The notes under the pieces were generated by a model, which worked only from the letters and a program-made list of their open reading frames with translations, was not told the origin of the DNA and ran no database searches. Both the position numbers and the translations under genes were made by a program. Shown one piece after another: positions 1 to 64,000 of a stretch of DNA of 64,000 nucleotides. The stretch covers positions 5,096,481 through 5,160,480 of the forward strand of contig NC_049992.1 of assembly GCF_000003815.2 (NCBI RefSeq), read 5' to 3'. Positions within the stretch are counted from its first letter, which is position 1. Every line of letters starts with the position of its first letter. The stretch is from Branchiostoma floridae. Lineage: Eukaryota; Chordata; Leptocardii; Amphioxiformes; Branchiostomatidae.

Positions 1-911
1 CATGTAAAGAAACACAAATAGCAGAGCTTAATTACAAACTACTTCATCAAATTTTACCATGTGGTGAGAAATTAAGCAAATGGAGAATACAAGATGAAGA
101 TGGTCAAGTAGTTGATCCTGTATGTAAATTATGTGACAGTGGTCATGTTGACAATTATAAACATATGTTCCTGGAATGTAAAAGACTAACTAACCTGTGG
201 AATTTGGTACATACTTCTGTACCATTTAGCCCCGGTAACCCTTATATTGATTTTGAAGAGATGATACTGGGAAAGGTAAACCAGCCAATAAACGAAAATA
301 TCCTGAAGAAAAGAATACGAATAATATCTATAGCAAAGTGGGTTATCTTTAAAACATGGATTTTTTCTAGAAAGTGCCCACGGCCAATTTCAGGCCATAA
401 CTTATCTAACATCTTCAATTGTGAACTCAAAAACAGGCTTCATGTTCTGTAATGTTTACTTCTATGTACAATGTACTTAAATAATGATTTTTATGCTCAT
501 AAAAAGCAACAACAACTGTTAAACCCATAGTATGTAAACTATAGTTCTAGTCCAGTCTAGATCTACTGTGTTATAACATACTGTAAACTATACTTTGTTA
601 TGAAAGAAAAAGTTCCGAATGTTAAAAGTAACTTGTTGTTTTTGATAACCATCTACATGTATCATAATTATTCCATGACAATTGTGGCAATCATGTGGTG
701 TATATTGGTTATACATAATAGCCTGTATAAGTACATGAGAGAAATGCTTATATAGACAATGATACTTCTTCCATGCGTATTACCTATTGTGTATTTCACT
801 AATACTTCAAATTACTCCATGTACAATAGTAGCTTAGATACTCTGTTGTTGACAAATGTATTATTTGTTTTTACTAATAAAGCCTTGAAAAAAAAATTAA
901 AAAAAAACTTA
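1..911 (+). mobile_element. LINE (non-LTR retrotransposon) 3' end, truncated by window edge
   Basis: An open frame runs from base 3 to the stop at 450-452. It carries a zinc-knuckle-like Cys/His cluster (CKLCDSGHVDNYKHMFLEC) followed by LTNLWN, as in the C-terminal end of LINE reverse-transcriptase ORF2 proteins. The 3' UTR follows, with an AATAAA-like signal near 874 and A-rich runs at 888-910, which I take as the element's tail. No start or RT catalytic core is in the window. The clade is uncertain; a Tx1/L1-like end is the closest I can suggest. Confidence 0.7.
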
Positions 912-2207
912 AAGATATCTTTTGCTTTATTTGATTGGAAATAGGTCAGAATTCTATACTTGTAAACACCAAATAAGTAAGTCGGAATTACGTCAGATAC
1001 CATCAACAACAAATGATGACTGATGATACAAACGACTGAATGACCATAAACAGATGAAAATCGCCATTAGAAAAATGGCCGTTGCCATGGCAACCGGTGA
1101 ACAGCACTTTACCCAAAACTTAGCCATTTTTGTATGTATGGACCAATGCCCTACTACTACCCCAAATGTTGAGAAAAATCAACATTTTGACTCGGCCACA
1201 TGGATTAGTTTATAGACAGTCTCTTGGATTACCCATGATGCATTGCGATATTCGCAGAAATTTGATAAAAAGTCCGTTGGGTGTAATTATTGAAATACTC
1301 GTAACTCCTGCTGGAATTGACGGATTTTGTTGCTTTAAAGCCCAAAATGCAGGTAAAGATGTGGCAAATCACGAAAACGTATCAAACAAGGCCCTATAGG
1401 CAGGCTGAATAAATGCCTGGTTTTGGAAAGTAAACAATGTAATTTTTACGCCAAAATTACCCCAAAAATCAGCCTTTAAAGATTCATAACTTCCTAAAGA
1501 TGCTAAATACCGACAAAAAACTTAATACTTTGTAATTCTTGTGGTATTTTTCACATGTAAACCAATTTTCATTGGAAATTATTGAATGTTTTACATATTT
1601 ATCTCGTCCTTTTCAATAAATGACCAAACGGCCAGGTCAATTTGGATGACGTCACTTGGTCACGTGATTACAGTAGGAAAGCTGTGCATGACAACTGGTT
1701 ATCGTGGCTTAAAATAAACTTTGGTTCCTACTAATACAAAAAAATCCATGATAGCACTTGTCCCTCTCGGTGGTACCAAAAACCCCTCTGGCCCATGGAC
1801 TATATGGAGGAAGGACTTATGTACGGGCTTAGGTAAATAGATTACGTGCCTCATGGGCTTGGTCATTTACAAGAATCGTTTATAAACGATTGTTAACAAA
1901 TGGAACTGACATATGACAAGGGACACGGGCTTTTTGTGCCACTCGCCTTCTCTACTTAGTCTAGAGATCTGCTACAGTAGGTCCGCCAAAACATTTACCA
2001 CTTACAAAACTGACAAAGATCAAAATGTACTGATGGAAATAAAAACTCATGTACACTGTATTAGTATGTTATAGTAGCTCTCAGTATTGATAATGAAGAA
2101 GGCAACAGTGGTTGTTGAAAGTTTGATCCCTGTGTACTTTTGCGTTGGAAGAAAGTTTAGCATTACTATGATTACTACCAACACAGATGAGCTTCCATTA
2201 CAGTACG
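912..2207. other. Intergenic, 3' of nucleoside hydrolase A
   Basis: No coding exon, RNA gene or clear transposon end is recognised here. Short open frames have no family features. A CRE-like TGACGTCA and an E-box CACGTG lie near 1650-1665. The segment beside the hydrolase stop (2099-2200) is shared with hydrolase intron 1. Confidence 0.5.
2099..2200. repeat. Segment duplicated in nucleoside hydrolase A intron 1 (second copy 8157-8262)
   Basis: About 100 bases just beyond the stop of hydrolase A match 8157-8262 in the same orientation. Shared words include GTTGGAAGAAAGTT, ACTATGATTAC and ATGAGCTTCC, with small indels. By eye roughly four bases in five agree. It may be a dispersed repeat or a local duplication of the 3' UTR. 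Confidence 0.6.
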
Positions 2208-5200
2208 TTATTGTACTGCTTCTGTCAAAAGCTGCTTAAACCGTGTCATATCAAGGCTTTCAATGACGTCAATATTCGGACTTTTGTGACTCAGTCTTGC
2301 CCAATCCACTACCATTTGTGCTCTTGTAAACTCGCCCTTCGTTTCTACTGTAGCGTACACATTAGAGATGGTCTGTGCCACGGCGTTGTCCATAGCAACG
2401 GCGGTTGCTAAGGTGTCGCTGGCTGTGTACGTCAGCGCGCCATCTTGTTGTAGTTGCTGGGTGAGGTTGTGTGAAATGTCCCGGATGAAGCGAGCCTTAG
2501 CGGTGTCTGCAGTTAGCCAGCTGGTGAAGAAATCCTTCATGGGAGATAAAAAAAGAACAAGAAAGGTGATATTTGCTAGCAAATAAATTACAAACATTAC
2601 AGGGGTAGGAGGAGCCCCTTCCATCCTTGGTCGGAATTCCTCCTAGGAGACGGAAACTCCAAATAATCTGAATCTGCTGGGGCCGTCTTACACGTGGCAT
2701 ATAATTCCTGTCCCTGTGGGACCCCGAGAGCGTGGAGAAGGACGTGCACAACTCTCTTTCACCTTAAAAAGCCACGTGCAGGCCAGGCAGACGGCAAGTA
2801 ATCTCCAAGCAGATCCTACAACGGCATATTATAGATGGTACCAAACTGACCAAGGAGTGTAGTCAGCCAAGAGGTGTACATTTGACATGTAGCAAAACAC
2901 ACTCCTAGGCCGGCTTCACTCCTCTGCCAGCTTTTGATACTGTCTTATGCTACCGTAGGATCGGCTTGGAGATTAGACGGCAAATAACTGTCTGCCTACC
3001 ATTGTCTTCCGGAACAGATGGATGCCAAAAGACAAAACGTTAACCTTCACATGGACATGCCTAAGAAACTACAGTAATTATTTTTTTCTTACTCAAACAC
3101 ATTCTTATATGTGGTGACCAGCTCTTCCGGCTGTCCTGCCACTTACTACATTATGTAATTGAACACCAAAGGGCCTGATACTTTACCAGTAACCATGGTG
3201 ACAGGCTTTTTTGTTCAGGTCATTGACCTCAGTTCTTAATTAAGAACGTTCAGGTCATTCACCTCATTTCTTAATTAAGAACGTTCAGGTCATTGACCTC
3301 AGTTCTTAATTAAGAACGTTCAGGTCATTGACCTCATTTCGTAATTAAGAACGTTCAGGTCATTGACCTCAGTTCTTAATTAAGACTGTTTAGGTCATTG
3401 ACATCATTTCTTAATTAAGAACGTTCAGGTCACTGACGTCATTTCTTAATTAAGAACGGAAGAAGATTCTGACGAAGACACGTTACGCCAGCAAAAACAA
3501 TATATTTCCGCTCCGTAATGGTAACATGAAAAGCACAGCATTTCGTCAAACGATTTGTAATTTTCCAGGACCGTTCAAGAGATATTGTTTTTGAAAGTCA
3601 TATAAGGATTCAATGTTTAAAAAGGGGTAAAATATATCCTTCCGAGTTTCCGCCAAATCAAATCTTACATCATCCGGTTGGCAAGAAAAAGTATAGAACC
3701 TTTTGGAAATATAATAATAACTTCGTAGAATGCTAAAAGAAGAAAAAGAGCAAGCATTTCTTTCTAGAAATACATTTCCCTTTATGTGTATAACAGAAAA
3801 ATAGATAGCTGTAAAATAGATTGCTATCCTTAAAACTGTTAGACGTACCCATTCCAGGCCGTGTTCCTGACAAACCTCCCACGGCACAACCTTCATGGGA
3901 CACTTGTACTCCCGCAGAACAACCTGCGCCGCCTCGGGGTCCATCCAGAAGTTAAACTCCGCAGCGACGTCCATGTTACCGACTCCTGTGGACAGGAAAG
4001 AACCAAGGATGTTAGATTAGATTTTGAGAGCTAAAAATGTCAATGGAAATAACATAAAAGGCTTTTGTATCTTGAACCTTGAACCTTGAACATGGACATC
4101 AGGGATGTTATGACGGGTCGCACTGGATCCTATGACTAGTACTTTGACCACGCCGAATGGTTAGTCATCAAATACATTTAATTTTCTACTTGTAGCTAGG
4201 GCTGGGTACCGGTACAGAAAATTCAGGTCCAGGTCCGGTTCAGGTCCAAAGGATTAGGTCCAGGTCCGGACCTGAACCTGGACCTGATGCAGTATGACTC
4301 ATACCAATTGTCCATTTCACTACAAAGAAATCTGTTTGGTGGAGTATTAGACTTACACTGGCGTTTTACAATCCTACAACGCTAACTGCACCTGTACGAT
4401 TGACTGTAAACCTTGGTAGAAATTACTATAAACTCTACTCTACTTCACTCTTGTCATTTTCTTCCAACTGCAAGCGCCAAAACGTGTGAATGCCTGATGA
4501 AACAATATGTTAATTTTCTAACCGGTCCAACATCCGGTCCACCTAATTTTTTCAGGTCCGGTTTTTCTGGACCGGTCCAATAAGAAAAACCGGTTTTGTA
4601 CCGGTACGCTGTACCGATACCCAGCCCTACTTGTAGCCAATGCTGCCAATCTAAAAAGGATACGCGATTTTAACATGATGATGGTTTTACATAAACAACT
4701 TAACACGTATACGACCTAAGCATCCAATATATTTGCATTTCATCAGGACAATGATACTAGTTTTTTTCATATTTTACTGTCATTCTAATAAATACATCAC
4801 ACATTTTGATGCAACAAAGTTGGTCTGAAAACACGACTATGTCCTTTCACAAAGTACCATGTTCCATGACAAGTTACCATGTTCATAGGTAAGGCGTCAA
4901 AATATCGATATCAATGTCTTTCCTGATTATAGAAAGTTTATTTGCAAGTACATGCCCGGAGACTTATTGCAAGTACATCGTAGAAACATAGAGAACATAC
5001 ACGTGAAAATTGATAGTGATAAATATCATTGTAACAAGAGACAACTTGAATTGAACTATTATATCAGCACAAGAAGCTGTAGATTCCATGTACATTTGTA
5101 GCATATTTCTTCGTAACGCTATCTTAACTTTATCTCTAAAACCACATACAGCCCATGTGACCCCTGACCTCTGATGTTGCCTCCCATGATGATGATCTCC

Positions 5201-8200
5201 TTGAAGCGTGAGGAAATGTCCGGGTCCATCCTCCTGGCCAGCGCCACGTTAGTGAGCGGACCGAGGGCGATGAGGGTGATCTGGTTCGGGTAAACCTTGG
5301 ACATCCGGATCAACGTTAACACGGCGTGTTCTAATGGGGGTGGGGATATAAGTTGATTCTTTTCAAACACCTTTATTACCAGTTTCAAAAATACAGTAGG
5401 TACATACATATTTCAGTCTTTTAACAATACATACATATTTCAGTCATATTTCAGGTGAGCATATCAGTAATGTGTAAAAAATGGAATATATCAACAATGA
5501 ATTTCGCACATGACTTGGAAAACTTCGTATGATGTTGTCATTTTTAAGAAGTATGTGATTACTCTTATGTTTCATCCAAGATAGAAAAATTGCGTTTTTA
5601 TTACTTCATTATTTTAGGACCATTGTCATTGAGATTTACAAGACCACAGCAACGCACAAATTTTCTGAAGATCTAGACACTAAAGTCTCCAGGTAAAGTA
5701 AAGAGCATGACACACCTGTCTGGTTGATCAGGTTGTAGTCAGGTAGGCTGACGTCAGGTACGTCTCCCATGCCGTCGGCGCCGTTCCAGTAGGTGTGGTC
5801 AAACACGTCATGCCCCATGAGCTGTAGCGACGCCCCTACGTGCACGGGGATCTGGGAAATGGGAACCACTAAATGTCACATAAGGCTACAGAAAGTAAAT
5901 TCTCTTGATGAGATCAGCGCGTTCTTACGTTTTGCTCAGTAGTCCAATGTGTTCTGCTGTTGCAGTGGTCTGGACATCCTGCAGCTGCAATCAGTCTTTC
6001 TTCAACTCCCTCCATTTCATCCTGTTCATAGCGACCCCCTACGTACGTGTACGGGGATCTTGGAAACCGAAGCAAAGGAAATCCCGAGTATCACCACACC
6101 CCAAGTGGAATACGACCACAAGCTTTATTGGAACGACAAAAAGTACAGTGAATTTCGTATGGTCAACTACAACCTACAAAATAGGGATACAGAGCAAATC
6201 TTAAGATTCTACTGACTATACAATATCGGATAACAAAATAAAAACGTTTATACAATTAGGCATGGCTAAGCGTGAGTGCCATTATATTTTCTAATTACAA
6301 AGCAATATTTCATGTCTTTGCCTATCTTAGCATTATGAGAGATGTTGGCTCTAAAAATATAGATGTCTTTTCGATGATGTAAATTGGGGGTGTCAATACG
6401 CCATTTATGTTCACATTTCTATACTATATTTGTATGCAGTTTTAGAACTTAGACGAGTATCATTGTATCAATTGACTTGTTACTGTTGCCTTACAATTAC
6501 ACCATGTACAAATGTTGTGCAATAAAGTTCATTCATTATTGGCCTCGGGCACGGTACAACAATCTCATTACTAGTACTCAAATGGGTAACACACCATCAT
6601 CATCATTATCATCACCGCGGGTGAGTTGCCCTGACCAGTTCTCCCCTTTCCTAATTGTAACTATTGGCTATTGTCATATAGCCAGGCGCCGCGGACCAAT
6701 CAGAAGGCCCCGTTCCACGTTAGTTATGACGCCGTAACACAAAGATTCCCGCCAGCCCGGCGTGTATCGCCCTTCTGATTGGTCAGAATGAATCGACACC
6801 GGCATTTGCATCGACACCGGCACCAGTGGCAATCAGAAGGAGCGATACACACATGATATGAAGGCATTGGCCAATTAAAAGGAGCGAAACATATGTCAGA
6901 GCAGAGGGAATAAGTACAGACTGCAAGAAGGGAGGAATGGCTCCTTCTGTTAACATTGATGTTCTAAAGAGCCAAATACTACAATGTTTCGAATATTTTC
7001 TGTGGAAATTTTGGTTTCAAAAGGCAATCTGTAATCTCCTTACATATGTATGTACCGAAGAACAAATGTGAATTTTTCAGAAATTTGACAAAGGAATTCA
7101 CACGTATTGTACCAAAGGATCTATGCTTCATACAGGAGTTTGCAAGTTTGGGTAGGCTATATGATAATAACGTTAATGACCCGCCTGTTCCTCTGTGTAC
7201 ATGGTGTCATAACGCCTGGTCCTTTGCTATAACCACCTCATAAAACCAGGAGGTTATAGCAAAGGACCAGGCGTTATGACACCATATACACCTCGGAGCG
7301 GGTCATTAACCCTTAATTCAAACACGACGGTGACAAGGAAGAACTCACATCCATCCGCCCGGCGACTTGCAGCACCCTCAGCGCGTTCCTAGCCGCCTGT
7401 TGAACTTCCCGCGCATTCCCTTTTACACACGTGACCGCCAGCACGCGCACAGCAGGCTGGGATAGCACCATCAACATGGCGATGGCGTCATCAATGCCGG
7501 GGTCCAAGTCAAGAATAACAAGTTTTTCCTCAACTGCAATCATTATTTAACATCAACAGAAGATGAAAAAAAAAACCATGAAAAACATAACGTCAAGAAT
7601 TATAATAAACAAGACTTTTCTACAATTAGTCATTTTAACTGTTTTTTAAAGATCCTGGTTCGCATTGTAACGCTAGTTCACCTTTATCCGTGGGGTAACC
7701 TATATCCGTTGTTTCTATAAACGGGGTATTTAGGGATATCAAGTCGACAAACGTGGTATCAAACTGCAAGATATTGCAAGTTGAAACCACCGTCCATCAA
7801 CTTGATATATACCCAGAAATACCCTGTTTATAGAAACACTGGATATAGGTTACCCCGCGGATAAAGTTGAACTAGCGTCAACACTGTAGATTTGTATACA
7901 TAGAAAAGTAAAAGACAAATGCAGTACCTTGTTGTCCAGCACGATTCGGTGAGCTAAGACTCAGGCCAACCCCGAGCCCAATGGCAAGAGACAGCAGGAC
8001 CCCAGCCAGAGCCTGCAGGGGACAACCGTTATGAGAACTTTCTGGCACGTTTGACCAGTTGCTGACGTCACGTGTACGTAAGATCACGTGTCAATAGCTA
8101 GGGTCACGTGGTTGTAACTCTGACGAGTTCACGTTCAATTCAGAACAGTGACTGGAAGGCGGCAGTGGCCGCAGAAAATTTGATCCGTGTAAACCTTTGT

Positions 8201-8995
8201 GTTGGAAGAAAGTTCAGTATTGTACTATGATTACACTAGTACTACAAAGACATATGAGCTTCCCTGATGATATTTGAGAACTGTTACAAACATGACAGAA
8301 TGTTGGGTATGTTAAACCTTAACTGAGGGTTTCCAGGTCTGCAAATCCGTGGTAACAGGTACTAAAGAATGATTTCAGTCGCCATGTTTGTTATTTGGAT
8401 ACACCATACATGAAGAGCCAATGCTATAAAATCTTCCCGTCTTTTCTTCTTTCATACTGCCTACCCTCTAATTCAAGAGATTATTGGATGGAATACAAGC
8501 GCAAATTTACCTGACATCGTCCACGTTTAACCGTTCAGCGTGGTGAGCAATACAGGAAGACCACGCTACCTTACCAGGTCGACATACTCAACGGCAAAGT
8601 GAAAGCACCTAAGTATTTCAAATGTTAATATTTACCATGTAAAGGGGATAGACTAAGGCCAGGGGGGGGGGGGGTCATACATGTAGTTATTCCGACCTGT
8701 ATTCACCATCAGAATGCTTCCAAGGTTTCTAAAGTTACGCTGTTCACAAACTTGGAGACACATGCCGCATCGACATGTACACAAACGATCGAAGACAAAC
8801 GCACCGAAAACATGACCTTCTTGGCGAAGATAGCCTGACTGGGGTTAATGAACCCCTCCCGAGGTGGCGGCAACTCTAGGGCCGGCCGCAAGGAGCGCGA
8901 TTTTAGTCAGATAATAATAAAAAAAACTAGGTCACCACACTTACCACAGACAGCCAGAGGACACGCCTCGCTTTGGGGGAGGCATTTCTCTCCAT
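2208..8995 (-). CDS. Nucleoside hydrolase A (inosine-uridine preferring family), membrane-anchored
   Basis: Predicted to hydrolyse the N-glycosidic bond of nucleosides. Seven exons (minus strand): 8995-8945, 8012-7928, 7533-7349, 5851-5716, 5330-5169, 3985-3849, 2534-2208; they join in frame to 360 aa. All introns are GT-AG. The family signature DLDPGIDD is at residues 54-61 (Ca2+/ribose site). [10 protein letters not shown] (216-225) matches the second active-site block. Where protozoan enzymes have His-Asp near the C terminus this protein has Ser-Asp (YTASD), so the leaving-group His is absent. Basic residues followed by a hydrophobic stretch (about 14-36) suggest a type II signal anchor. 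The start is the only ATG in the first exon, but a weak context leaves room for another. It lies head-to-head with paralogue B and lacks B's last intron. Family call is firm; substrate is unknown. Confidence 0.9.
2799..2975. mobile_element. Foldback MITE, TAATCTCCAAGCAG family, in 3' intron of hydrolase A
   Basis: Left end TAATCTCCAAGCAGATCCTA and right end GATCGGCTTGGAGATTA are inverted. The flanks repeat GACGGCAA, a hAT-like 8-bp target duplication. A complete relative with long arms lies at 42093-42467, and a half copy near 18700-18790. Confidence 0.7.
3213..3457. repeat. 35-bp minisatellite, 7 units, each with AGGTCA inverted half-sites and TTAATTAA
   Basis: Seven head-to-tail 35-bp units (3213, 3248, 3283, 3318, 3353, 3388, 3423). 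Units 1, 3, 4 and 5 contain AGGTCATTGACCT, a perfect inverted repeat of the nuclear-receptor half-site with one-base spacing. Most units also contain CTTAATTAAG, a palindrome with homeodomain-type TTAATTAA. It lies in the last intron of hydrolase A. Confidence 0.9.
4197..4629. mobile_element. hAT-type MITE, TAGGGCTGGGTACCGGTAC ends
   Basis: Inverted ends TAGGGCTGGGTACCGGTAC and GTACCGATACCCAGCCCTA enclose 433 bp. The 8-bp flanks CTTGTAGC (4189-4196 and 4630-4637) are identical. The interior is rich in GGTCCAGGTCCGG-like words. It sits in an intron of hydrolase A and has no coding capacity. Confidence 0.85.
7172..7310. repeat. Near-perfect hairpin (foldback element) in hydrolase A intron 3
   Basis: Arms 7173-7234 and 7252-7309 are reverse complements, separated by only about 17 bases. 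An inner 32-bp stretch of each arm is exact. The outer ends read TTAATGACCCGC and GCGGGTCATTAA. It looks like a tiny foldback transposon and lies about 40 bases from exon 3. Confidence 0.85.
7668..7880. mobile_element. MITE, TAACGCTAGTTCACCTTTAT family, copy 1
   Basis: About 213 bp with inverted ends (TAACGCTAGTTCACC on the left, GAACTAGCG on the right) and inner mirrored GGTAACCTATATCC / GGATATAGGTTACC. It is in hydrolase A intron 2. Relatives are at 12314-12768, 46225-46432 and 60080-60292. Confidence 0.8.
8157..8262. repeat. Second copy of the segment at 2099-2200
   Basis: Matches the sequence beyond hydrolase A's stop in the same orientation (GTTGGAAGAAAGTT, ACTATGATTAC, ATGAGCTTCC). It lies in intron 1 of hydrolase A. 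Confidence 0.6.
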
Positions 8996-11900
8996 TACGC
9001 TGACTTTCTCGTAATGTGGGCTTGGCGTAAACTGCAGTCAATTCCGATGCTATTACGCAACTTCTGACGTATAGACACAAACAGTACATATGACACTCAC
9101 AGAAACACACACACAGTTCGTTAGATGTTGAATATGGTCAGCAGTCTTCGCGTGGCCGTACTGAAGCAAGTATGTTACGCTGAAGAGCCGTTTTACCGGT
9201 TGAACAATACAAATACAGCACTTATGACCTTTGTACTTTTATCCAGAGCTAGAGAGCCACGTGACAGACTTATTTTTAGCACAGCTTGTATTTTGACCCT
9301 AGCTATGTATAGCGACATACACAGAGCGTTGGGTTTTCCCTCTTGTCCGTGTGGGTGAGAAACATTTGTAAATATTGTATTTTGTAACCGGTGAAAGACG
9401 ACATACATTTTATTTCTAACTGGCCCTCGAACGATCACAAAAGAAGAGAGCTATTCGAAGGGGCCTGAAAAACCCACCAAAACTTCCAAACGTTTGCTGA
9501 CGAAAGTTAGAATATAACCCTACTAATTTCACAAAACTCACTTATTACAGAAAAAAAGTGGGAATTCTTCCTCTGCTTCCAAAAAAAGTCAAAACCGGAA
9601 AGTCTAGAAAGAGATTGTACGTTTCAGCGATTCATACCCTAGGCAATACATTGTAATAAACTCATAAACTCAAATTGTATTGGGTTGTTGCAAATAAGCA
9701 ACTATTGAAGTTATAAACAAACATTAAGTGAAACATAAATTGTACTATACGTATTTTGCACCATGTATGTGTAGAAAACAAGAATGATGCAATTCTATGA
9801 TATGTACCTCTATTGTATTTTGTCTCACCAGTACCTTATCCCTCATGACCTCATCAATGAAAAGCGGCCTGCAGGCCAATTTGAGCCTCTCTTGAAAAAA
9901 AAAGGTTCAAGCATAGAAAGAAACAAACAATGAATATCAAACTAGGCTCTCAGTACAAAATACGTTTTAAATGAATTTTACCAATTACTGACGTCGGTGT
10001 AGGTTAGACATCCAGGTAATAAGATACACCAAAAAGTAGTTACTCAAGCAACTGGATATGGTTTTCATAGTTAGAGTATAAAAAAAACTGTTTCTTCCAG
10101 ATCACTTCAGTGTCACTGACGAAAACTGGTGGATTCCAGTTGAAACGTCTGACCGTTTCCAAAACCATATCCAGTCACTTGTCTGATGAGTAACTACTTT
10201 TTGGTGCAATTACTGACTTCTTTATAAAGCAGTCTAAGAATGATAAGTCAATATGAAAGTCGGAATCCTCTAGTATCTGAGAAAATATAATCGCCTCATG
10301 GACTAGTAGAAAAGACAGGATTTCGGCCCAAATATCAGGTGCTGTAACGGTACTACTCCGGTGATGAACATGAACGCTAAAACGTTTTCCTCTTTGTCAG
10401 CCCAAGACTTTTTTATCATCACAATTTGTTGACCGTGCCATCCGCAGATAAAAAAGATACAAAACAGGGAATTTCCCGAATGTTTGAACCTTTTAAAAGG
10501 TCCGCTATAGTACCATACCATGCCTCCGGCTAGTTCGGCAGCCTGGATGTATTTCTCTTCAAGACATACAACCGAATAAACTAAATCAAAACCAAGGCTT
10601 TGCTTGGCTCAACTTAGTGAGGAGCCGCCAACAGCTACAGAGCATGCTAAAGAGCAGTGCTGGCCTCTGGCCCATAATAGCGAATTTACGTCAAACTTTA
10701 CTGGCTCTGCCAATGTCAGCTCAAGGTCAAAGTCACCATAGATTCCCGGTGAATAAAACCCCATGAATTAAAAAAAAAAAACTGGTTTCCGGCCAAAATG
10801 TCTAGACATAATCTTTCCCCATCATATTTAACGGTTCTGCCACAGCGGTTTTAATTAGAACAGCCACGAGACTGGAACCTCGCTGGTTTGGCGGGGAGCC
10901 AGCGGGAGATAAGTAAGAAGAACACATGACCCGCTCAGGTCAGGTTCGGCCCAAGCTCAAATTCATTACGTTACCGGCATTTCGCAGTGACATTGGATAT
11001 CGCCGACAGCGTGATACACCTCCCGTCAACTTCTAAAGGTACGTAACCTTCTGTTTCAGTAGGAGCTCGGTTACAATCGGCATACGATCGTCGTCTGATC
11101 GCGAACTAAGGGCATTATTGGGTATAAGTCGTGTGTATATATATATATGCCATATGCAACTCAGCTGTGTATTTAATATCAGGGAGGTTTTATATAAAAA
11201 TACAGTATAAGATCGGGGGTTAAATTTGTAACAACCTACTTAAAGCTCCTACGACATCAAAACCATACGACAATGTAACTACATCTAAGGAAATCTGAAG
11301 ACCTATAGTTACGTCGGTTTGTGTCCGTAGCTTTATCTACATGTACGTGAGGCAAATTCTTTCTGAGATGGTCGGTTTGACCTTGACTTGGTGTTGTCAA
11401 CATCAAGCTGACGTTACGCAATATCTGATGTTACGCAATACATGTAGGTGTAATGTGGTTTGAAGCATCATCTCAAATGGGAGAAGACATTGTTATCATC
11501 GTGTTGAGACGACTCATGCTTTAGACACGCTTTCGAACCTGACATTGCCTTGCGATTTGAAACCAAAAACGTAAAAGCAGATGAAGAGGTAATTTTCTTA
11601 AACTTAAAGGTATTGCACTATTTTTGTTGGCCTGATCTTTCCTCGCGATCGTATAGTTATATATGCATATTTTTCCGATATCAACAGTCTCAGATTTCTA
11701 ACGGTATTGGGGAACTCAATTTCTTTCTACTGTCCATTGATATGGTATTCCGTCTTTATCGTTGTGCATTGGTATTCCCAGCACGGTTTCACCTATATAC
11801 AGAAGGGCAATGTGCCAGAAACAAGGCACATGGTCAAAGCTGTAACGTTAGAGTTTTAATGGAGGAAGGACTCGGTCGCTGACCCTAACCTGAGCGTACG

Positions 11901-12230
11901 TTCACCGGATATGGAGAAATTAATGATATGAACAAGAGTTCGGAGACCTCATACCTCCATGAAACGCGTTCAATCATTTTTTTTACATTTCATACAATGT
12001 TTGAATTAAAGCTAAAACAGGTATCTCACTAGCACTGGGTCGGCTTTGCGACAAATTATTTTGTGACAAGATGAGAACTGTTTGGCCAATTTTCAGTGCT
12101 GTCACACTGACATGCGATATGCGGTTAAAATGCGTGACCTTGACAAGCAAAATATCACATTTTTAGTTTTTTTTCCTGACATATTAGTCAGTCAATGGTT
12201 AATTTTCTTTTTTACTATCTTTGCTTTCAG
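8996..12230. promoter_or_regulatory. Intergenic space between divergent hydrolase genes; likely contains both promoters
   Basis: Exon 1 of A ends here on the minus strand and the coding part of B starts at 12231 on the plus strand. A good donor (AAAG|GTACGT) at 11038-11039 could end a 5' UTR exon of B, because the B start codon lies directly after a splice acceptor. A MITE occupies 10027-10206. I see no confident TATA box. The rest is unassigned. Confidence 0.4.
10027..10206. mobile_element. MITE, CACCAAAAAGTAGTTACTC ends
   Basis: Inverted ends CACCAAAAAGTAGTTACTC and GAGTAACTACTTTTTGGTG, with mirrored inner words AACTGGATATGG / CCATATCCAG. About 180 bp, non-coding. A diverged relative lies at 13730-13903. 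Confidence 0.85.
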
Positions 12231-15200
12231 ATGTGCGTGTTGGTGATGTTATTTCTGGTGGCGGAGTTAGGGATCAGTGAAGCGCAGAAACAAACCAGCC
12301 GTCAAGGTACAGATAACGCTTGTTCACCTTTATCCGTTGGGTCCCTAGAATAGGACGTTAAATGGAGGTCCCGTGTATGGGGAGAGCCACACCCCATGCA
12401 CGTTAAAGAACCCCCTGGTGATTTACATCATTCACCCGGACGGGTGTGTCACCCCGTAAGGGGCGGTATAACCCGTCGTGTACGAACATGTGCAAAGTGT
12501 ACAGGGTTAGCCCTTGACAATAGCCTACGGCTAGTTGGGCAGCCCTGGCTGTTTGTAAACAGCTGAACAAATTGGGTAACCTAAATCCGCCGTTGCTTTA
12601 AAAAAAACAGGGTACTAATTGGGATATCACGTTGACGGTCGTTGGATTCAATTTGCAAAATGTTTTCAGTATATCGCAGTTTAAACTACGTAATTACCAC
12701 CCGTCGGCTTGATGTGCCTAAATACCGTTTAGAAAAACAACCTAACGGATAAAGGTGAACTAGCATTAGAGATAGAGTTCATTTAAGCAAAAGTTGTCCG
12801 TGCATCAGCAGAAGATGCATGCTTAGGAGTGGTGCCCATCTCCATTTCTGTAGCTCTTGGGCCACACATATCTAGGTTTAAGTTACTTGAGCCCGCGTGA
12901 CTTTGGATTTTTGTTTTCTAAATCCATTGATGTTATTTCAAATAATAAACTTCAAATTCTGTTTCTTGTCTCCAAGATGCTGTACACACTAGAAAAATGG
13001 TTGCAGAATCACGCTTTAACTGTCATTAAATCTTCGTTTTCGTTTCTCGTTGTTTAATGACAAGGACAATTAAGTTTATTGCATGTTCATGCCTCAATGG
13101 GTCTAAATGCAGTACGTTTGATACAAAGAGAATAACTTGTAAATTATGATGCGTGAAACTTATATCTATATATGATTCTACATGCTTCATTCCTCTTCTT
13201 AAAACATGTGTTGACGAACTTACATAGTTCTTCCATTACGTCAAAGTTAGTTCATGACATGAGATATTTGAACAAGTCTTCCTTTTGTTCTTCTTAATGT
13301 TCAAGTCTTCTTAATATAGGACAACAGAAACTGGTGATCCTTGACGTGGACCCCGGTATTGATGACGCCATCGCCATGATGATGGTGCTATCCCAGCCTG
13401 CAGTGCGCGTGCTGGCGGTCACGTGTGTGCGCGGGAATGCGCGGGAAGTTCTGCTGGACTGTAAGAACGCGCTGAGGGTGCTGCACGCAGCCGGGCGGAC
13501 CGATGTAAGTTTTACGTCCAAAAAGTTTTAAACATCAAGGTTATACAATTCTACTCCCCAAGCAGAGGTTGATGAGGAAAATCATTACCTTTTTCTTATG
13601 ACGTCTTTTGCCGTATATTTTTGTCAGTCAACCTTGGTTTTAGCTGAAAGAAGAAGAAAAGGTGGCATGTAAGAAAAAGGTCACGATTTTCCCCATCAAC
13701 CTTTGCTTAGACTAGAGAGTAAAACAATACGCCAAATAGCAGTTACTCGAGCAACTGGATGTGATTTTAGAAACGGCCAGACTTTTCAAGCAGCATTCAC
13801 TACCCTTCGATAGTGACGCTGAGCAAGATCTGCTAATCAGCAGGTTTTAGCAAACAGTTTTAACCACAGGAAAACATGATATCCAGTGTAGGAAACTAGT
13901 AACCAGAATCATGTGTTGCACAAATATCAAAGAAAACAATCCAACATGCCCAGAATTTTGTTACCAGTTCTCTGCCTGGTTTTCCTTTGGAAAACAGCAT
14001 CCATCACCTTCAGGAAGTGTGACGTCATCACCGTGTCACAGCTGGCTGGAAGTCTGCATCTGCTCCCGTCCCGATTTAGTGAAGGTTGATTTCGCTATCT
14101 AAAGCCCATATCCAAATGGGGAGTGAAAGAGGTCATCAGAGCCCATCAACCTTCCCTCAACCGAGACGGGGGCCGATACCGACTCCCAAGCACTTTGACC
14201 CATTACTGACGTCACACTTCTGGTTTGGATGTATGACAGGCTTTTAGTCATTTCAACCTGATAAGGATCAGAGGATGAGATTGATATGGACCGAAAGCTT
14301 GTTTGTAATTGCTTTATTTTGTGTGCGGATATTAAGTTCACATTTGTAAGATAACCTCTTTATTCACGTTTGTATTGTCCATGCAGATCCCGGTGTACGT
14401 GGGTGCCTCCCTCCAGCTGATGGGGAATGACGTGTACGACTACACGTACTGGAACGGGCGGGACAGTATGGGAGACGCGCCCGACAAGTATCCTCCCGAC
14501 TACCGGCTCATCAACCAGGCAGGTAGGACCCAAACTCACCAGAAACTTTTATTTAAAATCCCTTGATTTTCACACGTATTTAATAGTGCAGTTCAGTTCA
14601 GCACTGTTACATCCCAGATGTGCTTCTATCCCAGAAGCGCTTCTGGGATGGAGCGCATCTTGGATAGATCAAGCATAGATATGTTTGCGGTAAGCTAGAC
14701 CTGCTTTAAGGTAGCCTGGTTACCAAACCCCAGCCCGATCTCAAGTATCTATCGTGCAGGGGTCTGACCGGAAGGGATAGGAACTCTTCTCAATTTTGCC
14801 CCTTATAGTGGGCAAAAAACTCCACCAATAGAACAGCACAGGATCAGCAGGAGGTAATTACACCCCTGCCACGATTGGTTAAATACCCCCAAATGTACTT
14901 TTTGAATCCATAACAGTGACCACTAAGTACCTGATTCGCTACTGTGATAGCCTGCTGACCAACTGTGGTGTGTTGTAGCTGGCTACCTGTGGTGAGAGTG
15001 GTCATCAATCCTAGGTTCTCCTCCCTCTTATCAAGGGCCTTAGAGAACCTTTCTACAGCCATCCTGCCAGACCCCAACACGAAAGATATATTTTGAGGTT
15101 GGGGTATGGTATCCAGGCTAGTTTTAAGGTTGTTGGTAGTCGACAGGTGCCACCAGCTTGGGATTTTGACACATTCCGAAGCGGCCCACACATTTCCTTC

Positions 15201-17769
15201 AACAGCAAAACCAGTCTGCTCTAGGCATCAGCACTTATCGTCCTAGATTACCAGCCGGCGCTTTGGTACTACTTACATGCAGTTCTAGAATCAATGGTGT
15301 TCAATAGCTGGCCTGGAGTCGTGTCTTGTTCGTTTTAGTCTGCTCCCGAAGGTCGCTACAGGTCTGTTGGCAGGGGAGCTGACTTCGGGAGCGGACTAAA
15401 ACGAAAAAGGCTGGACTCCGGGGTATTCAATAGCAACATCAATAAACATTACAAATCATTTCATCTACTTACATTATATTAGAACATTTAATATTACATT
15501 ATATATTTGTCCGTATTTGATAGAAACTACTTATTTCTACTTGATGAGCTGCGTCTTGTTTTTGCCTCCTTTAGAACACGCCGTGTTAATGTTGATCCGG
15601 ATGTCCAACGCCTACCCGAACCAGATCACCCTGATCGCCCTCGGTCCGCTCACTAACGTGGCGCTGGCCAGGAGGATGGACCCGGACATTTCCTCACGCT
15701 TCAAGGAGATCATCATCATGGGAGGCAACATCAGAGGTCAGAGGTCAATTTCAACATGTCGGAACGTGTAATGTATGATTTGCAACGGCTTTGGGGGGCT
15801 AGTAGAAAATTAGCTACAATCTGGCTTGTACAGTTGTAACTGTCAAGTTTTCATATGACAATCCGTACGTGCGCACGCACACACACATACACACTGACAC
15901 ACACGTATGAACGCGCGCACACGCGCGCGCATACGCACGAGGGGAGCGGTCACACAAGTGGATATACAGCAAGTCCGTATGAGTTACATGTACGTATTAT
16001 AAATGATGCTTTTGGTTTATATACGTGCAGACATGCAAATTCCTTTACTTATATTCTCAAATAAATAAAAGAGAAACACGTGTACTTTTTGTATTTATAC
16101 AAGGTGAAGGCAACATCGGCATCAGTGCGGAGTTTAACTTCTGGATGGACCCCGAGGCGGCGCAGGTTGTTCTGCGGGAGTACAAGTGCCCCATGAAGGT
16201 TGTACCGTGGGAGGTTTGTCAGGAACACGGACTGGAATGGGTAGGTATCACTATTCTTTTTTTTTACTCATTATATTATCTTATCATTTGTATGATATCA
16301 TATGACAGCTTTAATTCATTACCTACTACAATGACACTAAGTTGTATTTGTTATGATCTTTTATTCCAAGTTTGAATACCATAACATTACAACTTGCGCT
16401 CTGCAAACAACTTTCGAATTCGATTTTTCTTTTGGTGACACACTTATGAAAACATTCGTAGTTCTCGTGCCCAATACAAATAACTATTTAAGCTTTTTAA
16501 TGATGTAAGACGTTATGCTAATCATTGAAAGATAACGGACGTGGATTTTCGGCACTTTAAGGTTACGCAACACTTCTTTCTCAGGATTTCTTCGCGAATT
16601 GGACCGCCATGCCGACGCGGAGGGCTCGCTTCATCAAGGCCATCTCCCTGAACCTGTCCAAGTGGCTGAGGGGCCAGGGCGAGCCGACCTACCTGTCGTG
16701 CGATCCCCTGGCAACCGCCATCGTCATCGACACCGGCATCGTGCAGACCGTGGACACGGTGTGTAACTGTAACAGTGGGATATAGGAGAATTCTTGTACA
16801 CAAACAAAATTAAACTTACTTGCTTACGTTTCGGTGTCTATCAGACACCTTCCTCGGAGCTTCTGACTGGAGTTCTGCTTCTCGTCGCTATATGTAGCCG
16901 ACGTAGGTGGCGCTTTTGCGACGTGAAGATTATCCCAAACGTGTCCAAGTTTGTATCTTCCCGATTCATCACTGGGGCTGACTTTCTTATCCATACCGCC
17001 TCTTTAAGTTAATCCACCTGAGTCGTCTGTTGTCTTCCCTGTCTATGACTCTGGCCCCCTCCCAATCAATGACGCAGTTGTTCCTGGCAATACAAGTATG
17101 TTCCGTTACTCCTATATCCTATATTGTACCAACCTGATGAAATTATTTTCGGATGTAACAGTGGGGTTTAAGGACTGCTAAACTGAAGACACCAAACGGC
17201 TTCAGCCTTTTGGCGGAACGGTTTAGAGTCTGGGTTTGTGAGCTGGTGGCCTGGGATCGACGCCGGTTCTAGTCCCGGGAGTCAGGATATTTGTATGTAT
17301 TGTTTCCGTCTGTTTCTACTCCCTTCTTGTTTTCACTGGTTCCCATGCCGCCGACCGTGTGAGTAAAAAGCTAGAGATGTTCTACACAGGGATGCCGAAC
17401 TCGGAAATTCGAGGGCGAATCTTAAAAAGAAAAGGGGGAGTTCAGGACCTGTTTAGAAATAGCCAACACTAGTATTAGAGTACAGGATTGTTTATAACTG
17501 TTCATTTTCACTTGTATATCTACTATGTTCATACTATGTACTTGCAATTAGCCCTCGGGCACGAACTTGCAAATAAACTTATTTTTATATACGTTCTACC
17601 TTTTTCCCTTCTGTTTCAGGTGTACGCCACGGTGGAGGTGGAGGGGGAGTACACCCGTGCGCAGATGGTGGTGGACTGGTGGGGATTCCGCAGGAAGACT
17701 CCGAACGTGGACATCATCAGGAGTCTGAACATGTCCAGATACAAGAATCTTTTAATGACCGCCATGTGA
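12231..17769 (+). CDS. Nucleoside hydrolase B (inosine-uridine preferring family), secreted form
   Basis: Seven coding exons: 12231-12306, 13320-13504, 14387-14522, 15575-15736, 16104-16240, 16585-16758, 17620-17769; 339 aa in frame, all GT-AG. Exons 2-5 have exactly the lengths of their A counterparts (185, 136, 162, 137). Residues 1-18 ([18 protein letters not shown]) look like a cleavable signal peptide. DVDPGIDD is at 34-41, [10 protein letters not shown] at 196-205. The late catalytic motif is Cys-Asp (YLSCDPLA), not His-Asp. The ATG is the first triplet after an acceptor, so a 5' UTR exon upstream is expected. An extra phase-0 intron (16759-17619) splits what is one exon in A. The 3' end of the last exon is repeated downstream. 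Product family firm; substrate unknown. Confidence 0.9.
12314..12768. mobile_element. MITE, TAACGCT family, copy 2, split by a nested SINE-like insertion
   Basis: Ends TAACGCTTGTTCACCTTTAT and GATAAAGGTGAACTAGCATTA are inverted. The interior is interrupted by a 229-bp insertion at 12343-12571 flanked by TTGGGT on both sides (12337-12342, 12572-12577). The MITE begins 7 bases after the first exon of hydrolase B. Confidence 0.8.
12343..12571 (+). mobile_element. SINE-like insertion nested in MITE
   Basis: Flanked by 6-bp direct repeats TTGGGT. It contains GGACGTTAAATGGAGG and CACGTTAAAGAACC, words I associate with dispersed short elements in marine invertebrates (from memory). Its 3' part (GGGTTAGCCCTT ... 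GGGCAGCCCTGGCTG ... CTGAACA) recurs at 35405-35490. The MITE is older than this insertion. Confidence 0.6.
13730..13903. mobile_element. Diverged MITE related to 10027-10206
   Basis: Contains TAGCAGTTACTCGAGCAACT at the left and GATATCCAGTGTAGG ... CTAGTAACC at the right, a degenerate inverted pair in hydrolase B. Ends are approximate. Confidence 0.5.
14712..15120. mobile_element. MITE, TAGCCTGG(T/A)TACCA ends
   Basis: Left TAGCCTGGTTACCAAACCCC and right GGGGTATGGTATCCAGGCTA are inverted. The flanks resemble each other (CTTTAAGG and TTTTAAGG), suggesting an 8-bp duplication with one change. About 410 bp in an intron of hydrolase B. The end motif is shared with 28489-28733. Confidence 0.75.
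15308..15425. mobile_element. Small foldback MITE with TTCAATAG target duplication
   Basis: 118 bp. Arms share CGTTTTAGTCTGCTCCCGAAG / CTTCGGGAGCGGACTAAAACG (by inverted pairing) and CTGGAGTC / GACTCCG. TTCAATAG flanks both sides exactly (15300-15307, 15426-15433). Confidence 0.8.
15865..15945. repeat. CA/CG-rich alternating purine-pyrimidine tract
   Basis: A run of ACACAC, GCGCGC and TACGCAC words in intron 5 of hydrolase B, about 160 bases before exon 6. It is compositionally a Z-DNA-prone simple repeat. Confidence 0.7.
16780..17154. mobile_element. Dispersed repeat filling the start of the extra intron of hydrolase B
   Basis: Bounded by an 11-bp direct repeat GTAACAGTGGG (16769-16779 and 17155-17165). 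Sub-terminal inverted words GGATATAGGAG / CTCCTATATCC lie near its ends. Related pieces occur in fumarase intron 8 (about 36440-36490) and TMEM26 intron 2 (about 41340-41470): ACCAACCTGATGAAA, TTGCTTACGTTTC, AGTTCTGCTTCTCG. Family unknown. Confidence 0.55.
17205..17290 (+). mobile_element. tRNA-derived SINE-like head
   Basis: Contains GGTTCTAGTCCCG, one change from a tRNA B-box, preceded by TGGCGGAACGGTTTAGAG, which resembles a tRNA 5' region. It is in the last intron of hydrolase B. Not folded as a tRNA gene; 3' limit unknown. Confidence 0.35.
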
Positions 17770-18150
17770 AGCGTGTTTTCTTTTTTTGGCGACGCCTCCG
17801 AGGTGGAGCGTTATACACTTCAGGTGTATACATGGTCTCAATTTGTTAGACCTCTAAAAGACCCAAAACGTGGACATCATAAGAAGTTTAAACATGTCCA
17901 GATATAAGAGTCTCTTCATGACTGTCATGTGAAGGGTGTTTTCTTCCAAGGTAGAGCGTTATACACTTCAGTTGTATACATGGTCTCAATTTGTTAGACC
18001 ACAAAAAAACTAAACAGGGACATCATAAGAAGTATATATCCAAATGTCCAGAAATAAGAGCCTCTTGATTACTGCCATGTGAATTAAAGTCAGACAAGGG
18101 TGTTCTCCTTTTTTTTTAGGTGGAGCAATGTACACTTCAGTTGTGTAGAA
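17698..18150 (+). repeat. Tandem triplication of the last coding segment plus 3' UTR of hydrolase B
   Basis: The real C-terminal codons and stop (17698-17769) with the next ~90 bases recur at about 17861-18005 and 18006-18150. Each copy repeats GACATCAT, ATGTCCAGA(T/A)A, the CCATGTGA or TCATGTGA around the stop, then TACACTTCAG. Spacing is about 163 and 146 bases. The downstream copies lie beyond the stop and would be UTR. Confidence 0.85.
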
Positions 18151-18294
18151 AGGGATACTGCCAGCAACTCTACAACCGCCTGTCTCTATACACTGTCTAA
18201 AGATTTTAAGTCAACAGAAAAATGGCAAGATCTACATGTATGTAAATGCTGTACGTCAAGTATTTCACACAAAATTAGACAATGAAGCAACAGC

Positions 18295-18300
18295 AATAAA
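18295..18300 (+). terminator. Candidate poly(A) signal of hydrolase B
   Basis: AATAAA 526 bases after the stop, past the triplicated segment. The first clear signal on this strand downstream of the gene. Confidence 0.45.
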
Positions 18301-19593
18301 TTATGAGCATGTTGAAACTTGAGACTCTACCATAGATGTTAAAGTATAGTAGATGTCTCGGTGGTTGATTAACATCATATGTATATATTGCATACATTTT
18401 GCAACGTTGATGTAGAGGCTCTGTTAGATATGCTGATGGATTTAGAAATGCCTATCAATCAAATTATGACTACATATAGTCTACTCGTGTCCAGTCACAT
18501 TTGTTGTACTGTAGGGCAGTTGTGCATGATTATTGTACCAGTTTCTGTTGTCATTTTATAAATAATGGAGAGGATTGCCGTAGATTCTCATCTGTCATAG
18601 CCTTGCTGACAATCCTGCCACAGAGAAATTGAAAAACAAAGAAACCTAATGTACACGCAGATCATGTGGTTGCATAAAATAGTACCATAACCTTACAAAG
18701 AAGTGTAGCTGACCTATGAACAATCCTAGGCTGGCTTCTGGTACTATGTTATGCCACTGTAGGATCTGCATGGAGATTATCTGTATATCAAGTTGGTAAA
18801 AGGAAAAACAACTGTGCAAAGTAACAAATAGATATTCACTCTGTAAAAAGAAAGAAGGCAAAGATGATTTAAAAAAAGATATTTGAAAAGAAGAGATATC
18901 GATTTATTCCAAGTGACAAGTTCCCGTACATTTATTTCCAACATAAGCCATTCACCTATCTTTAGAACCTAAGGTCACTGTGCCACCAATCTTGAAGAAG
19001 CATCTAATATATATTTCATAATGTCTAGAAGAGATTGCATAGAAATGTTGTAAATCAGCACACTTGAATACTATTTCTAAGAAATGAATACAGCAATCTT
19101 CAATGCATCATACTTTAGCATTACATACAGGCATTATCAAACTTTAAGGTAAAACTATCTCCTTAATTATAGCACTTAGTCACCTGCTAGTTAACCATTT
19201 AGCACCACAAATGAAATTACATCCAAGCATTTTAATTGTGTTTGTGTTGAAGAAATTTTTCAGCAGATTACATTACACTTCACAGGCAACACATTTTTTT
19301 GCTGATAATGGTTGAGAATAGATATTGAACATTGGTTTGAATGTTACATTCAGATTGGAGCATTTGTTACAATGATCAGTGAAGAAATTGCCCACAAGTG
19401 TTTTGCAAATTGTACATCGCATGATTCTAGTTTACGTGTGTGAAGCCCCTGTCATGCATTCAGGACTTGACCAGTCATGAATTGTGATAACAGGAGATAC
19501 AAGCTAAGTAACATTTGGGACTGCATGCTTCTTTGCAGAAGTGCCATCTAGTGGTGGGAGAAATATCTGCAGACCCCAGTCATCATCGCCCCC
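18301..19593. other. Intergenic, between convergent hydrolase B and SIGMAR1
   Basis: AT-rich with no coding signal. A half copy of the TAATCTCCAAGCAG-type MITE lies near 18700-18790 (CCACTGTAGGATCTGC, GGAGATTA). Nothing else recognised. Confidence 0.5.
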
Positions 19594-19953
19594 AGGCCAT
19601 ACCATTATTTGTTGTTTCTTGGATTTCCCGACCCTTTTTTTTCCGATTTAAAAAAAAAAAAATTTAAATTGATGGCCATATTTCGTGTTGAAAAATTTCA
19701 CTGCCTCTTCTTTCTCAAATTAAATATGGGCCTCAAATTCCAGTAGCTGTACGTGCCTATTTTGGACGGTAGGTTTATCGTTTTTCTTCAATCTTCAAAC
19801 TTTGCTACCAGGAACCCCCTAAATGTTGAAAGTTTAGGTTCTCCTGTCCGATCTGTCCTCCCCCGACTTTTTGAATTCTTTTTTTTTTTCAACGACCGAC
19901 CCAATTATTTTCTGAAAAAATCCGAGAAACAACAAATAAAATTGGTGTGGCCT
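19594..19953. mobile_element. MITE, AGGCCAYACCA / TTATTTGTTGTTTC ends
   Basis: Left AGGCCATACCATTATTTGTT and right AACAAATAAAATTGGTGTGG with CCT form an inverted pair; inner words GTTTCTTGGATT / AATCCGAGAAAC also mirror. 360 bp, non-coding. I see no clear target duplication. Confidence 0.75.
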
Positions 19954-20063
19954 AAAGAAGGTTACAGAAAGACTACAAACAATTCTGACTTGTTCTACAC
20001 GTCAATGCAAGGGAGAGTGACATTCTTGGGGTCTTATTAGTACTTTACTTTCAATATCAAATT

Positions 20064-20767
20064 ATATAGAGTCCATTCCAAGACACCGTGCGGATGTTTG
20101 TTGCCATTGTATAGAACTGATTTTAAAGTTTTGTAATTATATGTCTAGGACATTTGATACTTCAGAAATATTTCTAACACTGTTTCAACTTTATAAATAT
20201 TTCCCTGGTCCTTTAAAACTTTGGAAATATTCATGGTGTGGAATTGGATACTTCTAATGGTTTCTAAATAATGATAACAGCATTCTACCATTATTTACCA
20301 TTTTCTACCATTTTTTCTAAATGGTTCAGGGATCTGGGAAGATAGCAATTCACACATCTTGCAAAGTATGGTTGGGTGCCATGCGACAATGGCCCACCAC
20401 AAAGGATCCACTAGTGCCCAGCTGTGAAATCTAAAAATATACAGAGGCTACAATATGGCTTACTTTTATGGGGGCAATAAACTAATTTTACCATTTGGCA
20501 AAGTTTACAAATATTTGTAAATATTTGTAAATGTCAAAGATTCACACAGAGGTTTCACAAGTATTCTAAATAAAGATATTTTTGTACAGTTACTTTCCAA
20601 ATGTTTCTAAAATATTCAAAGGAATTCAAATAGATGAGTATTTTCTTAGTCAATTTTTTGAAAAGAATTTAATTATTGTGGCTTAGATATTCTTTTATTG
20701 AAAATAATTCAGACTTATTACAAATATCACCTAAAAACCCTCATGGTGTCTTGGAATGGACTCTATA
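20064..20767. mobile_element. MITE, TATAGAGTCCATTCCAAGAC ends
   Basis: About 700 bp with inverted ends TATAGAGTCCATTCCAAGAC and GTCTTGGAATGGACTCTATA. TA flanks both sides, compatible with a Tc1/mariner-type target. The interior is AT-rich with runs of TTTCTACCATT and AAATATTTGTAAAT; no transposase frame. Confidence 0.8.
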
Positions 20768-21990
20768 TGTTGGTCTGTCATAATCTTTTTAAATTCAACA
20801 TCAAATTACATACAACATGATTGTGCAGTTTACTTCAATATCATAGACCACTCTTTAATAAATTAGATATCGTATTAATATTCCTAGTAATTGATCAAAA
20901 TAACTTCTCTTTTTTCTAAATTTACTGTAACAGTTACATCAAACAATTTATGACTGCTCCTCTCCTGTCAAGAACAAAAGGCAAGAATATTTTCAGGACA
21001 AAATCTTTTCTTAAAACCTCTAAACTCTCAAAAGGTGACAATATTCATATCTTCTTGGGGTAGTGCAACCAATTGAAAAGACTGACAATCTTTACATGCA
21101 TTTTGATACAATTTTGATACACGGAAAACAGATGTGTAGTAATTTGATATGTCTGGTTTTTTTTAGGGTCTGTTGAGATAGCACAATTATAAAGAATAAG
21201 TGGTCATATCAGGGAATCATGATCTTTATAACTAAATATAACTTAAGTTAAAGTGCCCATGTCAACAAATCAACAGTACCTGCATAAAACACACCCTTCT
21301 GATGTTATTGACCATCTAATTTCACAATCATTTTCACAATCATCGCAATCATAAGTTTTTAGAGAATTAGCTTCTATATTATGCAAATAAACTGATGCAA
21401 TTAATGTCTGCAAATACAAGCAAAATGCAGTGTGTTTCCTTCTGCACATGTCACCACGAATCAGGAAAGTCCAAAATCAACATTCAGCACTACTGCTTTG
21501 TGGTCAGCTTGTAAATCTTGCAAATCTAGCCATAAGGCCACACTGACTAAATCTTAAGGATTGCATCTGTGCATTAATTGATTTTTGCCTGTTTTCCAAA
21601 ATAATAACTCGCCACCCAATACTGTAAATACAGAAATGTTCGCGGTGGTTTTATGTTCACAGTTTTTGCTGGATTTTTCTCTTTTTATCGCCCATTTTGG
21701 GGTGTCCAGAGGTGACAGTTTCTTCATAACGTATTCCAAATGCGAGACCAGATTACTCATACATAGCTGTACTGTTATTGATAATGTTTTGTTTTTGTTT
21801 TGTATGTAGCCTCTTAGTACTATTGTCTGTATAGCTATTAGTTGTTATTGGTTGCCATACATTGTACCCTGTGCGATTGTTGAGCAATAAATTCATTCAT
21901 TCATTCAATCAATCTATAAAATTAAGTCAGTGTGGCCTAGATAGCACTACATTATGTGGCAGCATATCAAAACTACACCACAGGGTGATT
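20768..21990. other. 3' flank and probable 3' UTR of SIGMAR1
   Basis: No coding exon recognised. GCAATAAATTCATTCATTCA at 21882-21901 is the tail of a LINE-type element on the plus strand. I could not find a clear minus-strand AATAAA close to the stop. Confidence 0.45.
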
Positions 21991-24900
21991 CTATGATGTG
22001 TAGTCTGTGTACACTTTTCTCATGTATGAGGACGCCTGCTGCACCTTTCTCACGGTAAAGTCCACCGCCTGACCAGTGTGTTTGACTGTCAGGTCGGCAG
22101 CGATGTTTACCTTTTGGGCAGAGACCGTGGCCAGCCAGCTGGCTTTCTTGACCATCCAGTCAGCCACCACGGCCGCTTGTTTGGACGTGAAGGTGAATGC
22201 CACCTGGAAGAAGTCCTTCAGCTGACCGCCCATGTCGTCCAGGTAAACCATGTAGTGCGATGCCTCGAGCAGGAGAGCCTTGAAGTACACCTTGACGGTG
22301 TAGAAGAGGGTGATGAAGTCGTTGGTTCCGAAAACGGTGTCGGAGAGAGCGAATCCGAGCGTAGACGGGATGAAACCGCGCCCGTACTCCACCATCCAGG
22401 TCCCAGCGGTCCATTGGACGGAGGTGGCGTCGCCAGCGAGGTGGTGTATGGTGTCGCCTGTGGGGAGGGGGGCAGGTTAGGACAAAGTGCAGCTGCACAG
22501 GGTTGTAGCCAGCCTGAAATCATTTTCAGTCCCCTTGATTTTGAATGGGAATCCTATCGAGCACTGAAGGCATGGCGTGACGTTGCGCGTCATTTCTAGG
22601 GGGTCTGGGTCCCAGAAAATTTTTAAATCAAGACCCTCTGAAACACTATTTCCTGCATTTTGAGGTGCAAATTTTGCTTGTAGACTAAGCTGTTCAATGG
22701 CATCTGTTTTGGTGAAGAAGAACACATGGGTTTCAGTTTTTTTATATCTTTACATATCAAATTTTGGCTGTCCCAAGGGACGGAATGGGGAAAACTTTTT
22801 TCAGCCCCCAGCTACAAAATTCCTTCAAAGGACTGAAGGACAGGTGCTGGCTACAACCCTGCAGCTGCATCACTCCAATTGTGTGTGTAAAATCTACATT
22901 AATTTTTAAAAAAAATTATTGCAATATGTAGGGAGTTACATTACACATCCTAGCTTGGATTCCCAGACAGCCCTATAGAGTTAGTATATGATGTCCCAGC
23001 AGCACCCTACCTGAAAAGTGTACAAGGCTGAGAGGGGGCAATTAGCAAACAATGAGGAAAATCTGCAAGAATTGTAGGCAAAAGTGGTTGCTATGTGAGC
23101 CAATTCCGGCTTCGCTGGGGCTACCGGAAAATGACTTAACATTATTGAGGGGGGATCCACACCATTCCCCTTCCACATCACTCTACTCCTTTGAACCCCA
23201 TGTAATTTTTGACAGCAAAACCCTTGTGTCTATTAATACTGGCTAAATATAGGATTCACCTGACTGGAACATCTGACTCTTTGTTGTGCCCTCCTTCCAC
23301 TGTCTGAAGCTGCCAGTCAGTATTGTGTCCGAGATATTTGCCCAATAGCGACCTGATAAAGAAACAACATTACAGTAAGATACATGTAATGAGGGTAATA
23401 CATTAAATGCTTCTTGTAATGATCAAGTCTGTGACTGCCCAATCAGCACTAAGGATAGAACTATGGTTACCCAATCAGCACTAAGGACAGAACTATGGTT
23501 ACCCAATCAGCACTAAGGACAGAACTATGGTTACCCAATCAGCACTAAGGACAGAACTATGGTTACCCAATCAGCACTAAGGACAGAACTATGGTTACCC
23601 AATCAGCACTAAGGACAGAACTATGGTTACCCAATCAGCACTAAGGACAGAATTATGGTTACCCAATCAGCACTAAGGACAGAACTATGGCTACCCAATC
23701 AGCACCAAGGACAGAACTATGATTACCCAATCAGCACTAGGGATAGAACTGTGGCTGCAAGTTGTTGACAAAGTTGAGGTGTACATAAATTAGAGCCTTT
23801 TTTTTTAGGCTATTGCATGGAAAAATGGGAAAAGGACCTGAAATAGAGCAAGGCGATGCTACAGTTCTAGGAAGGATGCAAAACTTTACACATCTTCCTT
23901 CTGAGTGATGATGTAACAAGCTTGTACAGACAATGCCAGTGGGGAACACTACAATTCTTAGTAATTTAAGCAAGGACAAAAACTTGTTAGGAACTTGCTA
24001 GATTTTTTTCATACTAGTAGTTAACTTACCCAGGGCAATGAGAAGAAAACATCTGAATCAGATCATGAATTCGAATTCATCTGGTTCAAGATGTGTAGAT
24101 TGGTAAAGAAAGGGTGCATAATTTATATTTTTTCCATTTTACAAAATTCATTCCCACAGACTCCAAACTGGGGGATGATTAGATCATGGGGTGCATACTT
24201 TAATCATGGACACCCCCCAAAAAAATAACTGCTCAGTAGAAGAAGAATACCTGAGTGTCCGACAGTGTCCACCGCAGTCCCGAAGAACAGCACGTACTCT
24301 GTGAAGGAGGCATAGAGGAGGCACATGGGGCCCATCCCCCCTCCCCCCCAAATAAATGATTAGTTAAGAAGAAGAATAATACCTGAGTGTCCGACAGTGT
24401 CCACAGCTGTCCCAAAGAACAGCACGTACTCTGTGAAGGAGGCATGGAGGAGGCACATGGACCCCATCCACCCTCCCGCGTTCACAAACACCCACTGAAG
24501 GTCGTTGTCGGGCAGGATGTGTCCGGGATAGCGGCGGCGAAGCTCGTCAAGAACCTTCCTGTACGCCGCCTCATGTCCCGCCGTCTTTGCTGTGACTACA
24601 GGGGGGGGGGGGCATTAATCAATTAGTCAATTGTGGTGTACAGAGTCCTCCCTAGAGGATGGAATAACAGAGGCCCTCCACCAGGGTTGTAGCCAGCACC
24701 TGTCCTTCAGTCTTTTGAAGGAATTTTGTAGCTGGGGACTGAAAAACGTTTTCCCCATTCCGTCCCCTGGGACAGACAAAAATTGATATGTAAAGATATA
24801 AAAAAACTGAAACCCATCTGTTCTTCTTCACCAAAACAGATGCCATTGAACAGCTTAGTCTACAAGCAAAAATTTGCACCTCAAAATGCAAGAAATAGTG

Positions 24901-27850
24901 TTTCAAAGGGTCTTGATTTAAAAATTTTCTGGGACCCAGACCTCCTAGAAATGACGTGCAACGTCACGCCATGCCTTCGATGCTCGATAGGATTCCTATT
25001 AAAAATCAAGGGGACTGAAAATGATTACAGACTGGCTACAACCCTGCCCTCCACTATACTCCTAGCCCAGCTCCAGTATACTACTGTTGAAATTTAGTGT
25101 GTTTCTTCCCTATTTTCTTGGTTAGTTTTGCTAAAATTAATTTCACAGATTTTTGTGCCAAGTGGCCTCACTTTTCCAGTGGGCATTGTCTGCAAAAACT
25201 TGTGAATGGGTGATGATCAAAACAAGTCATTTTGCCACTTCACAACAAAGGAATCACTATTATAATAGTATAATATATTATACTTGTAAGTTGTAGTATT
25301 TGACACCCTCTGTCATAGCAAAATGAACCCATTTTCATGAAAGTGCAGCGCCTTCGTTCGGATTATTTTTGCCAGCCCCTCCACTATACTTAATTTCTGG
25401 GGAGAACCCTGGGTGTAGCTTGCAATTGGATACCAGACCCTTCCTCCTTCCCAGTGTGAGTTTATCAAACCTTACTGTCCTGTCTCCAGGATGACAACTT
25501 GAATAGTGATAAGTCACGTCAATCTTTCTACAATCAATTTGTTGGTACACCAATGATCTTTTGAACTTTTCATGGTAGAAATGGTGATGATATCAAAAGC
25601 CTGTATCCATCAACAGGGCTCGAAATTCATTTTTGGGATTAGGTGCACTAGTGCACCCAGCTTTAAAAAATGGGTGCACCCAAAAAATTTTGGGTGCACC
25701 ACTTAACTTTAAGTAATAACCTAATAACAAAACTTACTTACAAGCCATCAAATTCTTAAACAAGTACCATGGCATTTTTATTATTTTGCAAACACTTAGA
25801 TGTCAAGAATATGATGTATACTAGTATACTTTGATATCTTTACATACATAAACCTAAGAAAATATTTGGGTGCACCCTGTGCACCCACAGAAAATAATTG
25901 GGTGCACAGATCCAATTTGGGGTGCACCTGGGTGCACATGCACCCAGTATTTCGAGCCCTGATCAACGTAGTAATAATTGTGACAAGACAAAATTCTATA
26001 GCTGGTAAACCTGTAAATTTCTTCGTAGAAGTTCTTCAGCATTTTATTAGCACATGGCTGTCTCCAGCTTTATTTTATTTTTTCCATCCCACTCATTGTC
26101 TGGGAGCTCGTCGTGTTAATGTTAAACATGTCATTTTAAGTCTAGGAAAATACATTCTCATTAATTTGGAGTCATGAAGTCCAGATTTTTGGGACAGACT
26201 GAGTGGTCCCTGCTGCAACTGTGCAAGCAAATTTCTGTCCTTGTACTGAAGGACGGACCCTTGTACTAAGTTGTAGATGTTGTACATAGCCAAACCAGTC
26301 CTTCAAGTATCGATTGAAGTTATTGCCGGTGACACAACCTTTAGCGTCTGCCCTGTGGCAAATATTAACCACCTCATTAAACAAGCTGTAAAGATATGAT
26401 CATTGACCTGTAAAAAATGTCCTGCATGTACTGAACATCTGTTGAAGTGGTGATTACGTATATTGTAATGTGTGAGCGTCTGTTAAGTTTGCAAACCTAC
26501 TAGTACTACACAGTGTAGTAACAGCAGCTTTAAATTTGTCTTCAACTTGGCACTCTTTGACAATATAAATACTCAGAGAATGTTCAGGGTTTCAAAGTTC
26601 AGTCTTGGCACTGTAGATGTTGAAATTTTTCACATTGCAAATAAACATTTCCTTTTATACCGCTACAGGAAAGTACCAGACATCCTTCCCTGCATTCTAT
26701 CACAAAATCAATTCTCCACAAGAAAAAGAACTGTTGCAGTAACCTCATTTTTTCGAGCTTGCGTTTAGATGGACAGTCTACAAAAACTAGCCCATTATTA
26801 AGATTGCAAAAAAAAAGAACACCTTAAGGCTACATATGACTTATCTTAAAAATAGAGACCACTTCATGTATCAGGTTTCACAACAATGTAACATCATACT
26901 GACAACAACCTATCAAGCAGATGCCATGTGGAAGCTGGTTAAGCATAGTAGTATGGCTTTGCAGAATCCGTATTTCCACCTACAGTACTGCAGTTCTTCT
27001 TCTTTCATTTTGAGGCTTAGCCAACTTCAACTTGCTGAAGACCTTTGTAGCCTATATACTCATTTTTCACTTGAGTGAAGTGAGGAAAGTCGTGTAAAGT
27101 GCCTTTCCCAAGGGCACAAGATCGGTGACACGGCGGGGTTTGAACTCAGGACCTTCTGGACCTGAGTCAAACGTGCTGGCGATTGTGCCACACGGTCCCA
27201 GGTAACGTCACTGCCCTGCTTTTATGTGGCCATTTCACATCTGTCCAATCATGGACTGACAAGCCAGCCCACATACTGTGTGTTTACATCACGTCATCTC
27301 CAAGCAGCTGTTGGGGGAAAAATTGTAAAATTTTAGATTGCAGCATTTCTGGCAGCCTTCCATCCAAACATTTGCTTGGAGATACACAGAAAAGTTGACT
27401 GTGAGAGAGGCTTGGTCGTCAGAAAACGTCATATTCTTCCACCCAAACATCTGCTTGGAGATACCTTTTTTGGGCTCAATAAAAAATACGTTGATTGCAA
27501 CAACGACCTGGCATGAATTAAATGGGCCTTTGTAAGAAAATTGACTGGAATCAGAATCCACATGGTCTATCCAAGCGGTACACCGATTTTCTAGTCTTAA
27601 CCTTGTTGTTAAAGGTCTTAAAATCAGAGCAAAACCTTTAAATTAATTGCCTTCCATGTCCACTGTCTATTTCGGCTGTGCCCCCAAACAGCCGTTTCTA
27701 GCTGTAAAACTTACCGACATGTTTTCTGGAGATCTCCGCTACTGAGTCAGCATCGAAAGTGTAGGTCTTGTTGTTCAGCCAGAAGTTAATTCCGTAGATA
27801 AATACTCCGACCAGCACCAGGAAAAACAAGATACGCGAAACCGACGCCAT
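21991..27850 (-). CDS. SIGMAR1: Sigma-1 receptor (sigma non-opioid intracellular receptor 1) with C-terminal extension
   Basis: ER-membrane ligand-regulated chaperone of the ERG2/sigma-1 family. Four exons (minus): 27850-27715, 24589-24383, 23352-23260, 22457-21991; 300 aa in frame, all phase 1, GT-AG. N-terminal membrane helix about residues 6-25. Family blocks seen: [33 protein letters not shown] (D123) and [14 protein letters not shown] (E169). D123 and E169 correspond to human D126 and E172, the ligand-site acids (from memory). Human SIGMAR1 is 223 aa; this one continues about 75 residues past the usual end with helical, Ala/Val/Lys-rich sequence. Exon 2 has a partial tandem copy at 24251-24343. 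Inverted hAT MITEs lie in introns 1 and 3. The gene is divergent from the fumarase, 1.35 kb between starts. Confidence 0.96.
22498..22861 (+). mobile_element. hAT MITE, CAGGGTTGTAGCC ends, copy 1
   Basis: 364 bp with CAGGGTTGTAGCCAGC / GCTGGCTACAACCCTG ends and an exact 8-bp target duplication CAGCTGCA (22490-22497, 22862-22869). It lies in SIGMAR1 intron 3 just beside exon 4. The second copy (24682-25046) is in opposite orientation. Confidence 0.93.
23437..23757. repeat. 32-bp minisatellite with a CCAAT motif in every unit, about 10 units
   Basis: Units of CCAATCAGCACTAAGGACAG plus about 12 further bases (AACTATGGTTAC) run head to tail through SIGMAR1 intron 2, with single-base differences at both ends of the array. 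Each unit carries CCAAT(CAG), an NF-Y-like core on the plus strand. Confidence 0.9.
24251..24343 (-). repeat. Partial tandem copy of SIGMAR1 exon 2 (3' part plus donor)
   Basis: Period about 133 bases relative to the true exon. On the minus strand it reads [20 protein letters not shown] and on through GHSG to a GT donor without a stop. Against exon 2 I count three silent changes (ACT/ACA, GCG/GCT, TTC/TTT) and two or more replacements (His to Tyr, Ser to Pro). It has no convincing acceptor; upstream is a G-rich run. Confidence 0.8.
24682..25046 (-). mobile_element. hAT MITE, CAGGGTTGTAGCC ends, copy 2 (inverted)
   Basis: 365 bp, reverse orientation to 22498-22861, with an exact 8-bp duplication CCCTCCAC (24674-24681, 25047-25054). 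It lies in SIGMAR1 intron 1. The two copies look about 90 percent alike by eye. Confidence 0.93.
25614..25961. mobile_element. MITE, CAGGGCTCGAAAT ends
   Basis: Inverted ends CAGGGCTCGAAAT and ATTTCGAGCCCTG; the flanks share ATCAA. The interior carries many GGGTGCACC words, some as palindromes (GGTGCACTAGTGCACC). 348 bp in SIGMAR1 intron 1. Probably hAT-like, though I see only a 5-bp duplication. Confidence 0.85.
27070..27200 (-). mobile_element. tRNA-derived SINE, minus strand
   Basis: The reverse strand has TGGCACAATCG (A-box form) and, about 40 bases on, GAGTTCAAACC (B-box form), followed by GGGAAAGGCACTTTACACGAC. A diverged relative is at 47730-47833. In SIGMAR1 intron 1. Confidence 0.6.
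27296..27465. repeat. Short inverted words CATCTCCAAGCAG / TGCTTGGAGAT, two right ends
   Basis: ATCTCCAAGCAG at 27297 is mirrored by TTTGCTTGGAGATAC at about 27370 and again by TCTGCTTGGAGATAC at about 27450; the two right ends share CCA(T/C)CCAAACAT. Possibly a degenerate member of the TAATCTCCAAGCAG MITE family. Confidence 0.45.
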
Positions 27851-28488
27851 CCTTCTGTATAGATGATACCATTCAAATAATGGGGGTGCACAAAAATTTG
27901 TCATGTGCATAATGCTTACAACATATAGGCTATAGACTACATTTATTTAGACTTTTTGGATATTGTTATTTACGTTTGTTTAGTATTTGCTAGATTTGGA
28001 TCTATAAGTCTGATCTTTTGTAATCTAAACTTTTTTTCTCCCTTTTTACAATGTAATATTTTTTTAACCTTTGACCTTTTGTAGGTCAGATTATGACGAA
28101 CAGCTGATCCGAGCAAAGAAAGGTGCGCACATTTATCGAATTTTGGAGCAGAATATCAAACGATAGCACAAAACTGCAGCTTTGTAGTGCTATATAGGGC
28201 ACCCAGGCCCAGGTGACAGTTAAGAATAGTTGATGTTGAACTTGCTTCAACATTGTGCTAGGAAGTTTGTAAATGATGACCTTGTTTTTGGAGAGGAGGG
28301 GGGGGGGGCGTTTCTTTGGGACTTTCAAAATCGATCGTGAGCATATTTGTACATCACATGTTTGTCACTGTACTGCGCCGCTGTACTCGTCCGTATGTCT
28401 ATCTGCCTGTGTGTATTTGTGCAGGTTCTATATGTAGGGCAATACTGATGTGATTATAAATAAATATGGATGGCATCCTGACTTGCCA

Positions 28489-28733
28489 TAGCCTGGGTAC
28501 CATTCTCCGCGGTCGGCTTTGGGGAGCTTTACCCGGCACCGACCTGCTTCTGTCAGCCTGTCTGATTAGCTGCCCTTTGAGATTTCGCCGATAGAGCTTG
28601 TAGCCGGCCTTTTGAGTTTACCCCGCCCTAAATTAATCTAACCCCGTAAGAACTCCCCCGGCCTGTACCAATTAACTGTACGGGCGGTCACCCCTACACC
28701 GCCGAGCGCCTCGATGGTATGGTTCCCAGGCTA
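28489..28733. mobile_element. MITE, TAGCCTGGGTACCAT ends
   Basis: Inverted ends TAGCCTGGGTACCAT and ATGGTTCCCAGGCTA. A 9-bp direct repeat GACTTGCCA flanks both sides (28480-28488, 28734-28742). 245 bp, GC-rich, sitting between the divergent SIGMAR1 and fumarase starts. Confidence 0.88.
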
Positions 28734-28910
28734 GACTTGCCACTGCAAAATTGATGCAGGTGTGCGGAAAAAATGTTCGGCAAAAAATAAAGCTAATATG
28801 GTCGCAAGCTTTTTATGCAAAGGTACAAAAATTGAATCGTTGGCTTGGATGTCGTCTGTATAGTCAAGTCAATGTGGCCTTAGAATGAAAAAAATACTGT
28901 GAACAAAATG

Positions 28911-29040
28911 CTCTAAAAGTATGGGATGAGGGGGCAAAGTCTGCCACCGCGATTCCTTTTTCTTTCTTTTTCTTTTTAAGCTCTAAGCACTTGTCAGGGT
29001 CACGAAGATCGTTCACCAATATTCTGGGTCGTCGGCGCCT
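28911..29040 (+). repeat. Upstream duplicate of the fumarase exon 1 start region
   Basis: Matches about 29101-29221: both have CAAAGTCT or TAAAGTCT, a CT-rich run with TTTTTAAGCT, GCACTTGTCAGGGTCACGAA and CTGGGT(C/T)GTCGGC. The upstream copy has ATT where the true copy has the ATG, so it is not a start. Spacing is about 190 bases. Confidence 0.85.
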
Positions 29041-29204
29041 AAATACACGTATAATGTGTGATAATGCTTTAAATCAAGGAGCTGCTTGTTTAAAGTTAAA
29101 TCATTCATATGAGGGACCGGGGTAAAGTCTACCATCCATGATTCCTATTTCTTTCTTTCTTTTTAAGCTAGCACTTGTCAGGGTCACGAAGATTGTTCGC
29201 CAAG

Positions 29205-32200
29205 ATGCTGGGTTGTCGGCACCTGAGTAGACTGCTGAGCAGGACACAGCTGTTGCCGCACCTGACCAGGGCAAAGGCAACAGCTGCGGCACCTGACGCA
29301 AAGTCCTTCTTCTACCAGGACGTGTTTCAGCCTGAGAAACCCCTGGACACTCCCTATAGGAAACTCACAGGTGGGAAATGTGATGTAAATTATAATCGTG
29401 TTAACATACAAATGATGATAAGATTAGGTGAAAATAGAGAAAAAAGGTAATAAAATTTATCAAAATATGTATTCACCTTATGATCTTTTTACCTGGATGT
29501 CTTTCCTTCATTGATTTATAATGTTATAGATCTGGACAGTTATAACTACTATATTCAGTGCAGTGTAGTGTATGTTGATTAGTGAGTAAGGGAGTGAATG
29601 TGAATGAGTTAGTGAGTGTAAATGAGTGAAAAAGCATGTGAACAAATAAAGAATGAATGAGTGAGCGAATATTTGAATGCAAGAATAAATAAATGAACAA
29701 ATAAATGAACAAATGAATGAATGAACAAATGAATGAACAAATGAATGAATGAACAAATGAATGAATGAACAAATGAATGAATGCAAGAATGAATAAATGA
29801 ACAAATAAAGGAACAAATGAATAACTGAACAAATGAATGAATGAACAAATGAATAAACTGATTCCCCTGCCCTCCATGTTGTTTACATGACTGTTGCCCA
29901 GGTGACCATGTGTCCATGTTTGAGATACTTGTTCAGACAGACCTGTGGTTTTGCCATCGGATGTCCCTGCATAGGAGGATGGAGTGAATGATGTTACTAA
30001 CTGCCCTGTCCTCCCTACTGTCCAGGAGACTATGTGTCCACGTTTGAGGTCCAGGGTAGGACCTGTCTGAAGGTGGAGCCTGAGTGAATGATGTTTAAAT
30101 GTACACACCTGTTGCTAACTGCCCTGTCCTCCCTGCTGTCCAGGTGACCATGTTTGAGGTTCATGTTCTTGTATATGGTTACTGGGTAACACCCCTTAGT
30201 GTTGGGGCAATCCACGCAGGGTCCAGGGTAGGACCTGTCTGAAGGTGGAACCTGAGTGAATGATGTTTAACCCTCAAACCACCGTATGGGGTCAAAACTG
30301 ACCCCAGGCGTATATCAATGCGTGCCATTATGTCATTTCAGATGGAAAACAAATTTTCTTCCAGGAGTTTGTTTGTATATATATCCTATAACTTCTTATA
30401 CGTTTTTACCGAGATTGTCTCATTGTTTATTAAGTTATCCTAGAAAGTGAATGCATGGTCCAGTGGGGTCAAAACTGACCCCAGCATTTTTTTTAACAAA
30501 CTTTTGTGACCCACACCTAAACTACTTATCGTAGGATCACGAAATTTTCAGAGAATGATGTACATGCAGGCCAAAATTATTGTAACAACTTTTGTGCCAA
30601 TATCATGTCATATGACGACATTATGACGTCATCTAGGTAATATCGGCCGCCATCTTGGATTTTGACTGCTGACGTCATCAAATTAGCATAAAATATGAAT
30701 ATTGAGTCATGAAATTAACGTTGAATTTTATAAGATGTGATAAACAACTGTTATTTGCTAAGAAAAGCTTAAAACTTAAATGTTTAATACAAAATTAGAA
30801 AATTTCGTAATAAATATGTCTGTCAGAATTCTGTTGCCATGGCAACATGAAAAATAATGAACATACTTTGTTCACTGAAAATGTTTGCTATCAACATTTT
30901 CTAAAACATTACCAAGTTTGGTGGCCCTAGCATAAGCTATTCAGACGCTATACGGCATTGAAGTTGGTACAGGTATAAAAAACCTCCTTCCCGGTCTGAA
31001 TAGCGTTGGTGCAAAATGTGGTCCTCATTATGTTTTGCATAAATTATGATAATGAGCTAAAAGTATTGTCACCTAATCATGTCAGACTGTCCCACATATA
31101 TTAATGAAACTATACATATATACAAATCACAAAAAACTGTATTTGTACAAAACGTTTTGGGGTCAGTTTTGACCCCATACGGTAATCTACGTCACAAAAA
31201 AGCTACGGTGGTTTGAGGGTTAACTTAAAAAAAACTAAATGTACCCCACACACCTGTTGCTAAATGCCCTGTCCTCCCTGCTGTTACGGTGACCATGTGA
31301 CCATGTTTGAGGTTCTTGTTTGGACAGACCTGTGGTTTTGCCATTGGATGTCCCTGCGTAGGAGGATGGAGTGAATGATGTTGCTAACTGCCCTGTCTTC
31401 CCTACTATCCAGGTGACTATGTGTCCACCTTTGAGGTCCAGGGTAAGACCTGTCTGAAGGTGAAGCCTGAGTGAATGATGTTTAAATGTTCCCCACACAC
31501 CTGTTGCTAACTGAATGATACATGTAAATGTGCCCCAGCAGCCCCACACACCTGTTGCTAACTGCCCTGTCCTCCCTGTCCAGGTGACTATGTGTCCACG
31601 TTTGAGGTCCAGGGTAAGACCTGTCTGAAGGTGGAGCCTGAGGCTCTGACCCTGCTGACCCAGGAGGCCATGGTGGACATCGCACATCTGCTCCGCCCCG
31701 CACACTTGGCGGTGAGAACACGTTTGTCTAATTGTTTATGTAAACTTTGTTTATTAAACTTTATCATGGCAATGAAGGGGGGGGGGGGGGGCAAAACAGG
31801 TGATTGCTCACTTGGCTGTGAGAATATGTAACCCTTATAAGTTATATCACAATAAAGTTATTATTATTATATATATAATTGTTATTATTGTTATCATCAT
31901 GGCTGTTGTAACGTTTCAGTCTCATACATCAGAGTCACAGTGAAGAGAATATTTCAAAGGAAATATAACCAATAAACAACAGAGCTACACTTAATACTTT
32001 CATGGTGGTTTTGTTTGGTGGTAGAGAGAAGGATTTTGTGGTCCTCGGAATAGATTTGCGGTTTGCAGTACTGTAGCATAGAAGTCCTACAAGGGCAAAT
32101 ATTCTTGGTGGATTGGTCACCCCAAAAGCCTGAAAATAGCACCACTGCAGAAATTTAAAGATTAACAGTATATTATGCTTTACAAGCTCTTATGATACCA

Positions 32201-35200
32201 CATACATGTAATACGTGTGCAGGTTAGTGCAGAAGAACTTGGCACTGCATACATGTAGGTATTTCTAATGTCTACTAAAGCAATGATTGTGATGTAATAT
32301 GTGGCTCATATGTTTCCATAGCAACTGAGAAAGATCCTTGACGACCCCGAGGCGTCCCCTAATGACAAGTATGTCGCCATGGAGTTTCTAAAGAACGCAA
32401 ATATCGCGGCTGCCAAGGTGCTGCCAGGATGTCAGGATACGGGCACCGCCATTATCATGGGTAAGAATGACTCGTATACTCTTCTTGAAGCATGATGCTT
32501 TTTCAAGTAGCCAGCTGTGCAATGTGGCTTTCCTGCAGTTGAACTGTGTTTAGCCATGCGCACAGGGTCACCCCTACTCTTTAAACATCAAGTGTGTTGG
32601 TCTTTCATGTTAATTCATGTTTGATTAAGAAAGAAAGTAATGATGGGATTATTTCATGATACTAAACATCATGGACTCATTTTAGTTTCGGCTACACCAA
32701 TTTTAATTCGGTGTTACTGGATTTTTGCAGAATATAAATGGACCAGACGGATGACATTAAGTTTTTTAAAAATTATATAAAATAGGCATTCAATCTTCCA
32801 ATGTTTTATTTTTTACATTTTTAAAGCATGATTAAATACATGAAGAATAATTCAACAAAATAGCTAATGATGATGATAAAATCAGACGAAACATTTGGTA
32901 TAAAAATACATTATGTGCAAGCAGTTGCTGCGTGCCTATTAGTAGAATGCCACATCATTTCATTTTTTTCAATTTAGAAAAATCTAGGAACCAAGAAATA
33001 AAATTTGTTTCCTTTATGAACAGGTAAGAAGGGCCAGTATGTGTGGACAGATGGAAATGATGAAGAACACCTGGCAAGAGGGGTCTACAACACTTACACA
33101 CAGAAGAACCTTAGATACTCACAGGTAAGTCTACAACACCTACACACAGAAGAACCTTAGATACTCACAGGTAAGTCTACAACACTTACACACAGAAACT
33201 CAGGTACTCATAATTATGAATTGAACATTGTATGGTCAGTTGCAAAGTTGTTATCATAATTTTCTGTTGATCACCTTATTTTGTACTTTATGTGTGTGAT
33301 CAAAGAGAAAAGTCTAAATCTTTGTCCTTCTGTAAATTTTCCTTTTCTGCAAGTTTTAATGTTTTCAGTTACACGGTAATACACGCTAACAACAATGAGT
33401 AGTGGTGCGTACCTAAAGCCCAGACTTGGAATTGGACCTAAAATGTTTAGGTCCAAGGTCCAAGTCCAAAAAAAAACCTGAATGTCCGGAGCCAAGTCCG
33501 GACTTGCAAAAAGCAATCTGTCACTTATATTCCCTTTTTTTGTTCTAAACCATTTAAAACCTTCCATAGACAGTGAAATTTGCACTGAAACTTTTCGTGT
33601 TTACACTGGCTGTATATAATTTGCATGTATTTTTCACATTGCATTTCAATTCATAACAATGCAATTTTATATGCACCACCCCCCCTCCCCCTCAAAAAAA
33701 ATTTCTAGTGCACATAATATGCAATGATGGGTTCAGGTCCGGACTTAAAGTCCGAACCTGAACCTGAACTGCTGGACTTGAATCCGGACCTGAACCTAAA
33801 TATGAGTTTAGGTATGCACCACTAGCAATGAGTATATATATATATATCTTTTTAACTTAAGTTTGAAGTATTTTTACAAGAATTTGATGACAAATTGAAT
33901 TATAGTGAATGAAATGAAATAGTTATAATAGTTATAGTGAATGAAATGAAATAGTTATACTATTCTAATAGTGGTGATAATTTGGCAGGTGGCACCCTTG
34001 GACATGTTTAAAGAAGCCAACACGAAGACGAATCTCCCGGCGCAGATTGAGCTGTACGCCACGGGCTCCGACACCTACAACTTCATGTTCATTGCCAAGG
34101 GCGGGGGCTCGGCCAACAAGACCTTCCTGTACCAGCAGACAAAGGCTCTTCTTAACCCCGAAAAACTCACCAAGTTCATCGATGAAAAAATCAAGGTGCT
34201 CACCAGACTTTGAAATCTTTATGTAAAGACAATACATGTCTTAACAAGAATTCACAACCAAAAAATGATTTCTTGTTTTTCACTTTTTTCTTATTTTCCT
34301 GAACTCATTGACACATTTTCTTTCTTTGAATTTCAAGAATGAATGAGAAAAAAAACTGAAATTTCTTTGAAATTCCATGCATTTGTATTCTAATATAATA
34401 ATTGTATTGTGACCGTAATACGTGTAGCTCCTTTACTAGACTAAGTAGCTAAGTCTACATCATTGTAGCATGTACATTTTGTAATAATGAAGTATCATTC
34501 CGCTGTCATGACAAGGGGGGTGCAGCCTCATTTACCTCTGGGACAGCACTATTATCATAGTGCCATCTAGTGGCAAGAGGTATAATTACACTTAGATAAA
34601 GTCACTGTTACAAGAAGATTTTGGTTGCATGTGGTTTTAGATAGTTGACTTTGACTTTATTTGGATCCACAATTAACTTGACATGATCTCTGTTAGCTAT
34701 TCTTCCTGTGGTTCTGCACATAAAATACACAATACAATATCACATGATGGACATGACAAAAATATATTCCACTGTTGTACAGACCCTAGGGACAGCTGCC
34801 TGCCCACCCTACCACCTGGCCATCGTGGTGGGAGGACTGTCTGCTGAGATGACACTCAAAACGGTCAAGCTGGCCTCCACAAAGTACCTGGACTCTCTGC
34901 CCACTTCAGGTGAGTCAGGGTCTGAAGTTTTTGTAATGTGCTCACAAACAAACAAAGAAACAAACATGTACTCTCAAGTTTTGTTCCATGGCTTCTTATT
35001 GCATTATCAAATGAATTTGGTGCATGGTGTGTTTTAAAACTTAATTGCCAAATTAGGCAAATCCGGATGTTTTGAGTGACATCCATCACTCTTCTTCTGT
35101 GTCATTCTAATGATGCTGAAGAAGAGTGATGGATGTCAGCCGAAACTTACGGAAGTAATTCTCAATTTTTTGTCAATTTGTAGAGATTGAATAATGATTA

Positions 35201-37955
35201 TTGTATTTCAATAAAGTGTTTAAGTTTTTCTTTTTATTATTATTATTATTATACACCATAAAAGTTCTTTTTATCTTTATTACCTGCATGAAAAATGCAG
35301 GTATAGTTTCTCTTCTTATGCACTTAAGAATAGAATAATTGTTATTGATAGTTAAGTTTCCTGTCCTTGTCCAATTCCATTTGTCTTGTCTCTGTCTCTG
35401 TCAACAGGGTTAGCCCTTTGTAAAAGCACAGGCTAGTTGGGCAGCCCTGGCTGTGCGTGCTGAACAGCCAAACCAATAAATGAAAAAATATTCTCTTTTG
35501 ACTACACACATTTTAGGAAACGAGCATGGAAGAGCGTTCCGGGATGTAGAACTTGAGGAACAGGTGCACAAGCTGTCGCAGGTGATGGGAATGGGCGCGC
35601 AGTTCGGCGGGAAGTATTTCTGTCACGACGTGCGGGTGGTGAGACTGCCTCGTCACGGAGCGTCCTGTCCGGTGGGAATCGGTGTCTCATGCTCCGCAGA
35701 CAGACAGGTGATTCTTCATAATTTTTATCAGAAACCTTTAACCAAACTTTTTTCGATCCAACCCAGTTTCAACCAACAGCAACAACTTATTCTTGGAACA
35801 TCAATTCAAGAAAAATTCATCCAAATGAACTCTGTTCGCTTCCACCAGAGTGTGATTTCATAAATAGCAACGGGGGGCGTGGAATCAATGGAAGCGTGTG
35901 TAAGAAGCCTCTGTAATACAGATAATTATCACCCGGCCTGGAACAATCAAATATTATCGCGGCCCAGGTATGACATAAAACTGTTATTGATACTACGGGT
36001 CAAAGTACTGTTGGTAAACATTCATCTGCTGACCTGTCCCTGTTCTTCATCATCAGGCACTAGGAAAGATCACAGCGGACGGCGTGTTTCTGGAACAGCT
36101 GGAGGAGGACCCCTCCAAGTACCTCCCAGAGATCAAGACTGACCAGCTGAGCGGGGAGGTGGTGCAGGTGCTGCAAGTTTAACTCTGCCTCAAAATTGAA
36201 CAGGAACATGGTTTAATTCTAAACATCTTAACTGTAGTCCATATTTCAAATCTCTTCTGATGTTCCTAATTAGATTAAACACAACTCAAGCCTAAAGATT
36301 TGATGCTGACTTTTTTGTTATTTAGATTAACTTAAACCAGCCAACGAGTGACAGTCTATTTTACGTTTGATAGAGAGACTTTTTTTACACAACCACTGCT
36401 TTATTTCCAATGCTTTGTAGTAGTTGTGTAAAGAAGTGTCTCTTTATTCAGTGACGTACCAACCTGATGAAACTATTACTGTAACAGTAATACATTCTCC
36501 ATGTAGTTTGCCATATTTAATGCTGACATTCTTGTTGATCAGATCAACTTGAACCAGCCAATGAGTGAGGTTCTGAAGATCCTGAGCCAGTACCCGGTGA
36601 GAACGCGGCTGAGTCTGAGCGGCACCATGGTCGTGGCTCGGGACATCGCCCACGCCAAGATCCAAGAGCTGCTGGACAGCGGGCAGCCCATGCCACAGTA
36701 CCTCAAGGACCACCCTGTGTACTACGCTGGACCTGCCAAGACACCAGAGGTATTGTTGTTGTTATTGGGCAGGCTGATTACTACCACTTTGCAGCCAGGG
36801 GCTGAATTGCGAGGAGCTTACGATAAGTGGGGCTAAATTGCAAGGGTCTGGAGCGGCTGCCATTCTGCGTCACTCAGGTGTTACCCTGACTATGAAAAGT
36901 AACAAGTATATCAAAATCTCACTCATGGAACTTACTTGCCCAGGAAATGCACTTGCCCAAGCTGCACTTTCACTTGCCCAGGGCGATAGGGCTAGTGGAC
37001 TTGTCCAACCCTGGATTTACTGAGAAGAAGTGTGAGTAATTCTGTGTCCCTCCCCAGGGTTATGCTTCGGGCTTGCTGGGCCCCACCACGGCCGGCAGGA
37101 TAGACAGTTATTACGGTATGAGTGATAGTTTGTGAAGGTTAGTGTGTGTGAAGGTGATAGTGTGTGTCTGTCCCCAGGGTTACGCCTCCGGCTCGCTGGG
37201 CCCCACCACTGCCGGCAGGATGGACAGTTACGTGGACTCGTTCCAGGAGCAGGGAGGGTCCATGGTCATGCTGGCCAAGGGCAACAGGAGTAAGCAGGTA
37301 CATGCACAGGAGATACGGGGATATGCTACCACTACATCTATACACGTAAAGGACATACATGGATATGCTATTAGTACATGTTCGTAGTGTATCTATACAT
37401 GTACAGGACATACAGGGAAATGCTACCAGCACAAACTGTATCTGTATTTATATCATATCCGGGCCATGTTTACATTTGATTTTGGTGTTGTAGCTAGTCC
37501 GTATTTTACAGTACGGCCCGGGGCTCCATACAAAAGTATGAATGGTTGAAACTAGCTCGCTTGTGTGCGGCACTGTCAGAAATTAAAACAGCTAATCAAC
37601 TGTCTGCCCGGTTTGTTTGAATTAAACATTTTTTTCCTTTTGCTCTTTTTTGCGATAAACTTGGTCGGGTTGGCATGATATACATGATAGAGTTAATCTT
37701 TTGACATTTAAATTTTGTTAAATGTTTCTTCATCAGGTAACCAAGGCATGTAAGAAGCATGGCGGATTCTACCTGGGGTCCATCGGAGGCCCTGCTGCGG
37801 TGCTGGCCGAACACAGCATCAAGAAACTGGAGGTTCTGGAGTACCCCGAGCTGGGCATGGAGGCCGTCTGGAGGGTCGAAGTCGAGAACTTCCCGGCTTT
37901 CATCGTTGTCGACAACAAGGGAAACGACTTCTTCAAAGAATGGCAAACAGAGTGA
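29205..37955 (+). CDS. Class I fumarate hydratase (4Fe-4S fumarase), probably mitochondrial
   Basis: Interconverts fumarate and malate using a 4Fe-4S cluster. Eleven GT-AG exons: 29205-29370, 31584-31711, 32322-32460, 33024-33124, 33989-34195, 34783-34909, 35517-35707, 36057-36167, 36543-36749, 37178-37297, 37737-37955; 571 aa in frame. Near-colinear with E. coli FumA/FumB from about residue 40: [79 protein letters not shown]. The three cluster cysteines are C135, C254 and C348, with the 119- and 94-residue spacing of the family. The first ~30 residues are Arg/Leu-rich without acids, as in mitochondrial leaders. Most animals use the unrelated class II enzyme. Several exon edges are duplicated in adjoining introns. 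Introns rule out bacterial contamination. Targeting is inferred. Confidence 0.95.
29560..29866. repeat. GAAT / GAACAAAT simple-sequence array in fumarase intron 1
   Basis: Degenerate runs of AATGAATGAACAAATGAATG. The long reverse-strand open frames here (Ile/Phe/His/Ser-rich) are artefacts of the repeat. Confidence 0.9.
30026..31475 (+). repeat. Truncated copies of fumarase exon 2 5' edge plus acceptor
   Basis: The first ~65 bases of exon 2 with the preceding CT-rich tract and AG recur at 30026-30089 and 31413-31473, with shorter pieces near 29900, 30144, 30222-30258 and 31290. Shared words are CCTGTCCTCCCT, CTATGTGTCCAC, TTTGAGGTCCAGGGTA and ACCTGTCTGAAGGTG. Each long copy stops matching after CCTGAG and runs into TGA, so none could replace exon 2. 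The true exon is at 31584-31711. A piggyBac-type MITE splits the array. Confidence 0.88.
30271..31219. mobile_element. piggyBac-type non-autonomous element (949 bp, TTAA target)
   Basis: Ends CCCTCAAACCACCGTA and TACGGTGGTTTGAGGG are exact inverted repeats, flanked by TTAA on both sides (30267-30270, 31220-31223), the piggyBac rule. A second inverted motif GGGGTCAAAACTGACCCC sits inside the left end, again internally near 30468, and inverted near the right end (GGGGTCAGTTTTGACCCC). No transposase frame. Confidence 0.93.
33128..33210 (+). repeat. Tandem copies of fumarase exon 4 3' edge with its donor
   Basis: Directly after the exon 4 donor, TCTACAACACCTACACACAG, then AAGAACCTTAGATACTCACA and GGTAAGT repeats the exon end (33080-33130), and a third, shorter copy follows. 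The second copy keeps a complete CAG|GTAAGT donor about 48 bases downstream. Confidence 0.85.
33410..33824. mobile_element. hAT-type MITE, TAGTGGTGCGTACCTAAA ends
   Basis: Inverted ends TAGTGGTGCGTACCTAAA and TTTAGGTATGCACCACTA; flanks ACAATGAG and GCAATGAG (one mismatch). The interior is rich in GGTCCGGA/TCCGGACC words like 4197-4629. In fumarase intron 4. Confidence 0.85.
34640..34757. repeat. Dispersed repeat next to fumarase exon 6 (second copy 38108-38225)
   Basis: Both copies share GACTTTATTT, GATCCACAATTA, GTTAGCTATTCT, TGTGGTTCTGCACATAAAAT-like words, ACAATATCACAT and GGACATGACA in the same order. This looks like the reversed 3' end of a LINE. This copy stops 26 bases before the exon 6 acceptor. 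Confidence 0.75.
35405..35490 (+). mobile_element. SINE 3' fragment, same family as 12343-12571
   Basis: Shares GGGTTAGCCCTTTG-, GGCTAGTTGGGCAGCCCTGG and CTGAACA with the nested element at 12343-12571, then ends in AATAAATGAAAAAATA. It lies within 30 bases of fumarase exon 7. Confidence 0.65.
37058..37115 (+). repeat. Tandem copy of fumarase exon 10 5' edge with its acceptor
   Basis: TCCCCAG|GGTTATGCTTCG ... CTGGGCCCCACCACGGCCGG repeats the start of exon 10 (37178 on) about 120 bases upstream, including the polypyrimidine tract. It reads [19 protein letters not shown] and then meets a GT. At 58 bases its use with that donor would shift the frame. Confidence 0.85.
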
Positions 37956-38107
37956 AGATGTTTGGAGAAACTACTGCAGTATTAATAGAAAGTTTATTTG
38001 CAAATTCTTGCCCGAGGGCTAATTGCAACATGGGATATACAGAATACACAGTAAGCATACATAACATATATAAGACTTTGGTAATTCTATTAGACTTCAA
38101 GACTTGA

Positions 38108-38225
38108 CTTGACTTGACTTTATTTTGATCCACAATTAGCTTCAGTTAGCTATTCTCCCAGTGGTCCTCCACATAAAATACATCAATACAATATCACATA
38201 ACGGACATGACAGAAAGATAACAAA
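38108..38225. repeat. Second copy of the repeat at 34640-34757
   Basis: Begins with CTTGACTTGACTTTATTTTG and follows the same word order as the intron 5 copy. It lies 150 bases beyond the fumarase stop. Upstream, 37990-38040 (TTTATTTGCAAATTCTTGCC) belongs to another dispersed repeat also seen at 4931-4975 and, inverted, at 17549-17595. Confidence 0.75.
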
Positions 38226-39639
38226 GATAATCACACTAAAATTACATCAGATACATCATACATATGTGCATTACAAGAAGATCTGATTGGGATAACTTGT
38301 CAAAACTCTTTGTTAAATTGAAACAAATATAATTTTTGCAGCATGACATGTATACGTTTGTCAATGTGTTTGCCCGATTTATTTCTTAATGTCTGTCATA
38401 GGAATAAGGCTTTTACTTCAAGAAGATCACACTGGGCTAAATTGTCAGAACTCTACGCTAAATTGAAACAAGTACAATTTTTCATCAGCATGACCTACAC
38501 AATGAATTTGTTAGTCAATGCGACTCTTGTAGATGCCCAAATTATTTCTTAATGTCTGTCAAAATATTAAGGTTTACATTTTTGTGGGAGCTATTGGCCC
38601 AAATGCTATGAATGCTGTTTATCAATAAAGCCTGAATATGTTGTGATTTTAGACATTGTTGTACATTCAATCAGTTGTCAACATCACCAAACAAATGTAC
38701 ACCTTACCCTTGTAATATATTAGATCATCTCACAATGTGTTGGAACAGTCGTATTGTCAGCTGTAGTTATGCAGATGTATTACTTAGTTGAAGTTGTGTA
38801 ATACAACTGTCAATCTAAGGCCTAAAAGACGTCCTATACAATCTCACATAACAAGATGTACATTGTACAATGTCATGTACTTAACCGTTAAGAAATACAT
38901 GTATGTTGGCAAGACTATGTCTATGTACAGTCAGTCTCCAGTTATGACTACTGCAGGTATGTAAATTGTATACATCCCCAATTTGGTAACAAGAGGCTGT
39001 TTTTTACTATAGCACACTATATACATGTATGTAATGTAAGTGTCTTTACCTACATGTTGAACGAGAGAGTTAGATCTGGTTTTAATTACCAAAAATACCT
39101 TCCATGTGATATGTTTTGCTATAGCTTGACATCAAAAGAGTTTCTCGTTAAACTTAGTCAGCACGCACATGCTACCTATTCCACTAGGCTTGATCTCATT
39201 ACATACAGTAATATATACTCTCTGAACTTAGCTTCATTGTATGGTCTTAAAGTTTTTATGTCACATAACTTATCTGATTACATTCAGCCATGCATAACAG
39301 TATCATTCGATGAATATAGACGTTTGTACGAAATATACACCCTCCTGATGTTATTGTTTATAGATCATACCTCCGATTATTGCAATTTATTCCTGCCGCC
39401 AGGAAATCAAGTTAAATTACGCCAGTGACGTCAAAGTAAACACGGCAGCCCCTTAGACACCTGTTACCGCGACTCTTGAGACATGTAAAACGTTCTTTTG
39501 AGAAGCAGAAGGCAAATATTTGAAAAAAAAACAGGCAAATGTGTGTAATTTATCATGGTTATTACTGTAAAACATTTTCTTCAGTGATGTGGGTTATGAC
39601 AGTAAGGTGTGCCAAAAAATGAGCTGATCTTTTTTTTCT
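38226..39639. other. Intergenic, between convergent fumarase and TMEM26
   Basis: AT-rich. AATAAA at 38624-38629 is a possible fumarase poly(A) signal, 670 bases past the stop. A 124-codon frame at 39054-39428 has no features I recognise and I do not call it a gene. Confidence 0.45.
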
Positions 39640-39659
39640 AACCTTAAAACCGGAAGCTT

Positions 39660-40036
39660 GCAGCCTTGTTGCTGAAAATGAGGACAACCAACGATTCAGC
39701 ACTGACCGGCGCTCAGCCAATCAGGTAAACCCCTCCTGTTGTTGGAACGATGATTACCAGCCAATCACGTTGCCGCTTGACCGTAAGCGCCGACGCCATT
39801 GGTTGGTGACGGCCGGCCGCCACTGACGTAGTGAGAAGGACGCATCGCAGCACTCTCCAAGCAGAAGTTCGGTTCCGGCTGTTTTCTTACGTGTTTTAAG
39901 CGTTTATATCGGGCTTTCTACTTTGTGCTGCTTTCTTTATTGCGAAGAAGACATAAATAAAACAGCACAAAATAAAAATCACGATAAAACCCCCTCAAAC
40001 ACATAAGTTTAAAAAGTCGGAGCCGGACCTCTTGGT
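39660..40036 (+). promoter_or_regulatory. Promoter-like CpG/CCAAT region beside TMEM26 3' end
   Basis: Two CCAAT boxes (AGCCAATCAGG, AGCCAATCACG), an inverted one (CCATTGGTTGG) and a GC-rich stretch (GACGGCCGGCCGCC) within 120 bases, followed by TCTCCAAGCAGAAGTTCGG and a good donor (CTCTTG|GTGAGT at about 40034). It could be a promoter with a first exon on the plus strand, antisense to TMEM26. No downstream plus-strand exon is found. Confidence 0.3.
39936..39941 (-). terminator. Candidate poly(A) signal of TMEM26
   Basis: AATAAA on the minus strand, 161 bases after the stop codon at 40102-40104. Confidence 0.45.
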
Positions 40037-40101
40037 GAGTACATCACAGACCCTTAAGCCAGAGTCGTTGTTTGGAGCAGTTGTGGAAGGAGAGGATTTG
40101 C

Positions 40102-43100
40102 CTACAATGACTGCACTTGGTCGCTTTTAGATTCCTCGACTGCGGCGTCTTCTTCTTTGATGTCATAATTTGATTCCTCAGCTGTCTCTTCTTGTTTAAT
40201 GGCATAGTTCACGATGACTTCATCCAAGTCCATCCCTACCGCGGGGCCGGGGCTACTTTTCTCCTCTTTCCCGCAACAGATGATGGCGATGCGGTAGAAT
40301 TGCAGCACGATGAGCAGCGTGTTCTTCCCTACGAAGAAGAGGACGCCCTGTGTAAGAACGCTCTCATAGAAGATCAGATACAGCCGGAAGGCCAGGAATG
40401 GCCCGTCTTGCATGAAGATGGTAGTGACCATCGCGAAGACGTCAGGGTGGCAACAGCCGCAGACGATCAGATTCCTTTCCTGCACTTCCTCGGCGAGCCG
40501 CTGGATGGTGCTGCGGCGTTTGAGCGCTCTATCGCCGTTGGCTTCTTGCGACGGTTGTCCTTGCCCGTCAGCTACCTGAAGAAGAAAAATGAGAAGCTAC
40601 CTGAAGAAGAAACAGGAGAAGCTACCCGAAGAAGAAACTACCTGAAGAAGAAGAACCTTACTGGTAGCTACCCGAGTAACCTGAATAAAGCTAACAGACT
40701 GGTAGCTAACTGACTGGTAGCTACCAGTCAAAATAAAGAAGCTACCTGACTGAAGCTCCCTGACTACCAGTCTGCTTAGCTACCCGAGGCTACCTGGCTA
40801 GTACCAGACTGCTCAGCTACCTGAGAAAGAAGAAGCTACCTGAAGAAGAGGAGAGGGTTGGGAACCAACCTTACTGGTAGATACCAGTCAAAATGAAGAA
40901 GCTACCTGACTAGTAGTTACCTGACTGAAGCTACCTGACTACCAGACTGGTCAGCTACCTGAAGAGGAAAAAGCTACCTGACAGCTCTTCTGGAAGTTGC
41001 CGTCAGCAGTGCTCGCGTGTATCGCACCGGGGCGTGACTTCCTGGCTCTGGCCACGGTGAGGACGATGGTAAACTGCAGCAGGCTCCAGGTAAAAAGCGC
41101 CAGCGCGGTGTAGACGACTCGGTCTTGGTTCCCGACTCTCTCCTCTTCGAAGACTTGGAACAGCTCCACGATGTCGGCGGCCATGGCGACGTAGACCAAT
41201 AGGAGCTGAGATAGCTCGTCACGTGTCAGGTCTCCTCTCGGAAGCAGCCATCTCCCGATGACGAGGAGCATGACGAGGGCCTGCTCCAGCGCGCCCACCC
41301 AGTTCTCGATCGTTATCTCAGCCTGTCGTGTGGAACGATATTTTACCGACGAAAATAATTTCATCAGGTTGGTATAATATAGTATATAGGAAAGTTCTTT
41401 TTACACAACCAGTATGTAGTTACTTTGCTTACGTTTCCATGTCTCTCAGACAGCTTAAACTGAAGTTCTGCTTCTCGCCACTACATGTATACATGTTAGT
41501 CATGTTGGGGATTGTGCTCTCACCGGAAAAGCGTTAAAAAGGAAATATTTTATAAATAGTTTAAATATCAAATATCTTACGTCAATTCCAATGGATTGTA
41601 GATTCAACCTCTGGTCTATACCTCCTTCTGTGACATTTTCAGTCATGTTTCTGCACGGCTCCTGCAGTTCCGTCTTCTCCGCCAGGCGTCGCCTCAACTC
41701 GTCTAGCTCCAGTAGCCAGATTGAAGGAACGGTACAGCACAGGTAGAATAGCACGCAGGGCGAGAACCTGGTAGAGGGGGCGGAAGGGTTAGCGCGTGCG
41801 CCTTGACATCACGGTTAAAAACAAGGCTTTAAAGGCAATATTAGGGCGTATAAAGGAAGTATTCTGTATGAGGTAATATGGATGGTATTCACCTCTACTG
41901 CACTCATCCCACAATCTACCAAGAGGTTCTTGAGTTATGCCGACTACAAATATCCGGAAACACAGACACACCCAAAACAGCATCTCCGTTTTCATGGTGA
42001 TAACAAAGCACGCAAATGTTCCCGGAATTCGCAAAAGACTGCTTGGCTATTCATGGTTCAGTGCTGACTATGCTGAAATGTGACGGATAAAGTAATCTCC
42101 AAGCAGATTCCTCCGTGGCATAAGGCAGTAACATAAGCTGGGGAAGGACTTTAGCCGGCAGAGGAGTAAAATTGGCCACGCGGAATCTGCCGCAGGACGG
42201 AAAAACTCAAAGGCTATTATCAGACAATGAAACTGCGTTTTATTAGGAAGAAGGTGCGATTTCCCCCGGGCGTGCGGGACAAGGGATCCCGTCACGGTCG
42301 GCTGCAAGAGTTCATTGTGTTTTCTGTGACATCTGATTTCTTTTTTTGTCAATAACAGGAAAACAACAGCAAAACGTCAGCACGGCCAGTTTTACTCCTC
42401 TGCCGGATAAACTCCTTCCCCAGTTTATGTTACTGTCTTATGCCACGGAGGAACTGCTTGGAGATTAGGATAAAGGTCAAGGTCATTTGGTGTCACACAC
42501 CGATTTTTACTTCTTGTATGTGATGAAATAAGGACAATTTTAGTACAAATTTACCCTTGAAAATACCTCCCATATCATGTTGTATAACACATACGTAACT
42601 AAGTAAGATTTATCAAGTTTTAAAATTGAATGAATGAATGAAGATATTACGGACAAATGTTGCCACCAACAAGAGGCCTGTACTCGGTCCAAGTCATTTG
42701 AATACATATTAGCAGACTGAGAGTCTTGATAAACAAGACATTCCACCCTCCCCCTCTCTACTGTCACCCCAGCAAGGTCAGTACCGGGGTGTGCATAAAG
42801 ACAAAAAGGACACCTGGGTGAAGAAATGCAACGATTGTTTACTATTTTGACTATAACCAAGCAACGCATACGAGAGGCATGTTGTGCACTGACAATACTA
42901 TCACCCGAACAAGGACCGTACTGTGCATTTTAAAAAACAATTCAAAATAGAGGCGTAGACAATAGTGTTATACATCATCGCCATCTTGTATCATACAAGC
43001 TACTAAAACTCTATCATCCAATACAAGTATATATAAATTATGTATATAGATTGTATAAAATTTGATATAAGTTGAAATTGTACAAATTTTAGTTGAACTT

Positions 43101-45649
43101 CTATAATGATGTCCTCTTTACAATTATGGTATCTTAATATTTTTTTAAATCTTTTATTCTGTTTTCTCAAAGGAACAACTCTAAATGGTATTTGACTCCG
43201 ACACGCAAACTATTTGCTCCATTGTTAAAGTGTATTGTCTACCTGACGTGAAACACGCGATTGAGAGAGTCTAAAACACTGTCAACACCACCACTGTATG
43301 ATGTATCACCGTGAAAGGCACGGACGGGCCCATGTAAAGAACGGGACGAGGAACAAAATAACTGGTAAAACTTCATGCAGAACGTAAACGCTGTGTACAG
43401 GGACTACATTGGAAATAGCCTACAGCGAATACTCTCGCTCCCCCTCCTGTGTTGTCGATAGAGAACACCTTAAATGGCAGAGATTTTCTTTCAAATGTCT
43501 CATTTCAAAAGTTATAAATGAAGAAGAAAAAGAACTTTATTGCACGATAACTGTTAAGTATAGTATGTGTGTCAATTGTTACATACAAAGCAGTTAAACT
43601 ACATGAGTTGGTAATAGTAATAATATCTAACAATTCTAAGAATATCTAATCTATAAATGATTTATAGTGCATAAATGTATAAGCAAGCAAGCTAGCGTTA
43701 TCTGTGCTATATTCTGTAACATTATGTTAATGCAATGTGCTGCTTCAGGAAATTGTGGTTTTGTTTTGTGTGTTTTTTAAGGAGTTGTATATATAACGGG
43801 GGTCGCCCTAAGATGCGCCCTGCCCTAAGATGCCCTGATTTTTTGCTGATCTTATTATGCATAAGTACGCCGTGTTTGTTGCCACTGACTATGATGATTA
43901 CAAAGGTAAATAAGCCAAGTCCAAACAAACAGCTTTTGTTCTATTAAAAAATATTTACACATATTCACCTTTTTTTTTTAAGACAGAATTTTCACAATAA
44001 TGTTGGTAGCGCCGAATCACTGTGGTCACCTGTTACTAGGTATTGGTGGCTCGTGTCCATAAATCAACAACCAGTAAAAACAGCCACACAACTGTCATGC
44101 AAATAAGAAATAAAGCTTCACAAAACACTACAAATATTGGTCTTCAAATGTTTGTTGAGTAGAAGACCGGCCATAGAAAAAACAACATAAGCATCACCGC
44201 CGTTGCTTTCCCCAGGGAATGTGGCCCCGCAGGTGGCAGACGAGCGAACGCCCAAAAGATTTGTTACTCTAACAAATGATTCGTACCGTCTATAAAAATG
44301 AAACTTCACAGAGTGATGTCAAATATGTTTTCAATATGTACACAGAGTTTTTTGTGATTTTGGCGTTGTCGTTTTTCGTAATGATTATGTTAGTCGGGCC
44401 GCCGCATTCAGTGCATTTCGCCCATTTCCCATGAAAACACGACCTGTATTGTGAAAGATTTAGCCCATCTCGCGGGAGACAAGAAGCACACACAATCACA
44501 ATTCTAATGTCAAAAGAAAGCTAATATATCATAAAATTAGACTTTTTACTTATGTTTGTAAAATTCGTCACCAGCTTCCGAAGAGAGCAAATTCCAAAAG
44601 CGGGGCAAGTTAGGGCGCACTGTCTAACGCAGCTCCAAATCGGAATTTATATTCACGATAACGTCCTCGGTGTTTGCCAGTTGTAACGCGGAGGGTGAAG
44701 GGTTCATGAACAGTATGGATGTCTTCCTTATTCAAGTATGGTCTCTAGATGAATGTGTTAAAAATTCATTGATCAAAACTTTACCACTCTTTGGCAACTA
44801 GTGATGGAGCGCCGTGAGTTCGAACGCGTAAAAAAGCGGGCATCTTAGGGCGGCCCCTGTTACTGACGAACAATAACGGATTTTTAGTGTCGCGACACAT
44901 GCTTGAAGTTCAAATTGTTTTCGGTAAAAATTTAAAAACCTGCTTTGTAGTCAGAATTATCATCAAGAACACATTATCATCGAAAACGCGATGTCTTTGC
45001 AGGACGAACGTATCCAACACATACTATGTTCACAATTCATTTGTGAATAGCGTTCAAACATGGATTTTAACAATCAAAGGCTGCGGTTGCAGTAGCAAGG
45101 AATTAATCCCAAAGATTTGTTGGACATGTATAGCTTCATAAAGTTTAGTTTATGACTACGCCCAGAAATGGTATCTGTTCCTGTTCTGGGCGATACAATC
45201 TCTTTTTGATACACCTGAGATATAACGTCTTTAGGCTTAATCTTGCTGTTTGATTTCTTGAAGTATACGCTAATTATTTGAGTTTATGTGTATTCCATGA
45301 CAAGTGTAATTGTATGTATGTGCTGGCACCCAATATCAGCTTAGCTGCCTGGGTTTGTCTTGTATTAATTGTCTGTGATCTTTGTCTGTGATAAATAAAG
45401 AAATAAAGAAACAAATAGTCGCGGAACTGACCATTTCCACTCCTTGCCTTTCCTGGCTATCAGTGTTAAGAGAGTCTCTACGAACAGCCCAGCCTCTGCC
45501 AGCATGAGTAGCCAGAACGTGGCGGTCCCACGGACAGTGTACACCCGCCAGATACACAGCAGCCCGAACGCGGCGAACAATACCCGGGTCACCAGAGCCT
45601 TGAAGATCACACAAGCTTCCATACTTCCGGTATTCCCTACGTTTGACAT
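40102..45649 (-). CDS. TMEM26: Transmembrane protein 26
   Basis: Multi-pass membrane protein of unknown biochemistry. Four exons (minus): 45649-45432, 41767-41581, 41322-40978, 40575-40102; 407 aa in frame, GT-AG. I see eight hydrophobic segments, two or three per exon: FAAFGLLCIW, FWLLMLAEAGLFVETLL, FSPCVLFYLCCTVPSIWLLE, ALVMLLVIGRWLLP, LSQLLLVYVAMAADIVELF, LALFTWSLLQFTIVLTV, FMQDGPFLAFRLYLIFYE, VLFFVGKNTLLIVLQFYRI. RWLLPRGDLTRDELSQLLL and QDGPFLAFRL match human TMEM26 as I remember it (368 aa). The tail is acidic (EETAEESNYDIKEEDAA). An internal ATG at codon 10 is a possible alternative start. Intron 3 is unusual: it is made of repeated splice-junction words. Intron 1 carries two DNA transposons. 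Confidence 0.9.
40579..40977 (-). repeat. TMEM26 intron 3: array of repeated splice-junction sequence
   Basis: On the minus strand CAGGTAGC occurs about ten times exactly between and including the real donor (GTCAG|GTAGCT) and the real acceptor (TTCAG|GTAGCT), with variants CGGGTAGCT and CAGGTAGTT. Spacers repeat TTCTTCTT, GACCAGTCTGGTA and TTTTGACTGGTAGCTACC. Nearly all of the 399-bp intron is accounted for by such units. Confidence 0.92.
42093..42467. mobile_element. hAT MITE with ~95-bp terminal inverted repeats, TAATCTCCAAGCAG family
   Basis: Arms of about 95 bases mirror each other (TCCTCCGTGGCATAAG / CTTATGCCACGGAGGA; GGCAGAGGAGTAAAA / TTTTACTCCTCTGCC). An exact 8-bp duplication GGATAAAG flanks it (42085-42092, 42468-42475). 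In TMEM26 intron 1. Confidence 0.95.
43797..44858. mobile_element. Non-autonomous DNA transposon, CGCCCTAAGATGC ends
   Basis: About 1.06 kb. Left GGGGGTCGCCCTAAGATGCG and right GCATCTTAGGGCGGCCCC are inverted. No transposase frame. In TMEM26 intron 1. Target duplication not clear; superfamily undecided. Confidence 0.8.
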
Positions 45650-46224
45650 GAGATCAGCACCCTGTATGCCGCTGACAACTTTAAAAGCACAGGATCGCGA
45701 CGACTAGATACGATTTAAACTTTCAGGTTTGTCGTTCTAGACGGTTCCAAGTGTCACTGTGGGCGATTGGTTAAGATAGGAATGACGTAGCCGAGTTAGT
45801 TAGGCGTGGCCAAAATTAAGCTTGCCGTAGGGTTTTATCGTTGCTTTGTTGATGAATTGAGCAGGACTATGGCAGAAGCGGCCGTCAACGAGGGTCCACG
45901 ACAGGAGTGTCGTTAATTCCGTCCCAAGACAGCTAAATCGTGTACGACGCTTTCACAACTCTCCCATATCAGTTCGCTTTATTCGCTACCGTAAACCTAT
46001 TGTAAGGCAGACATGGCAGACCTGGCGCTTAGAAATTTCCTCCGCGGCGATTTGAACGTCATGAACCGTGAAACACAACTGTACAACGGTGTTTACCCGT
46101 AAAGAAAGCTGGAAACTAAAACTGCACAACACTATCATGCCTCACCCCAGTGTGCATATATTTTGCTCATTTTACTCAGAAAAGGCAAAAAAAGAACTTA
46201 TGTCCCAATGAAACTACTAGTATG

Positions 46225-46432
46225 TAACGCTAGTTCACCTTTATCCGCGTGGTGACCTTTATCCGTTGTCTTTTTTTAGGATGATTAAGTCTACTGACAG
46301 TGGTTTCAAATTTGCAATATTTTCAAAATGTTCCCATCTTAGACCGCCGTCCGTCGACTTTATATCCCTAAATACGTTTTTTGTACAAACAACGAATATA
46401 GGTTACCCTCGGATAAAGGTGAACCAGCGTTA
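46225..46432. mobile_element. MITE, TAACGCTAGTTCACCTTTAT family, copy 3
   Basis: Ends TAACGCTAGTTCACCTTTAT and ATAAAGGTGAACCAGCGTTA are nearly perfect inverses; 208 bp. The best-preserved copy of the family in this window. Confidence 0.88.
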
Positions 46433-46539
46433 TGTCAAAAATTGGCGACAGTACCGAAGATTTGGGTACAGCTCGTTCGTTTGCTCAGACCCCTGTGGTG
46501 CCCAGTAGCACGAAGGGCAGCAAGTTTCCTTGCTTTTTC

Positions 46540-46870
46540 AGTGGCAGGGTATACTCATCCTCCTAACGCCCGGTCCCCAACGGCATTAGCCTATGGGGCC
46601 CTGCTATCTCATACCCTATCAGTGGTTATTATGATTGTCACCACAAATCAGCTGTCAACCAATCAGAGAATAGGCTTTTCTTGGGCTTTTTGTTTTCGCA
46701 AGCTGTCTCGTAAAGGCCGCTGGGAAGCTATCAGCCAATCATGTTACGTATTACATGGCTCCATCCTCCTACGCCCGATCCCCAACGGCTGACTGCCCAT
46801 ATAAGGGCAAGCTCATTAATATTTATAAGTAGGGCGGTCCCTAACTGGTCTGAGTGCACAAGATAGCAGA
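46540..46870 (+). promoter_or_regulatory. Promoter-like region with CArG box and CCAAT boxes
   Basis: CCAATCAG at about 46660, GCCAATCATG at about 46735, CCATATAAGG at about 46797 (a perfect CArG/serum-response core) and ATATTTATAAGTA near 46820. CGGTCCCCAACGGC and CGATCCCCAACGGC form a direct repeat about 210 bases apart. A donor-like GAG|GTAAAC follows at about 46872. No coding exon is attached, so this may be an inactive copy or a repeat. Confidence 0.3.
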
Positions 46871-47729
46871 GGTAAACACAAGGAGTTTTGACACGACTGT
46901 GGTCCCTCTGCGTAGGAGAATGGGTATACTTTTTACGGAGAGAGCGTGGAGTTTGCTAGAACCTCGGTGTGCTCGAGGCGTTAGTGTGGGCTGCTTTTGG
47001 TGTTTTCTACGTGTGTTTGTTCGTGTGTGTGACAGTGTGTTTGTCTAAATATCATCTTAAAGTAACGTATACATGTACATCTCACAGATAGGAAATTCCC
47101 ATCATTTAACATTGCGCATTTATGGCATCTTCGTATCATTATGCAAATCAGGCACTTATTGCATATTTAAGTACAAATTAAAGCTTTTCTTGCCATAGAT
47201 TAGGAATGTATGATTTCCTAATGTTTGCATGCTATGAAAATACATTTCAATATGAAGCTAAACAAATACTATCATCCAAATCACAAACTAGCCAACTAAA
47301 TCAAACATATACCGGTAGGTCTCCAAACAAATTTCTATATGTTAACGTGCAATCCACTTGTCTTAAAAGATCAAGACCCTTCCTGATATTTACACGTCAT
47401 TGCCTGATGTGCTACAAGAACATTCGTAACTTAACTCGCTATTGGTTATTTCATGAAAACTTCATTATATGCAGAATTAGGCCTAACGTTTCGACATATC
47501 AAAGCAAAAATCTGACTGTTCATCAGAGACTTTGCCGTTCACATGTCCGGCAAAATAACTACTAGGATTTTTTTTCTTGCTTTTGGACAGACGAGGATAA
47601 TGTGATACTGCACTCAAGTTAGTACCTTATTTGAACAGTCACTGTGCCACATACAAAGTTAAGTACAGACAAACAGTAAATGAAGTATTTGTAAAGGTAG
47701 TATTTTAGCTCCCCGACCGAAGTCAGGTT

Positions 47730-47833
47730 CCCCGTTTTGTACCTGGGTAAAGGTCGTGTAAAGCGCCTTTCCCAAGGGCATAACGTCAGGGGCACGACAA
47801 GTATCAAACTCTGGACCTCTCCAATACTCTACC
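47730..47833 (-). mobile_element. Diverged relative of the SINE at 27070-27200
   Basis: Shares GGTCGTGTAAAGCGCCTTTC and CCCAAGGGCA with the earlier copy. Its tRNA-like boxes are degraded. Confidence 0.5.
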
Positions 47834-47894
47834 AGTTATATACGCCACAAACGACGCCTTATATGATTTTGTTTCAAGAGACACTACATCGGTC

Positions 47895-50597
47895 TTAAAT
47901 GTTATGATTAACGAGGTGAGCAGCATCCCTCCGAGGCCTCAGCTGGTCTATTTTACGCCACAGTTCTTCAGGAGTCGGTCGCTTGGATGGGTCGACTATC
48001 CAGCAGGACCTGATGATGCGGTACACCGACATCGGACAGTTCTCCGGCTGCTGCAGACGGACTCCTTTCCTCAGCAGCTCCAACAGTGTACACACGTCCG
48101 GATGCATCGGGCCGCCAGCATAGCGCGGCTCCTCCCCAAAGCTGGCGATCTCCCACAGCAGCACGCCGTACGACCACACGTCACTCTCGCACGTGTATAC
48201 CCCGTCCCGTAACGACTCCAGGGCCATCCACTTCAGCGGCAACAGCTCCTCCTCCCCGCCCTGGTTGGTGCGTTTGTACGCCGACGACACGTAAACGTCA
48301 CGCGACAGCCCGAAATCCGCGATCTTGGCCACCTTCCTGTCGCTGATGACGACATTGCGAGCTGCGATGTCCCTGTGCACGATCTTCAGACGTGCCAGCT
48401 CTGATAACCCACTGGCCACATCAGCAGCAAAATTAAGCCGTTCTAACAGTTTTCTATTGCCCGTGGTCTTATACTGCTCTCTCAAAGCCCACAGGTACCG
48501 TCGCAGTTCTTCATTGCTTGCGTACTCCACCACAATGTACTGGGGATCCGATTTCGTCATGACTCCATAAAACTTAACCACATTCGGGTGTCCCTCTTTG
48601 TTTTCGTGTATCCTGGCGAGGATGTCCATTTCGCGGCGAAAGTCACGGGCAGCCGTCGGTGTCATTCTGTCTGGTCGGATACATTTGGCAGCGACCAAAA
48701 TCTCGTAGCCTTCTGGCACACGCAGTCTTCCTCTCACAACATGGCCGAACTCTCCCTCACCGATCATGTGTTCCAAACTGATGTTCTCCTTGTCCAGTTC
48801 CCATGGTGAGAGTGTTTCCATTTCTATGTCCACCTTTGTATATCCCGCGTCGTTTGGATTGAAACAACATCGTCTTACCAGAACCATAATCACGACACAT
48901 GTACAGCCGACGAGAACTATGGAGGGAAGAACAGTTGCCAACACCTTGACAATGATTTGATTACTTTTAGCTGTGGGAGCGTTTTGGCAAAATTCACCCC
49001 ACTGTCCTTTTGCGCAAACACATGTGCCATTGACTGCGTCACACGAGGCGTTGTTCTGACAGTGACAGTACATGCTGCAATTCATACCAAAACTGCCAGG
49101 TGCGCAGGTGTACTCACACCTGCCTCCATGACGCCCCGGAGGACACACACAACCCTCCCACCTGTCACACGTCCCTCCGTACTGACAGTTACACACTTGG
49201 CTGCAAACTTCCCCATAATGATCGGGAGGACATTCAGTGGCGTTTAAGACGAAAAGTGCATGAAATGCTTCACCGTCTACTGCTCTAACCACACAAGTAT
49301 ATTCACCATTGACAGATTCCGAGACCGGATAAAAGTTTATGGAACTGTTCTGCACAGCCCCTTTTTCGATGATTTTTGTGTCATTTTCTTCGTTTCTCGC
49401 TCGATAAAGCCACGCCATGTCTGCTACCTGTATGTGTGGAGCCAGGCAGGTCAGAGTCAGGTTAGTACCGATGTACGTGATGACTGAATCACCAGAAGAA
49501 TCTATTATGACGACCTCACGCCAGGGAATGTCACAGGCCCTTCCTCTCCAGCCCGGACGGCACTCACACGCACCGTTAAAGCCGTGACAACGGGCCCCGT
49601 TCTGACAAACACAGTCCTTGTCACAGTAAAACCCATACCTGCTCTGGGGACACCCTGTAATGTTGTACTCATGTATGGACTCCAGTTCAAATGGCATAAG
49701 GAAGCCGTTGATTGCCTGTAACGTCACATTAGCGCCACACCGGACCCAGTAGGACGAAGTGGACCAAATCTCAGACAGCTCTAGAAGTGAAATGTAACCG
49801 AAATCTTCTATCATGTTGCACTGGCCACTCTCTGTAAATGGAGGCAATAACGTATCATTGATGGAAATAGATAAAATTACAAGGCTACCTTTGCTTTTGA
49901 ACTGTTTATCGTGACATTGGAATTCAATTCTGCCTTCTCGTGATTCAAGTTGCGGAAGTAGAATCCATGCATCAGAACTTAGTTTGACCAAAGCGACACA
50001 CAGTCGAAGGGAACAGTCTCCGTCCATGGCAGCATTCACGGCTTCGTTGCGCCAGGACGGGAGAAAGTCCGGGTATGGTCGTTCTTCTCCGTTATATATA
50101 ATGTTAAAATATCCATTATTGCTTATTACCATATGCTTATCATCCATGTTATTGCTCGGTAGAACTGGCGTCTCACACCGTTTGTTGTAGTACGGCGGAT
50201 ATCCTGACACGTCCATTACCACAATGATGAGGTTCACGTGCCAGAATCTGCTGTCCCCAGTATTTGTCAGCTCCAGGGAAAGGTTGTACCGCGGGAACAA
50301 CTCATAGTCCAGCGGCGCCGCAACGATCATTGTGAAGTCCTCAACACTAACCTCAAACCGTTTGAAATCATCACCTTTGGTGATGTTAACTGACCATATT
50401 GTTATCTTGCCTTCTTCTGTAATGTTAACGTTAGCGTTAACAAAATCCCTCAGATGTTTAACCGTGCTGCCCACTGCCACATCCTCACGTAGCGTCACGT
50501 TTTCACTTAGAACCACGACGTCACCACGGCTCTGTGAGGTCAGTGAAAGCAGGTCGGTCAGCAAAAGCACGATGTACAATGTTCCACACGGCGCCAT
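47895..50597 (-). CDS. Receptor tyrosine kinase with cadherin-like, EGF, Ig and EGF domains; intronless coding region
   Basis: Single-pass surface receptor predicted to phosphorylate tyrosines. One uninterrupted 900-codon frame. Signal peptide about 1-22. Residues 34-135 resemble a cadherin repeat (LREDVAVGSTV near the start, PLDYE at 95-99). EGF-like C316-C355; Ig-like about 360-452 with C384 and C435 (GEYTC); two EGF-like modules C456-C494 and C497-C537; membrane helix about 548-574. Kinase 605-887: G-loop GEGEFGHV (613-620), K638, HRDIAARN (741-748), DFG (761-763), activation loop ending LPLKWMALES. All catalytic residues are present. The HRDIAARN and PLKWMALE forms fix it as a tyrosine kinase; the EGF/Ig mix recalls Tie receptors, but I do not assign an orthologue. 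The lack of introns suggests a retrocopy origin. An acceptor-like CCCAG at about 50666 hints at a 5' UTR intron. Confidence 0.94.
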   Translation of the reverse strand: MAPCGTLYIVLLLTDLLSLTSQSRGDVVVLSENVTLREDVAVGSTVKHLRDFVNANVNITEEGKITIWSVNITKGDDFKRFEVSVEDFTMIVAAPLDYELFPRYNLSLELTNTGDSRFWHVNLIIVVMDVSGYPPYYNKRCETPVLPSNNMDDKHMVISNNGYFNIIYNGEERPYPDFLPSWRNEAVNAAMDGDCSLRLCVALVKLSSDAWILLPQLESREGRIEFQCHDKQFKSKGSLVILSISINDTLLPPFTESGQCNMIEDFGYISLLELSEIWSTSSYWVRCGANVTLQAINGFLMPFELESIHEYNITGCPQSRYGFYCDKDCVCQNGARCHGFNGACECRPGWRGRACDIPWREVVIIDSSGDSVITYIGTNLTLTCLAPHIQVADMAWLYRARNEENDTKIIEKGAVQNSSINFYPVSESVNGEYTCVVRAVDGEAFHALFVLNATECPPDHYGEVCSQVCNCQYGGTCDRWEGCVCPPGRHGGRCEYTCAPGSFGMNCSMYCHCQNNASCDAVNGTCVCAKGQWGEFCQNAPTAKSNQIIVKVLATVLPSIVLVGCTCVVIMVLVRRCCFNPNDAGYTKVDIEMETLSPWELDKENISLEHMIGEGEFGHVVRGRLRVPEGYEILVAAKCIRPDRMTPTAARDFRREMDILARIHENKEGHPNVVKFYGVMTKSDPQYIVVEYASNEELRRYLWALREQYKTTGNRKLLERLNFAADVASGLSELARLKIVHRDIAARNVVISDRKVAKIADFGLSRDVYVSSAYKRTNQGGEEELLPLKWMALESLRDGVYTCESDVWSYGVLLWEIASFGEEPRYAGGPMHPDVCTLLELLRKGVRLQQPENCPMSVYRIIRSCWIVDPSKRPTPEELWRKIDQLRPRRDAAHLVNHNI

Positions 50598-51029
50598 CTT
50601 CTCGGCAGGACAGAAGACGTTCGACTTTGCGTAGCTTCAGGTATGGCGACGGTACTAGGATCTACCTGGGTATGAAAGAGTTTTAAAATGACAGCTTAAA
50701 AGTTAGAAATTAACATTAACACCAAGAGTTGTACTATTTCATCGGCAAATATACAAAGTATGATACATAAGATTTACCACTGGAACTTATGTTACGATCA
50801 TATGATACCAGAAATTTCAATAGCTTTTTATAGCGATAAAAGATATACAGATACGTGAAATGACTGTTTTGACTCGCCCGCCTCCGGGTATGCATGGAAA
50901 AAGGTGATAACTGTTTTCCGAGATTACGGTACTGCAGTTTGGCAGGAATGACTGACTGGCCCTGTGAACAACCAAATACAATTCAGACCCTGTTTTATCA
51001 TAGCTATTGACCCGAGCCATTCCCCCGTT

Positions 51030-51155
51030 ACAAACGCCAAACAGTACCAAAAATCCATTTGATCAGAGGAGACAAACGCCAAACAGCACAGAAACTCCAT
51101 TTGATCAGAAGAGACAAACGCCAAACGGTACTAGAACTCTATTTGATCAGAGGAG
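51030..51155. repeat. 42-bp tandem repeat, 3 units
   Basis: Units start ACAAACGCCAAAC and end CATTTGATCAGAGGAG or close variants, at 51030, 51072 and 51114. They lie about 430 bases upstream of the kinase start. Confidence 0.9.
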
Positions 51156-51504
51156 GCGCTGATGTTTCGCTGAACAGGGAAAAGTCACATTCTTCTATCT
51201 ACTAGTATACTCGCCTGACTGTTGTTTCATCGATTTTATTCAAACTAGAAAGGGAATTTTTTATTCAAACTAGAAAGGGAACATTTTCGAGAACAACCCA
51301 TCAATCCCACACAAAAGCAAAATGATGCTACACATCAGAGATAGCAGACTTCATCCCCTCGAAGGTTCCCTCTCCTTACATGGTCTAACTTCCGTTTTCC
51401 CGCCTACTGAGTGTTTCCCCTTACTGTTGTACCTTGTGTTCCGCAACTTCTGTAGCTTGCAAGCGGCCTTATCTCAAGGAGAACTGTAACATATGTTCAA
51501 CTGA

Positions 51505-51529
51505 CTGATTGATTGATTGATTGATTGAC

Positions 51530-51560
<31 letters not shown>
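51505..51560. repeat. (GATT)n simple repeat
   Basis: Runs of GATTGATTGATT with two GACT interruptions. Confidence 0.95.
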
Positions 51561-51561
<1 letters not shown>

Positions 51562-52592
51562 GACAAGTTCTAGTTCTCCCTGGGTTCTGAAGGAATAAAT
51601 GGTAAGGTTGCGACAAATTAGGGACTGTTTATCGTGGAATCTCTGTGCATTTTCTTAAATATTCCATTTCGATCACATTGGTCACGTGCAACGCATTCGT
51701 GCTTTGAAACAAGATGAAGAGAGTTACGCGTTATCGGTGTATTGCTCGTGTAGTGTTATATGACGTTTCAATTCTACGTAGCTCGTTATTTGTTATCCTG
51801 AATTTATCATTAACCGTTGTTATTGAGACCAGTAAACTCCGTGACGAGTAGATCCACGGAGGCAACGTCAGATAACCCTCGGGGATCATATATACAAAAA
51901 TGTACTAGTGACTACACGAGGTTCAAGACAATTGTAATGTTACCGGTCATGCCTTATAAATCAGCAACTTTGACAGAAAGGGTCTGCCACTTCTCGTACA
52001 TGTAGGTGAGTGAGTCCTAGAGAATGCACTAGAATGTATCCGCATTTAGCGTTGTTGGTCTTTCTGAATTCACCGTACGCGTTAATCGTTACTTGCACTC
52101 CTAGATTTACGATTAAGCGTTGCCAGCACCCCCCGTGCATACCCTCCTAAATCCTAAATAATAATAATAAAGAAACTCCCCTATTAGCAGATACATACTA
52201 TATATAGTTGCCTTTTCTGCCATCATCTGCAAAGATGGAAGGATGCCTACACTATTGAAAGAATCGCAATGACCAGTTCACTTCCCACACAACAAACTAG
52301 CGGACATGTCAGCCTTCTAAACAGAGTAGTGGGCAAATGCCAACACACATCATACTCACCAACGTCGGACCACCTGTCAAGATGACTTCTCAACAGCGAA
52401 GGTGTTCATGGCTATGGTTGTTCGTGTCACGAAAATAGGAACTTGACTTCCTGTTCCTCCTTCTGTGACCCAGGTAAACAAAGCGCCAACTTGACAGGGT
52501 GAAGGGAAAGCCATTAAAACAAATATGTGCGGGAGAATATGGAGCCTTTATGGCTGTGTACATAGCTGACGACCTCGACCATTGTGTCACTG

Positions 52593-52593
<1 letters not shown>

Positions 52594-52645
<52 letters not shown>
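52594..52645. repeat. (TA)n microsatellite
   Basis: About 25 uninterrupted TA units. Confidence 0.97.
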
Positions 52646-52647
<2 letters not shown>

Positions 52648-54414
52648 TATGTCAATTTTAAAAAGTAGTTGCAAAATGAGCAAGTTTATACCACATATGA
52701 CGAAAAAATATACGCAATCTAATGGTAATGTTAGTAATAGAATACCAAAGTCTATTAAAAAATTCAAATGGGAAGATGTGAAAGAAAAATGGGAACTGTT
52801 CGGTGTACCATACTCTCTGTGTTTAATCATGTGTTTCAGCCTTCCTGGCAACATGTAAGTTTACAGATATGCGATCAAATTTTGTTCCCCATGCGTTTTT
52901 TTAACACTCGCAAAGGTTTGGGGTACCAGAGGACGTCCTTTATATAATCGATTGAACATGGCCTTTAATGGACTAAAATGTGCTCTTATCTGTACACAGG
53001 ACAGACAAAATGGCAAGCCATTGAATTTGTTCCGTATTTCGTATTCAAGACAAGCTACAACCCATCACCATCCCCACTGCTAATCTGACCAGCTTTCAAA
53101 AAGGCGACAAAATATAGCTTAAGGTCGTGGCTTCTTCCCATTACTTCAGGATGACCTGAACTGAACCGAACTTCTTCCCATTACATTAGGACTAACCGGA
53201 GACAGGCTCCAAACATTGGTGACCCCTGTAAGTACACGTTGGTGCTTGTTCCCTTCTCTGGCGCTAGTCTAGCTGTCGACAGTGATGTTAATCAGATGGT
53301 TAATATTCCTACATTTGTTTCGCAATCCCCCGCCAGTCTGGTTGTCAAGCAGGGTTAGAACTGTGGCAGACACTAGATTAGATAACGATATCGATGTAGG
53401 AGATCATGGTTTCCGTCAACGAGTGATGGTTGGTATTATTGTTTTTTCAGTGTGATAGTTATCTCGATGATTCTGCAACAACTGTTGAAATCGTTTTTAA
53501 GGCCCGCGCACATTAAACGTTGCCGCAGGCGATAAGATACATGTATGATACATAACACTTGTCTTTTTGCACATTGATATGTAAATTGCGTCTTTAGTTG
53601 ATTGATATCTGAAGTGATCGATAATAACTTTATTGCAACTTCATGCCAAAAAGTTAATTGCAAAAATAGTAAAGCCGTGGTAACAATATTGCATATTTAG
53701 CAAAGTAGGAAAATGAGATTTACAGATAATGTAAAATGGAAATAACGTCTATTCTAAATGTTAGTCTACGTTAACTTATTGATGGGTTTGACTTCTTTTC
53801 TGTACGCAGTGGAAAATAAATTATTTGATTTCTGGACACACATTACTGTAATAAAATTATTTTGATTTACTACTTGTTACTTAATTTTCTATCAATTTTT
53901 TTTTCAAATTTCAAATTAGGCTATGTCATGTCATGTATTTTAGAGATTGGCGCACACAACTGATTAACAAGTTACAAATATCGAGGGAATTTACTTATAT
54001 TTGCTTTAAACTATATCCACATTCAGCATTATATAGTATATGTATATATTGTGTTAAAATACACCTACTTTTGTGCTCTACAAAACAATAGGAAAGTCCA
54101 ATACATTTCATCATTACAGCAAAGCCATTTTGTTTAATGTTTCGAGGTCATTCACAGGCGTTAGGCAATACAATCTGAAGATATTGTGCAAAAAACATGC
54201 AACTTTTTGTTACCTCGCCTATGTGTATAATGGAACATTCTTCACAGCCAGCGCAGTGCCGAGGCGGCGGAATGAGGGCGTGGGTTAAACATTCGACTAA
54301 TCGGCGAGTCCGAACAGCGATTCGTTCCTAAGGTGCCACTTTCTCTTGATACTGCCAGGCGAGAGTCTTGAGTTGTTCACTCAGATCAAGTGCATTTTAC
54401 TAACGATCAGCAGC

Positions 54415-57400
54415 ATGTCTAACGGGTCTAACGTCACGTACGAGCCCATCCCAGAGTCTCCACTCTCCACGGCAGCTCTGACCGTGGTTACCGTCCTACA
54501 CGGCGTCATCTTCATCATCGGCATCATCGGCAACGCCACGGTGTGCGTGGTGTCGTTCTTCGGCGCGTCGGCGCGCAAGATCCAGCGGACGCCCATCAAG
54601 GTGTTCCTGGCGAACCTGAGCGTGGCGGACCTGCTGTTCCTGCTTATCAGCGTCCCCGTGGCACTGGTCAAGATGTGGGTCCCTTATCCCTGGGTGTTCG
54701 GCTCAGCAATGTGTAAGTGTGATATATTTTATAGACACAGGTATACTTATTTAGACTTAGATCCTCCCGTGTATAGTGACACATTGGGTAGCAAGCAGTC
54801 TCAATTCAGGGCGGTTTTGTACAAGGGTTACCGCTTCCTTCAGGTTTATCCCCAATTGGCTAAGGTCCTTCTGTAGCATGCGCCTTTAAGTTAATTACGG
54901 TCTTCCCCGTTTTACACAGCTGATTTATCGAGAGTTAAAATTTGGTCCAGTTTGGTCCTAAGTATCCAGCTACATGAATATGAATATGTCTCTGAAAATA
55001 AAACTAGAGATGACATTGGTCAAGATGTGGATCCCTGGGTTTTCGGCTCAGCAATGTGTAAGTGTGCTATATCTTATTCATACATGTACAGGTGTACTTA
55101 CTTAGACTTAGATCCTCCCGTGTCTAGTGACACATTTGGCAGTAAGCAGTCTCTATTCGGGGCGGTTTTGGACAGGGGTTACCGCTTCCTTCAGGTTAAT
55201 CCCCAATGCATTGGCTAAGGTCCCTCTGAAACATGTGCATTCAAGTTAATTTCGGTTAAAAATAGTTAAAATTTGGTCCAGTTAGGTCCTAAAATATCCA
55301 GCTATATGACTATGAATATGTCTCTGAAAATAAAACGAGAGATGGTAATAGTCAAGATGTGGACCCCTTATCCATGGGTGTTATACACATATTTTTTACA
55401 GTCAAACCATTCTCTACCATCATTTGAAATGCAGAAATTGCGTTCGAAAGTTTCAAGTGAGATTTATTGCTCTTCGTCAACGTCAAAGAGTGATAAAAAG
55501 CGATGACGTCATGTTTTATCGCCGAGAAAGGGCCTCGGGTGTCACTCAATCCGCAGTTGTAGAGACAGACAGATTTGTTTGAAAATATCAGGTCTAACAT
55601 TAATGAATGAATGAATGACCTTTATTCTACATCTGTGCTCAAACAAGTTAAGTACAGGAATCGTTCAGGTCGTAGAGCTAGCGATAAGGTACAATATTTG
55701 ATATAAGAAGATGGTATCTTACCACTACTCGCTTCTTAATTAAAACAGTTGTTAACATAAGGACAGATGGAATCAACAATGTATGGCTTATCTAACTGCA
55801 TAAGAAATATGAACAGTTTTCCGTGCTATTCAAATATCGGAAATTAGGGAACATATCTTGCATATAGTCGAAAAGACATTGTTGTATAAAGTACGGTCTA
55901 CAATGAAATGACACTCATAACCAAACAAGTGACTACAATGTGAAAACAAACGTCAGGAAAACAGAACAGAGATATTTGTACTTTGTGTTATTCCAGTCCC
56001 CAAAGGTATATTCTTTGCTATAGCCACTGGTGTTTTGGACATACGTTGCAGTATGAAGCTTTCAGCATAGCTGGTAAAAAGAAATAAACAGAGAAGAAAC
56101 GAATAAATATTTCATCAACATCTTACTGTACTCATAGACAGGATGAAATTTCAGCATAAAAGTTGGTAAATTACGGAATGGAAATTTTCAGTAAGTCAGT
56201 TCTTCGGTTTGGAGAACAGCTTTTCTCTCAGTATGATTATATTTCATTTGGCATGTAATTTTATGCTCTACTATTTTTGAAGTTTTACATCATACGAAAT
56301 GATTTAATAGAATTTGTTCATTTCACGCTCTGGTGTTTTCGAATTGCTCAAATACGGACATTATCAGTGGTATTCGGTCAACACATGCTCCAGTACAAAT
56401 ATATAAGTCCGTGCAATCTACAAATGTCAGTATGGGTTATGTCAGGGTTAGGTCCCTGTCACACTCATTATACATGGGCTTAATTTAGGAAATTGGGGGC
56501 ATGCTGGGGCAGGTCTGGATTAGAATCTGAATGAACTTTATTGTGGGCAAGGTGTACTAAAGGTGCACTCTCAACGCATTTCAGAAATAAAGAACGAATT
56601 TTCATACTTTTTGTGTATTTTGTCGTCTTCTAATTCATACTTATACGTATTACGCAATATCTAAATTATAAAAAAAATGCGGGGAAAAGAACAAAACACT
56701 GACGCAGTGAACGAACCCGCAGTGACGCAAGCTTGACGCAAGTGCAGTGAGGGTGCACCTTTAGCACTACATGGTGTGGCAAGTCTTTTTCGAGAAGAAA
56801 CAAAAAATTCTGAGTAACTATTCATTAAATATAGCAAATATTCAAATAACAAATATTCACATCCGTTCTAATTCTGAGTTGTACATAATTCAGCTGTGTT
56901 GTGAATCTAACCTTGTTGATGGTCGATTCTGCCATGCCTCGCTGACAAATCTTTGGCAAATAAAATCGTACACCGTTGGCGTTGTTCCTGTGCTCAACAG
57001 TAATACTTGGGCCATGTGACACCGAAAAGGAGATTTGAGGTATCAAGACACAGGCTTATGTCTTAGTTTGGGTGTATCTGAGAAAGAGGGGAGGACAAGC
57101 AGTGACCTGGAGAAGAACAGTAGAACGTGACCTGGCAGAGATGGGATGCACCTGGGAGGGGGTGCAGAGAGCAGCTTCAGACAGGAAGACTTGGAGAACG
57201 ATGACGGCCCGCCTCAGCGAAGTCTGATATGCGGCGAGGATGAATGAATGAATGAATGAAAAAATCTGTGTTTCCAAATATTGTGGTCCAGATATTCTTT
57301 TGGCCGCATTCTGACAGGATTTGAAGTGGCTTGCCGTATCGGTTCTCCATTGAATGAGATCAGAATGTTTCAAATAATGTTGGAATGCTGTAGAATGCTA

Positions 57401-60400
57401 GCCTCTACCAGGCTCCGTGGATCGGTAGAATCATTATCCTCACCACGTTTCGTGGTGAGGAAACGTACTCTTCTGGCCGGCAAACTCCCCTAGCGTACTA
57501 TAGATTCTATTTGTCCAATTTCTACAATTAGACCACCGATCCACGAAGCCTGGTAGAGGCTAGTAGAATGCGGTCATACTGCAGTTAGAATGCACTTTGG
57601 ATGCCATTCGATATTTCTTCACTTCAGATAACTCGAAAGTTTTTAACATGATAAAAACATTCAGGACGGCCCCAAGAATGGGCAGAAATATTTGAAACGC
57701 AGTAAGAATTTCTATAATGCACTACGAATACCCTTATGCATGAATATACAAAGAATAGCCATTCTGACGGCATTCCGGCTGCTTCCGGATCCGCTTCTCG
57801 AGTGAAGGGGCCTTAACCGGGACTTATAGTCGCCGTTATTGGAACATTTTCTGTGACATTTACGTTGGTTTGCCGAGATTACCCCGGCGCTTATTGCGCC
57901 CACACTTCCTATTAAGATAAGGAGTCAGTTGAGGCTTTTCTAGGCCCGCTTTGAGACGTCACTCACCATCGATAGCGAGAAGTTTGATGTTTATCAGGCT
58001 TCGTTCTTCTGTCGTAGGCAATTTTACTACATGCGGCTGCTCCGTACCAATTGGTTCAGCATGACTGATAACGTATAGGCTAATCACCTGATGAGTCTTT
58101 GGTGGCCGAAGTGTGGTTAACGTTTTTAACATTAGCCCATGCGAATTCCCTTGGACCCAATAGGAAATCAACTTAATCTTTTAGGAATCGCTATCTTCCT
58201 CTGACAAAGGCTAGAATCCCATCTGGTCAATTCTAGCCATACATTGGGTGCTGTGGGATGTGAGGTGGATTCTGTTCATCCATCATCTTCATTGATCACG
58301 AACTCCCTTGCTTTAATTCACCTGAGGCATTTTTGGAGACAACTATTCAAACGTGTGAACAAAACTTGCCTTCTTAAGTTGGACATGGAATGGACGACCT
58401 TGGACTTTTCAAAGTTCAGCGTTTTACTTCAACTTTCTTTATACCTTAAATCGCTTCCTAATCGCCTGGTGGCTACACAGTACCGTTGGGATTTGCAAAA
58501 GCAACTCGGGGAATTAGCGAATCTCTACTTTCCGTAAGTAGAGCTGCAAACCCTGGAGCCCCTCAAACTCTGATAACAGGGGCTTTGTGAGTGAATGCAG
58601 AAGCGAACTTTTACTGGTAAAATGCCCTTGCCCTTTGATATTGCTCCTGGGTATTTCCAGCGGGTACACTTACCAAGCCTAAGTGTGAAGTTATCTCTAA
58701 CGTTTTTGAGTAGCAGCTCTTATCCGAAATCTTGTCCTCCATTGTAATGCAAGTCTCAAACACGTAACACAGCTTTCAATGTGTGCGCAAGTTAAGATGC
58801 ATTCCAGGAAACCCATTCTGGCAACTTACGTAAGAGTCTGGAATTACGAATATCAAATGAAGGAAGAGAAAAGTGTTAACGTCTTATACTAAAATGTTTC
58901 TTCAATCAGGTTCATCTTTCAAAGTGCGTGATATATTCCGAGAAGCTATATATTCATCAAGAAAGCCCATTCTGGGAACTTGTAACAGTCTGGAATAACG
59001 AATATCAAAAGAAGGAAAAGAAAAGTGTTAGCGTCTTATACTAAAAAATACTTTGTGCTTTATTCAATCAGGTTCATCTTTTGAAGTGCGCGATATATTC
59101 CAGGAAGCCCATTCTGGTAACGAATATCAAAAGAAGGAAGAAGCTTTCTTCAATCATGTTCATCCTGTTCCTTAATGCATCTGTCACTGCAATAAACTTC
59201 CGAATCACCTTTAGGCTGGTAACCCAGTCTATTTTAGGTACTTTGGATAGGCAACGCATAGTGTTGGGTGAATGAATGCTGGCGGAATATATGTATGATA
59301 CATACATGTATAACCATACGCTGCACGCAAAGCCTGGACTTGGGGGAGGGTGTAAAGAGAGCATATAACAAGGAATGGCAGGAGAAATATTCCACACGTA
59401 AGCGATGTTCATCAGCGTCCATACAAAACCTTGAACAGGAATTCCGATACCGTGCTGGGATTAAGATGACGTGACAGCGTTGTACGGGGGAGGATTACGT
59501 GTCACAGCCAGGAGACATACCACTGGAATTCATAATCATGACTCAGTTCACCATCAAGGCCGCAAGTACAACTGGGATGAACTGGGACTTAAGTTGCAAT
59601 TTTTTTTCTTGGCCTCACCATGTCATTGCATGTGAAGCCTGAGTAAGAGGTCCAAACGTCTTAAACAAGTTTTTTTTTAGATATTAAATTAAAAGTAAAC
59701 TCTATCAAGCTTCTCAATATTTCTTTCTTTCTTATTACTACTTTCTTGTTGTCTTGTTCATTGGATTTTGTAGCGCTCAGGATGTCTACCATCATCATCA
59801 TCACCTTGTCTACAATTCTCCTCTGATCCATTGAAATTGACCTATGCCTTTGGATAACCGTCGAAAAGTTTTTGATCTTCTTCAATTCAGAATTTGACAG
59901 GTGCTTATCTAAGGTCCCATTATCAGAGGTCAGCAATTATTGTGCCAAGAGGAGAGACCAAAAAGCTTTGGTCATCGAGATCACACGAAGATGTTGAAGA
60001 TATTGGAGGCCATTGAGCGCTAATTGAATGCCGACCAACGCCAAATATGCAAACGAAGTTGTTGACGCTCATGGTCACTCAACGCTCTCACCTCTGTTCA
60101 GCTTTATCTGCGGGGCAGTAACCTTTATCCGTGGTTTTCTGGAAAGGGTATATTTGGGGATATCAAGTCGACGTAAAGTGGCTTTAAACCGCAATATTTT
60201 CAACATACTAGTACTCAAGTTTTTAACTACCTCCATTGACTTTAAAAACAACGAATATAGGTTACTCCGCGGATAAAGATTAACAAGCGTTAGATTTTAA
60301 ACTTTGCGCAAAGCCATTTTTCAGTAGTTGCCATGACGATATAGTTCATTTCATGAGAGGAAGTTAGGAAAATAGGCGACCTTGAACATGGAGACATACG

Positions 60401-62748
60401 AGCGTATATACCGCACATTCGGCACCGCGGATACGGATATGTGTCTACAGAAGGACAGAACAAATCTATTCACGTCAAGGTTAATCTACTTAGCAGACTA
60501 AGTGGGCAAAGCGCCTGGCGATGTACAAAGCCCACAGAGAGAACACAAAGTAGATTTGTTCTGCCATATATAATTTGATTACTGTGTTCAATAACGCTGT
60601 GCCGTTGGTTAGGTCTCCAGTGCTCAGTGCTTTAGCGTTTTCATACAACACGTTCACGTGTGGGAATACATTGACCTTCGGTGCCTGTTACGTAATAACT
60701 TCCGTTTGTTTGTCAATGACGGTTAGACTACTCTCCAAGGAGAGGTTAGGCTCCGGTTGTTTTTTAAACGTCTTTCAGTCAGTTTTAGGCAGATAGAATC
60801 CACTGCCTTTCGTCAGTTGTTGTCTGTTTTATTGTCAGGCACTATTGTTTATTGTTTATTGTTCATTGACTCCTTTAGTTGTTGATATTTGCAACAACTT
60901 GTCTTCCATGAGTAAAACACATAATACTTGGACACATACAGTTTGTAGCATACACAACATATAACATGTCAATAAAAATCATCAAAACAAATGCGTGTGC
61001 CTTATCAAAAATTATCAAGTCCCTCATGTGCCATTAGCTGAGTTTTGCATGTGTTTCACTATGTGATAGTAGGTTCCATTCGGATGCTGCTCTATACTAT
61101 GGGCCATGAGGACGAACAATTGACAGTACATTTAAACATTATAAGTGGCCGTGCCATAGCGTCTTTGAATGAATTCATAGGGTCTTTGAAAGAATGAAAT
61201 TTTGTAAAGAATCACTGATAAGTTCTGAATGTCTTGTAATCATTTTGATATGTTAAGATACTTACTTAGACTTAGTAGCTCCCACGTCGTGCGACGCATG
61301 AGGCAGTTAGAGTATTCCAGCCCGCTCTGTCTGCAGCCAGTCTCCACACATCTTTCCATCTCTTGCCTGCTGGCAGGAGATCTCTGTCAACTGTCTGCTG
61401 CCAGTTCATCTTGACGCATAGTTCATCTTGACGTTAAGATACGCATACGTTTTAATTTAAAGTTATTATTGTATGAAGTGCAATTCAGCCTTTTGTGCTG
61501 CAACCGTTTTATTTTCTTAAACTCAATAAACAATGTCTCTCTAAGACCCCTTTCCACTAGACGGCGATCGCACTGCGCTCTCACTGCGACCTGAATAAGA
61601 TATATGTAACCTTTGATTTCTTACTTTGTATATCATACAGAATGTAAAAGTGTGATTGACAGAATAACAAAACACACAAAGTGTAAAAACATTCGTTTCT
61701 TTTCTATACAATTCGTTGAGCGATCTGTAAAATTTGAGGTCACAGAGAGAGCGCGGCGAGAGCGCCTTCCTTGTGGAAAGGGGGTACAAACCAAAATTCT
61801 TGATCCACGTCCTTTATTCCAGGTAAGCTGCAGCCTATGGCAGAGTATCTGTTCTACCATTCGTCCGTCCTGACCGTGGTTGTCATCGCTGTCGAGCGGT
61901 ACCAGGCGATCTTCTGTCCCCTCAAGATCAAGTTCGTCCAGCGGCGCAAACGGACAGCCGCCATCCTATGTTCCATCTGGACCATCAGCCTCATATTCAG
62001 CCTACCGTTCACCCAAATGGCCACGCTCGTGCAACTGCCGTACGGTGACGAAGTGCTAAATATCTGTGAATTTAGAGCAGACAGTACGGCCAGTAAGGCG
62101 TTCTACGTCACTGTCAGTGTTTTGTTTTTCTTTGTGCCTTTCCTGGTGCTGGCAGTCTTGTATGTGGCTATATGGTGGCGACTGAGAAACGCTGCTGTGA
62201 AGAGAAACGGTAGACTACAGGGGCGGAGGGGCGAATCAAAGATACAATCTCCGCAAAACCAACCTAGAGAGGTTGTCATCCTATTTCTGTCCTTTCTGAT
62301 CTGCCTACTTCCACAGAGAAGCATTCAGTTGTGGATGTTGTTCGCTCCGAATGATGACCTCGAAGGGTTGGGAGAAGAGGCGATCGCAATTTTGATCGTG
62401 TTTCTTCGCACAGCCGTGTATGTGTATTGCACCATTAATCCCGCACTGTATAACCTATTCGCTTCACAATTCCAGCTAGACTTCCAAAAATTCCGAAGAC
62501 TCGGCGTGAGGAGAAGATGTGCAAGTGACAGGCTGAGAGGGAACGACGTAGAAATGTCTTGCTATGTGTACGGTTCCTGTAACGTCGCGTGCTCTCGCAG
62601 TCCCACTGATTTTGGAAGACTGCGGAATCACACAATCCCACCTGCTCGATCTAGACATGGTTCAGAAATATTACAGACCCAGAACACTCGTTTGTTAACT
62701 GTCAGACATTCAACACAGAATGGAATATTGATGGAAACTTGCTGTTAA
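54415..62748 (+). CDS. Rhodopsin-class (class A) peptide-type G protein-coupled receptor
   Basis: Seven-helix surface receptor. Two exons, 54415-54712 and 61823-62748, joined phase 1 (GT-AG) to 407 aa; the splice falls at the helix 3 cysteine codon (C100). N-glycosylation sites NGS and NVT near the start. Landmarks: GN at 39-40 (helix 1), SVAD with D72 (helix 2), ERY at 124-126, C181 in loop 2, NPALY at 305-309. Helix 6 reads CLLP (260-263) where most relatives have CWLP. FGSAMCKL and AVERY.AIFCPLK recall the ghrelin/neuromedin U/TRH receptor branch; ligand unknown. The third intracellular loop is basic. The first ATG of a longer upstream-open frame is used; M1 sits at MSNGSN. Exon 1's 3' edge is repeated twice in the 7.1-kb intron. 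A poly(A) signal lies at 63045. Confidence 0.9.
54990..55390 (+). repeat. Tandem copies of GPCR exon 1 3' edge plus donor and intron start
   Basis: 54661-54870 (exon end, donor, first intron bases) recurs at about 55010-55220, keeping TTCGGCTCAGCAATGTGTAA and, downstream, CTTAGATCCTCCCGTGT. A third, shorter piece lies at about 55335-55385 (GTCAAGATGTGGACCCCTTA). Spacing is about 330 bases. The second copy has a small deletion that breaks the reading frame, so it is not a usable exon. Confidence 0.88.
55600..57060. other. GPCR intron, middle part
   Basis: 55608-55690 (ACCTTTATTCTACATCTGTG, AAACAAGTTAAGTACAGGAA) looks like a reversed LINE 3' tail preceded by a GAAT run. Otherwise AT-rich with nothing recognised. 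Confidence 0.4.
57078..57262 (+). mobile_element. LINE ORF2 C-terminal fragment with GAAT tail
   Basis: One frame reads QAVTWRRTVERDLAEMGCTW and continues EGVQRAASDRKTW to a stop near 57228, the form in which many LINE ORF2 proteins end. A (GAAT)n tail follows at 57239-57260. 5'-truncated and inactive. In the GPCR intron. Confidence 0.75.
57398..57563. mobile_element. MITE, CTAGCCTCTACCAGGC ends
   Basis: Inverted ends CTAGCCTCTACCAGGC and GCCTGGTAGAGGCTAG, plus CCGTGGATCGGT / ACCGATCCACG. TAGAATG flanks both sides. An inner hairpin CCTCACCACG / CGTGGTGAGG lies near 57440. 166 bp. Confidence 0.9.
58806..59140. repeat. Tandem repeat, about 170-bp unit, 2-3 copies
   Basis: Shared in order: GCCCATTCTGG, GAATATCAAA(T/A)GAAGGAA, AAAAGTGTTA(A/G)CGTC, TTCAATCAGGTTCATC, GTGCG(T/C)GATATATTCC. 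The last copy is shortened. GPCR intron. Confidence 0.85.
60080..60292. mobile_element. MITE, TAACGCT family, copy 4 (diverged)
   Basis: CAACGCTCTCACC at the left and GATTAACAAGCGTTA at the right, with the family's inner CCTTTATCCG, GGGGATATCAAGTCGAC and GAATATAGGTTAC. GPCR intron. Confidence 0.8.
61547..61784. mobile_element. MITE, CCCCTTTCCAC ends
   Basis: Inverted CCCCTTTCCACTAG and CTTGTGGAAAGGGG, with CTCTCACTGCGACC / GGTCACAGAGAGAG just inside. 238 bp; ends 38 bases before GPCR exon 2, so its right end abuts the acceptor region. Confidence 0.75.
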
Positions 62749-64000
62749 GACGGTAGAAATATTGTAAATGACGAGAAGCTAGTTCATCCCATATATGCAT
62801 CATTCCACCAGTACAGAAATCTGCAAACAAAAAGTAAAAAGCATTGCCATTCATCTAAGATTGTACTTTGTTCAATAGGATTGAGACAAATCCCTTTCTC
62901 TTCTTCTCTTTTGCTTGCCCGCTTTCTCTCTCCGTGTATATATATGTAGCTTTTATCTATCTGTATTATATATATATTTATTGATCTGTATTATATATAT
63001 ATTTATTACCTTTATATATGTGCATTTATCATGTTGTAAGTGGCAATAAACAAACATATATGTGTGTATATTAAATTTCCATCTTCACAGCAAGCTAAAC
63101 TTGAGAAAAATCGTGTTGTTCTGTTTTGTCTCAACAGAAGACTGACTGCAATCAAAATTTGGAAAAGGGAATCTTCAACCACCCTTGATGTTAACAGTAG
63201 TTGATTATGCACGTAATAATAGGAAATAACTGTAGTGATAATGGTACATATTACCACATAATAAATTGTTTTGTCGTATCTTTATTTAATGTTATGAAAT
63301 CCTTGTCTTGTGTAATTTTCTTGCTCATTTGCCAAAGTTGTTCGTCTCAGCCAAGGACGTTATTGTCTCAGCCTAGGAGGTTGATAGAATTAATTAATCA
63401 GACTCGCAGTTACCTTAAAAACGCCTCGAAGTACACGTTACTCGTCGAGTATCCCACATAGGTAGAGAGCAAATTTTTGTCAAAAAAATCTATAGATAGG
63501 CCATTTATAACCTGCGGTCACACATCAGTATGATAACTCACAAACATGCTACCTGAAAATGGCAATGCGGCCAGTGCGTCACTGCGCCTTATGTCCAGGG
63601 ACCGGTTGTCACTTGCGCTGGTCACCGGGCTCTGTCTAATGTGAAAGGTTAGGTTTTCGTCGAAAAATATCGTCGATTCTCTGACGATTTTGAAACTCTG
63701 TCCATCAACAGATTCTGCCCCCGCATGACGACTGTGGTCCCCGTTACTCCCGGCCTATGTATAGGCACACACCGAGCTTTAATTCAAAACCTCTTATCAT
63801 AAGACGAAGTGCTCGTCCTCCTGTACATGCAGATAAGAGGGTGCACACCGGCTTGAAGACCAGAGTTAGCCACGCTACTTTCTAAATATCAAACTTTGGA
63901 TATCACGCCATTATACTTGATCTCGCAGCCCTAGCTTCTATGCATATCACCAGTTACAGGAAAAAACTAGTCTCCTTGATAAACATGCCAAACAAACTGG
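62749..64000. other. 3' flank of the GPCR gene
   Basis: AATAAA at 63045-63050, 297 bases past the stop, is a good poly(A) candidate. Short TA-rich runs lie at 62935-63010. Nothing coding is recognised to the window end. Confidence 0.5.

Follow-up and report, generated by a model that had tools for sequence, protein, structure and literature searches.

Branchiostoma floridae probably possesses a working [4Fe-4S] class I fumarase, likely mitochondrial, encoded by a nuclear gene of old alphaproteobacterial type, as judged by comparison with bacterial and eukaryotic sequences. The gene lies in a window of 64,000 nt, which is the whole stretch of DNA analysed here and which a profile search of the organism's own genome placed at 5.10-5.16 Mb of contig C14 (assembly of 513.4 Mb, 431 contigs). 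Class I fumarases are known from bacteria as well as from certain archaea and eukaryotes (PMC4682846).

Splicing of the predicted exons between positions 29205 and 37955 of the forward strand joins 11 exons into 1716 nt, corresponding to 571 amino acids and a stop codon, with no internal stop. The 10 introns are all of the GT-AG type, with phases 1,0,1,0,0,1,0,0,0,0. The 11 in-frame exons and the 571-residue product proposed in the initial annotation were recovered at the same coordinates. Exon 1 (29205..29370) carries the start codon, a putative mitochondrial leader (approximately residues 1-32) and the start of the enzyme, and is followed by exon 2 (31584..31711), exon 3 (32322..32460), which encodes the cluster cysteine Cys135, exon 4 (33024..33124) and exon 5 (33989..34195). 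The two other cluster cysteines, Cys254 and Cys348, are encoded by exon 6 (34783..34909) and exon 7 (35517..35707), respectively. Downstream of exon 8 (36057..36167), exon 9 (36543..36749) encodes part of the C-terminal domain, exon 10 (37178..37297) contains Thr469, Arg473 and Lys493, which align with catalytic residues, and exon 11 (37737..37955) ends with the stop codon. Some of the donor sites are weak (gtgctc, gtgctg, gtattg and gtacat); the exon boundaries are fixed despite this by the protein alignment. The third-position GC content of the gene (0.72) is higher than that of its neighbours (0.56-0.67) and of the class II fumarase exons described later in the text (0.59).

Both class I fumarase domains are present in the single chain of 571 amino acids: the Pfam profile PF05681 (N-terminal Fumerase) matches residues 81-354 with 267 bits and PF05683 (Fumerase_C) matches residues 362-568 with 291 bits. 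The NCBIfam FumA profile NF011919 matches residues 32-570 with 894 bits and an E-value of 2.6e-269, so that a chance match is of no concern. However, this score misses the curated cut-off of 1105 bits, which indicates a class I fumarase that falls outside the NCBI FumA equivalog type. As in the bacterial single-chain FumA and FumB, with which the protein is colinear, both domains are fused; the Branchiostoma gene differs from its bacterial counterparts by its ten introns, approximately 30 extra N-terminal residues and the score below the FumA equivalog cut-off. The protein is 69% identical to Klebsiella FumA, 69% identical to its Azospirillum relative and 74-75% identical to the best alphaproteobacterial proteins.

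Among solved structures, the best matches are chains named fumarate hydratase, 5l2r and 6mso, both of them eukaryotic class I enzymes, namely Leishmania LmFH-2 and LmFH-1, respectively. Identity reaches 63% with 5l2r (338 of 534 aligned residues) and 65% with 6mso. Cys135, Cys254 and Cys348 align with C133, C252 and C346 of LmFH-2, and the spacing typical of the family is kept. This bears out the three cluster cysteines and the colinearity with FumA/FumB noted in the initial annotation. Moreover, the seven catalytic residues of LmFH-2 (D135, R173, H334, R421, T467, R471 and K491) are all identical in the Branchiostoma protein, so that 5l2r shares both the cluster cysteines and the checked active-site residues with it and 10 out of 10 cluster and catalytic positions are kept.

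The N-terminal extension had been proposed to be a mitochondrial-type leader, for which the sequence is only suggestive. Residues 1-32 include five lysines or arginines and one acidic residue, and the chain of a bacterial relative starts near residue 31 of the Branchiostoma protein. The amphipathic moment does not stand above that of shuffled sequences, the best 18-residue stretch giving 0.425, a value reached by 30% of 5000 shuffles. Mitochondrial targeting is plausible, judged by composition alone.

The search of the assembly for a class II fumarase that had been recommended in the initial annotation was positive. In the profile search of the organism's own genome, FumaraseC_C gave one match, near 12.709 Mb of C1, and the two 10-kb pieces around it contain six class II fumarase coding stretches and a candidate first exon. 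The latter (MLSRTIPALSVCRLF...RTM) is leader-like and ends in an ATG ahead of a GT donor; this ATG occupies the position of the second start of the human gene. The last 140 residues align without gaps with mitochondrial fumarate hydratase chains, 117 of them being identical. The two 10-kb pieces yielded no exon encoding the SSNDTF and GRTH motifs, and its expected place (C1, about 12.7065 Mb; L087) is occupied by a run of approximately 115 N, which may be an assembly gap. This indicates that the class II gene is incomplete in the sequence and is not evidence that it is broken. Since a class II fumarase is present, the class I protein would be an extra enzyme. The initial annotation needs amending in two respects: a class I enzyme had already been described from animals, namely trematodes (PMC5257007), and the Branchiostoma genome keeps a class II fumarase as well.

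According to the Fasciola hepatica genome paper, F. hepatica and its relatives have a class I fumarate hydratase (K01676) beside class II, as does Branchiostoma; the trematode enzyme is termed Platyhelminthes-specific there (PMC5257007). It is suggested to act in malate dismutation (PMC5257007). Another study connects rhodoquinone with COQ2 residues, rhodoquinone makers having a Leu/Ser pair as against Phe204/Ala243 (PMC7434440); in the Branchiostoma assembly, UbiA exons of a putative COQ2 gene lie at 6.948-6.950 Mb of contig C7. Among the matches listed in searches of the open-access literature, the Fasciola paper alone was recognised as describing such an enzyme from an animal, although others may exist in print. 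As the trematode enzyme is already in print, the Branchiostoma gene adds a further animal and not a new kind of enzyme. Class I fumarases are also listed in the public annotation of other invertebrates.

The coexistence of two fumarases also bears on what the class I enzyme does. Its main job could be the hydration of C5 dicarboxylates, for example mesaconate, fumarate being used only on the side. Such a role would fit a genome already equipped with a class II fumarase, and the class I fumarases of E. coli are promiscuous and also hydrate mesaconate, an ability that the same report argues to extend to most or all iron-dependent fumarases (PMC4682846). However, the protein is 63-74% identical to known fumarases, and the residues that handle fumarate and malate in the Leishmania enzyme are kept. 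We therefore regard a principal role on C5 dicarboxylates as unlikely, and a fumarase proper as the preferred reading.

Bacterial relatives were counted at E ≤ 0.001 with any degree of similarity. Genomes with a match number 141 of 193 in the phylum of Corallococcus (G001), 228 of 398 in that of a Hyphomicrobiales genome (G003) and 127 of 246 in that of Nocardioides (G005); for G229, the figures are six of seven genomes of its order and 145 of 385 of its class. At least 586 stretches of genome contigs encode a relative, and the best 80 of these were kept. The best identities are 75% (G841 and G229), 74% in the phylum of Corallococcus and 72% in that of Nocardioides. G229, G841, G843 and G840 fall in the class of G003; the Hyphomicrobiales belong to the Alphaproteobacteria, and this class is thus the Alphaproteobacteria. 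At one locus (L124), the fumarase gene adjoins an SspB-like gene. Two scans of viral contigs revealed no relatives. Eighteen records of a phage collection matched; the titles of several identify them as bacterial chromosomes, and all 18 were left out of the analysis.

Three trees were built: a quick one of 83 rows, a careful one of 74 rows and one of 47 rows from which Leishmania was omitted and in which Klebsiella FumA and G531 served as the outgroup. Rows marked Proteo were placed to phylum only; they include alphaproteobacteria, at least in the case of G336 and G477. In the 83- and 74-row trees, the gene falls among alphaproteobacterial rows together with two or three other rows of Pseudomonadota, and this set adjoins a clade of myxobacteria and actinobacteria. 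Support for the alphaproteobacterial set holding the gene is 93 (SH-aLRT) in the 83-row tree and 89/91 in the 74-row tree, the bootstraps of the latter being unsettled. In the 47-row tree, the gene sits on an open fork inside a group of alphaproteobacteria, myxobacteria and actinobacteria, and the separation of this group from the outgroup has 100/100 support (bootstraps again unsettled). The alphaproteobacterial placement of the gene is only moderately supported by these trees.

The Leishmania enzymes separate from the Branchiostoma gene in the free trees. LmFH-2 groups with one myxobacterial row (97, starred) and LmFH-1 with one alphaproteobacterial row (90) in the 83-row tree, and both stand on open forks in the 74-row tree. 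The end branch of the gene is 0.34-0.41 long, as against medians of 0.19-0.27. When clades were constrained, neither a common clade with both Leishmania rows (p-AU 0.211) nor one with LmFH-2 alone (0.143) was rejected, and the same was true of a clade with myxobacteria and actinobacteria (0.285) and of one with the order of G229 (0.265). The trees point to an old, alphaproteobacterial-type descent, with which several donors and dates would be compatible. The initial annotation had left the choice between an ancient eukaryotic gene and an old transfer: no recent bacterial clade holds the gene, and the tests (p-AU 0.143-0.285) reject neither.

These data also weigh on the idea that this lineage alone acquired the gene from a bacterium in recent times, which we consider very unlikely. 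An identity of 75% to bacterial proteins is in its favour, as is a comparison set composed without other animal sequences. Against it stand the ten spliceosomal introns and the deep branching of the gene among rows of alphaproteobacteria, myxobacteria and actinobacteria, with no tight bacterial clade around it. Moreover, a class I enzyme is present in trematodes too (PMC5257007).

Three exons of the gene (2, 4 and 10) have adjoining partial copies. The acceptor and the first part of exon 2 occur twice in intron 1, on the forward strand at 30018..30084 and 31405..31471, and each copy reaches an in-frame TGA; they are contained in two 202-nt blocks (29901-30102 and 31288-31489) that are 93% alike. 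These copies may represent pseudo-exons or poison exons. Exon 4 has its end and donor site repeated in tandem at 33129..33174 on the forward strand (98% over 46 nt, region 33083-33220). An upstream intron copy of the exon 10 acceptor and start lies on the same strand at 37043..37110 (88% over 68 nt, region 37043-37230). Intron 1 also contains an element of approximately 950 nt (30267-31223), flanked by TTAA and with inverted ends (CCCTCAAACCACC...GGTGGTTTGAGGG), which resembles a short piggyBac-like element.

Partial copying of exons 2, 4 and 10 in introns could be regarded as part of the decay of an unused gene. However, all 11 exons are open, every splice site is present and each of the 10 functional residues is kept, and we therefore find decay very unlikely.

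The setting of the gene is that of an animal chromosome, and it combines with the spliceosomal introns. The window contains no N, and the neighbours comprise pieces of an inosine-uridine nucleoside hydrolase, a sigma-1-receptor-like exon, TMEM26 exons, a receptor tyrosine kinase and rhodopsin-type receptors. The exon structure refutes bacterial contamination and an assembly chimera, in favour of which nothing was found and which retain a vanishingly small probability. The N-free window, the flanking animal-type genes and the location 5.1 Mb into a contig that is at least 11 Mb long also count against them. Contamination and recent transfer were both rejected in view of the introns, the neighbours and the position in the trees. 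The combination that had been named as counterevidence, a recent bacterial clade with flanking contig breaks, was not observed, and the view that this is a genuine animal class I fumarase gene with introns is supported. PF05681 and PF05683 were each matched at this locus only in the genome, where only the best candidates were scored. A search of the same genome with the GFP family profile PF01353 gave no match, and in the exon-by-exon search 14 controls were also without match, so that the result does not demonstrate absence and the family may have been missed; 16 GFP-like genes are described for amphioxus in PMC2679011.

Elsewhere in the window, the nucleoside hydrolase (PF01156) exons form two sets in opposite directions, approximately 10 kb apart (2208-5412, reverse strand, and 15400-17769, forward strand), which share nearly identical stretches. 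The receptor tyrosine kinase at 47895-50636 (reverse strand) lies in a frame of 913 codons that is uninterrupted between two stops; it includes an Ig domain, matches cadherin weakly and is possibly a single-exon receptor or a retrogene.

For the working class I fumarase that we favour, the following scheme can be proposed. The protein would adopt the two-domain fold of the fused FumA/LmFH type and dimerise, with C135, C254 and C348 binding one [4Fe-4S] cluster. By homology only, the open iron would act as a Lewis acid in the interconversion of fumarate and malate and activate substrate or water, and Thr469 would be the likely base, by analogy with the Leishmania enzyme. The N-terminal extension would most likely direct the protein to mitochondria, where it would work beside class II. 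The gene probably descends from one of alphaproteobacterial type that was acquired in the distant past, either the proto-mitochondrial one or through a later transfer, and long enough ago for ten introns to be present. Its likely benefit would be extra fumarase capacity at low oxygen: class II fumarase is present and is oxygen-tolerant (PMC4682846), so the contribution of class I would come under conditions in which its cluster is stable, for example in low-oxygen mitochondria. Mesaconate hydration may be a side activity. One class I fumarase is reported to be active in air (PMC10602362), and oxygen sensitivity should therefore not be assumed for the Branchiostoma enzyme. Taken with the mesaconate activity of the bacterial enzymes, this makes both its substrate range and its oxygen sensitivity uncertain.

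A wider scenario, which we put forward tentatively and consider rather doubtful, is that class I fumarase came with the mitochondrial ancestor and reached early animals beside class II, surviving in a scattered manner in Branchiostoma, trematodes and kinetoplastids and being lost from vertebrates. If this were true, an iron-sulphur step of bacterial type would have persisted in the tricarboxylic acid cycle of animals for more than half a billion years. The Branchiostoma gene takes animal class I fumarase beyond the flatworms, to which it had been termed specific (PMC5257007), and would affect proposals of the enzyme as a drug target in so far as they assume that only parasites have it. The lancelet is a free-living animal and could be used to study the reason for keeping a second fumarase, possibly sensitive to oxygen, beside class II.
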